Below, piece after piece: positions 1-32,432 of a stretch of DNA of 32,432 nt. This DNA comes from a virus: the IMG/VR virus record IMGVR_UViG_3300024308_000051, positions 1 through 32,432 of that record; one strand, 5' to 3'. The position numbers and the translations under genes are program-made. Each line of letters starts with the position of its first letter. Position 1 is the first letter of the stretch. The notes below the pieces were generated by a model that saw only the letters and a program-made list of their open reading frames with translations, ran no database searches and had not been told where the DNA came from.

Positions 1-78
1 CTGCGCGTCGGTCAGCTCGTCCAGCAGGCCACCCATCTCGATCTCGCGGAGGGTGTCCATGAAGGGGCGTTTGCTCAT
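1..78 (-). CDS. Partial small phage protein, N-terminal 26 residues only
   Basis: This reading frame begins with ATG at 78 and runs off the left edge of the window. The visible 26 residues start MSKRPFMDTL and continue into a Glu/Leu/Asp-rich stretch. The opening resembles a widespread short phage protein of unknown function that begins with a similar 'RPF.DTLR' motif; that is recall, not a search result. It is the last visible gene of the leftward early operon and lies 52 bases downstream of the PrtN-like gene. The ribosome binding site is weak (GAAGAG about 11 bases upstream). Function unknown. The rest of the operon, probably including an integrase, would lie to the left. Confidence 0.55.
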   Translation of the reverse strand, partial: MSKRPFMDTLREIEMGGLLDELTDAQ

Positions 79-130
79 GTGCTGTGTCTCTTCGGTTGAT
101 GTGTCAGAGCCCGGTGGTGCCGGGGGTTGG

Positions 131-367
131 TTAAGCCGCCTGCTCGGCCCGGGAGTCGAGGTAGGCGGCCAGGTCCGTCAGGCGCACGTACAGCGGCGCC
201 AGGCGGGAATCGGTGTGCTTGAAGGTGGGGAGGGCGACCTCTCCGTTGCGGATCAGGGCGCGCAGGCGCTTCTCCGTCTTGATGTGCGGGAAGTAGTGCT
301 CGCGCACCTGAGCCAGCGACAGGCTGTTGGCCTTCCAGCGCTGCTGCAGTAGCTCCAGCGTTGTCAT
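131..367 (-). CDS. PrtN-family pyocin activator-like protein
   Basis: The product is 78 residues. PrtN of Pseudomonas aeruginosa is the transcriptional activator of pyocin genes, itself repressed by PrtR until DNA damage. This protein shows the family pattern: an N-terminal helix (residues 2-12), then 'VREHYFPHIKTEKRLRALIRNG' spread over 21-42, a 'VALP' strand, and a C-terminal 'VRLTDLAAYLDSR' segment (61-73), matching the family 'V...YF.HLT.EKFLRK...G.I.LP...........V.L.DLA.YLD'. The start overlaps the stop of the upstream gene by 4 bases, so translation is probably coupled. It sits in an operon whose promoter carries phage repressor operators. I infer that it regulates phage or host pyocin-type promoters. 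No pyocin P-box repeats (ATTG-type) stood out in the window's intergenic regions, so the targets are unknown. Confidence 0.8.
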   Translation of the reverse strand: MTTLELLQQRWKANSLSLAQVREHYFPHIKTEKRLRALIRNGEVALPTFKHTDSRLAPLYVRLTDLAAYLDSRAEQAA

Positions 368-729
368 GCCGCCACCCCGCGCCCCGCCGGGAGCCGTAGC
401 CGCACCAGCTCGACGAGACTGTCGACAGCCTTGCCGCGGGCGTGGGTGGCGATGTTGCCGGCCTCGTCGGTGACCACCACGCCGAAGGGGCGCACCTGGT
501 CGGTGGTGAGGGTGACGTGGGGCAGCCAGCCGCGGGGCATGAGTGCCAGCAGGGCGGTGTAGAGACCGACCAGCTCCAGCGCCTGCTCCGGGATGCTCTC
601 CAGGCGCTGGATGCACTCGGCGGCGGCATCCCGCACGGTGGCTGCGTCCACGGCGGTGGGGTTCTGGAAGTGCATGCCGGCCAGCTTGACCACGCCGATG
701 GCGTCGGTGATGGGGTTGGGCTTGCTCAT
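364..729 (-). CDS. Phage protein of unknown function
   Basis: The product is 121 residues with no motif I recognise. The N-terminal 45 residues are predicted helical and Ala/Glu-rich. A central helix (about 48-63, 'ALELVGLYTALLAL') is hydrophobic but too short and mixed to be a confident membrane segment. The rest contains a beta-like 'VRPFGVVVTDEAGN' stretch. It overlaps the gene upstream (antirepressor-like) and the gene downstream (PrtN-like) by 4 bases each, so all three are probably translated in a coupled way from one transcript. The conserved position suggests an accessory early protein, but the sequence gives no function. Confidence 0.7.
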   Translation of the reverse strand: MSKPNPITDAIGVVKLAGMHFQNPTAVDAATVRDAAAECIQRLESIPEQALELVGLYTALLALMPRGWLPHVTLTTDQVRPFGVVVTDEAGNIATHARGKAVDSLVELVRLRLPAGRGVAA

Positions 730-1010
730 GCGGCGGTGTCCTTCTGCGGGATTTCCTTGATCTCGATGCCCATCTGCTTGGCCAGCCAGTCGATGCCCTT
801 CTCGGTGACTTTGAGCACGGCGTAGTGCTTGCGGAAGCCGAGGTGGCGGGGCTGGGTGGCGCGGGCATCCATGTAGAGGTTGCCGCCGTTGAAATGCCGT
901 GCTGCCAGGCTGCCGTCCTTGTTGAGGTGGCCCTTCTCGCGCAGGAAGGCACGCAGCGTGTTTTCGGTGATGCCCAGGACCTGGGCCGCTTCCTTGACGG
1001 TGCGGTTCAT
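726..1010 (-). CDS. Phage antirepressor, KilAC-domain-only protein
   Basis: The product is 94 residues and matches the C-terminal KilAC domain of phage antirepressors: a helix-turn-helix-like 'VKEAAQVLGITENTLRAFLR' segment (5-24), an 'EKGHLNKDGSLAARHF' loop, a strand region, and the closing 'LKVTEKGIDWLAKQMG' (66-81). Full-length antirepressors usually have an extra N-terminal BRO, AntA or Rha domain of 100 or more residues, which is missing here. The protein is therefore a stand-alone KilAC unit. It probably binds DNA or interferes with the repressor during induction, but its exact role is inference. It overlaps the next gene by 4 bases and starts 10 bases after the dNMP kinase stop. Confidence 0.75.
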   Translation of the reverse strand: MNRTVKEAAQVLGITENTLRAFLREKGHLNKDGSLAARHFNGGNLYMDARATQPRHLGFRKHYAVLKVTEKGIDWLAKQMGIEIKEIPQKDTAA

Positions 1011-1020
1011 GGCGGCAGCC

Positions 1021-1596
1021 TCAGGCGACGTTGCGCATGGCCTGACGGCGGACCAGCAGGCCCATCAGGCGATCCAGTTGCAGGTAGAGGTGCGGCAAGT
1101 CCTCGTCGTTGTGGACGACGAAGTCGTTGTCGTGCACCGCAATGCCCGCCTCGCTGGTGTGTGCTGCAACCGTTGCGGCGCCAGGGCGCTGGATGTGGAG
1201 GATGACGCCACCCTTGCTGCGCACCCAGGCGGCCTCGTTCTCGAAGCGCACGTCGCGCAGCACGGCGCCTTGCATGTCCTGGTGCAGCTCGGCCATGTGT
1301 TGCAGGTTCTGCTCGGCGAGCAGCAGCCAGAGCTCCGGGTGCACCAGGTCGCGCCCCCAGTCCGTGCCCAGCAGCTGCATGAGTTGGCGGGGAGACTTGC
1401 CGATGCCGGGCAGCGGCTGCTCCTTGAGGGCGCCCTCGATGTGCTCGGCGGTGAGGTTGAACATCTGCGCGATGGCCAGCTTGAGGGGCTCGGCGAAGGC
1501 GTAGGAAAGCAGGGCGTAGTGGGCGGCCAGGTAGGTGGCTGCGGTGTCTTTGCCGGTGCGGGCGAGGCCGTGCAGGCCGATGAGGAGCTGGTTCAT
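1021..1596 (-). CDS. Deoxynucleoside monophosphate kinase-like P-loop protein
   Basis: The product is 191 residues. A P-loop NTPase signature, 'GLHGLARTGKDTAA' (residues 8-21), opens the protein, as in phage dNMP kinases (T4 gene 1 type) that convert dNMPs to dNDPs for phage DNA synthesis. The segment 'YAFAEPLKLAIAQMF' (32-46) is also typical of this family, as is 'LMQLLGTDWGRDLVHPELWL' spread over 72-91. A 'DVRFENEAAWVRSKGG' region (116-131) fits the substrate-binding lid described for this group. Cytoplasmic. The start overlaps the upstream unknown gene by 4 bases. Its place in the leftward early operon fits nucleotide supply at induction. Confidence 0.82.
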   Translation of the reverse strand: MNQLLIGLHGLARTGKDTAATYLAAHYALLSYAFAEPLKLAIAQMFNLTAEHIEGALKEQPLPGIGKSPRQLMQLLGTDWGRDLVHPELWLLLAEQNLQHMAELHQDMQGAVLRDVRFENEAAWVRSKGGVILHIQRPGAATVAAHTSEAGIAVHDNDFVVHNDEDLPHLYLQLDRLMGLLVRRQAMRNVA

Positions 1597-1940
1597 GCGG
1601 CCTCCGGAAGGTCGGCGATAGTGGTGTTGGCAGCGGGGAGGTAGGCGTGCAGGGCTGCGCGCAGGAACTCCAGCTGATGCTGAATCTCAGCCAGCGCGGC
1701 AGCGTGGCGCTCGGGAGTGTCCTGCTCCCAGTCGTAGGGCTCCCAGCGCACATTTGCTTCGGCAATCAGCGTTGGGGCAGGCGCGCCCTCACGCCAGACG
1801 CTGTCGGCGCTGTAGATGCGCACCGCGATCCGGCTGACGTGGCCGGAGAGGTCGATGAACACGATGAAGCGCGGGTTGGAGGCCAGAAGGGCACCGAGCT
1901 GCATGAGCTGGATCAGCAGGAGTTGAATCGCGGGGCTCAT
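1593..1940 (-). CDS. Phage protein of unknown function
   Basis: The product is 115 residues and I do not recognise a family. The N-terminus is a hydrophobic amphipathic helix (residues 4-20, rich in Leu and Ile). A beta-rich middle follows ('FIVFIDLSGHVSRIAVRIY', 25-43), then acidic helices towards the C-terminus with 'RHAAALAEIQHQLEFLRAAL' spread over 78-97. No signal peptide, zinc-binding cysteines or P-loop is visible. It overlaps the genes on both sides by 4 bases, placing it firmly in the leftward early operon between the first gene and the dNMP kinase. Confidence 0.68.
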   Translation of the reverse strand: MSPAIQLLLIQLMQLGALLASNPRFIVFIDLSGHVSRIAVRIYSADSVWREGAPAPTLIAEANVRWEPYDWEQDTPERHAAALAEIQHQLEFLRAALHAYLPAANTTIADLPEAA

Positions 1941-2116
1941 GCTGCGTCACCTCCGAACGGGCCGGTGCTGCTCGGCTGAGCGCGGCGGCGTTGCTCGCGG
2001 GTGACGTATTGGCAGCCGGCGTCACGCGCCTGGCGGCGCACTTCGAAGACGTAGGCGGGTTGGAGGGCCGGGTGCGCGTGCACCTGGCAGGTAGAGCTGT
2101 GCTGTGTCGTTTGCAT
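1937..2116 (-). CDS. First gene of the leftward early operon, unknown small protein
   Basis: The product is 59 residues, starting MQTTQHSSTC. I chose the ATG at 2116 because a good ribosome binding site (GGAG) lies 8 bases upstream. A longer in-frame start at about 2161 would lie inside the promoter and operator. The protein has only two cysteines and is rich in Arg, Gln and His, with 'VFEVRRQARDAGCQYVTREQRRR' spread over 23-45. This looks like a small basic protein, possibly nucleic-acid or protein binding, but I recognise no family. It overlaps the next gene by 4 bases. Being first behind the repressor-controlled promoter makes it an immediate-early product. Confidence 0.62.
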   Translation of the reverse strand: MQTTQHSSTCQVHAHPALQPAYVFEVRRQARDAGCQYVTREQRRRAQPSSTGPFGGDAA

Positions 2117-2152
2117 TCCGCGTACTCCTGGTGTGAGAGTGGGTACGCGGTA

Positions 2153-2181
2153 AAAATACAATCCGTATTTATTGCGGTCAA
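2153..2181 (-). promoter_or_regulatory. Leftward early promoter (PL-like)
   Basis: Read on the minus strand there is a -35 hexamer TTGACC (plus-strand 2176-2181), a 17-base spacer and a -10 hexamer TATTTT (2153-2158). Transcription would start near 2146 and read into the operon that begins at 2116. Both elements overlap repressor operator copies. The -10 sits at the same position relative to its operator as in the rightward promoter at 3838-3866, which strongly supports the assignment. Confidence 0.78.
2154..2170. promoter_or_regulatory. Repressor operator, leftward proximal copy
   Basis: This 17-bp inverted repeat has perfect six-base arms, AAATAC-N5-GTATTT. The identical arms occur at 3849-3865 in the cro promoter. 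It covers the -10 and spacer of the leftward promoter, so binding should block transcription of the operon. Likely bound by the repressor encoded at 3158-3781 and by Cro; the protein assignment is inference. Confidence 0.78.
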
Positions 2182-2195
2182 TACTGAATGTATTT
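2179..2195. promoter_or_regulatory. Repressor operator, leftward distal copy
   Basis: A second copy of the 17-bp element (CAATAC-N5-GTATTT) matches 11 of the 12 arm positions. Its centre is 25 bp from that of the first copy, and it overlaps the -35 of the leftward promoter. The spacing would allow cooperative binding of repressor dimers on nearly the same face of the helix. Confidence 0.7.
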
Positions 2196-2215
2196 TATTT
2201 TCGTGAGTGTATTAA

Positions 2216-2237
2216 AAACCCCGCAGGTGCGGGGTTT
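2216..2237 (-). terminator. Rho-independent terminator of the repressor/HIRAN transcript
   Basis: A 9-bp perfect stem (AAACCCCGC with GCGGGGTTT) and a 4-base loop are followed, on the minus strand, by TTTTTAATA. It lies 21 bases beyond the stop of the HIRAN gene at 2259 and just ahead of the leftward promoter region. It would end the lysogenic transcript before that operon. Confidence 0.85.
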
Positions 2238-2258
2238 GTTTGAATGGTTGAAGGTCGA

Positions 2259-3134
2259 TCAGCTGCGTATCCACCAGATGAAAAGGGCAATCAGCGCTGC
2301 CCATATAAGAAGTCCTTGAATGAGCTTCTTCCGGTTTTCCTCTCGGGCTTTGCTGATGTGAGCTGATACGGCATCACTGCTTAATCCGCCGTGGCCAGCC
2401 GCCTCTGGTGTGAACACCTGCAGCTGCACCACTGGGATTGGCGTGCGGCCGCGGGTGAGGAGCTTCGTTATGGAGGCTTTCTGGTGCCACTGTTGGTCGA
2501 GCAGAGGGGCGAGGGTGACAGCGATGTCTTCCGGAACGAAGCCAATCTGTTCGCCGTCAGTGGTCAGGACTGCAACAGCATGGCGGCTGTACTTATTGTT
2601 GTAGTCGCGGCGGAGGTACACATTGTCTCCGGCGCTGACGCTGTCCTCGATGATGCTATCTCGGCCTTCGTGGCGTGTGCCTGCCACCATAAAGTTGAAC
2701 GATCGTCCTTTGTTCTGCGCCTTCTGCTTGCGTTCTTCTTCCCGCTGCGCTGCTGCGGCTGCTTTCTCTTCGGCCTTGCCCTCGGCCTGGGCTTGGCGGC
2801 GCAGGTCAGTGGCAATCCGGCGGTGCTCTGGGGGTAATACAGTCTCAATCGCTTTGTAGACTGCTTGCCGCTCGTCGTCGGTGATGATCCCGTCGAGCAG
2901 GACTTCTTCCAGGGTTGCGGCCAAGTGCTGGATTGCGGGGAGGTCGTGCCCTTGGTTGTCGCTGATCCACTTCCGCAGCTCGTGCACTTCGTCATCCGAG
3001 AGACGGCCGTCGCTGGTCACGCTCTGACAGATCACCAGCAATTGCATGCCTGTGTCGGCCTGTAGCTGTTTTGCGGTGAGGGAGATGCGCGGCTTGCTGG
3101 GCTTCGCTGCTTTGGTCTCGGTAGGCTGGTCCAT
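2259..3134 (-). CDS. Membrane-anchored HIRAN-domain protein with TerB-like N-terminus
   Basis: The product is 291 residues, starting MDQPTETK with AGGGA about 9 bases upstream. The N-terminal third contains two similar acidic helix-loop motifs, 'SDGRLSDDEVHELRKWI' (41-57) and 'LDGIITDDERQAVYKAI' (80-96), reminiscent of TerB or tellurite-resistance-type domains. A charged Ala/Glu/Lys/Arg coiled coil covers about 112-143. A HIRAN domain follows (about 146-235): 'FNFMVAGTRHEGR', 'DNVYLRRDYNNKYSRHAVAV' and 'GEQIGFVPEDIA'. HIRAN domains occur in DNA-repair helicases (HLTF/Rad5), where they bind DNA 3' ends, and in stand-alone bacterial and phage proteins. The C-terminus (270-288, 'KLIQGLLIWAALIALFIWWI') is a single membrane span with a short polar tail. 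The gene lies 23 bases downstream of the repressor, probably on the same transcript, in the position of lambda rex. I infer expression in the lysogen, perhaps for exclusion; function is not established. Confidence 0.8.
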   Translation of the reverse strand: MDQPTETKAAKPSKPRISLTAKQLQADTGMQLLVICQSVTSDGRLSDDEVHELRKWISDNQGHDLPAIQHLAATLEEVLLDGIITDDERQAVYKAIETVLPPEHRRIATDLRRQAQAEGKAEEKAAAAAQREEERKQKAQNKGRSFNFMVAGTRHEGRDSIIEDSVSAGDNVYLRRDYNNKYSRHAVAVLTTDGEQIGFVPEDIAVTLAPLLDQQWHQKASITKLLTRGRTPIPVVQLQVFTPEAAGHGGLSSDAVSAHISKAREENRKKLIQGLLIWAALIALFIWWIRS

Positions 3135-3157
3135 CTGCGGCGTCCCTGCGCTGGCGA

Positions 3158-3781
3158 TTAGTATTTGATCTTGCTTGGCGGGACGATGCCGCCCACGTAG
3201 TGAATTTGCTCGATGTCGCTGCGGGGTATGGTCAGGCGGCCATAGCCGTCGTTGACGGCCATCAGGCTGACCTCCTCGGGGTTCTCGAAGAGTAATTCTT
3301 TGACCATGCACTCGCCGCTGGTGCGCCGAACCATGACGTACTCGCCGGGGATGAGGGCGTGATTGGGTTCGCACCAGACAACCCAGCCACTGCGGATCGC
3401 GGGTGCCATGGAGTCGCCTTTTACGCGCAGCGAGTAGGCGTCCGGGTCTTTTGTTGGTACGTCGAGCCAGCCGTCTGCAGCGGCTAGCGCATCCCAATAT
3501 CCTTCTGGGCCCAATTGTGCAGTCCCTACTACTTTTGTGCGCCGGAACGGCCTGGTCAGTTCCGGGCCTGCTTCGAGTGTGGAGCTCGGTGCAGTCATAG
3601 CCAGCGGAGGGAGCGACAGGATCTCCAGCATCCGGTTGATTGTTTCGAGTTTTGGTTCGCGCTTGCCATTCAGCCAGTGCCCGACAGCGCCCTGAGTAAC
3701 GCCCAGGCGCTCGGCCATCAGCTCTTGGCTGATGCCTTGGGAGGCCATTGCTTGTTTTGCGAGGTCATACCATGCGTCCAT
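3158..3781 (-). CDS. cI: CI/LexA-like prophage repressor (XRE helix-turn-helix plus S24 domain)
   Basis: The product is 207 residues. The N-terminal helix-turn-helix domain (about 1-60, 'ISQELMAERLGVTQGAVGHWL') should bind the 17-bp operators. The C-terminal S24 peptidase-like domain contains 'VKGDSMAP' with Ser124 and 'MVKELL' with Lys161. The Ser-Lys spacing of 37 equals that of LexA. No Ala-Gly dipeptide sits at the usual distance before the serine. The segment 'VVGTAQLGPEGYW' (84-96) occupies that place, and an Ala-Gly pair occurs earlier at 71-72, so autocleavage is uncertain. The architecture is also that of PrtR, fitting the PrtN-like gene nearby. No Shine-Dalgarno precedes the ATG and the promoter is very close, so the message may be leaderless like lambda cI from PRM. 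Role: maintains lysogeny and is probably inactivated after RecA activation. Confidence 0.88.
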   Translation of the reverse strand: MDAWYDLAKQAMASQGISQELMAERLGVTQGAVGHWLNGKREPKLETINRMLEILSLPPLAMTAPSSTLEAGPELTRPFRRTKVVGTAQLGPEGYWDALAAADGWLDVPTKDPDAYSLRVKGDSMAPAIRSGWVVWCEPNHALIPGEYVMVRRTSGECMVKELLFENPEEVSLMAVNDGYGRLTIPRSDIEQIHYVGGIVPPSKIKY

Positions 3782-3788
3782 GCGGAAA

Positions 3789-3816
3789 ATCCTACAGCTT
3801 GTATTTTTCCAGACAA
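3789..3816 (-). promoter_or_regulatory. Candidate repressor-maintenance promoter (PRM-like), leaderless
   Basis: On the minus strand TTGTCT (plus 3811-3816), a 16-base spacer and TAGGAT (3789-3794) stand directly before the repressor ATG at 3781. Transcription would begin at or within a base or two of the start codon, and no ribosome binding site is visible. The operator at 3790-3806 overlaps the -10 and spacer, so high repressor levels could autoregulate. Assignment by inspection only. Confidence 0.5.
3790..3806. promoter_or_regulatory. Operator copy next to the repressor gene
   Basis: TCCTAC-N5-GTATTT has the same 17-bp layout as the other operators, with 9 of 12 arm positions matching. 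The match is strongest in the right half-site. It overlaps the candidate PRM -10, making it the likely low-affinity, autoregulatory site (OR3-like); the affinity order is inference. Confidence 0.55.
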
Positions 3817-3832
3817 CGCACGAGGCGTATTA
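3816..3832. promoter_or_regulatory. Middle operator copy of the control region
   Basis: ACGCAC-N5-GTATTA matches 8 of 12 arm positions. Centres lie 26 bp from the repressor-side copy and 33 bp from the cro-side copy. It is the weakest match of the five, placed between the divergent promoters, where lambda-like phages have OR2. Confidence 0.42.
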
Positions 3833-3837
3833 ACTGC

Positions 3838-3866
3838 TTGCAGCCAATAAATACATAATGTATTTT
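3838..3866 (+). promoter_or_regulatory. Rightward early promoter (PR-like)
   Basis: TTGCAG (3838-3843), a 17-base spacer and TATTTT (3861-3866) precede cro. The -10 is identical to that of the leftward promoter, and its position relative to its operator is the same to the base. Transcription would start near 3873 and read cro, the CII-like gene and the replication genes. Confidence 0.76.
3849..3865. promoter_or_regulatory. Repressor operator at the cro promoter
   Basis: This is the best copy of the operator. AAATACAT and ATGTATTT form eight-base perfect arms around a single central base. It lies over the spacer and -10 of the rightward promoter, so repressor or Cro binding should block early rightward transcription. 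Confidence 0.8.
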
Positions 3867-3891
3867 TCTTGTGGCATTTACGGAGGTTGCT

Positions 3892-4116
3892 ATGAGCGCC
3901 CTTAGCATTGCCCGCAAGAAGGCGGGAATAACACAACAACAGCTGGCCGGCTTGGTCGGTCTGACTCAGGCCGCGATAGGTCACTACGAGCGCGGTCGGC
4001 GTACGCCTGGCCTGAGCGAGTGCCGCAGAATCGTGGCTGCTCTTAACGGGTTGGGTGTTGTTTGTTCGCTGGAAGATGTTTTCCCAGCGCCGGCTGAGCA
4101 TAGCGCCGCCGCCTGA
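3892..4116 (+). CDS. cro: Cro-like transcriptional regulator
   Basis: The product is 74 residues, a single XRE-type helix-turn-helix: 'SIARKKAGITQQQLAGLVGLTQAAIGHYERG' spread over 5-35. The recognition helix ('TQAAIGHYERGRR') resembles that of the repressor ('TQGAVGHWLNGKR'), as expected for two proteins sharing operators. The ATG at 3892 was chosen because GGAGG lies six bases upstream; the in-frame ATG 21 bases earlier lacks such a site. The gene is divergent from the repressor and first on the rightward early transcript. Its expected role is to shut off repressor synthesis during lytic growth. A GC-rich hairpin begins four bases after its stop. Confidence 0.86.
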   Translation: MSALSIARKKAGITQQQLAGLVGLTQAAIGHYERGRRTPGLSECRRIVAALNGLGVVCSLEDVFPAPAEHSAAA

Positions 4117-4120
4117 GATT

Positions 4121-4152
4121 GCCGGCGCGGGACTCTCACACCCCGCGCCGGC
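4121..4152. other. Strong GC hairpin after cro
   Basis: A perfect 11-bp stem (GCCGGCGCGGG with CCCGCGCCGGC) has a 10-base loop containing CTCTCACAC. No T-tract follows, so it is not a classical intrinsic terminator. The loop motif CTCTCACAC recurs at 4169-4177, 36 bases further on. The position corresponds to the tR1/nut region of lambda, so an RNA-based or Rho-dependent control element is possible, but unproven. Confidence 0.5.
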
Positions 4153-4253
4153 GGGTGCCAGACAGAAGCTCTCACACGCCTGTTTGGCTTACGACGACAC
4201 AGCACTGCATCGGTCGTGGTCATAGAGTAGGGCGTGCCCTGCGCGATGGCTAC

Positions 4254-4276
4254 ACCGTAAAGGAGCCTTTTACGGT
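4254..4276. promoter_or_regulatory. Palindrome presenting the CII Shine-Dalgarno in its loop
   Basis: Perfect eight-base arms ACCGTAAA and TTTACGGT enclose the seven-base centre GGAGCCT, which holds the ribosome binding site of the CII-like gene at 4278. As RNA this would be a hairpin with the GGAG in its loop and the start codon directly after the stem. As DNA it could be a protein-binding site. Noncoding 4117-4253 otherwise holds only the hairpin at 4121-4152 and a short direct repeat. Confidence 0.5.
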
Positions 4277-4277
4277 T

Positions 4278-4766
4278 ATGAGTCGCACTGACCTTTTGCC
4301 GGACGCTGGTCCGGTACTCACCATCCGCCAGGCGCTGTACCGCGCCGGGCGCGACTACCGCGGCGGGGTCACTGGCCTCGCACTCGACCTGGGCATGGAT
4401 CTGGATGCCCTGCAGAAGAAGCTGAAGTTCGACTTCGAGGCCCGCTGGCCCACGCCAGACGAGCTGGAAGAGATCATCGGCGCCAGCCAAGACCCGCGCC
4501 TGCTCGATGCGCTGATGCGCCCGGCCGGGGCGGTGTGGTACCGACCGATTCCAGTGGCTGCTACCCAAGACGCTCTCAAAGCTGTCGGTGAGCTGCTGCA
4601 GGAAGAAGGCGAGTTCGTGGGCAGCCTGCACAGCGGAGCCGCCGACAACGTGTGGAAACCGCACGAGGTGGCACTGCTCGAGCACCACGGCAATGAAGTG
4701 ATCCGCGCCGTGCTCGGCATCATGGCCGGCGCCCGCGCCGCGATGGAGGGCCGCCAGGATGGATGA
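4278..4766 (+). CDS. CII-like phage regulatory protein (CP76-type)
   Basis: The product is 162 residues, starting MSRTDLLPDA. It has the layout of the phage regulatory CII family (Phage_CP76): 'LTIRQALYRAGRDYRGGVTGLALDLGMDLDALQKKL' spread over about 17-52 is a helix-turn-helix of the family's form, followed by 'RWPTPDELEEIIGASQDPRLLDAL' and a helical C-terminal part. Family members act in the lysis-lysogeny decision or early regulation; DNA targets here are unknown. I start at 4278 because GGAG lies upstream (in a hairpin loop), while the longer frame to 4119 would translate the noncoding hairpin region. The stop overlaps the next start by 8 bases. Confidence 0.78.
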   Translation: MSRTDLLPDAGPVLTIRQALYRAGRDYRGGVTGLALDLGMDLDALQKKLKFDFEARWPTPDELEEIIGASQDPRLLDALMRPAGAVWYRPIPVAATQDALKAVGELLQEEGEFVGSLHSGAADNVWKPHEVALLEHHGNEVIRAVLGIMAGARAAMEGRQDG

Positions 4767-4962
4767 GGCCCAATTCGAGCAGGCGCAGCGCCTGCAGGAC
4801 GAGCGCCTGCAGCATGCCATCGCCAACCGCGTGCAGTACCAGGGCGAGAGCGCCGAGGAATGCGGGTCCTGCGGAGTGGACATTCCCCAGGCTCGCCGCC
4901 TGGCGGTGCCAGGCTGCCAGATGTGCTTCGACTGCCAGTCGTTGCAGGAGAGTCGAGGATGA
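4759..4962 (+). CDS. TraR/DksA-family C4 zinc-finger protein
   Basis: The product is 67 residues, typical for the short phage and plasmid TraR-like members. An N-terminal helical coiled part (1-30) is followed by a C4 zinc finger: Cys35-x2-Cys38, then Cys53-x2-Cys56, with another Cys at 59. The 'CGVDIPQARRLAVPGCQMCFDCQ' pattern spread over 38-60 is diagnostic. TraR-type proteins bind in the secondary channel of RNA polymerase and alter promoter use without ppGpp; that role is family knowledge. Its start overlaps the CII-like gene by 8 bases and its stop overlaps the next start by 4, so all three are probably co-translated. Confidence 0.85.
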   Translation: MDEAQFEQAQRLQDERLQHAIANRVQYQGESAEECGSCGVDIPQARRLAVPGCQMCFDCQSLQESRG

Positions 4963-5669
4963 AAGAGCGTCCGATTCTCTTCAGTGGACCTATGGTCCGC
5001 GCCATCATTGAAGGTCGTAAGACGGTGACGCGGCGCATCGCCAAGCCGGTCAGGCATCCAGACTTGGGCAACATCTACACGCCTGGCGCCTTGGTGCTTG
5101 AGAGCGAGCCCCAGCATGTGATCGATCGCGTTTGCCCCTACGGCCAGCCAGGTGATCGGCTGTGGGTGCGCGAGGCGTGGGGCATCGACATGCTCGGCGC
5201 GCACAGCACCGATAACGGCTACGACAGCATGTACGCGCTGCGGTACCGGGCCGACGATGCGGAGCGCGAGATTCACGTCGCGCCAGGCGAGCCAGATCCT
5301 TACCTCAAGCTCTACGACAACCAGCGCGGAGACTGGCGCCCATCCATCCACATGCCTCGATGGGCCTCCCGCATCCTGCTGGAGATCACTGCCGTCCGCG
5401 TCGAGCGCCTGCAGGCTATCAGCGAGGAGCAGGCTCTGGCTGAGGGCCTGGCCCGCGTAACGAAGGACGGAGCTCTGTTCAAGCACGGCATCCCCGAGCG
5501 TGACGGCCTGCCCGGTACCGCAGAGGCGGCCTGGCCCTGGCAGGAATGGGAGGCCGACCCACGCAAAGCATTTGCGAAGCTGTGGGCGGGCATCAACGGC
5601 ACTGGGTCGTGGGCCGCCAACCCCTGGGTCTGGGCGGTCGAGTTCAAGCGGGTGAGGGCCATCGGATGA
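4959..5669 (+). CDS. Conserved phage early protein, possibly ASCH/PUA-like
   Basis: The product is 236 residues, starting MKERPILFSG. It belongs to a common phage protein type recognisable by its opening 'RPILFSGPMVRAIIEGRKTVTRR', by 'PYGQPGDRLWVREAW' (about 62-76) and by the closing 'NPWVWAVEF'. Such proteins have been labelled morphogenetic or hypothetical. The opening 'F....a.ii.GrKt.T.R' and 'G....v.e.w' pattern resembles ASCH/PUA-like RNA- or modified-base-binding folds; that is my inference. Start chosen at 4959 (ATGA overlap with the preceding gene, and it begins the conserved region). Its stop overlaps the primase start by 4 bases, tying it to the replication genes. Confidence 0.65.
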   Translation: MKERPILFSGPMVRAIIEGRKTVTRRIAKPVRHPDLGNIYTPGALVLESEPQHVIDRVCPYGQPGDRLWVREAWGIDMLGAHSTDNGYDSMYALRYRADDAEREIHVAPGEPDPYLKLYDNQRGDWRPSIHMPRWASRILLEITAVRVERLQAISEEQALAEGLARVTKDGALFKHGIPERDGLPGTAEAAWPWQEWEADPRKAFAKLWAGINGTGSWAANPWVWAVEFKRVRAIG

Positions 5670-8197
5670 CACAGGCAGGAAGCCCCACTCCGATTGCCGC
5701 CTGGGCGCGGCGCTATATCGAGAAGTTCGGCCTGGCGCTGGTATCCATCGACCCGGGCGAGAAGGCGCCCAAGGGCAACGGCTGGAACAAGCCGGGCGGA
5801 TACTTCACCGATGCTGACCAGGCCGAGGCCTGGTGGACCAAGCACCCGAAGCACAACATGGGCGTGGTGCTGGGCCCGAGCCGTGTGTGCTCGCTGGACG
5901 TTGATCATGTGGACTACTGCCGCCAGGTGTTCAGTGACGTGCTGGGCATCAATCTGGATGACATGGCGGTGGCTTACCCAACACTGGTGGGCAACCCGGC
6001 GCGCTTCCGCATTCTGTTCAAGGTGCCTGAGGGGCTGGAGTTCAGCCGTCACTCGCTGAGCTGGCCAAACCCGCTGGACCCGGACGGCAGCAAGCACAAG
6101 CTGGCCACGGCGGCGCTGAGACAGGCGCGGGACACTAACGACAAGGCCCAGATCGAGGCCATGCAGGCGCGGCAGAAGGAGTTTGCGCCGGTGACGGTGT
6201 TCGAGCTGCGGGCCGGGGCGGTGCAGGATGTGCTGCCGCCTTCGATCCACCCGGACACGGGCCAGCCCTACCACTGGCGCAATCCGCCGGCCGATGGCCT
6301 GCTCGATCTGCCCAGCGACCTGGTGAAGACCTGGCAGAACTGGGACATCTTCAAGCGCACGGCGCTGGAGGCCTGCCCCTGGGCGCCGGCCGCGACCAAG
6401 CCGCCGGCCAAGGTGAAGAAGAGTTCGCCGCCGCGGCTGCCGGCCGGTGAGCACCCCTCGGTGATCGACAGCTTCAACCGGGCGACCGATATCGAGAGCC
6501 TGCTGCAGCGGCATGGCTACATCAAACGCGGGCGCAAGTGGCTCGCGCCGCAGAGCTCCACCGGCCTGCCTGGGGTGAATGTGGTGGATGAGCAGGGCGA
6601 GCAGCGCCTGTATTCGCACCACGGCTCCGACCCGCTGGCCAATGGGCACATGAACGATGCCTTCGATGTGTTCTGCATCCTGGAGCACAACGGCGATACC
6701 TCGGCGGCGATCAAGGCTGCTGCGCGATCGCTTGGCCTGGAGCACAAGCGATCCGGCCCGAGGCCGCCTGAGCCGCCACCGGCTGACTATTCCCACGTCC
6801 CTCTGGATGAGCCTGAATCAATGACTGACAGGGATGCCTTGACCGCAAGCAACCTCCCCGGCGCCCCCACCGTTGCGAGCGGTGAAGCAGGGCCGGACTC
6901 GGCCGGTGCACACACACCGGGGGGCGAGGGGGGCTTTCGCATTGGTGAGCAGGAGCTGCTGAAAGACTTCGTGCTGATCTACGGCACTGACTTGGTGTGG
7001 GACTGCAATCGCCGGCGGATGGTGAAGCTGGCGGCGCTGCGCGAAGTGGTCGGGCGGGAGCGAATCAAGCTGTGGCAGGAGAGCCCCTATCGTCGTGTGG
7101 CCGAGGATGTGCTGTTCGACCCGACCGAGCAGTGCGGGCCGACGATGTTGAACCTGTACGACGGGTTCAAGATGGCCCCAGCGCCAGTGGGGCAGGAGGG
7201 CTGCCGCAAAATCCTGGCTCACCTCGGGCGGCTGTGTGGAAACCGGAAGGACGAGTATCTGTTTGTGCTGCGCTGGATCGCATACCCGCTGCAGAACCCC
7301 GGCGCGAAGATGGCCACCTCCATCGTAATGTTTGGTGCGGAGGGGCCTGGTAAATCGCTGGTGTGGGAGAAGGTGGTCAAACGCATCTATGGCGAGTACG
7401 GCGTGACCATCGGCCAGGCGCAGCTGGAGAGCCAGTTCACCGGTTGGCAGAGCCGCAAGCTGTATGCGCTGGCCGAAGAGGTGGTGAGCCGTCAGGAGAT
7501 GCGCCACTACAAGGGGCTGCTGAAGCACCTGGTGACGGGCGAGACGCTGCAGATCAACGAGAAGATGCAGAGCCTGCGGGAGGAGCGGAACCACCTGAAC
7601 TTCGTGTTCCTCTCGAACTCGACGGTGCCGCTGGAGCTGGACGATGGCGACCGGCGATATCTGGTGCTGTACGTGGACCAGGTGCCGCCGAAGGAGTACT
7701 TCACCGAGCTTGTGCATGAGATCGAGAACGGCGGGGTGGAGGCGTTCTATCAGTACATGCTGACCCTGCCCATGGATGGCTTCAACGAGCACACGAAGCC
7801 GCCGCTGAACGAGGAAAAACAGGCGCTCATCGAGGGCAGCCTGAGCCCGGCGCGCTACTTCCTGAGGGTGTGGCAACGGGGCGAGCTGGATCTGCCCTAT
7901 GGGGCGGCGGTGGCGGGTGATCTGTACCGGGCGTTCTGCCGATGGTGTGAGCGGGCCAATGAGTTCAAGCGACGTGAGCGGGAGTTCTATCAGGAAATCC
8001 AGCGTGACCTGGTGCAGGTGCGCAAGGACATCAAGTTTCCTGATCAGCATGCTGACTTCAAGACGTGCCGTATCTACATGCCCAAGGCACTAGAGGCGCG
8101 ACGTGATGAGCCGGACTGGCTGAAGGATGTGGCGTTGCAGTGCCGGGCTTTCCACGGGGCGCTGAGTGATCGCTACAAGCTGGCCGAGGCGGCGTGA
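5666..8197 (+). CDS. Primase-polymerase/helicase replication protein
   Basis: The product is 843 residues. The N-terminal part is a bifunctional primase/polymerase (prim-pol) domain: 'YIEKFGLALVSIDPGEKAPKG' spread over 17-36, 'GVVLGPSRVCSLDVDHVD' (66-83) with the catalytic-type Asp78 and Asp80, and 'NPARFRILFKVP' further on. A Pro/Ala-rich linker lies around 400-430. The C-terminal part is a DUF5906/D5-like superfamily 3 helicase with a Walker A 'GAEGPGKS' at 557-564, a Walker B-like 'LYALAEEVV' and 'NFVFLSNS' as sensor region. It should unwind and prime phage DNA at the origin. It overlaps the upstream gene by 4 bases. A repeat-rich noncoding block directly follows, the usual surroundings of an origin. 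No separate DNA polymerase is visible, so the host polymerase is probably used. Confidence 0.88.
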   Translation: MTQAGSPTPIAAWARRYIEKFGLALVSIDPGEKAPKGNGWNKPGGYFTDADQAEAWWTKHPKHNMGVVLGPSRVCSLDVDHVDYCRQVFSDVLGINLDDMAVAYPTLVGNPARFRILFKVPEGLEFSRHSLSWPNPLDPDGSKHKLATAALRQARDTNDKAQIEAMQARQKEFAPVTVFELRAGAVQDVLPPSIHPDTGQPYHWRNPPADGLLDLPSDLVKTWQNWDIFKRTALEACPWAPAATKPPAKVKKSSPPRLPAGEHPSVIDSFNRATDIESLLQRHGYIKRGRKWLAPQSSTGLPGVNVVDEQGEQRLYSHHGSDPLANGHMNDAFDVFCILEHNGDTSAAIKAAARSLGLEHKRSGPRPPEPPPADYSHVPLDEPESMTDRDALTASNLPGAPTVASGEAGPDSAGAHTPGGEGGFRIGEQELLKDFVLIYGTDLVWDCNRRRMVKLAALREVVGRERIKLWQESPYRRVAEDVLFDPTEQCGPTMLNLYDGFKMAPAPVGQEGCRKILAHLGRLCGNRKDEYLFVLRWIAYPLQNPGAKMATSIVMFGAEGPGKSLVWEKVVKRIYGEYGVTIGQAQLESQFTGWQSRKLYALAEEVVSRQEMRHYKGLLKHLVTGETLQINEKMQSLREERNHLNFVFLSNSTVPLELDDGDRRYLVLYVDQVPPKEYFTELVHEIENGGVEAFYQYMLTLPMDGFNEHTKPPLNEEKQALIEGSLSPARYFLRVWQRGELDLPYGAAVAGDLYRAFCRWCERANEFKRREREFYQEIQRDLVQVRKDIKFPDQHADFKTCRIYMPKALEARRDEPDWLKDVALQCRAFHGALSDRYKLAEAA

Positions 8198-8199
8198 TG

Positions 8200-8420
8200 T
8201 TCCGACATTCCGACACATATCAGACAGATATTCCGACAGGACGCAGGCGCTCTAGATCGCTGGTTTCCTACGTTCCGACGCATATCTGAGAAAGAGACAT
8301 CGCGCGTGCGCGCATGTATGGTTTTTATCGATTCTGCTGTCGGACTGTCTGAACTTTAATTAACTGCATGTTTTTTAAAGAAAAATCATTCAGACAGATA
8401 TTCCGACACGAATCAGACAG
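8200..8420. repeat. TTCCGACA / CAGACAGATA repeat block, candidate replication origin
   Basis: The 250-base gap after the primase-helicase (8198-8447) has no gene. It holds an exact 18-bp direct repeat, CAGACAGATATTCCGACA, at 8221-8238 and 8391-8408, spaced 170 bases. Extra TTCCGACA units occur at 8200-8207 and 8208-8215, and TTCCGACG at 8273-8280. An inverted related copy, TGTCGGACTGTCTGA, lies at 8338-8352, and a half copy, TCAGACAG, at 8413-8420. Between them is an AT-rich tract (about 8352-8390). The arrangement resembles iterons plus an unwinding element. The origin role is inference from position next to the replication gene. Confidence 0.6.
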
Positions 8421-8447
8421 AAGTTTTTAACCGTAGGAGTACATGGA

Positions 8448-8822
8448 ATGGCTGTTTACAAGGTTGAGAAGGGTGAGCTGGTCAAGGCTGCCGAGACGCT
8501 GGAGAGTCTGGTGCGGGACGACTGGGCCGAATGGGAGGACTTCGAGAATGTGTTTTTAGGCGACCTGCTGAAGTTCCGGCTTTATGACGAGGTCGATGGC
8601 GTGTATCGCCTTTACAACCGCCTGGATGCAGCTCGGCCTGAGGGCGAGCTGCCTGGGGTCCGGTATCTGTTCGATGTGAACCTTGATGATTCGAATCTGG
8701 ATTACATCCTGGTGACTGATTCTCTGCCGGATTTCCTGGCCGTGATGAAGATGCTCGAGCCGCTGGCTGCACGGAAGGTTCGGCTGGATGCGGAGTTTGA
8801 AAAGGCGTCGTCGCGGCGCTGA
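8448..8822 (+). CDS. Phage protein of unknown function
   Basis: The product is 124 residues and acidic, with no recognised motif. It begins MAVYKVEKGELVKAAETLE and reads as alternating helices: 7-24, a 'WAEWEDFENVFLGDLLKFRLYDE' region around 27-49, then 'YLFDVNLDDSNLDYILVTDSLPDFLAVMKML' spread over 74-104, ending in a basic tail. GGAG eight bases upstream fixes the start at 8448. An earlier out-of-frame ATG at 8443 is ignored. The gene immediately follows the putative origin repeats and precedes the possible late regulator, so a replication-associated or regulatory role is possible but not shown. Confidence 0.65.
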   Translation: MAVYKVEKGELVKAAETLESLVRDDWAEWEDFENVFLGDLLKFRLYDEVDGVYRLYNRLDAARPEGELPGVRYLFDVNLDDSNLDYILVTDSLPDFLAVMKMLEPLAARKVRLDAEFEKASSRR

Positions 8823-8844
8823 TTACTGCAGGGGGAGGCACAGC

Positions 8845-9444
8845 ATGAACGAGGCGATTGAAGCGGTTCTGCAGCATTGGGGTGAGGCTGTGCTCTGCGG
8901 CGTGCCCAGCGGTGGCCTGGGTAGCCCGGCCGGTACGCTGGTGGAGTGGAAGGGCTGCCCGCCGCGCACTGGGGCTGCTGGCTCGCGGATGCTGCTGGCA
9001 GGGGCTGGGCCTGATTACCTGGTGGCCGAGGTGAGTGCGGCGCTGGCAGCGGTTGAGCGGGCCGAGGGCGGCGAGCTGCTGCGGCGCCTGGCGTATCGCC
9101 GGTACACCTTCGCTCCGGCGCTGACGGTGGAGGAGCAGGTGCGCGACCTCGACCTGGGCCGGGGTGATGCCGGGCGCCGGGCGTACACCCGGGCGGTCGA
9201 GCGGCTGCACAAGCTGCTTGAGGCTGAGCTGCTGGCGCGTATGGCTGCACGCAAGGCGGCGTTGTGGATGGCGAAGCGGGAGGGTGATCGGCTGCGGGCG
9301 GCATCGCTGCAGCAGGCTGCCAAGGCGCACTCGGGGCGTGGTGCTGAGCTGTATCGCCGGCCAGCTGCTGACCGTTCGTCGGGCGACTCGGCGCCAGTCG
9401 GCGCCGTAGCGCCCCGGCAAGCCCCCGTCAGGAACAACCGTTAA
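8845..9444 (+). CDS. Possible late-gene regulator (antiterminator/sigma-like helical protein)
   Basis: The product is 199 residues. GGGGGAGG stands 7 bases before the ATG at 8845; the longer frame to 8788 would begin inside the previous gene. The central region, 'LRRLAYRRYTFAPALTVEEQVRDLDLG' then 'GRRAYTRAVERLHKLLEAELL' (spread over roughly 79-131), has the look of a region-4-like helix-turn-helix in phage late regulators (RinA, ArpU, Q-like groups): a regulated helix followed by 'R.Y...V..LH..L'. The C-terminal part is Ala/Arg/Lys-rich and probably disordered. The position, last early gene before a terminator and the lysis, packaging and head genes, is where late regulators sit. The family assignment is inference. 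Confidence 0.5.
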   Translation: MNEAIEAVLQHWGEAVLCGVPSGGLGSPAGTLVEWKGCPPRTGAAGSRMLLAGAGPDYLVAEVSAALAAVERAEGGELLRRLAYRRYTFAPALTVEEQVRDLDLGRGDAGRRAYTRAVERLHKLLEAELLARMAARKAALWMAKREGDRLRAASLQQAAKAHSGRGAELYRRPAADRSSGDSAPVGAVAPRQAPVRNNR

Positions 9445-9569
9445 TAGGGGGTTTTCGGTTTGTCCTTTCGCCGGTACAAAGTCCCCACGATTCGATAGGT
9501 CCGCCTACCGAGCAACCGAGCGCACGTGCTGTGCCGACAAGCCCCAGGCCACCCCGCCTGGGCACCTGC

Positions 9570-9598
9570 AAAACCCCGCTCCGGCGGGGTTTTCTTTT
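9570..9598 (+). terminator. Rho-independent terminator at the end of the early region
   Basis: A ten-base perfect stem (AAAACCCCGC with GCGGGGTTTT, loop TCCG) is followed by CTTTTT. A smaller hairpin (CCCAGGC/GCCTGGG, 9543-9562) stands just upstream. The 246-base gap 9445-9690 holds no gene that I can support. A weak GCCCG/CGGGC hairpin followed by GTTTTCTT lies at 9631-9653. Late transcription would have to start after, or be antiterminated through, this signal. Confidence 0.85.
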
Positions 9599-9690
9599 TC
9601 CTCCCCCGGGCGTCGCGGCGCCTGGGCTTTGCCCGCGGCAGTCGGGCGTTTTCTTCCGCCGCCATCGGTGGCCCAACCGAGAGCTGAACG

Positions 9691-10053
9691 ATGGATACGA
9701 AAGATCCCGGTCTGTGGGCTGCGGTCCTCGAATGGCTTGGTCAGCCGTCGCCGACGGTGCAGGGGTTTCTCATGGCTATGGTGATCGCGGTGCTCCGGGT
9801 GATGTACGACCGGAAGGAGAAGGCTTGGCAGCGGATTCTGCTGGAAGGTCTGCTCTGCGGCGTGCTGGCCGTGGCCGGTACCGCACTGGCAGCCCTGGTG
9901 CTGGGGTTCTTCTGGCCCGAGTTCGAGGCGCCACTCGGCCGGCTGGCTGTCGCCATCGGCGGTGCGCTCGGCTTCTTCGGTGTCGAGGCTGTGCGTCGGC
10001 TGGCCATCAGGCTGCTGCGGATCAAGCTCACGGACATCGAGAATGGCAGCTGA
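9691..10053 (+). CDS. Lambda-family phage holin
   Basis: The product is 120 residues and contains three membrane segments: about 23-38 ('VQGFLMAMVIAVLRVM'), 50-75 ('LLEGLLCGVLAVAGTALAALVLGFF') and 85-103 ('LAVAIGGALGFFGVEAV'). The opening 'KDPGLWAAVLEWLGQ' and 'RVMYDRKEKAWQRILLEGLLCGVLA' follow the lambda-family holin pattern. Holins form the inner-membrane lesions that release or activate the endolysin at the time of lysis. No clear ribosome binding site is visible apart from GAGAG about 10 bases upstream. Here the holin precedes the packaging genes, while the endolysin and spanins lie about 20 kb away after the tail genes. The stop overlaps the HNH gene start by 11 bases. Confidence 0.85.
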   Translation: MDTKDPGLWAAVLEWLGQPSPTVQGFLMAMVIAVLRVMYDRKEKAWQRILLEGLLCGVLAVAGTALAALVLGFFWPEFEAPLGRLAVAIGGALGFFGVEAVRRLAIRLLRIKLTDIENGS

Positions 10054-10408
10054 GCAGCGGGGCGGCAGCGCATCGCGCGGATACGGCTACCGCTGGCAGC
10101 TGGCGCGGGAGGATCACCTGCGTCGCCATCCCTACTGCGCCGAGTGCAGCACCCCCGACCGGCCGGTGGCGGCTGTGGTTGTGGACCACAAGATTCCGCC
10201 GCGGCTTACCGAGGCCAAGCAGAGCGGGATCGCCGAGCGAATCAGTGAGGCATGGCGCCTGTTCTGGTCGCGCGACAACTGGCAGTCGCTGTGCAAGCAC
10301 TGTCACGACTCGGTGAAGCAGCGCCTGGAGAAGTCCGGGCGCCGCGTCGGGTGCGATGCTTCGGGCCGCCCCACGGACCCCGCTCACCACTGGAACCGCC
10401 GGGCATAG
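10043..10408 (+). CDS. HNH endonuclease (packaging-associated)
   Basis: The product is 121 residues, starting MAAEQRGG. The core HNH pattern is visible: 'YRWQLAREDHLRRHPYCAECS' spread over 14-34 with a CxxC, then 'VDHKIPPRL' (about 47-55) with the general-base His, and 'NWQSLCKHCHDSVKQ' with a second CxxC and the last His. HNH proteins next to the terminase genes are required for cos cleavage in HK97-type phages (gp74 of HK97), where they work with the terminase. The start overlaps the holin gene. The location just before the terminase matches the usual cos-phage arrangement. Confidence 0.88.
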   Translation: MAAEQRGGSASRGYGYRWQLAREDHLRRHPYCAECSTPDRPVAAVVVDHKIPPRLTEAKQSGIAERISEAWRLFWSRDNWQSLCKHCHDSVKQRLEKSGRRVGCDASGRPTDPAHHWNRRA

Positions 10409-10532
10409 CCCTGGCCAGGGGTAGGGGGGGTGAAAAACATTCCGCCGCTCGCCTTCTAGACCGCCCGGTCCCCTTCGTTCGCAACGCCGGGAAAAATGGA
10501 GGGTGGGGGGTCTAAAGATGCAGGAGATTGAT
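10409..10532. other. Noncoding stretch before the terminase, candidate cos region
   Basis: This 124-base gap between the HNH and small terminase genes contains purine-rich G runs: GGGGTAGGGGGGG near 10419-10431 and GGAGGGTGGGGGG near 10498-10510. Two nearby short inverted elements are CCCTGGCCAGGG at 10409-10420 and a GCCGGG-type repeat. In HK97-type cos phages the cohesive end usually lies between these two genes, so this is the place to look. I cannot identify the cut site. Confidence 0.35.
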
Positions 10533-11057
10533 ATGGCCGGGAATGGCAATTCAGGGCGCCCCGGGTTGCCCGCAACCGTTCACCTGTTGCGTGGGAACCC
10601 GGGCAAGCAGAGCGTGGCCGCGCTGCAGGCCGCAGCGCATGAGCCTGCGGTACCAACCGCCGCGCCGCCTAAGCCTGACTTCCTGAGTCAGGCTGCTGCT
10701 GAAGAGTGGGACCGGGTAGTGGCTGCCCTGCTCAGCCTGGGCTGGGTCAGCACCCTGGACATGATGGCGCTGGCTACCTACTGCGAGGCGGTTGCCGACT
10801 GGACGCGCTTCCGCCGCATGATCGCCGAGCAGAATGCCAAGGCAGAGGGTGCCGGTGATGTGCAGACCTACGCCAGCGGTGCCAAGCAGATCAGCATCTG
10901 GCGGCAGCTGGCCAATGATGCCGAGCGCCGGGCCAACCAGGCGGGAGGCCTGTTCGGCTTCTCGCCGATCGCGCGGCGTAACATGAAGGCCGCCGCGCCT
11001 CAAGGCGAGCTATTCCCCCATGACGCACGAGACGCAGCAGACCGCTACTTCAACTGA
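10533..11057 (+). CDS. terS: Phage terminase small subunit, P27 family
   Basis: The product is 174 residues. It shows the P27-type features: the opening 'NSGRPGLPATVHLLRGNPGKQ' spread over about 5-25, 'FLSQAAAEEWDRVVAALLSLGWVSTLDMMALATYCEAVADW' in the middle, and 'SPIARRNMK' near the end. The small subunit recognises the packaging site and recruits the large subunit. Start chosen at 10533 because AGGAG lies six bases upstream; two in-frame upstream ATGs lack such spacing. Its stop lies 38 bases inside the large-subunit gene, an overlap that fits coupled translation of the two subunits. Confidence 0.9.
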   Translation: MAGNGNSGRPGLPATVHLLRGNPGKQSVAALQAAAHEPAVPTAAPPKPDFLSQAAAEEWDRVVAALLSLGWVSTLDMMALATYCEAVADWTRFRRMIAEQNAKAEGAGDVQTYASGAKQISIWRQLANDAERRANQAGGLFGFSPIARRNMKAAAPQGELFPHDARDAADRYFN

Positions 11058-12843
11058 GTGCCGCGTCAAGGCGTTCGCGCTGGATGTGCTGGACGGCAAG
11101 ATCGTCGCCGGGCCGCATGTGCGCAACGCCTGTCGGCGCCATCTGCGAGACCTGAAGAGCGGTGCCTTACGTGGCCTGGTCTGGAGGCAGGAAGAGGCGG
11201 ACCGCGCCATCGGTTTCTTCGAGGACGTGCTGTGCCTCAACGGTGGCGACTATGAGGGGAAGCCGTTCCTGTTGGCGCCCTGGCAGGCTTTCGTGGTTGG
11301 CAGCCTGTTCGGCTGGTACACCGACGATGGTTTCCGCCGGTTCCGAATGGCCTACATCGAGACCGGTAAGGGCTCTGGCAAGTCGCCGCTGGTGGCCGGC
11401 ATCGGTCTCTATGGACTGGTATCCGACAAGGAACAGCGAGCTGAGATATACGCTGCCGCGACCAAGCGTGATCAGGCGCAGATCCTGTTCCGCGATGCGG
11501 TAAGCATGGTCAACATGTCGCCGGCCCTGTGCAGTCGCCTGGTGCAGTCGGGTCGGGACGAAAAGGTCTGGAACCTTTTCTACCCCATAACCAACAGCTT
11601 CTTCCGGGCGATCAGCTCCGACGACGGCCAGTCCGGCCCGCGGCCGCACATCGCCCTCATCGATGAGCTGCACGAGCACAAGACCGCCAGCGCGGTGAAC
11701 ATGATGCGCGCCGGTACCAAGTTCCGTCGCCGCGCGATGATCGTGATGATCACCAACAGTGGCTCGGACAAGAAGACGGTCTGCGGTCAGCACCATGACC
11801 TGGGCGTGCGCATCTGCGCCGGGCAGGAGGAGAACGACAACTTCTTCGCCTTCATCTGTTCGCTGGATGAAGGGGATGACCCGTTCACCGATGAGTCCTG
11901 CTGGCCGAAGGTCAACCCGTCGCTGGACTACATCCCCGAGGGACAGGCCGATGGCATCCCCGGGCGCAAGTACCTGCGCGAGCAGGTGCAGGAAGCGCGC
12001 GGTCTGCCAGCCAAGGAGGCCGTGGTAAGGCGCCTCAACTTCTGTGAGTGGACGCAGGCTGACTCCCCGTGGATTGGCTGGGACGTCTGGAGCCAGGCTG
12101 AGGAGCGCGTGCCGATGCGCGTGCTGCGCAATCGTCCCTGCGTTGCTGGTCTCGACCTGTCCAGCACGACGGACCTGACCGCCTTCGTGCTGCTGTTCTA
12201 CCCGACCGCGGCCGATCCGCATTGGCGCCTGCTGCCTTATTTCTGGATTCCAGATCACCAACTGGACAAGCGCGAGCAGCGGGACAAGGTGCCCTATGCC
12301 TTGTGGATCAAGGAGAAGCACCTGGAGACAACGCCCGGCCGGGCGATCGGCAAGCTGCATGTGCTGCGGCGCTTGCAAACCATCTGCCACTACTTCGAGG
12401 TGCAGCAGATCGCCTACGACCGCTGGCGTATCGAAGACCTGCGCGAGCTGATGGCGGAGCACAGCATTGAGCTGCCTGAGCTGGTCGGGTTCGGCCAGGG
12501 CTTCAAGGACATGGGGCCGGCGGTTGACGAGTTCGAGCGGCGTCTGCTTGGCATAGCGCCAGAGCCAGAGGTGATCGACCTGGCGCCGGAGGATTACGAG
12601 CTGCTGGATAGTGCTCCGGTGGAGATCGAGACCCTGCGTCACGACGGCAACCCGGTACTCACCTGGAACGCCGGTAACGCCATCACTGTGTCGGACCCTG
12701 CAGGCAACCGCAAGGTAGACAAGGCCAAGGCTATCGGGCGAATCGACGGGATTGTCGCCGCCATCATGGCTACTGGCATCAGCGGCGCGACCGCGGCCGG
12801 CAGCGGCAAATCAATCTACGAGGAAGAAGGGGTCGGAATATGA
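11020..12843 (+). CDS. terL: Phage terminase large subunit, HK97-like
   Basis: The product is 607 residues. The N-terminal ATPase has Walker A 'ETGKGSGKS' (114-122) and Walker B 'IALIDE' (211-216), with a coupling segment 'IVMITNSGS' (241-249). The C-terminal nuclease domain has the RNase H-like 'AGLDLSSTTDL' (376-386) with Asp379 as a metal ligand, and 'VEQIAYDRWR'-like and 'DGIVAAIMA' motifs towards the end. It translocates DNA into the procapsid through the portal and cuts it at genome ends. Length is usual for the group. It begins inside the end of the small-subunit gene and ends with a 4-base overlap with a small membrane protein gene. Confidence 0.94.
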   Translation: MTHETQQTATSTECRVKAFALDVLDGKIVAGPHVRNACRRHLRDLKSGALRGLVWRQEEADRAIGFFEDVLCLNGGDYEGKPFLLAPWQAFVVGSLFGWYTDDGFRRFRMAYIETGKGSGKSPLVAGIGLYGLVSDKEQRAEIYAAATKRDQAQILFRDAVSMVNMSPALCSRLVQSGRDEKVWNLFYPITNSFFRAISSDDGQSGPRPHIALIDELHEHKTASAVNMMRAGTKFRRRAMIVMITNSGSDKKTVCGQHHDLGVRICAGQEENDNFFAFICSLDEGDDPFTDESCWPKVNPSLDYIPEGQADGIPGRKYLREQVQEARGLPAKEAVVRRLNFCEWTQADSPWIGWDVWSQAEERVPMRVLRNRPCVAGLDLSSTTDLTAFVLLFYPTAADPHWRLLPYFWIPDHQLDKREQRDKVPYALWIKEKHLETTPGRAIGKLHVLRRLQTICHYFEVQQIAYDRWRIEDLRELMAEHSIELPELVGFGQGFKDMGPAVDEFERRLLGIAPEPEVIDLAPEDYELLDSAPVEIETLRHDGNPVLTWNAGNAITVSDPAGNRKVDKAKAIGRIDGIVAAIMATGISGATAAGSGKSIYEEEGVGI

Positions 12844-13016
12844 AGTTGGTCATCCTGTCCTGGCTGGCCGGGCTGCTGGGCTTCGGCCTGCTGGTGGCGG
12901 GTGTGGCCATGTTGCATGTGCCGGCTGCATTCATCGTTGCGGGGGGTGGGCTGCTGGCCTGGGCTCGCCTTGCTGACAAGGCGGCTGCGGTCGCCGCTAT
13001 GACCAAAGGAGGCTGA
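12840..13016 (+). CDS. Small hydrophobic protein between terminase and portal
   Basis: The product is only 58 residues and contains two hydrophobic stretches, about 4-24 ('VILSWLAGLLGFGLLVAGVAM') and 28-45 ('PAAFIVAGGGLLAWARLA'), so it is probably an integral membrane protein. The ATG overlaps the terminase stop in an ATGA arrangement, and its stop lies 2 bases before the portal start. Its own GGAGG near the end serves the portal gene. Small proteins of this kind occur in the same position in other HK97-type phages; their job is unknown. Support is the tight spacing and the clean membrane profile. Confidence 0.7.
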   Translation: MKLVILSWLAGLLGFGLLVAGVAMLHVPAAFIVAGGGLLAWARLADKAAAVAAMTKGG

Positions 13017-13018
13017 GC

Positions 13019-14293
13019 ATGTTCTTTTCCAGCGTGCTCTCCAGTGGGCAGGGCAGCGTCAGCGACGGCAGCAGCAACTTCTGGCGCGGGCTGATCGGTT
13101 CTGGTCGTAACAGCACGGGGATCAAGGTGACGCCCGAAACTGCTCTCGGCGTTCCGATCCTGCAGAACTGCGTGACCCTGCTGGCCGAGAGCATGGGGCA
13201 GCTACCCCTGGAACTCTACCACCGCAGGGAGAAGGGGCAGCGGGAGGCTGCAATTAACCACCCGCTGTATGACGTGCTTCGCTACCAGCCCAACGGATTC
13301 CAGACGCCCTACGAATTTCAGGAATGCAAGCAAATGGCTTGCGGCCTGCGAGGCAACAGCTTCAGCTGGATCGACAGGCGCGACGACGGCAACGTCAAGG
13401 CGCTGTGGCCGCTGATGAACGATGCCACGCAGGTGCTCAAGGGCGCCGACTTGCTGCCCTACTACCGCATCGGTAGCAATGAGCCTGTGCCCATGCGCAT
13501 GGTGCACCACGTGCGTTGGGGCAGCCTCAACCACTACGTGGGCATGTCACCTATCGAGCTGCACGCCGAGGCCGTTGGGCTTGCCCAGGCTGTGCGGCAG
13601 TACACCGGAAAATCTTTTGCCAATGGCGTGGCCGTTTCCGGTGTTATCGAGCGCCCCCGCGAGGCGCCGGCCATCAAGGACCAGGCGACCATCGATCGCA
13701 TCCTCGATCAGTGGGGCAGCAAGTTCGGCGGCATGGACAACGCCAAGAAGGTCGCCTTCCTGCAGGAGGGCATGGCCTTCAAGCCGGTGTCGATGAACCA
13801 CGTCGATGCCGAGATCGTGAACATCCTCAAGCTCACGGGCACCGATGTGGCGAGGATGTACAAGATCCCGCTGCCGATGGTGAATGACCTGGAGAAGGCC
13901 AACTACAACACCATCGAACAGCTGCTGATTCAGTTCGTGGTTTTCGGCTTGCTGCCGTGGGTCAAGCGGCACGAACAGGCCATGATGCGCGACTTCCTGT
14001 TGCCGCAGGATCGCCGCGACTACTTCATCGAGTTCAACCTGTCCGGCCTGCTGCGTGGCGACCAGAAGAGCCGCTACGAGGCTTATGCCATCGGGCGCCA
14101 GTGGGGTTGGCTATCGGTCAACGATATCCGCCGACTGGAGAACATGCCGCCGGTCCCCGGTGGTGGCGTGTACCTGCAGCCGCTCAACATGGTGGACGCC
14201 AGCAAGGGCATGCCTGACCTGAACAACCCGAACGTGCGAGCGCAGCTCGAGCTGCAGCAGCGCGAGATCGAAAGGATCCTGGCCAATGAGTAA
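13019..14293 (+). CDS. HK97-type portal protein
   Basis: The product is 424 residues, the usual size. Family features include 'TPETALGVPILQNCVTLLAESMGQLPLELY' spread over about 41-70, 'HPLYDVLRYQPN' and 'GNSFSWIDR' in the N-terminal domain, 'MSPIELHAEAVGLAQAVRQYTGKSFANG' in the middle and 'NYNTIEQLLIQF' in the C-terminal half. Twelve copies form the ring at one capsid vertex through which DNA passes, and the terminase docks there. GGAGG stands 6 bases upstream of the ATG, within the end of the preceding small gene. The stop overlaps the protease start by 8 bases. Confidence 0.94.
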   Translation: MFFSSVLSSGQGSVSDGSSNFWRGLIGSGRNSTGIKVTPETALGVPILQNCVTLLAESMGQLPLELYHRREKGQREAAINHPLYDVLRYQPNGFQTPYEFQECKQMACGLRGNSFSWIDRRDDGNVKALWPLMNDATQVLKGADLLPYYRIGSNEPVPMRMVHHVRWGSLNHYVGMSPIELHAEAVGLAQAVRQYTGKSFANGVAVSGVIERPREAPAIKDQATIDRILDQWGSKFGGMDNAKKVAFLQEGMAFKPVSMNHVDAEIVNILKLTGTDVARMYKIPLPMVNDLEKANYNTIEQLLIQFVVFGLLPWVKRHEQAMMRDFLLPQDRRDYFIEFNLSGLLRGDQKSRYEAYAIGRQWGWLSVNDIRRLENMPPVPGGGVYLQPLNMVDASKGMPDLNNPNVRAQLELQQREIERILANE

Positions 14294-15236
14294 ATACCTC
14301 CGAGCCTCAAGCCTGCTGTTCAACCAGCCTCTGCTGGTGACGCCCGACATGCTCGACCTGGGTGTGCAGTGGGCAAACCGCACGATGAACCTGAACATCA
14401 TCAACATCGGGGCACCCGCTACGCCGCAAGTCATGGAGGATGACGACTACTCCAGCGTCCGCATGGAGCGCCTGGAGGAGCAGCGCCGGGCTGCCATCGC
14501 GCAGACCGGTGTGGAGGTGCTGCCGGTGCACGGGGTGCTGGTGAGCCGCGGTAGCCACATGAACCCCTGCGAGACCATGACCAGCTACGAGGGCCTGCGA
14601 CAGCAGCTGAAGGCGGCAGTCGCAGACCCGCTGGTCGAGCACATCGTGCTGGACATCGACAGCCCGGGCGGGTCAGCCATCGGTGCCTTCGAGCTGGCCG
14701 CCGATATCCGCGCTCTGGCCCAGCAGAAGCCCATCACAGGCCTGGTCAACTTCATGGCCTACAGCGGAGGCTACCTGATCGGCTCGGCCTGCTCCGAGCT
14801 GGTGGTGAGCCAGACCAGTGGTGTCGGCTCCATCGGTGTCATCGCCAGCCACATGGATCGCTCCAAGCTGGAAGAGAACATGGGCGTGAAGGTCACCACG
14901 GTCTTCGCTGGGGCGCACAAGAACGACCTCAGCCCGCACGAGCCGATTAGCGACCAGTCGCTGAAGGTGCTACAGGACATCGTGCAGGAGAGCTACCAGC
15001 TGTTCGTCAGCGCTGTGGCCGAGTATCGCGGCCTGACGCCCGAGCAGGTGATGGCAACGGAAGCCGCGCTGTACCGCGGGAAGGCTGGCATCGCGGCCGG
15101 TTTGGCCGATCGTCTGCAGAGCCCGCAGGATGCCGTGGACCACATTTCCCGAGCAGTGGCCAACAGCCGAGTGATGCGCCAACAGGGTCGCATCGGCTTG
15201 CGCGCCGCCGCGCTCAATATCCAGACCCGACTCTGA
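14286..15236 (+). CDS. S49-family (SppA-like) prohead maturation protease
   Basis: The product is 316 residues. It carries the S49/ClpP-fold signatures 'HIVLDIDSPGGSAIGAFELA' spread over 119-138, 'MAYSGGYLIGSAC' (157-169) with Ser160 as the probable nucleophile, and 'SGVGSIGVIASHMD' (178-191), with Lys194 nearby as a candidate catalytic lysine. Such enzymes in phage head clusters cleave the capsid protein's N-terminal scaffold region and then themselves. Many HK97-type phages use an S14 or S78 enzyme instead; the S49 type is common in Mu- and lambda-like heads. It begins 8 bases inside the portal gene and is followed by a terminator-like hairpin and then the capsid gene. Confidence 0.9.
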   Translation: MSKYLRASSLLFNQPLLVTPDMLDLGVQWANRTMNLNIINIGAPATPQVMEDDDYSSVRMERLEEQRRAAIAQTGVEVLPVHGVLVSRGSHMNPCETMTSYEGLRQQLKAAVADPLVEHIVLDIDSPGGSAIGAFELAADIRALAQQKPITGLVNFMAYSGGYLIGSACSELVVSQTSGVGSIGVIASHMDRSKLEENMGVKVTTVFAGAHKNDLSPHEPISDQSLKVLQDIVQESYQLFVSAVAEYRGLTPEQVMATEAALYRGKAGIAAGLADRLQSPQDAVDHISRAVANSRVMRQQGRIGLRAAALNIQTRL

Positions 15237-15259
15237 CCGCGTTCGCGGCAGTCAACCAG

Positions 15260-15281
15260 GCCCGCCATGTGCGGGCTTTTT
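15260..15281 (+). terminator. Terminator-like hairpin upstream of the capsid gene
   Basis: GCCCGC and GCGGGC form a six-base stem with loop CATGT and a TTTTT tail. It lies between the protease stop and the capsid ribosome binding site. It closely resembles the hairpin at 30117-30141 (shared CCCGCC-x-TGTGCGGGCTTTTT). As it interrupts a necessarily co-expressed operon, it must be partial or antiterminated, or act as a processing point. Confidence 0.65.
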
Positions 15282-15299
15282 CATGCCCAGGAGGCACGT

Positions 15300-16610
15300 A
15301 TGTCCCTTGTACTTCAAATGCGTAGCGAACGCGCCAAACTCAATGACCAGCTGCAGGCGCTGGCCAAGATCGAGGCCGAAGGCGGTAGCCTGACCGCCGA
15401 ACAGCTGGCCCAATTCACCAGCCTGGAAAGTCAGATCAATGCGCTGACCGACAAGATCAGCCGCGCGGAGATTGCCGAGCGCGCCAGTGCGGCCGCAGCC
15501 GTGCCGGTCAGCGAGGGTGCCCAAGGCATTGCTGGGCCGCCCGCTGTGGTCAGCCAGCTGCACAAGGACACCGACCCGAAGGTGGCCATGGCGCAAATGG
15601 TTCGCCTGATCGTTCAAGCCGGCGGCAACCAGCACCAGGCTGCCGAGATGGCCAAGGATCAGGGTTTCAATTCCGACGTGCAGATGGCGCTGTCGACCGT
15701 CACCCCGGGCGCCGGTGGCGTTCTGGTTCCGACCAACTTCAGCGGCGGTGTGATCGAATCGCTGCGTCCGAAGTCGGTGGTTCGCCGCATGGGTGCCGTC
15801 AGCCTGCCGCTGAACAATGGCAACCTGACCATTCCGCGCATCACCGGCAATACCTCGGTCAGCTACATCGGCACCGAGACCGATATCTCCCTGACCGGCA
15901 TGACCTTCGGCGACCTGAAGCTGTCGGCCAAGAAGGCCGCGGCCATCGTGCCGATCTCCAACGATCTGCTGGCGGTGGCCGGCGTCAGCCCGCGCGTGGA
16001 TCAGCAGGTCAGTTCCGACCTGGCCACCAGCATGGCGCTGTCCGAGGATCTGCACTTCATCCGCGGCTCCGGCGTTGGCGTGCTGCCCAAGGGCCTGCGT
16101 TACTGGGCGCCGGCCGGCAACATCGTGCCGCAGCCGGCCGGCGTGACCCTGGCTGACATCGATGCTTTCCTGGGCGGGCTGATGCTGCGCCTGGAAGTGG
16201 CCAACGTCGACTTGGGTGCCTGCGGCTGGATCATGCACCCGCGCACCATCCGCTGGCTGCAGTCGCTGCGCGATGGCAACGGCAACAAGGCCTACCCGGA
16301 GATCGATGCCGGCCTGCTCAAGGGCTACAAGTTCGCCCTCACCACGCAGATCCCGACCAACCTCGGTGCTGGTGGCAATGAATCCGAGATCTACTTCGTC
16401 AACTTCGCCGACTGCTACATCGGTGAGGACGAGGCCCTGGCGATCGCCATCAGCACCGAGGCCACCTACAAGGATGGGAACGGCGACATGATCAGCGCCT
16501 TCCAGCGCGACCAGACCCTGATCCGCGTGATCAGCAAGCACGACTTCGGTCCGCGCCATGTCGAGTCTGTCGCTGTGGGTACCGCCGTCACCTGGGGCGC
16601 CGGCATGTAA
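15300..16610 (+). CDS. HK97-type major capsid protein
   Basis: The product is 436 residues. The first 70 or so residues form a charged coiled coil ('MRSERAKLNDQLQALAKIEAE' onwards) that is the delta (scaffold) domain removed during maturation. The HK97 fold starts near 'GGVLVPTNFSGGVIESLRPKSVVRRMGA' and continues with 'IPRITGNTSVSYIGTETD', 'KLSAKKAAAIVPISNDLL' and the closing 'QTLIRVISKHDFGPRHVESV'. It forms the icosahedral shell. The ATG at 15300 has AGGAGG eight bases upstream; the frame continues upstream but crosses the terminator hairpin. The cleavage site would lie between about residue 75 and 120 and cannot be fixed by eye. Confidence 0.94.
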   Translation: MSLVLQMRSERAKLNDQLQALAKIEAEGGSLTAEQLAQFTSLESQINALTDKISRAEIAERASAAAAVPVSEGAQGIAGPPAVVSQLHKDTDPKVAMAQMVRLIVQAGGNQHQAAEMAKDQGFNSDVQMALSTVTPGAGGVLVPTNFSGGVIESLRPKSVVRRMGAVSLPLNNGNLTIPRITGNTSVSYIGTETDISLTGMTFGDLKLSAKKAAAIVPISNDLLAVAGVSPRVDQQVSSDLATSMALSEDLHFIRGSGVGVLPKGLRYWAPAGNIVPQPAGVTLADIDAFLGGLMLRLEVANVDLGACGWIMHPRTIRWLQSLRDGNGNKAYPEIDAGLLKGYKFALTTQIPTNLGAGGNESEIYFVNFADCYIGEDEALAIAISTEATYKDGNGDMISAFQRDQTLIRVISKHDFGPRHVESVAVGTAVTWGAGM

Positions 16611-16616
16611 TTGAAC

Positions 16617-16636
16617 GCCCCGCCACAAGGCGGGGC
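16617..16636. terminator. GC hairpin after the capsid gene
   Basis: GCCCCGCC and GGCGGGGC form a perfect eight-base stem with loop ACAA, beginning six bases after the capsid stop. Only ATTCCC follows, so termination would be weak. It could reduce downstream expression relative to the capsid or protect the capsid mRNA 3' end. Confidence 0.5.
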
Positions 16637-16666
16637 ATTCCCTGATTCCTGATCGCAGGTGATGAA

Positions 16667-16909
16667 ATGAGCAAGCCCACTATTGTGAAATTCACCAAGC
16701 CGTGGAACGGCTACGGCCCGTCTGAGCTGGCTGGTTTCCCCGCCGAGAAGGCTGAGCAACTGGTCGAAGCCGGGGTGGCCGAGCTGGCAGGCAAGGTCAA
16801 GGCGGGCGCCCGCCAGCAAGCTGCCCAACAACAACCGCAACCCGCTGCACAGCAGGTTGCAGACGGCGCTGCTGATGCGCAGAACGAAGACGCCGACGAG
16901 AAGCCCTGA
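16667..16909 (+). CDS. Small head-region protein of unknown function
   Basis: The product is 80 residues. The first 45 residues look structured ('IVKFTKPWNGYGPSELAGFPAEKAEQLVEAGVAE'), resembling the short fold found in proteins located between capsid and connector genes of many phages, where 'G..agFp...A..Li..GvA' recurs. The second half is a low-complexity Gln/Ala/Pro/Asp tail. I infer a head-associated or head-completion role only from position and this motif. AGGTGATGAA precedes the ATG. The next gene starts 2 bases after the stop. Confidence 0.68.
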   Translation: MSKPTIVKFTKPWNGYGPSELAGFPAEKAEQLVEAGVAELAGKVKAGARQQAAQQQPQPAAQQVADGAADAQNEDADEKP

Positions 16910-16911
16910 CC

Positions 16912-17463
16912 ATGGCCCGACGCATCGCGTACATCGGTGATCCTGTGATCACCCTGGCTGATGTGGCGCGCCAGTGCCGTGTCGAGCCGGATGATCTGCA
17001 GCCGGAGTTGATCGAGCAGGTCATCATCCCGGGAGTCACGGCTCAGGCCGAACAGCGCACCGGTGCCGCGATTCGTGCAGCCGAGTATGAAGAGGACTGG
17101 GCTGAGGGGCGAGCAACCGGTGCGGCGCTCGATGTCGGCCAGGCTGGCGAGGTGGTATCAGTCCACCGCGTGCTGGCAGACGGTAGTACTGAGCTGCTGA
17201 CCGCCCCTCTGTACCTCCAGCGAGGTCAGCGGGAGAGCTTCCTGCATTTCCCGCAAGGCCGTCCTGTTGGCGTGCTTCGTGTTCGCTACAAGGCGGGGTT
17301 CGACCCGGATGCCTACCCGGGAGTGCGCTCGTGGCTGCTGATGAATGCAGCCACCGCCTACGAATTCCGCGAGACCCTGGTGGTCGGCACCATCCTGGCT
17401 GAGCTGCCCTCGCACTTCACAGATTCGCTGCTGGCCGAGATCGAAGTGCCACCGAGGTTCTGA
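16912..17463 (+). CDS. Head-tail connector protein, gp6-like
   Basis: The product is 183 residues and matches the HK97 gp6/YqbG-like connector group: an N-terminal helical segment 'ITLADVARQCRVEPDDLQPELIEQVIIPGVTAQAEQRTGAAI' spread over about 13-54, a beta-rich middle, and the C-terminal 'YPGVRSWLLMNAATAYEFRETLVVG' helix. These proteins form the ring below the portal that holds DNA in the head. It follows the capsid-associated gene directly and precedes the head closure gene by 1 base. Confidence 0.82.
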   Translation: MARRIAYIGDPVITLADVARQCRVEPDDLQPELIEQVIIPGVTAQAEQRTGAAIRAAEYEEDWAEGRATGAALDVGQAGEVVSVHRVLADGSTELLTAPLYLQRGQRESFLHFPQGRPVGVLRVRYKAGFDPDAYPGVRSWLLMNAATAYEFRETLVVGTILAELPSHFTDSLLAEIEVPPRF

Positions 17464-17464
17464 C

Positions 17465-17803
17465 ATGTCTACCGCCTCTGGATATCGTGCCGGCCAGCTC
17501 CGGCACCGGGTGACTATTGCCCTGCGTCAGGATGTGCCGGATGCCTTTACCGACCTGAACACGGTATTCAGCAACCCCGAGCCAATCTGGGCGGGCCTGT
17601 TCCCAGTTGGTGGTGCCACCTGGGTCGGCAGTCGACAAGTCGGCGACACCATCACCCACCGGATCGTGATCCGTTTCCGGCCGGGCATTACTGCAGACCA
17701 TGAGGTCTCAAAGGGCGACCGCCGTTTCCGCATCCGTCGCGTCAGCGACTGGGAGGAGCGGGGCCGCTGGACGTTGATGGACTGCGAGGAGCTGCAGCGA
17801 TGA
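17465..17803 (+). CDS. Phage head closure protein
   Basis: The product is 112 residues, the usual size for the SPP1 gp16/HK97 gp7-like head closure family. 'GQLRHRVTIALRQDVPDAFTD' spread over about 10-30 opens the fold, then 'WAGLFPVGGATWVGSRQVGDTITHRIVIRFRPGIT' and 'DRRFRIRRVSDWEERGRWTLMDCEEL'. The 'R..I..........G......W...W' and 'h.i.iR.......' layout is typical. It closes the portal channel and forms the contact with the tail. The start at 17465 lies 1 base after the preceding stop; the longer frame upstream overlaps the connector gene. Confidence 0.85.
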   Translation: MSTASGYRAGQLRHRVTIALRQDVPDAFTDLNTVFSNPEPIWAGLFPVGGATWVGSRQVGDTITHRIVIRFRPGITADHEVSKGDRRFRIRRVSDWEERGRWTLMDCEELQR

Positions 17804-18261
17804 GCCTTGCCACCAGTTCCTTCCTGCGGGTCGCAGTCACCGGCTATCTCGGCTGGCGCTTCGATCTGGACCAGATCCGCCGCATCGTGGTGGATACCTC
17901 CGACGATGTGGAAAAGGAGATCCAGGCGCTGCTCGGTGGTGCTGGCGGTGGCCGGCAATATCCGATGCAGGGCAGCGGCACCTATCAGGCCTCGTCGCCG
18001 GGGGATCTGCCGGCCAAGCGTACCGGCAAGCTGGCCGAGAGCGTGTTGGCTCGGCGCAGTGACAACCAGCTGGCGGCCTGGATCGGACCCTCGACCAAGA
18101 AAGGGCTGAAAAGCCCGTTCTACCCGGCCTTCCTGGTGTACGGCACCGCCACCATGGCTAAGCGTAAAAACGCCACCACCATGGCCATGCGGCGCTACCG
18201 GGCCCGCTTCAATCGGCAGTTGTCGAAGGCAATGGCCACCTCGCTCAAGGGGCAGAAATGA
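17800..18261 (+). CDS. HK97 gp10-like neck/tail-completion protein
   Basis: The product is 153 residues. It contains an N-terminal helix with 'VVDTSDDVEKEIQALLGGAGGG', then 'YQASSPGDLPAKRTGKLAESV' (around 61-81) and 'YPAFLVYGTATMAKRKNATTMAMRRYRARFNRQL'. This is the pattern of the HK97 gp10-like neck proteins: a loop with 'S.PG..P...TG.L..S' followed by 'P...fle.Gt..m..rpf..'. It overlaps the genes on either side by 4 bases. It is expected to sit between the head-closure ring and the tail terminator. Confidence 0.82.
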   Translation: MSLATSSFLRVAVTGYLGWRFDLDQIRRIVVDTSDDVEKEIQALLGGAGGGRQYPMQGSGTYQASSPGDLPAKRTGKLAESVLARRSDNQLAAWIGPSTKKGLKSPFYPAFLVYGTATMAKRKNATTMAMRRYRARFNRQLSKAMATSLKGQK

Positions 18262-18875
18262 ACCTGGACAATGTGATCGAGCGGCTGCGCGCCACCTGCC
18301 CGAGCTTCGGGCAAAGGGTGGCCGGCGCCGCCGAGTTCGCGGCGCTGCCGCAGAACGCCAAGGTGGCTTTGCCCGCGGCCTTCGTCATCCCCATGGATGA
18401 CCGGGCCGGCGAGCAGGAGAGCCAGAACCGCTACCGGCAGGCGCTGACAGATCGCGTGGCGGTGGTGATGGTGCTGGACAACAGCGGCGACCGGCGCGGC
18501 CAGGCCGCCGTCACCACGGTGGATAGCCTGCGCGCCGAGGTGTGGCGTGCGCTGCTGCTCTGGCCGCCTGGTCCCGAGTATGACGGTCTGTTCTACGAGG
18601 GCGGGCAAGGCCTGCTGATGGATGCTGCCCGGCTCTACTACCAGCTGGAGTTCGCCGCCGAGACCGAGCTGGGCGTGGAGGATACCGCGCAGCCCGGCAT
18701 CGTCGCCGGCCTGCCGAGGCTGGCGGGGATTGATGTACGCGCTGACGTGATCAACCCCCAGGTAGACCCGAACAACGTGCCGGGCCAGCACTACAACCCC
18801 GCACAACCCAACCCGCGCACCGTGGGGCCGGACGGCCGCATCGAGGCGGGCGCGACCATCGACCTACCGGAGTAG
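18258..18875 (+). CDS. Tail terminator protein, Mu gp37-like
   Basis: The product is 205 residues. It follows the Mu gp37-like tail terminator pattern: 'IERLRATCPSFGQRVAGAAEFAAL' near the N-terminus, 'ALPAAFVIPMDDRAGEQESQNRYRQALTDRVAVVMVLDN' in the middle, and 'RAEVWRALLLWPPGPEYDGLFYEGGQ' then a 'YQLEFAAETEL' strand. A Pro/Asn/Gly-rich C-terminal extension (about 160-205) is unusual and may be flexible. This is the junction gene: upstream genes are HK97-type head components, and all following genes are of Mu-type contractile tail. It overlaps the upstream gene by 4 bases. Confidence 0.78.
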   Translation: MNLDNVIERLRATCPSFGQRVAGAAEFAALPQNAKVALPAAFVIPMDDRAGEQESQNRYRQALTDRVAVVMVLDNSGDRRGQAAVTTVDSLRAEVWRALLLWPPGPEYDGLFYEGGQGLLMDAARLYYQLEFAAETELGVEDTAQPGIVAGLPRLAGIDVRADVINPQVDPNNVPGQHYNPAQPNPRTVGPDGRIEAGATIDLPE

Positions 18876-18878
18876 CCC

Positions 18879-19052
18879 ATGCGCCTCTACCCAACGCCTG
18901 GCCGCGTCGTGATCGACCCGGCCACCGGCAAGGCTTTGCCCGAAGAAGGGGCCAAGGTCGAGCCCGGACCGTTCTGGACCCGCCGCCTCAATGACGGCGA
19001 CGTGACCACCGAGAAACCCAAGCAGAAGAAACCGAGGACCAGCGCGCCATGA
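18879..19052 (+). CDS. DUF2635 family small tail protein (Mu gp38-like)
   Basis: The product is 57 residues. It shows the DUF2635 form: 'PTPGRVVIDPATGKALPEEGAKVEPGPFWTRRLNDGDV' spread over 5-42, that is 'P..G..V.DP.tg..LP..G..V.....W.RRl.DGDV', followed by a Lys/Pro tail. In Mu it lies between the terminator gene and the sheath gene, as here. It begins 3 bases after the terminator stop, and its stop overlaps the sheath start in an ATGA arrangement. The function in the virion is not known to me. Confidence 0.82.
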   Translation: MRLYPTPGRVVIDPATGKALPEEGAKVEPGPFWTRRLNDGDVTTEKPKQKKPRTSAP

Positions 19053-20536
19053 GCAGCATGACCTTTTCTCAGATTCCATCGGGCCTCCGCGTCCCGTTCT
19101 TCTACGTCGAGCTGGATGCCAGCAAGGCCAACAGTTTCAACCCCGACTTCCGCGCCCTGCTGCTGGGCCTCAAGTCCGCCAGCGGCACCGCTGTCGCTGA
19201 TGTGCCGGTGCTGTGCTCCAGCGCAGACCAGGCCCGCGCCCTGTTCGGCGCCGACTCGATGCTGGCTGCCATGGTCGAGAAGTTCCGCGCCGGCAACCTG
19301 TTCACCGAACTCTGGTGCCTGCCGGTGGCCGCGCCGGCCGCAGGCGTCGCTGCCGTGAAGACCATCACCTTCACCGGTACCGCCACCGAGTCGCGCACCA
19401 TGGCGCTCTATGTGGGCGCCACCCGCCTGCCGGTGACCATCACCAGCGGCGACAACGCCGCCGCCGTGGCCACCGCTGTGGCTGCTGCCATTGCCGGCGA
19501 TCCGCGCCTGCCGATCAGCGCCGCCGCTGCTGGCGGTGTGCTGACCGTGACCGCGAAGGACAAAGGCGAGACTGGCAACGGCATCCACCTGAGCCTGAAC
19601 CGTCGCGGCGCCCTCGGTGGCGAGCAGCTGCCCGCCGGCATCACCGCCGGCGCGGTGGTCGTCACCACTCCGGGCTCCGGCGCCCCGTCTCTGGCCGGCG
19701 CTATCGCCAACCTGGGCGACGAGGAATACGACTTCATCGGCACGCCGTTCGCCGATGCCGCCAGCCTCGATGCCCTGCGTGCCGAGATGAACGACACCAC
19801 CGGCCGCTGGAGCTGGGCGCGGCAGATCTTCGGCCACGTCTACACCGCCAAGCGCGGCACGCTGGGCGAGCTGCAGGCCTTCGGCGTCAGTCGTAACGAC
19901 CAGCACGCCACCATCTTCGGCCTGGAGCCGAACGTGGGTGCTTGCGACTACGAGTACGTGGCGGCCCGCGTGGCCCGCGAAGCGTCGCTGCTGAGCGCCC
20001 ATGTATCGCGTCCGACTCAGACCGGCGAGATCTCCGGTGTGATGGCACCGCTGCCGCATGAGCGCCTGACGCTCACCGAGCGCCAGACCCTGCTCACCAG
20101 CGGTATCGCCACCCACTACCACGGCAAGGATGGCCTGGTGCGCATCGAGCGCTCCATCACCACCTACCAGAAGAACGCCTGGAGCAGCCCGGACACCAGC
20201 TACCTGGACAGCGAACCGCTCCACCAGCTGGCCTACGTGATGCGTCACCTGCGCGCAGGGGTAACCAGCGAGTTCGGCCGGCATGCGCTGCGCAGTGACG
20301 GCATCCGCGTGCCGGAGGGCGTGGCCACGCCGAGCATGATCAAGGGCCGGCTGGTGGCCGACTACGCCGAGCTGGAGTCGCTGGCCATCACCGAGCGCGG
20401 TGACCTGTTCGCCGAGAACCTGATCGTCGAGATCGATGAGACCAACCCCAACCGGGTGAACGTGCTCTATCCGCCGGACCTGGTGAACCAGCTGCGCATC
20501 TTCGCAGTGCTCAACCAGTTCCGCCTGAACTACTGA
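19049..20536 (+). CDS. Contractile tail sheath protein, Mu gpL-like
   Basis: The product is 495 residues, the usual size. The N-terminal 'FSQIPSGLRVPFFYVELDAS' spread over about 5-24 is the typical opening of the family. A Ser/Ala/Gly-rich insertion domain follows ('FTGTATESRTMALYVGATRLPVTITSGDNAAAVA' region). The C-terminal core holds 'RSITTYQKN', 'SYLDSEPLHQLAYVMRHLRA' and 'RVNVLYPPDLVNQLRIFAVLNQF'. The sheath surrounds the tube and contracts to drive it through the cell envelope. Its presence makes this a myovirus-type particle. The tube gene follows 15 bases later. Confidence 0.93.
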   Translation: MSSMTFSQIPSGLRVPFFYVELDASKANSFNPDFRALLLGLKSASGTAVADVPVLCSSADQARALFGADSMLAAMVEKFRAGNLFTELWCLPVAAPAAGVAAVKTITFTGTATESRTMALYVGATRLPVTITSGDNAAAVATAVAAAIAGDPRLPISAAAAGGVLTVTAKDKGETGNGIHLSLNRRGALGGEQLPAGITAGAVVVTTPGSGAPSLAGAIANLGDEEYDFIGTPFADAASLDALRAEMNDTTGRWSWARQIFGHVYTAKRGTLGELQAFGVSRNDQHATIFGLEPNVGACDYEYVAARVAREASLLSAHVSRPTQTGEISGVMAPLPHERLTLTERQTLLTSGIATHYHGKDGLVRIERSITTYQKNAWSSPDTSYLDSEPLHQLAYVMRHLRAGVTSEFGRHALRSDGIRVPEGVATPSMIKGRLVADYAELESLAITERGDLFAENLIVEIDETNPNRVNVLYPPDLVNQLRIFAVLNQFRLNY

Positions 20537-20551
20537 TAACGGGAGCAACCC

Positions 20552-20908
20552 ATGAAAAACCGCATCGCAGGCGTCTGCTTCATCAGCGTGGGCGGCGACC
20601 AGCTGGAGCTGGCCGGCAAGATCCTCTGCTCCCTGGACAAGACCGAGAAGGAGGGGCTCGCGGGCCTCTCCGGCGTGGCCGGCTACAAGGAAACCCCGCG
20701 CGTCCCCTTCATCGACATCGAGGTGTTCGTGCCGCCCGGCTTCCCGATGAAGAAGCTGGACGAGGATGAGCTGGTGGTCACCGCCAACCTGGCCAACGGC
20801 ATGAACGGTGTTCTGTCGCAGGCCTGGGTAGCCGGCGCCAAAGAGCTGGACGGCGCCGAGGGCAAGATGAACCTGAAGTTTGAAGGGAAGGAAGGCAAAT
20901 GGATCTGA
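20552..20908 (+). CDS. Tail tube protein, Mu gpM-like
   Basis: The product is 118 residues, the family length. It shows the tube pattern 'NRIAGVCFISVGGDQLELAGKILCSL' near the start, 'VAGYKETPRVPFIDIEVFVPP' in the middle, then 'LVVTANLANGMNGVLSQAWVAGAKELDGAEGKMNLKFEGKEG' near the end. It stacks in hexamers to form the inner tube for DNA and protein transit. GGGAG precedes the ATG by about 7 bases. Its end overlaps the tail chaperone start by 10 bases. Confidence 0.9.
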   Translation: MKNRIAGVCFISVGGDQLELAGKILCSLDKTEKEGLAGLSGVAGYKETPRVPFIDIEVFVPPGFPMKKLDEDELVVTANLANGMNGVLSQAWVAGAKELDGAEGKMNLKFEGKEGKWI

Positions 20909-21219
20909 GCGACCTGAGCGTACCGCTGAAAAAGCCCGTCGAGGCCCATGGCCGGAAAATCGAGGTACTGCAGCTGGCCGAGCCCAGCGGCAAGCTGGTG
21001 GTCGAGCTGGGCGAGCCCTACATGCTCACGGCTGATCGCGGCATCAAGGAACTGCCCGGCGTCACCATCAGCTACATCGTCAAACTGGCCAAGATCCCGC
21101 GCAGCGCTGCCGAGGCTCTGGCGCCGGGGGATCGGAAGGCTGCCTTCCTGAAGCTGCTCCCTTTTTTAATGCCCTCGGACCCGGAGGAGACGGAGACGGA
21201 GGAGGAGCAGAGCGAATAA
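20899..21219 (+). CDS. Tail assembly chaperone, short form (Mu gp41-like, lambda gpG role)
   Basis: The product is 106 residues: 'IEVLQLAEPSGKLVVELGEPYMLT' and 'GIKELPGVTISYIVKLAKIPRSAAEAL' match the Mu-like tail assembly protein family (Phage_TAC_7). The C-terminal 'DPEETETEEEQSE' is strongly acidic. Chaperones of this kind coat the tape measure protein during tail assembly. The slippery heptamer TTTTTTA at 21162-21168 in its codons 88-90 allows a -1 shift into an overlapping frame (see the 20899-21359 entry), the arrangement known for lambda G/GT and reported for Mu gp41/gp42. Confidence 0.85.
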   Translation: MDLSDLSVPLKKPVEAHGRKIEVLQLAEPSGKLVVELGEPYMLTADRGIKELPGVTISYIVKLAKIPRSAAEALAPGDRKAAFLKLLPFLMPSDPEETETEEEQSE

Positions 21220-21359
21220 TCGAGGCCTGCTTCAACCTGGCCCGGTTCTACGGTGTGTCGCCGGACGTGATCCTGCGGCTGCCGCACTCGCGCCGCTTGC
21301 TGTGGGAACGGCAGGCGCTGCGCATGGCAAGGGAAGAGAGGGAGGCGGCCAGTGTCTAA
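20899..21359 (+). CDS. Tail assembly chaperone, frameshift-extended form
   Basis: A -1 shift at the heptamer 21162-21168 gives a product of about 153 residues: 90 from the first frame and 63 from the second. The second frame is open from the heptamer to TAA at 21357-21359. It begins with a Gly/Asp-rich stretch, then 'ACFNLARFYGVSPDVILRLP' and 'RRLLWERQALRMAREER', which is the gpT-like part, with helices and charged residues as in other such extensions. It carries no independent start with a ribosome binding site. The tape measure gene begins at 21352, overlapping it by 8 bases. The frame arithmetic is read directly; the frameshift itself is inference, but the site is canonical. Confidence 0.78.
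21162..21168 (+). promoter_or_regulatory. Programmed -1 frameshift slippery site T TTT TTA
   Basis: In the chaperone frame the codons read CCT TTT TTA, so TTTTTTA fits X XXY YYZ exactly (the U UUU UUA type). The following 45 bases are GC-rich and could form structure, though I cannot fold them reliably. It is the only run of six T residues in this module, and it sits exactly where tail chaperone frameshifts occur. Confidence 0.78.
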
Positions 21360-23088
21360 GTCGACCTATACGGCTGTGCTCTCGGTTATCGACCGGGTGA
21401 CGCAGCCGCTCAAGCGCATCGAGCGTCAGCTGCGGCCGTTCAAGCGTGCCTTCGCTGACCTGGGTACCGGAGCAGCCGGCCTGCAGCGCGCCCTCTCCGG
21501 AGTGGTGGCGCCACTGGGCGCGATCTTCGGTGGCGCCGGCATCGGCAGCATCGGTATGCTGGGTGCCAAGGTGGTCAACACCTCGGCCGAGTTCGAGCGC
21601 TTCCAGACCATTCTGGAAACGCTGGAGGGGAGTTCCGACAAGGCCAAGGCCTCGATGGATTGGGTGGCCAACTTCGCCGCGAAAACCCCCTACGAGCTGG
21701 CCGGCGTCACCGACGCCTTCGTAAAGCTCAGGGCTTACGGGATCGACCCGCAGGCCGGTGCCCTGCAGTCTGCAGGTGATGCTGCCGCCGCCATGGGCAA
21801 GCCGCTGGAGCAGGCGGTAGAGGCCCTGGCCGATGCCATGACTGGCGAGAACGAGCGGCTCAAGGAATTCGGCATTACGGCCGAGACCGCTGGGGACCAG
21901 ATCGTCTACCGCTGGCAGGAGAACGGCAAGGCCATGGTGGCCACTGCCGATAAGAACTCCCGCGAGCAGATTCAGGCGGTGATCCAGGGGATCTGGAACG
22001 GCCGCTATGCCGGCGCAATGAACAAACTGTCATCCACCTGGGATGGCATGTGGTCCAACCTTCAGGACACCATCACCAAGGTCTTCAAGATGGTAGGCGA
22101 TGCCGGCATCTTCGAGGTGCTCAAGGCTGACCTGAGCAAGCTGTTGGAGACCATCCAGCGCATGGAGCAGGATGGCTCCCTGCAAGCCTTCGCGCAGGCC
22201 GTCTCCGACGAGCTGGTGAAGGCCTGGAAGGAGCTGCGGGAATGGGTGCTGAGCATTGACTGGCCGCAGCTCTGGAAGGACATAAAGGGTTTTGCGGTCG
22301 GGGTGCGCGACACCGTAGACGCGCTCGGTGGGCTAAAAACCATCGCCATCGCCATCGGCGTGATCTTTGGCGCGCAGGTGCTCTCATCGCTCGTCACCGT
22401 GGGTGGTGCGCTGTGGGGCATAGGCGGTACGGCGTTCAAGGTGATCGGCATCCTTGGCGGCTTCTCCAAGGCCCTGCTGGTGGGCTCCAAGGCTATGGGG
22501 CTGCTGGTCAACTTCGCCATCATGCTCGGCCCGGTGGGCTTGGCGATCGGTGCCGCAGTCGCGGTGATAGCAGGCCTGGCCTACGTGATCTACGACAGCT
22601 GGGACGAGATCGTCAGCTACTTCACCGCCAAGTTCGAGGCGGTGACGGCGGCCTTCGACCAGGGCTTCGTGCAGGGCATGGTCAAGCTCTGGCAAGAGTT
22701 CAACATCGTCACGCTGATCATGGATGCTTTCGACGGCCTGGTGAAATACCTGTTCGGTATCGACCTGGGCAAGATCATTGGCGACCAGATCCGCGCGGTG
22801 ACCGCGCTCATGCCCGACTGGATGGTGAATGGCCTCAACCTGGGAGCTGCTGGCCCTGGCCAGCCGACTGGTGCCGAGCAGCCCGAAGGCGGCGAGGGTG
22901 AGGGGGGCGCAGCAGTGCCACGCGGCACCAACAGCCTGCTGGCCGCCAACAAGCAGACCCTGCAAGGGGCCGTGACTGTGAGCTTCGAAAACACGCCGCC
23001 CGGGACGCTGGTCAAGCCGATGCCGACCAACCAACCTGGCGTGGCGGTGGAGGCTGACGTGGGCTACCGCTCACTGGCGATGCCCTGA
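21352..23088 (+). CDS. Tail tape measure protein
   Basis: The product is 578 residues, starting at GTG (21352) with GGGAGG upstream. The N-terminal half has the tape measure core: 'AVLSVIDRVTQPLKRIERQLRPFKRAF' spread over 8-34, 'SAEFERFQTILETLEGSSDKAKASMDWVANFAAKTPYELAGVTDAFVKLRAYG' and 'ALQSAGDAAAAMGKPLEQAVEALADAMTGENERLKEFGI'. Two or more hydrophobic segments lie around 325-345 and 375-410, probably released into or across the host inner membrane. The C-terminus is Gly/Ala-rich with low complexity ('GAAGPGQPTGAEQPEGGEGEGGAA'-like region). At about 1.5 angstrom per residue the tail would be near 85 nm, a short contractile tail. The next gene is an inserted secreted-protein gene, not the usual gpN. 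Confidence 0.9.
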   Translation: MSKSTYTAVLSVIDRVTQPLKRIERQLRPFKRAFADLGTGAAGLQRALSGVVAPLGAIFGGAGIGSIGMLGAKVVNTSAEFERFQTILETLEGSSDKAKASMDWVANFAAKTPYELAGVTDAFVKLRAYGIDPQAGALQSAGDAAAAMGKPLEQAVEALADAMTGENERLKEFGITAETAGDQIVYRWQENGKAMVATADKNSREQIQAVIQGIWNGRYAGAMNKLSSTWDGMWSNLQDTITKVFKMVGDAGIFEVLKADLSKLLETIQRMEQDGSLQAFAQAVSDELVKAWKELREWVLSIDWPQLWKDIKGFAVGVRDTVDALGGLKTIAIAIGVIFGAQVLSSLVTVGGALWGIGGTAFKVIGILGGFSKALLVGSKAMGLLVNFAIMLGPVGLAIGAAVAVIAGLAYVIYDSWDEIVSYFTAKFEAVTAAFDQGFVQGMVKLWQEFNIVTLIMDAFDGLVKYLFGIDLGKIIGDQIRAVTALMPDWMVNGLNLGAAGPGQPTGAEQPEGGEGEGGAAVPRGTNSLLAANKQTLQGAVTVSFENTPPGTLVKPMPTNQPGVAVEADVGYRSLAMP

Positions 23089-23098
23089 TGCGCGCAGT

Positions 23099-23133
23099 AG
23101 AGTTCCCTCTCCAGACAATGAGAAGGGGACTCT
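23099..23133 (+). promoter_or_regulatory. Hairpin covering the ribosome binding site of the 23135 gene
   Basis: AGAGT (23099-23103) pairs with ACTCT (23129-23133), T with G, and CCC (23105-23107) with GGG (23125-23127), continuing through T-A with a mismatched loop. The Shine-Dalgarno AAGGGGA is inside the 3' arm and the ATG follows 1 base after it. As RNA it would hide the ribosome binding site. The 46-base gap 23089-23134 contains no other feature that I can support. Confidence 0.5.
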
Positions 23134-23134
23134 C

Positions 23135-23485
23135 ATGCGCGCTCTAGCTTTACTCGGTCTTTCTCTGGTGGTGTCAGTTGTGCAGGCGGCGCCTTCTGCC
23201 GAGCAGGAAGCCTTCAAGGCATACCTGCTCAGCGGCAAGGAGCCTAAGGTGAAGGATGCCACCTGGATGACCGACCAGAACCTTTATGTTGGCGTGATTG
23301 ACGACGGTAGCCGGCGTGATGGTTTTGCCGAGTATCTGTGCATCGCGGCCGCCGACCACGGTGTCAGCCCATATCTGATCAAGATCATCGATATCTCGAA
23401 GGTCGTAAAAGACAAGACGTTCGTGGAGCTCGGCAAAGCGAACTGCCCTAAGCCTGGAGAGGAAACAGAGGTCAAGTTCTACTGA
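23135..23485 (+). CDS. Secreted small protein (signal peptide), moron gene in the tail module
   Basis: The product is 116 residues. Residues 1-20 are a classic signal peptide ('MRALALLGLSLVVSVVQAAP', cleavage likely after Ala18 or Ala19). The mature part has 'FKAYLLSGKEPKVKDATWMTDQNLYVGVIDDGSRRDGFAEYLC', 'DHGVSPYLIKIIDIS' and 'FVELGKANCPKPGE', with two cysteines that may form a disulfide. Similar Pseudomonas prophage proteins of unknown function exist to my recollection. It sits between tape measure and gpN genes, with its own RBS hairpin and terminator (23504-23529), while neighbouring tail genes are tightly overlapped. A seven-base inverted repeat, GAGGTCA/TGACCTC, spans its stop codon. I infer a lysogenic-conversion or envelope function, for example superinfection exclusion. 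This is not established. Confidence 0.72.
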   Translation: MRALALLGLSLVVSVVQAAPSAEQEAFKAYLLSGKEPKVKDATWMTDQNLYVGVIDDGSRRDGFAEYLCIAAADHGVSPYLIKIIDISKVVKDKTFVELGKANCPKPGEETEVKFY

Positions 23486-23503
23486 CCTCTGCCTAATCCA
23501 CAG

Positions 23504-23529
23504 AACCCCGCATTGTCGGGGTTTTTTAT
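23504..23529 (+). terminator. Rho-independent terminator after the moron gene
   Basis: AACCCCG and CGGGGTT form a seven-base stem with loop CATTGT, followed by TTTTATT. It ends the moron unit and lies just before the ribosome binding site of the gpN gene. Late transcription must pass it to reach the remaining tail genes. Confidence 0.82.
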
Positions 23530-23543
23530 TGCCTGGAGTAACC

Positions 23544-24725
23544 ATGGCCTGGCGCGATCAGCTACAGCCCGCCTCGTTCCGTGGCGTGCCGTTCGAGTAT
23601 CTGGCGGATGACCTGGGCGGTATCGGTCGCCGCAACCAGCTCCACGAATACCCCAAGCGCGACCAGTCCTATGTCGAAGACATGGGACGCGGCGCCGAGT
23701 CCATCGACATAGAGGCTCGGCTGGTCGGCGCTGATTACCTCAAGCAGCTGGAGAACCTGCTGGCCGCCCTGCGCACGCCGGGCCCTGGTGAGCTGGTTCA
23801 CCCGTTCTACGGGCGCCTGCAGGTAATCGCCAACCCGGCCTGTCGCGTTCGCCATTCGATGGAGGAGGGCGGGCTGTGCAGCCTGAGCCTGAGCTTCACC
23901 GAGGCCGGCGAGAACAAGTACCCGACCAGCGAGGAAGTGCCTTCCCTGCGGGTGGAGTCGTGGGCCGACGAGCTGGTGGAGATCAGTACCACCAGCTTCG
24001 CCGAGCTGTTCTCCGTGGTCGAGCTGCCGGAGTGGGTCTCCACCGAGGCGCTGGCCGACATCGAGAAGGTCATGGGCGCAACCAGGACCATCTACGGGCG
24101 CGTGATGGGGGCGCAGTGGACCGACCTGCTGGGCAATGCCGGCGGCCTGGCCACGGCGTTGCTCGGCATGATCCCCAGCTTCGGCGGCAGCGCGGGCGGC
24201 GGCTCCGGTGGTAGTTCTTCTGGTGGCGGCAAGCAGCCCGCCCTGCAGGCGGCGCGCATGTTCAGCCGCACCCCCAGGCCTGGCAGCACCACGGCGTTGA
24301 GCAGCAAGGCGCGGCGGCAGGTGCTGACCAACCGCCGCGCGGTGCTCGATCTGGTCACGCGCGGCAGCATCGCCCAGGCGGCCCGCGAGATCGTCGCTGT
24401 CGAGTCGCCCGTGTTCGATGACCTGATGCAGTGGCGGGACGAGCTCACCGTAGTGGTGGACCGGGAGGTCGAGCGCCCCGCCGTCAAGCAGGCCGAGTTC
24501 GAGGCGCTGGCCGAGGTTCGGGCCGCTGTCGGCCAGTACGTTGCCAGCGAGGCCATCACGGCCAGCCGCCTGCGCAGCTACACGCCGCCCACCACGCTGC
24601 CAGCTGTGGTGCTGGCTTATGACCTCTACGGGGATGCCAGCCGCAGCAGCGAGCTGGTGAGCCGTAACGGCGTGCGGCATCCCTCGTTTGTGCCCCCTGA
24701 CCCACTGAAGGTGCTCACCGAATGA
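23544..24725 (+). CDS. DNA circularisation protein, Mu gpN-like
   Basis: The product is 393 residues. The N-terminal half has the DNA_circ_N pattern: 'WRDQLQPASFRGVPFEYLADDLGGIGRRNQLHEYPKRDQSYVEDMGR', then 'ALRTPGPGELVHPFYGRLQVIANPACRVRHSMEEGGLCSLSLSFTEAGENKYP', spread across residues 3-130. A Gly/Ser linker precedes a helical C-terminal half. In Mu, N is a baseplate protein also implicated in DNA circularisation. The ATG at 23544 has GGAG five bases upstream. It follows the moron gene's terminator and overlaps the next gene by 4 bases. Confidence 0.9.
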   Translation: MAWRDQLQPASFRGVPFEYLADDLGGIGRRNQLHEYPKRDQSYVEDMGRGAESIDIEARLVGADYLKQLENLLAALRTPGPGELVHPFYGRLQVIANPACRVRHSMEEGGLCSLSLSFTEAGENKYPTSEEVPSLRVESWADELVEISTTSFAELFSVVELPEWVSTEALADIEKVMGATRTIYGRVMGAQWTDLLGNAGGLATALLGMIPSFGGSAGGGSGGSSSGGGKQPALQAARMFSRTPRPGSTTALSSKARRQVLTNRRAVLDLVTRGSIAQAAREIVAVESPVFDDLMQWRDELTVVVDREVERPAVKQAEFEALAEVRAAVGQYVASEAITASRLRSYTPPTTLPAVVLAYDLYGDASRSSELVSRNGVRHPSFVPPDPLKVLTE

Positions 24726-25825
24726 CGACAGAGCGAGTGCGGCTGCTGGTCAACGGCCAGGGGCACGAGGGCTGGAAAGAGGTGCGCGTGTCGGCGGGTA
24801 TCGAGCGCCAGGCCCGCGACTTCTCGCTGGTGGTGACCGACCGTTGGCCAGGCAATGACCTGGCGCGCCGCGTTGCCCCGGGTGATCTGTGCGAGGTCTG
24901 GTTCGGCACCGACAAGGTGCTCACCGGCTACGTGGATGCCACCCCGATCAGCTATGACGCCGGCCAGGTGGCGGTGGGTGTGAGCGGGCGCAGCAAGACT
25001 GCCGACTTGGTGGACTGCTCGGCCATCCATTCCCCCGGCCAGTGGCGCGGTGTGAGCGTCGAGCGCATTGCCGGCGAGTTGGCCGCGCCCTACGGCGTGG
25101 AGGTGGTGGCAGCGGTACCGACCGGCACGGTGCTCGAGCATCAGCTGGATCCGGGGGAGTCGGTCTTCGAGAGCGTTGATCGGCTGCTGACCCAGAAGGC
25201 GCTGCTGGCCACCGACGATGCCGAGGGCCGGCAGGTGCTCACCCGGGCCGGCACCTTGCGCGCGAGCACCGCCCTGGTCACCGGGCAGAACGTGCTCAGC
25301 GCCTCCACCAGCCTGGACTTCAAAGAGCGCTTTTCCGAATACCGCTGCCGGGGCCAGCGCGCGGGCAGCGATACCGACTTCGGCGCCGCAGTCGCCGGGC
25401 AGGTGACGAGCATCCCTGATCGCGGTGTGAGGCGCCGTCGGGTGCTCGATGTGCAGTCGGACGGCCAGGGCGACCTGGCGGCCATGCGTGACCGGGTGCG
25501 CTGGGAGGCAGCCTATCGCGCTGGCCGCAGCTACCAGACCACCTACGTGGTGCAGGGCTGGCGGCAGGCCAACGGCCAGCTGTGGCTGCCCAACATGCGA
25601 GTGCGCGTGCGCGATTCCATCATCGGCTTCGATCTGGAAATGCTCATCGCTGAGGTGGACTACCTGCAGAACGAGAGTGGCACCACGGCATCCCTGACGG
25701 TGGCGCCTGTGGCGGCCTACGAGCTGCTGCCCGAGGTGCCGAGCGCCAAGGGCAAAAAGAAACGCGGCGGCAAGGGCGGCTTCGCCCTGGGCGAGGGGGA
25801 GACATTGGTGGAGTTCAAGCCATGA
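24722..25825 (+). CDS. Baseplate hub protein, Mu gp44-like
   Basis: The product is 367 residues. It shows the Mu gp44/GpD-like hub pattern: 'RVRLLVNGQGHEGWKEVRVSAGIERQARDFSLVVTDRWPG' at the start, 'GDLCEVWFGTDKVLTGYVDATPISYDAGQVAVGVSGRSKTADLVDCSA' and 'SVERIAGELAAPYGVEV', then 'QPGESVFESVDRLLTQKALL'-like sequence and 'RARWEAAYRAGRS' near the end. It forms the hub below the tube and above the spike. Coupled to both neighbours by 4-base overlaps. The last 25 residues are a Lys/Gly-rich tail. Confidence 0.88.
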   Translation: MTTERVRLLVNGQGHEGWKEVRVSAGIERQARDFSLVVTDRWPGNDLARRVAPGDLCEVWFGTDKVLTGYVDATPISYDAGQVAVGVSGRSKTADLVDCSAIHSPGQWRGVSVERIAGELAAPYGVEVVAAVPTGTVLEHQLDPGESVFESVDRLLTQKALLATDDAEGRQVLTRAGTLRASTALVTGQNVLSASTSLDFKERFSEYRCRGQRAGSDTDFGAAVAGQVTSIPDRGVRRRRVLDVQSDGQGDLAAMRDRVRWEAAYRAGRSYQTTYVVQGWRQANGQLWLPNMRVRVRDSIIGFDLEMLIAEVDYLQNESGTTASLTVAPVAAYELLPEVPSAKGKKKRGGKGGFALGEGETLVEFKP

Positions 25826-26337
25826 AGACGTTGAAGAGTCTGCAGCGCGGCTTGGGCAACTTGCTGGCCCGTGCGGTCCTCGGACTGGCCAGCCAGAGCA
25901 AGCTGCAGTTGCTGCAAGTGCAGATCCTCGATGGTGAAGGGAAGGACGGTGTGGAGCTGTTCGAGCCCTATGGGCTCACCGGCTTCGCGCTGCCGGGCGC
26001 CGAGAGCGTGCTGGCCTTCCTCAGTGGCCACCGCAACCACGGCATTGCCCTGGTGCAGACGGACCGGCGCTACCGCCCAACGGACCTGCAGCCGGGCGAG
26101 GTGGCCGTGTTCAACCACGAGGGCACCCGCGTGGTTCTGCGCAACGGCGGCAAGGTCGAGGTGCTGGCTGCTAATGAGGTCAGGATTCAAACCGCCAAGG
26201 TCATCGTCGAGGCCCCCGATGTGGAGGTGCACGGCGTGACCAAGTTCATCGGCCAGGTCTGGGCCAACGGCAAGCGCATCGATGAGACCCACAAGCATGA
26301 CCTGGTGGGCGGTGGCCAGACGGAGGATGTGGCATGA
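25822..26337 (+). CDS. Baseplate spike protein, Mu gp45-like (gpV-type)
   Basis: The product is 171 residues. The N-terminal OB-like part is followed by a short beta-helix region ('GKVEVLAANEVRIQTAKVIVEAPDVEVHG', about 110-138). The C-terminal tip has 'ETHKHDLVGGGQT' (155-167), with the His157-x-His159 pair that binds iron at the apex of Mu gp45 and P2 gpV. Trimers form the membrane-piercing spike at the tail end. Coupled by 4-base overlaps with the hub gene and the gp46 gene. Confidence 0.9.
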   Translation: MKTLKSLQRGLGNLLARAVLGLASQSKLQLLQVQILDGEGKDGVELFEPYGLTGFALPGAESVLAFLSGHRNHGIALVQTDRRYRPTDLQPGEVAVFNHEGTRVVLRNGGKVEVLAANEVRIQTAKVIVEAPDVEVHGVTKFIGQVWANGKRIDETHKHDLVGGGQTEDVA

Positions 26338-26774
26338 GTTTCGAGTTCCCACTGGTTCTGGACGGTTCCGGCCGGCTGGTGGATGGCGCCCGCGAGAGCC
26401 GGCTGGCCCGCGCTGTCATCAGCAGCTTGTTCACCTGGGCACGCGCCCGCGAGGGCGACGAGTTGCCTACCCCCGAGAGCCCGCGCATGGGCTTCTGGGG
26501 TGATACCTATTCGCCGATCCAGGGCGATCGCTGGGGCTCCCGCCTTTGGTTGCTGGCCCGCGAGACGCTGACGGCCGCCACCGTGGCCAAGGCGCGCGAT
26601 CTGGCGCAGGAGGCCTTGGCCTGGATGGTTACCGATGGCGTAGCCAAGCGCGTCCAGGTCGAGACCGAGCTCGGCGGCATCGACCGCTTGAACATGCGCA
26701 TCCTGGTGGACGAGCCCGGTGGGGCGCGTCTGGAGATTCGTTTCGCTGACATCTGGGGGGCCGTCCGTGGCTGA
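26334..26774 (+). CDS. Baseplate protein, Mu gp46-like
   Basis: The product is 146 residues. It shows the gp46 family pattern: 'LARAVISSLFTWARAREGDELP' near 20-42, 'GFWGDTYSPIQGDRWGSRLWLLARETLTAATVAKARDLAQEAL' in the middle, and 'GVAKRVQVETELGGIDRLNMRILVDEP' near the end. It is equivalent to the P2 gpW/T4 gp25 role at the baseplate wedge. It overlaps the gp45 gene by 4 bases and the gp47 gene by 8 bases. Confidence 0.9.
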   Translation: MSFEFPLVLDGSGRLVDGARESRLARAVISSLFTWARAREGDELPTPESPRMGFWGDTYSPIQGDRWGSRLWLLARETLTAATVAKARDLAQEALAWMVTDGVAKRVQVETELGGIDRLNMRILVDEPGGARLEIRFADIWGAVRG

Positions 26775-27828
26775 GTCTCAATTTTCCAGGCCGGCTCTGC
26801 CGGTGCTCATAAACCGCATCCGCACCGATCTGCTTTCGCGGTTGGGGCAGGTCGACCAGCTACGCCGTGATGATGCCGAGGTTTATGCCCGCGTCATGGC
26901 CGAGGGGTTCAACGGCCTCTATGGCTACCTGGACTGGCAGGCCACCCAATACCTGCCCGACTTGGCTGAGCAGGAGGGCGTCGAGCGCTGGGCCTCAATG
27001 CTGGGCGAGTGGTACACCGATGCCACGGCGGCGACCGGCGCCATTCCGGTGGTAGGTGCCATCGGCTCCAGCATCCCGCTCACCGCCCGCTGGCAGAGCC
27101 GTGCAGGCCTGCTTTACAAGCCCGTTGCCAGTGTTGTGCTCACCAGCAGCCCGCAATTGGTCGAGGTGCAATGCGAGGGCACTGGCGTGGCCGGCAATCT
27201 GGAGGAGGGTGAAACGCTCACCCTCATCTCGCCGGTACCGGGCGTGCAGTCGCAAGCCGTGGTGCCGGAGGCTGGCCTGCAGGGCGGTGAGGATCAGGAA
27301 AAGGTGGAGGGCCTGCGCGCCAAGGTGCTGCTGCGCCTGCGTGAGCCGCCGCAAGGTGGCAGCACGGCGGACTATCTGCGCTGGGCTCTGGCTGCTCACC
27401 CGTCCGTTACCCGGGCGTGGGTGTATCCGGCAGAGCAGGGGCCCAACACGGTGGTGATCCGGGTGGTCTGCGATGACCTGCCCGACCCCATCCCCACCCC
27501 GCAGGTGGTCGCTGCAGTGCAGGCCTACATCGATCAGCGCCGTCCGGTGACGGCCTACGCCTTGGCGCTAGCGCCTATCCCGAGTGCGGTGCCCTATACC
27601 ATCGAGCTGGAGCCGGATACGCCGGAGGTGCGTGCCAGGGTTGCGAGCGCGCTGGCGGATCTGCATCGGCGCGAAGCGGCGCCGGGCGGCACGCTTTACC
27701 GCTCCCGCATCAGCGAGGCCATCAGCCTGGCCGAGGGCGAGGGGCACCATGTGCTGAGCGTGCCTGCCGGTGATGTGGTCATGGCGGCCGGCCACTTCCC
27801 GGTCATGGGGGCAATCACATGGGCATGA
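26767..27828 (+). CDS. Baseplate J-like protein, Mu gp47-like
   Basis: The product is 353 residues, starting at GTG 26767 ('MAESQFSRPALPVLINRIRTDLLSRLG'). Conserved J-like features: 'RDDAEVYARVMAEGFNGLYGYLDWQATQYLPDLAEQEGVERWASMLG', 'GAIGSSIPLTARWQSRAGLLYK', and 'PPQGGSTADYLRWALAAHPSVTRAWVYPAEQGPNTVVIRV'. It connects wedges around the hub. It starts within the end of the gp46 gene. The frame continues upstream of 26767, but that part overlaps gp46 and has no start with a ribosome binding site. Confidence 0.9.
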   Translation: MAESQFSRPALPVLINRIRTDLLSRLGQVDQLRRDDAEVYARVMAEGFNGLYGYLDWQATQYLPDLAEQEGVERWASMLGEWYTDATAATGAIPVVGAIGSSIPLTARWQSRAGLLYKPVASVVLTSSPQLVEVQCEGTGVAGNLEEGETLTLISPVPGVQSQAVVPEAGLQGGEDQEKVEGLRAKVLLRLREPPQGGSTADYLRWALAAHPSVTRAWVYPAEQGPNTVVIRVVCDDLPDPIPTPQVVAAVQAYIDQRRPVTAYALALAPIPSAVPYTIELEPDTPEVRARVASALADLHRREAAPGGTLYRSRISEAISLAEGEGHHVLSVPAGDVVMAAGHFPVMGAITWA

Positions 27829-28412
27829 GTGCTGCTGACTACCTGCAGCAGCTCCTCGCGCTGCTGCCCCCCGGTCCTGCCTGGGCGCCGGACCTGGCGC
27901 CATTCAGCGAGCCGCTGCTGGGCGCCGAGGGCGGCGAGCTGGCGGCCTGCCATGGCCGTGCGGATGCGCTGATGCTGGAGACGGACCCGCGCACCACCTA
28001 CGAGCTACTGCCCCGCTGGGAAGCTGTGCTGGGCCTGCCGGACGAATGCACGCTGCCGGGCGCAACCATCGCCGAGCGCCGCGCGGCGGTGCTGGCCAAG
28101 TTCCTGGCCCGGGGTGCGCTCACCCCGGCCTATTTCATCGCCCTGGCCGAGAGTCTCGGCTACCCCGGCGCCACGATTACCGAGTTCCGGCCCATGACCT
28201 GCGAGAGCGCCTGCGATGCAGGGCTGGACCCGGATCCGTGGAGTTCCGTCTGGATCCTCAACCTACCCGGCGGCGAGCGCCGCCGCTACATGGATACCGA
28301 ATCGACCTGCGATGAGGCGCTGTCCACCTGGGGTGATACCACGGTGGAGTGCGTCATCAGCAAGCAGAGCCCGGCCCATAACGTACTTCACTTCGCCTAT
28401 GGAGATGCCTGA
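27819..28412 (+). CDS. Tail/baseplate protein, Mu gp48-like (DUF2313/YmfQ)
   Basis: The product is 197 residues. Conserved features: 'YLQQLLALLPPGPAWAPDLAPFSEPLLGAEGGELAACHGRADALMLETDPRTTYELLPRWEAVLGLPDEC' across the first half, then 'RAAVLAKFLARGALTPAYFIALAESLGYPGATITEF'. Gp48-type proteins join the wedge to the tail fibres. Two possible ATGs exist, 27819 and 27825. I chose 27819 because GGGGG lies seven bases upstream; 27825 overlaps the gp47 stop in an ATGA. The six cysteines in the second half are notable. Confidence 0.86.
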   Translation: MGMSAADYLQQLLALLPPGPAWAPDLAPFSEPLLGAEGGELAACHGRADALMLETDPRTTYELLPRWEAVLGLPDECTLPGATIAERRAAVLAKFLARGALTPAYFIALAESLGYPGATITEFRPMTCESACDAGLDPDPWSSVWILNLPGGERRRYMDTESTCDEALSTWGDTTVECVISKQSPAHNVLHFAYGDA

Positions 28413-29032
28413 TGCGTCGTATTGATACCCCAACCGCTGCGCAGGATCTGTTCGGTCCCGGCAAGCATGGCTTCCGTAACGGCGACCCGGCCAATGCCGT
28501 GCTCGCCACCCGGCTGAATGCCGAGCACTTCAATGCGGTCCAGGAGGAGATCGCGGCAGTGGTCGAGGGCAGCGGAGCAGCGCTCAACCCTGCAGATAAT
28601 GGCCAGCTCTTCACCGCCATCAAATCGCTGTTCCGCTCGGCGACCCTCAAGGCCACTGAGGTGCTGCTTGGCGTGCTTCGTATTGGCACGCAATCGGAGG
28701 TTAACGCTGGGACTCTGGACGATGTTGCGGTTACCCCTCTAAAGATGCGGTTTGGCTTTGTCATCCTCATGGCCGCGAATGGCTATATCAAGTTCCCTGA
28801 ATTTTTGGGCAGTTTTCTGATTCAGTGGATTTTCTCCACTAACTTGGGCTCACAAGGCGCGTCTTCTACATGGCCAGTTGCATTCCCGAGTACGTGCGCT
28901 TTCGCCTGTGTGCTTTGCCAAAACGGTTCTTCTGTCATTCCTGTATCTCTGGGCGTTAAGACAACCACAACAGTAACCGCCTTTGCTGGAAGCCTTCCTG
29001 TGGGCATCGGTTTCATCGGCTTTGGAAGATAA
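28412..29032 (+). CDS. Short tail fibre protein
   Basis: The product is 206 residues. The N-terminus, 'RRIDTPTAAQDLFGPGKHGFRNGDPANAVLATRLNAEHFNAVQEEIAAVVEGSG' spread over 2-55, is the conserved baseplate-attachment part of many Pseudomonas and other tail fibres. The C-terminus, 'GYIKFPEFLGSFLIQWIF' to 'GVKTTTTVTAFAGSLPVGIGFIGFGR' (123-206), is the gp53-like tip that makes receptor contact. The fibre is short; many related fibres exceed 400 residues, the middle here being nearly absent. From about 28730 the DNA is clearly richer in A and T than the surrounding genes, a sign of recombination of the receptor-binding part. The start overlaps the preceding stop by 1 base. Confidence 0.85.
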   Translation: MRRIDTPTAAQDLFGPGKHGFRNGDPANAVLATRLNAEHFNAVQEEIAAVVEGSGAALNPADNGQLFTAIKSLFRSATLKATEVLLGVLRIGTQSEVNAGTLDDVAVTPLKMRFGFVILMAANGYIKFPEFLGSFLIQWIFSTNLGSQGASSTWPVAFPSTCAFACVLCQNGSSVIPVSLGVKTTTTVTAFAGSLPVGIGFIGFGR

Positions 29033-29042
29033 GGAGAAATCA

Positions 29043-29606
29043 ATGTTCTACTCCGCCACCAACAACACATGGTATCTGCCAGGGTCTCGCAGCAAATATG
29101 AAGCTGCCGGAGGCTGGCCTGATGATGCTGCTGAGTACCCGATGGAGGTATTTCTCGCTACGGTAGCTAATCGTCCTGCTGGCAAGGAGCTGGCGCCTGA
29201 CGCTGATGGGCGGCCAACTCTAGTTTCTCCTGAGGGACCAACGCGCGCAGAGTGTGAGGCGCATGCGTGGGAGAAAATTAAAGCTGAGCGCGATCGCCGC
29301 ACCCAGCTTGGGGGGTTCGAGGTTGAAGGTCATTGGTTCCACTCGGATACTTTCAGTCGAAGCCAACAGCTCGGCCTGGTGATGATGGGCGCAGCGGTGC
29401 CGGCGGTGCAGTGGAAAACTATGGCCGGAGACTTCGTCACCATGACCCCAGAGCTGGCCTCGGCTATCTTCCATGCTGGAGCCGCCAGTGACATGGCCGT
29501 CTTCGCCGCAGCGGAGGAACACCGCACAGCCATGCTGCAGAGCGCTGATCCACTTGCCTACGACTTCACGGGCAACTGGCCGCAGGCATACGGCGAAGAG
29601 GCCTAG
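29043..29606 (+). CDS. Tail fibre assembly chaperone (DUF4376 type)
   Basis: The product is 187 residues. AGGAG seven bases upstream fixes the ATG at 29043. The N-terminus, 'MFYSATNNTWYLPGSRSKYEAAGGWPDDAAEYP', is the tail-fibre-assembly style opening. The C-terminal half, 'AWEKIKAERDRRTQLGGFEVEGHWFHSDTFSRSQQLGLVMMGA' with 'VQWKTMAGDFVTMTPELASAIFHA' further on, is the DUF4376 pattern found in fibre assembly and fibre-adjacent proteins. It probably helps fold or trimerise the fibre tip encoded just upstream. Its first half is also AT-richer, matching the fibre gene's transferred part. Confidence 0.82.
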   Translation: MFYSATNNTWYLPGSRSKYEAAGGWPDDAAEYPMEVFLATVANRPAGKELAPDADGRPTLVSPEGPTRAECEAHAWEKIKAERDRRTQLGGFEVEGHWFHSDTFSRSQQLGLVMMGAAVPAVQWKTMAGDFVTMTPELASAIFHAGAASDMAVFAAAEEHRTAMLQSADPLAYDFTGNWPQAYGEEA

Positions 29607-29608
29607 CC

Positions 29609-30100
29609 ATGGACAGCGTCCGTGTTCTGTTCACGCGCCGTCATCATCCGGGCAGCCTTGCCATCCGCGCCTTCACCTGGTCGGCCTGGTCTCATGTCGA
29701 CCTGCTAGACGACAGCACGGGCCAGCCAGAGCTGGTCGGCGCAGTAGCGCCCTCTGGCGTGGTGGTGGAGCCGCTGGCCTACAGGCTCCAGAAAGCCAGC
29801 CGCGCCGCGCTGGTGGAGTTCCGTGTAGGGAGCGCTGCAGCCGTCTTGGCTGCGGCGCGCAGCCAGGTGGGCAAGCCATACGATTGGTCAGGCGTGGCTG
29901 GCCTGGTTACCCGAAGCCGCGATTGGCAGGGGGGAGAGGACTGGTTCTGCAGTGAGCTCGTCGCCTGGGCGCTGGGCCAGGGCGGTTTACCGCTGTTTCG
30001 CGAGGAGCTCGTGGGGCGCATCACGCCGCAGCACCTGTGGATGCTGGCCAATCCTTATACCCGTCCCGCCTCGCCGCTGGATTTACTCGATCAGGTCTAG
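29609..30100 (+). CDS. Permuted papain-like (NlpC/P60, YiiX/LRAT-type) enzyme
   Basis: The product is 163 residues. The order of candidate catalytic residues is His first ('AWSHVDLLD', His29) and Cys later ('EDWFCSELVAWAL', Cys114), as in circularly permuted NlpC/P60-like enzymes (YiiX, LRAT). 'AAARSQVGKPYDWSGV' (81-96) is the helix and loop before the Cys that the family uses. Such proteins hydrolyse amide or ester bonds in peptidoglycan, lipids or proteins; the substrate here is unknown. It lies 2 bases after the fibre chaperone gene and before a terminator, at the end of the tail operon. It could be a virion-associated hydrolase or act on host envelope. Role is inference. Confidence 0.75.
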   Translation: MDSVRVLFTRRHHPGSLAIRAFTWSAWSHVDLLDDSTGQPELVGAVAPSGVVVEPLAYRLQKASRAALVEFRVGSAAAVLAAARSQVGKPYDWSGVAGLVTRSRDWQGGEDWFCSELVAWALGQGGLPLFREELVGRITPQHLWMLANPYTRPASPLDLLDQV

Positions 30101-30116
30101 GCCTGTTTCGCTGAGC

Positions 30117-30141
30117 AAGCCCGCCCTGTGCGGGCTTTTTT
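30117..30141 (+). terminator. Rho-independent terminator before the lysis genes
   Basis: AAGCCCGC and GCGGGCTT form an eight-base stem with loop CCTGT followed by TTTT. It resembles the hairpin at 15260-15281 almost base for base. It stands directly before the ribosome binding site of the endolysin gene. Confidence 0.82.
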
Positions 30142-30156
30142 GTGCCTGGAGGATTC

Positions 30157-30672
30157 ATGACCCCAAGAGAAGCCCGCAACGGCCCTGTGGCCGAGGCGCT
30201 GTCGTTGCTGCCCGCGAAGATGACCAGCCCGCAGGCCGAGCTGATGCTGCTGGCGATCGGCCTGCAGGAGTCCGAACTCAAGTACCGCCGTCAGCACGGC
30301 AATGGCCCAGCGCGCTCCTTGTGGCAGGCCGAGCAGGGCGGCGGGATGGTCACAGGCCTGCTCGGCTTCCATAACCAAGATGTGCAGGACCTGGCGCACG
30401 GGCTGTGCGCCGTGCGTGGCGTGCCGGCCCGGCCGCGTGCTGTCTGGGAAGCGCTCGAGCACGACGACGTGCTGGCGGCCGGCCTCGCTCGCCTGCTGCT
30501 GTACACCGATCCGGCCAGATTGCCGGGCCTCGGTGACGAGGAGGGCGCCTGGCAGCTGTACCTGCGCACCTGGCGCCCAGGCGCCTTCACCCGCGGCACT
30601 GCAACGAAGCGCGCAGAGCTGCGGCACAAGTGGGCGAAGAACTACGCGCAGGCGCTGGAGGTGGTGCGGTGA
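30157..30672 (+). CDS. Endolysin (lytic transglycosylase/lysozyme-like)
   Basis: The product is 171 residues. 'AELMLLAIGLQESELKYRRQHGNGPARSLWQAEQGGG' spread over 27-63 is the signature, with Glu38 in 'GLQESE' the probable catalytic acid and 'GPARSLWQ' next to it, as in lysozyme-like muramidases and transglycosylases of phages. 'LLLYTDPARLPGLGDEEGAWQLYLRTWRPGAF' follows, a pattern common in this phage group. No signal peptide or membrane segment is visible, so export would need the holin, encoded 20 kb upstream. I start at ATG 30157 with GGAGG upstream. The stop overlaps the Rz-like gene by 1 base. Confidence 0.75.
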   Translation: MTPREARNGPVAEALSLLPAKMTSPQAELMLLAIGLQESELKYRRQHGNGPARSLWQAEQGGGMVTGLLGFHNQDVQDLAHGLCAVRGVPARPRAVWEALEHDDVLAAGLARLLLYTDPARLPGLGDEEGAWQLYLRTWRPGAFTRGTATKRAELRHKWAKNYAQALEVVR

Positions 30673-31181
30673 TGGCGTGGGTGCGGGTGGTCCCGCTGTG
30701 GGCCTGGCTGGCCGTTGTCCTTGGACTGTGGACAGTGGTTGAGGAGCTGCGTCTGGCGAATCTGCGAGGCGAGCTGGTGGCCGAGCAGGCTGCACACAGC
30801 GGATACCGCGCCGAGGTGGCCGAGCGTGATCGCCGGGCGGCGGAGGCGGCTCTGGCTGAGACGAAGCGCCGCCAGGTGGCGGCCGAAGGGGTAGAGAAAG
30901 ATGCTCAAGGGAAACTTGGTCAGGCGCAAGGCGATGCTGCTCGGGCTGGTGATGCTCTGCAGCGCCTGCAGCAACGATACGCAGAGACTGAGCAGCGAGC
31001 CCGCCAGTGCGGTGATGCCATCACTGCCCAGCTCAGCGCGGCAGCAGAAGCCGGCGCCCGAATGCGTGCCGAGCTGCTCGGCCGGCTTGGAGCGGCTGCT
31101 GGACTCTATGCTGCTGCCGCCGACGACAACCGAGTGAGGGGGCAGGCCTGCGAGGCCTCCTACGATTCGCTCACGCAATGA
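30672..31181 (+). CDS. Inner-membrane spanin subunit, Rz-like (DUF2514 type)
   Basis: The product is 169 residues: an N-terminal membrane anchor (about 6-24, 'VVPLWAWLAVVLGLWTVVE'), then a long Ala/Glu/Arg-rich periplasmic coiled coil with 'RGELVAEQAAHSGYRAEVAERDRRAAEAALAETKRRQVAAEGV', and a C-terminal helical part with two Cys residues. This is the i-spanin layout that, with an o-spanin lipoprotein, fuses inner and outer membranes at the end of lysis. The gene overlaps the endolysin stop by 1 base and contains the o-spanin gene wholly in another frame (30901-31137). Confidence 0.82.
   Translation: MAWVRVVPLWAWLAVVLGLWTVVEELRLANLRGELVAEQAAHSGYRAEVAERDRRAAEAALAETKRRQVAAEGVEKDAQGKLGQAQGDAARAGDALQRLQQRYAETEQRARQCGDAITAQLSAAAEAGARMRAELLGRLGAAAGLYAAAADDNRVRGQACEASYDSLTQ
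30901..31137 (+). CDS. Outer-membrane spanin lipoprotein, Rz1-like, embedded in Rz
   Basis: The product is 78 residues in a different frame, inside the Rz-like gene, exactly as lambda Rz1 lies in Rz. A basic start ('MLKGNLVRRK') is followed by a hydrophobic core and 'MLCSACSN', a lipobox-like run with Cys23 (or Cys20) as the lipidation site. The mature part is Ser- and Pro-rich, as expected. GAGAAAG just before the ATG may act as a ribosome binding site. An internal ATG at 30934 is an alternative start. The lipobox is not perfect, so the exact lipid-bearing Cys is uncertain. Confidence 0.75.
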   Translation: MLKGNLVRRKAMLLGLVMLCSACSNDTQRLSSEPASAVMPSLPSSARQQKPAPECVPSCSAGLERLLDSMLLPPTTTE

Positions 31182-31186
31182 AGAGA

Positions 31187-31224
31187 GCAGCCGGCCGAGG
31201 TGCGCCAACACCCGGGCCGGCTGC
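31187..31224. other. Strong GC hairpin after the spanin genes
   Basis: GCAGCCGGCC and GGCCGGCTGC form a perfect ten-base stem with an 18-base loop. It begins 5 bases after the Rz stop and lacks a T-tract. It may protect or separate the lysis mRNA from the methylase transcript. The 147-base gap 31182-31328 otherwise holds the LexA-like box. Confidence 0.55.
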
Positions 31225-31297
31225 CGAACTCGCAGACCGTACCTGCAAGCCCAGCCAAGGCTCCCGCCTCGTGCACGAAGCGAGCGCGAGCCTAGCA

Positions 31298-31313
31298 CTG
31301 TTCATTCATACAG
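31298..31313. promoter_or_regulatory. Candidate LexA box upstream of the DNA methylase gene
   Basis: CTGTTCATTCATACAG fits the CTGT-N8-ACAG pattern of LexA boxes exactly. It is flanked by A before and TA after, as in the longer consensus. It ends 15 bases before the methylase ATG and would overlap a start-site-proximal promoter. The centre (TCATTCAT) is less AT-alternating than the best boxes. LexA binding is inference and needs testing. Confidence 0.52.
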
Positions 31314-31328
31314 TAAAAAGGTTTGCAC

Positions 31329-32132
31329 ATGACCCAACCGATCATCCCCTGGATGGGCGGCAAGCGCCGTCTGGCCGATCGTCTTATCCCGTTGTTCCCG
31401 CCCCATGAGTGCTACGTCGAGGTCTTTGCCGGCGGCGCTGCGCTCTTCTTCCTTCGCCCACAGCCGGCGCCTGTCGAGGTGCTGAACGATATCAACGGCG
31501 ACCTGGTGAGCCTCTACCGAGTGGTGCAGAACCACGTCGAGGAGTTCGTGCGCCAGTTCAAGTGGGCGCTGTCCAGCCGGCAGCTTTTCGAGTGGCAGAA
31601 GATCACTCGGCCGGAGACCCTCACCGATATCCAGCGCGCGGCGCGCTTCTTCTACCTGCAGCACCACGCCTTCGGCGGCAAGGTGGCTGGGCAGAACTTC
31701 GGCACGGCAACCACCGGGCCGGCGCCCAACATCATGCGCATCGAGGAGAACCTCTCCGCAGCCTGGCAGCGCCTGGCCGGTGTGTATGTAGAGAACCTGC
31801 CCTGGCTGGAATGCGCCGAGCGCTACGACCGCCCCCACACCTTCCTCTACATGGACCCGCCCTACTGGCAGACCGAGGGCTATGGCGTGGACTTCCCCTT
31901 CGAGCAGTACCTGGCCATGGCCGACTTCATGCGGCGCAGCAAGGGCCGGGTGATGGTCAGCATCAACGACCACCCCGATATCCGCGAGGCGTTCGCTGGC
32001 TTCCACATGGAGCGCATCGACATCCGCTACAGCAACACCAACCAGCGGCAGAGCATGGCCGAGACCACCGGCGAGCTGGTGATCATGAACTGGAAGCCGG
32101 CCGAGCTGGGCGGGTTGTTCGACTCAATTTGA
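31329..32132 (+). CDS. DNA adenine methyltransferase, D12 (Dam-like) class
   Basis: The product is 267 residues. 'PIIPWMGGKRRL' (4-15) and 'CYVEVFAGGAALFF' (28-41, the FxGxG-type SAM site) open the protein, and 'TFLYMDPPYW' (171-180) contains the DPPY catalytic motif at 176-179. This is the D12 class of N6-adenine methylases (Dam family). No partner restriction gene is visible, so it is a solitary methylase, perhaps protecting phage DNA or affecting gene timing. AAAGG precedes the ATG at 31329; a TTG two codons upstream is less likely. It is the last phage gene before a strong terminator. Target sequence unknown. Confidence 0.9.
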   Translation: MTQPIIPWMGGKRRLADRLIPLFPPHECYVEVFAGGAALFFLRPQPAPVEVLNDINGDLVSLYRVVQNHVEEFVRQFKWALSSRQLFEWQKITRPETLTDIQRAARFFYLQHHAFGGKVAGQNFGTATTGPAPNIMRIEENLSAAWQRLAGVYVENLPWLECAERYDRPHTFLYMDPPYWQTEGYGVDFPFEQYLAMADFMRRSKGRVMVSINDHPDIREAFAGFHMERIDIRYSNTNQRQSMAETTGELVIMNWKPAELGGLFDSI

Positions 32133-32140
32133 CGGAAAAG

Positions 32141-32176
32141 AAAAGGCCTCGCGGATCGCTCCGTGAGGCCTTTTTT
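32141..32176 (+). terminator. Strong terminator after the methylase gene
   Basis: AAAAGGCCTC, then G with wobble and CGGA, pairs with TCCG-T-GAGGCCTTTT, making about a 15-base stem with loop TCGC and a T-tract (32171-32176). The A-tract on the 5' side means it can also work in the reverse direction. It closes the right end of the visible phage genes. Confidence 0.9.
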
Positions 32177-32253
32177 GTGTCTATAACTCTCGGATTTCGC
32201 GGCGTAACTCGTGGCGTTGCGGCGTCATTCGTAAACGTTAGTTCTTAGACACA
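32176..32253. repeat. Direct repeats framed by inverted repeats near the phage right end
   Basis: GCGGCGTAACTCGT (32199-32212) and GCGGCGTCATTCGT (32219-32232) are direct repeats with a 20-base period and 12 of 14 matching bases. They are framed by TGTGTCTA (32176-32183) and its inverse TAGACACA (32246-32253). The layout resembles integrase arm sites or an att region, but the integrase is not in the window. The following stretch, 32254-32419, is AT-richer and holds no other feature that I can support. Confidence 0.5.
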
Positions 32254-32419
32254 CCTTCTATAAAATCTTTTAAGATCAAACACTTATGCCTGGTTTTACC
32301 GCTGGTGCTGCATCATAGGTGTGTGGGCTGACAAATCGCTCATGCTGTTCGGTCCGGCTGAAATCGCAAAAGCGCCTAGTGTAGGGTATCCCTCCTTCTC
32401 GTTTCACCCCGGAGTGCAC

Positions 32420-32432
32420 ATGGATTCCATCA
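32420..32432 (+). CDS. Start of a further gene, four codons visible
   Basis: ATG at 32420 has GGAG five bases upstream, and the reading frame begins M-D-S-I before the window ends. The context (long terminator-bounded gap, AT-rich leader) suggests a separate transcription unit, possibly the flanking host gene beyond the prophage. The four residues do not identify it. Confidence 0.4.

Follow-up and report, generated by a model that had tools for sequence, protein, structure and literature searches.

TerB-like proteins are already part of the defense system Shango (PMC10250203), and phage-end sensing by HIRAN has already been proposed for HipN and HipL (PMC8262856). In the Vibrio phage K139, Orf2 is a protein of two helical modules and a BRCT domain, whose gene starts 26 bases after cI; the operon is annotated as lysogenic and continues with glo, an exclusion gene. 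One review credits Orf2 with superinfection immunity (PMC7997343), whereas exclusion by K139 is elsewhere credited to Glo and not to Orf2 (PMC8537503), as it is in the GenBank annotation. We regard the support that Orf2 lends to exclusion as second-hand and contested. Here, we compare these systems with a gene from a window of 32,432 nucleotides, the whole stretch of DNA analyzed (positions 1 to 32,432 of the IMG/VR virus record IMGVR_UViG_3300024308_000051). The head genes of this temperate phage are 78% identical (DNA) to those of Stutzerimonas phage PG1, and its host, judged from a virus record that comes without a host genome, is probably Pseudomonas or a close relative.

The gene encodes a protein of 291 residues and follows a CI-type repressor gene (Table 1), with a gap of 23 bases (3135–3157), exactly the spacing given by the sequence-only reading. 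Its ATG is preceded by an AGGGA ribosome site. A mechanical ORF caller lists 412 residues, as the frame continues into the repressor gene; the shorter form is backed by the alignment of two homologues (L260 and L261, see below), whose starts nearly coincide with this ATG. Just past the stop codon lies a hairpin followed by T's, which the terminator scanner missed and RNA folding detected; it is indeed the strong terminator that had been announced. Palindromes AATACNNNATGTATTT occur as one pair left of the HIRAN gene and one pair in the cI-cro gap, and the operator pattern gave 8 matches on both strands vs. 0.6 expected, 7 of them in those two regions. Therefore, cI and the HIRAN gene lie between left and right operator-like regions, as cI and rex do in lambda, and the claim that the gene is isolated from both early operons was borne out.

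Table 1. Features of the cI-HIRAN locus, in positions of the window.
Feature	Position	Strand	Basis
Operator-like palindrome, OL-like 1	2155..2170	.	Pattern search
Operator-like palindrome, OL-like 2	2180..2195	.	Pattern search
Intrinsic terminator of the cI-HIRAN operon	2216..2237	minus	RNA fold -15.7 kcal/mol, z -5.1
TerB-like/HIRAN/membrane-anchor protein, 291 aa	2259..3134	minus	ATG at 3134, stop 2259-2261
C-terminal membrane helix, residues ~271-289	2268..2324	minus	Hydropathy; conserved in L260, L261
HIRAN domain, residues 145-217	2484..2702	minus	Pfam PF08797; HLTF = best PDB match
Charged coiled-coil helix, residues 102-142	2709..2831	minus	AlphaFold2
EF-hand/TerB-like helical module, residues ~16-104	2823..3089	minus	phrog_3989 match, AlphaFold2 helices, phmmer to K139 Orf2
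CI-type repressor, HTH_3 + Peptidase_S24, 207 aa	3158..3781	minus	Pfam
Weak operator-like site, 3 mismatches	3791..3806	.	Pattern search
Operator-like palindrome, OR-like, cI-cro gap	3850..3865	.	Pattern search
Cro-like HTH gene, first of rightward operon	3892..4116	+	ORF; HTH motif read from sequence

The rex position attributed to the gene also stands, since the layout is that of lambda OL-rex-cI-OR: the gene is found between cI and the left operator, on the cI strand, with its own terminator. It shares with lambda RexA/RexB this place between cI and OL, co-transcription with cI by layout, and a membrane component. However, lambda has two genes, no similarity was found between the proteins, and the RexA-RexB model is not transferable to this locus.

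The proposed protein of 291 residues with HIRAN, coiled coil and C-terminal membrane span was confirmed by Pfam, AlphaFold2, hydropathy and homologues, and HIRAN, coil and anchor were each detected by independent tools. With relatives supplied, AlphaFold2 predicted two helix-strand-helix units (residues 28–42/47–60 and 66–79/86–99), one long helix (102–142) and a C-terminal helix (253–290). The mean pLDDT was 56 without relatives and 66.5 with relatives of the first half, the HIRAN part being still weak. HIRAN is the sole Pfam domain of the protein, in which neither a catalytic nor a killing domain could be seen.

The two acidic motifs that had been called TerB-like (TSDGRLSDDE and LLDGIITDDE) are present, and they sit in the region that matches phrog_3989 (residues 31–104, E 1e-11). 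The name TerB, on the other hand, is unsupported by Pfam: the family PF05099 gave no hit for the protein, and the best of 14 family members reached E 0.076. The predicted four-helix unit, made of two helix-strand-helix halves, gave helical bundles only in the PDB comparison (Z up to 8), and Foldseek and VIA gave no name for the fold. As far as these comparisons go, the resemblance to TerB is at motif level only. The similarity of our protein to Shango SngA, a TerB-like defense protein that also has acidic ADGxxSxxE motifs, is likewise at motif level only; the partners of SngA are a DNA helicase/ATPase, and no SngB or SngC is present at the locus of the window. When the module alone was used as phmmer query against the ORFs of the fetched loci, K139 Orf2 was retrieved at E 3e-9; the modules are so divergent that their joint alignment did not make a usable search query. 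Thus, the likeness to phrog_3989 (K139 Orf2; Pseudomonas phages PG1, Lodos and phi1) consists in a homologous N-terminal helical module and in the place behind the repressor in a lysogeny operon. The C-terminal BRCT of phrog_3989 is in contrast absent from our protein, which has HIRAN instead (Pfam), no membrane helix was seen in phrog_3989, and the K139 type has two helical modules.

The HIRAN domain matched PF08797 with 53.8 bits, against a gathering cut-off of 24.7 (E 1.8e-14), and the HIRAN chains of HLTF were the best PDB matches both by sequence (E 8e-5) and by fold. The HIRAN fold is shared with HLTF/Rad5; the helicase of these proteins is missing here. In HLTF, the residues contacting DNA, which we take to be R71, Y72/Y73, N90/N91, Y93, D94, H110 and K113, are only partly matched. 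The alignment gave counterparts of R71, N90/N91 and Y93, with N-N-x-Y kept, and none for Y72/Y73, D94, H110 and K113, the last three positions being occupied by S, F and E. The serine in place of the aspartate of NNPYD and the phenylalanine in place of the histidine of VGH are common to all three members of the TerB-HIRAN family, so that the pocket may bind something else. These two changes are a mark of the TerB-HIRAN family and, with a 3'-end pocket kept in part, call for caution before HLTF-like end binding is assumed. Of the membrane-tethered sensor of DNA ends that had been suggested, the tether stands as part of the architecture, whereas the case for a sensor of DNA ends is weaker, as some of the pocket residues of HLTF are missing.

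Residues 271–289 are the only membrane-grade hydrophobic stretch of the protein (hydropathy 2.27 in a 19-residue window at residue 271, a value reached by 14 of 2000 shuffles). RKK precedes this helix, which would be a tail anchor with the N-terminal side of the protein in the cytoplasm. In the homologue L260, the C-terminal membrane helix has a different sequence and a hydropathy of 2.56. The persistence of a membrane helix through such a divergence of sequence argues well for the importance of the anchor. A membrane-bound HIRAN is also a recurrent design elsewhere: many other small proteins with HIRAN, from phages as well as from Pseudomonadaceae (L155, L159, L167, L168, L176, L177, L178, L184) have one membrane helix, N- or C-terminal. 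The short HIRAN proteins L139, L140 and L141 start with signal-like sequences, Tat-like in L139 and L140 (RRDFFK, RRHFLK), and are possibly exported, which would be odd for a DNA-end binder.

These features lead to the question of a repurposed HIRAN, which would have lost DNA-end binding and become a protein-binding module, acting in exclusion at the envelope, for example by blocking DNA entry, or as one half of a toxin-antitoxin-like pair. The changes of the pocket, common to the TerB-HIRAN family, the membrane anchor and the export signals on some HIRAN proteins go in this direction. We nevertheless consider this explanation quite unlikely, as the core of the domain is otherwise well kept and BRCT, another domain of DNA-end/phosphate binding type, fills the same place in the cousins. 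HipN, of the toxin-antitoxin hipIN (PADLOC candidate M03), shares HIRAN with our protein (E 1.6e-12), but it has a HipS-like N-terminus and an adjacent HipI kinase and does not lie behind a repressor; the window has neither of the first two. The PADLOC label PDC-M03B was rejected, the match being limited to HIRAN (residues 140–228) and the true members (L123–L134) having another N-terminus. No HipA-type kinase gene adjoins the HIRAN gene, the neighbors of which are cI and the leftward early operon.

No full-length relative came up when viral_contigs, genome_contigs, phages and plasmids were scanned with the single protein, and no TerB-HIRAN relative was found among 398 Pseudomonadaceae genomes. 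A wider search in 369 genomes of the class revealed L260 (48% identity over residues 16–251, E 2.4e-58), which retains the module, HIRAN, the PIPVVQ segment after HIRAN and the C-terminal membrane helix. This homologue has no repressor context; toxin-antitoxin genes adjoin instead, with a VapC/DUF433-type pair on one side and a hipBA pair on the other (read by eye). With L260 as query, a further homologue of the same architecture (about 35% identity) was found on L261, a viral contig of 38.9 kb, where the gene lies 72 bases behind an S24 repressor in a phage that otherwise differs from that of the window. A last scan with all three TerB-HIRAN proteins as queries gave no further members. The TerB-HIRAN proteins form a small separate family.

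Behind the closest relatives of the repressor of the window, the content of the slot is variable: L006 has a Gp49/HTH toxin-antitoxin-like pair, L007–L009, L055 and L056 have coiled-coil proteins whose C-terminus is hydrophobic, and L058 has a PLD nuclease. Such variability, together with the fact that passenger genes accumulate in slots that follow a terminator or a repressor, would suit a neutral moron gene settled at an insertion-tolerant site. Against this explanation, which we hold to be highly improbable, the same architecture and position recur in two otherwise different phages, and the membrane helix is kept despite the divergence of the sequence. For the slot protein of L012, a SLATT-like nature was considered and rejected, as Pfam gave no match; all that can be said is that it is a membrane protein and that its helices are hydrophobic. 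Also, the repressor itself and those of L006–L012 have nearly identical S24 halves and unrelated DNA-binding halves, which is a mosaic exchange within the gene.

The module is also found in the TerB-BRCT cousins. In PG1, a sister phage by its head genes, the S24 repressor is followed by one small gene and then by a protein with the module and BRCT, whose relatives are present in Lodos and phi1 and, at 30% identity, as Orf2 in the Vibrio phages K139 and kappa. A same-strand S24/CI repressor lies within 1.5 kb upstream at 52 of the 67 module loci (18 of 23 sequence clusters), often with a gap of 26–30 bases; among the remaining loci, some have other HTH regulators and some start near a contig end. 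The module was detected in 25 of 298 Pseudomonadaceae genomes and, when the class was searched, in 16 of 274. BRCT is present in nearly all intact long genomic members, L229 and L230 being short double-module proteins without it. Thus, the repressor neighborhood is kept in L261 and in most relatives of the N-terminal module, and a role in lysogeny is therefore supported. Homologues outside repressor contexts do exist, namely L260 beside its toxin-antitoxin genes and some of the TerB-BRCT cousins at ordinary chromosomal loci. They go in part against the superinfection exclusion proposed at first, but no housekeeping role was shown for them.

Some genomic TerB-BRCT genes (20 loci examined) adjoin defense or toxin genes. 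In L239, TerB-BRCT is the third gene of a Gabija gajA-gajB operon, its start overlapping the gajB stop, and in L240 (70–6418) it lies about 420 bases after Shango sngA-sngB-sngC, on the same strand. It also adjoins AbiD (L243, L251), PDC-S42 (L244), PDC-M28 (L245) and a zeta toxin (L246); the other loci of the 20 lie among ordinary chromosomal genes. As the neighbors scanned with PADLOC were picked by hand, this association with defense and toxin genes is suggestive only.

Several features of these loci are worth recording by themselves. An AGGAGG site precedes the TerB-BRCT ATG in L239 (1456–6539), and the gene appears to be an accessory gene of Gabija not described so far. Another gene, conserved and coding for about 130 aa (GLIKCWE...WKGGV...YLAQWQGL), is found in L004 (23523–23972, minus strand), and alike in L080, L193, L195, L198, L248 and L256, either between the repressor and TerB-BRCT or, at chromosomal loci, directly before TerB-BRCT; its PG1 copy had no Pfam match. 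In the prophage of L147 (2878–5870), an HTH repressor is followed by a coiled-coil membrane protein, then by a double TerB-BRCT and an integrase. In the Sulfurimonas phage SNW-1 (L054, 2262–3983), TerB-BRCT faces cII; it is not preceded by a repressor, and the next gene is of the thermonuclease family.

The place of these genes could also indicate a control of lysogeny, the protein sensing DNA ends or gaps from damage to host DNA and adjusting how stable its own prophage is or how readily it is induced; it might, for example, retain or pass on the repressor or signals of the RecA type. The operon is shared with an S24 repressor, a protein that cleaves itself in response to DNA damage, both HIRAN and BRCT occur in DNA-damage proteins, and the coupling to cI is conserved in several phage groups. 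However, this explanation, unlikely in our opinion, leaves without account the membrane anchor, the presence of TerB-BRCT behind defense genes, those of Gabija and Shango included, and the full-length homologue without a repressor. Decidedly improbable is a membrane-bound adaptor that would shield or repair DNA ends, for example those of the phage itself on entry, and so aid circularization or survival. It would account for the swapping of DNA-end type domains (HIRAN, BRCT) on one scaffold, and TerB-BRCT in the Gabija operon could protect self DNA; yet a gene expressed from the operon of the repressor is more likely to serve in the lysogenic state than on entry, and the operon contains no repair enzyme.

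We tentatively favor, with somewhat less than even confidence, a lysogen-expressed, tail-anchored protein of the rex position that would act in superinfection exclusion or defense. The HIRAN gene would be co-transcribed with cI in the lysogen, and the C-terminal anchor would hold its product at the cytoplasmic membrane, on the inner face. There, HIRAN might bind DNA ends or single-stranded DNA from another phage, replicating or entering, and the coiled coil might relay the signal to the EF-hand/TerB-like module. The module would then recruit or trigger a response stopping the second phage, by exclusion or abortive defense. A broader proposal, possible and rather doubtful, is a class of prophage guards, in which one TerB/EF-hand-like scaffold behind the repressor would carry interchangeable readers of DNA ends (BRCT or HIRAN). 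Here the scaffold would be tethered to the membrane so as to detect foreign DNA ends at their site of entry, and the cellular copies would be add-ons of Gabija and Shango.

The view that this architecture had not been described stands, as no paper was found in which TerB is combined in this way with HIRAN, or with BRCT in a phage. The parts are of known kinds; their combination, the membrane anchor and the repeated rex position appear to be new. If the reading as a rex-position exclusion or defense protein is true, it would give a mechanism-level handle on genes of this position, which are mostly unexplained. It would also link K139 Orf2, located in a lysogeny operon and known since 1999, to a family that accompanies Gabija and Shango. 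The exchange of HIRAN for BRCT on one scaffold makes a direct prediction, namely that both domains have the same kind of ligand, and the TerB-HIRAN/BRCT family, being small and compact, lends itself to tests in laboratory strains.
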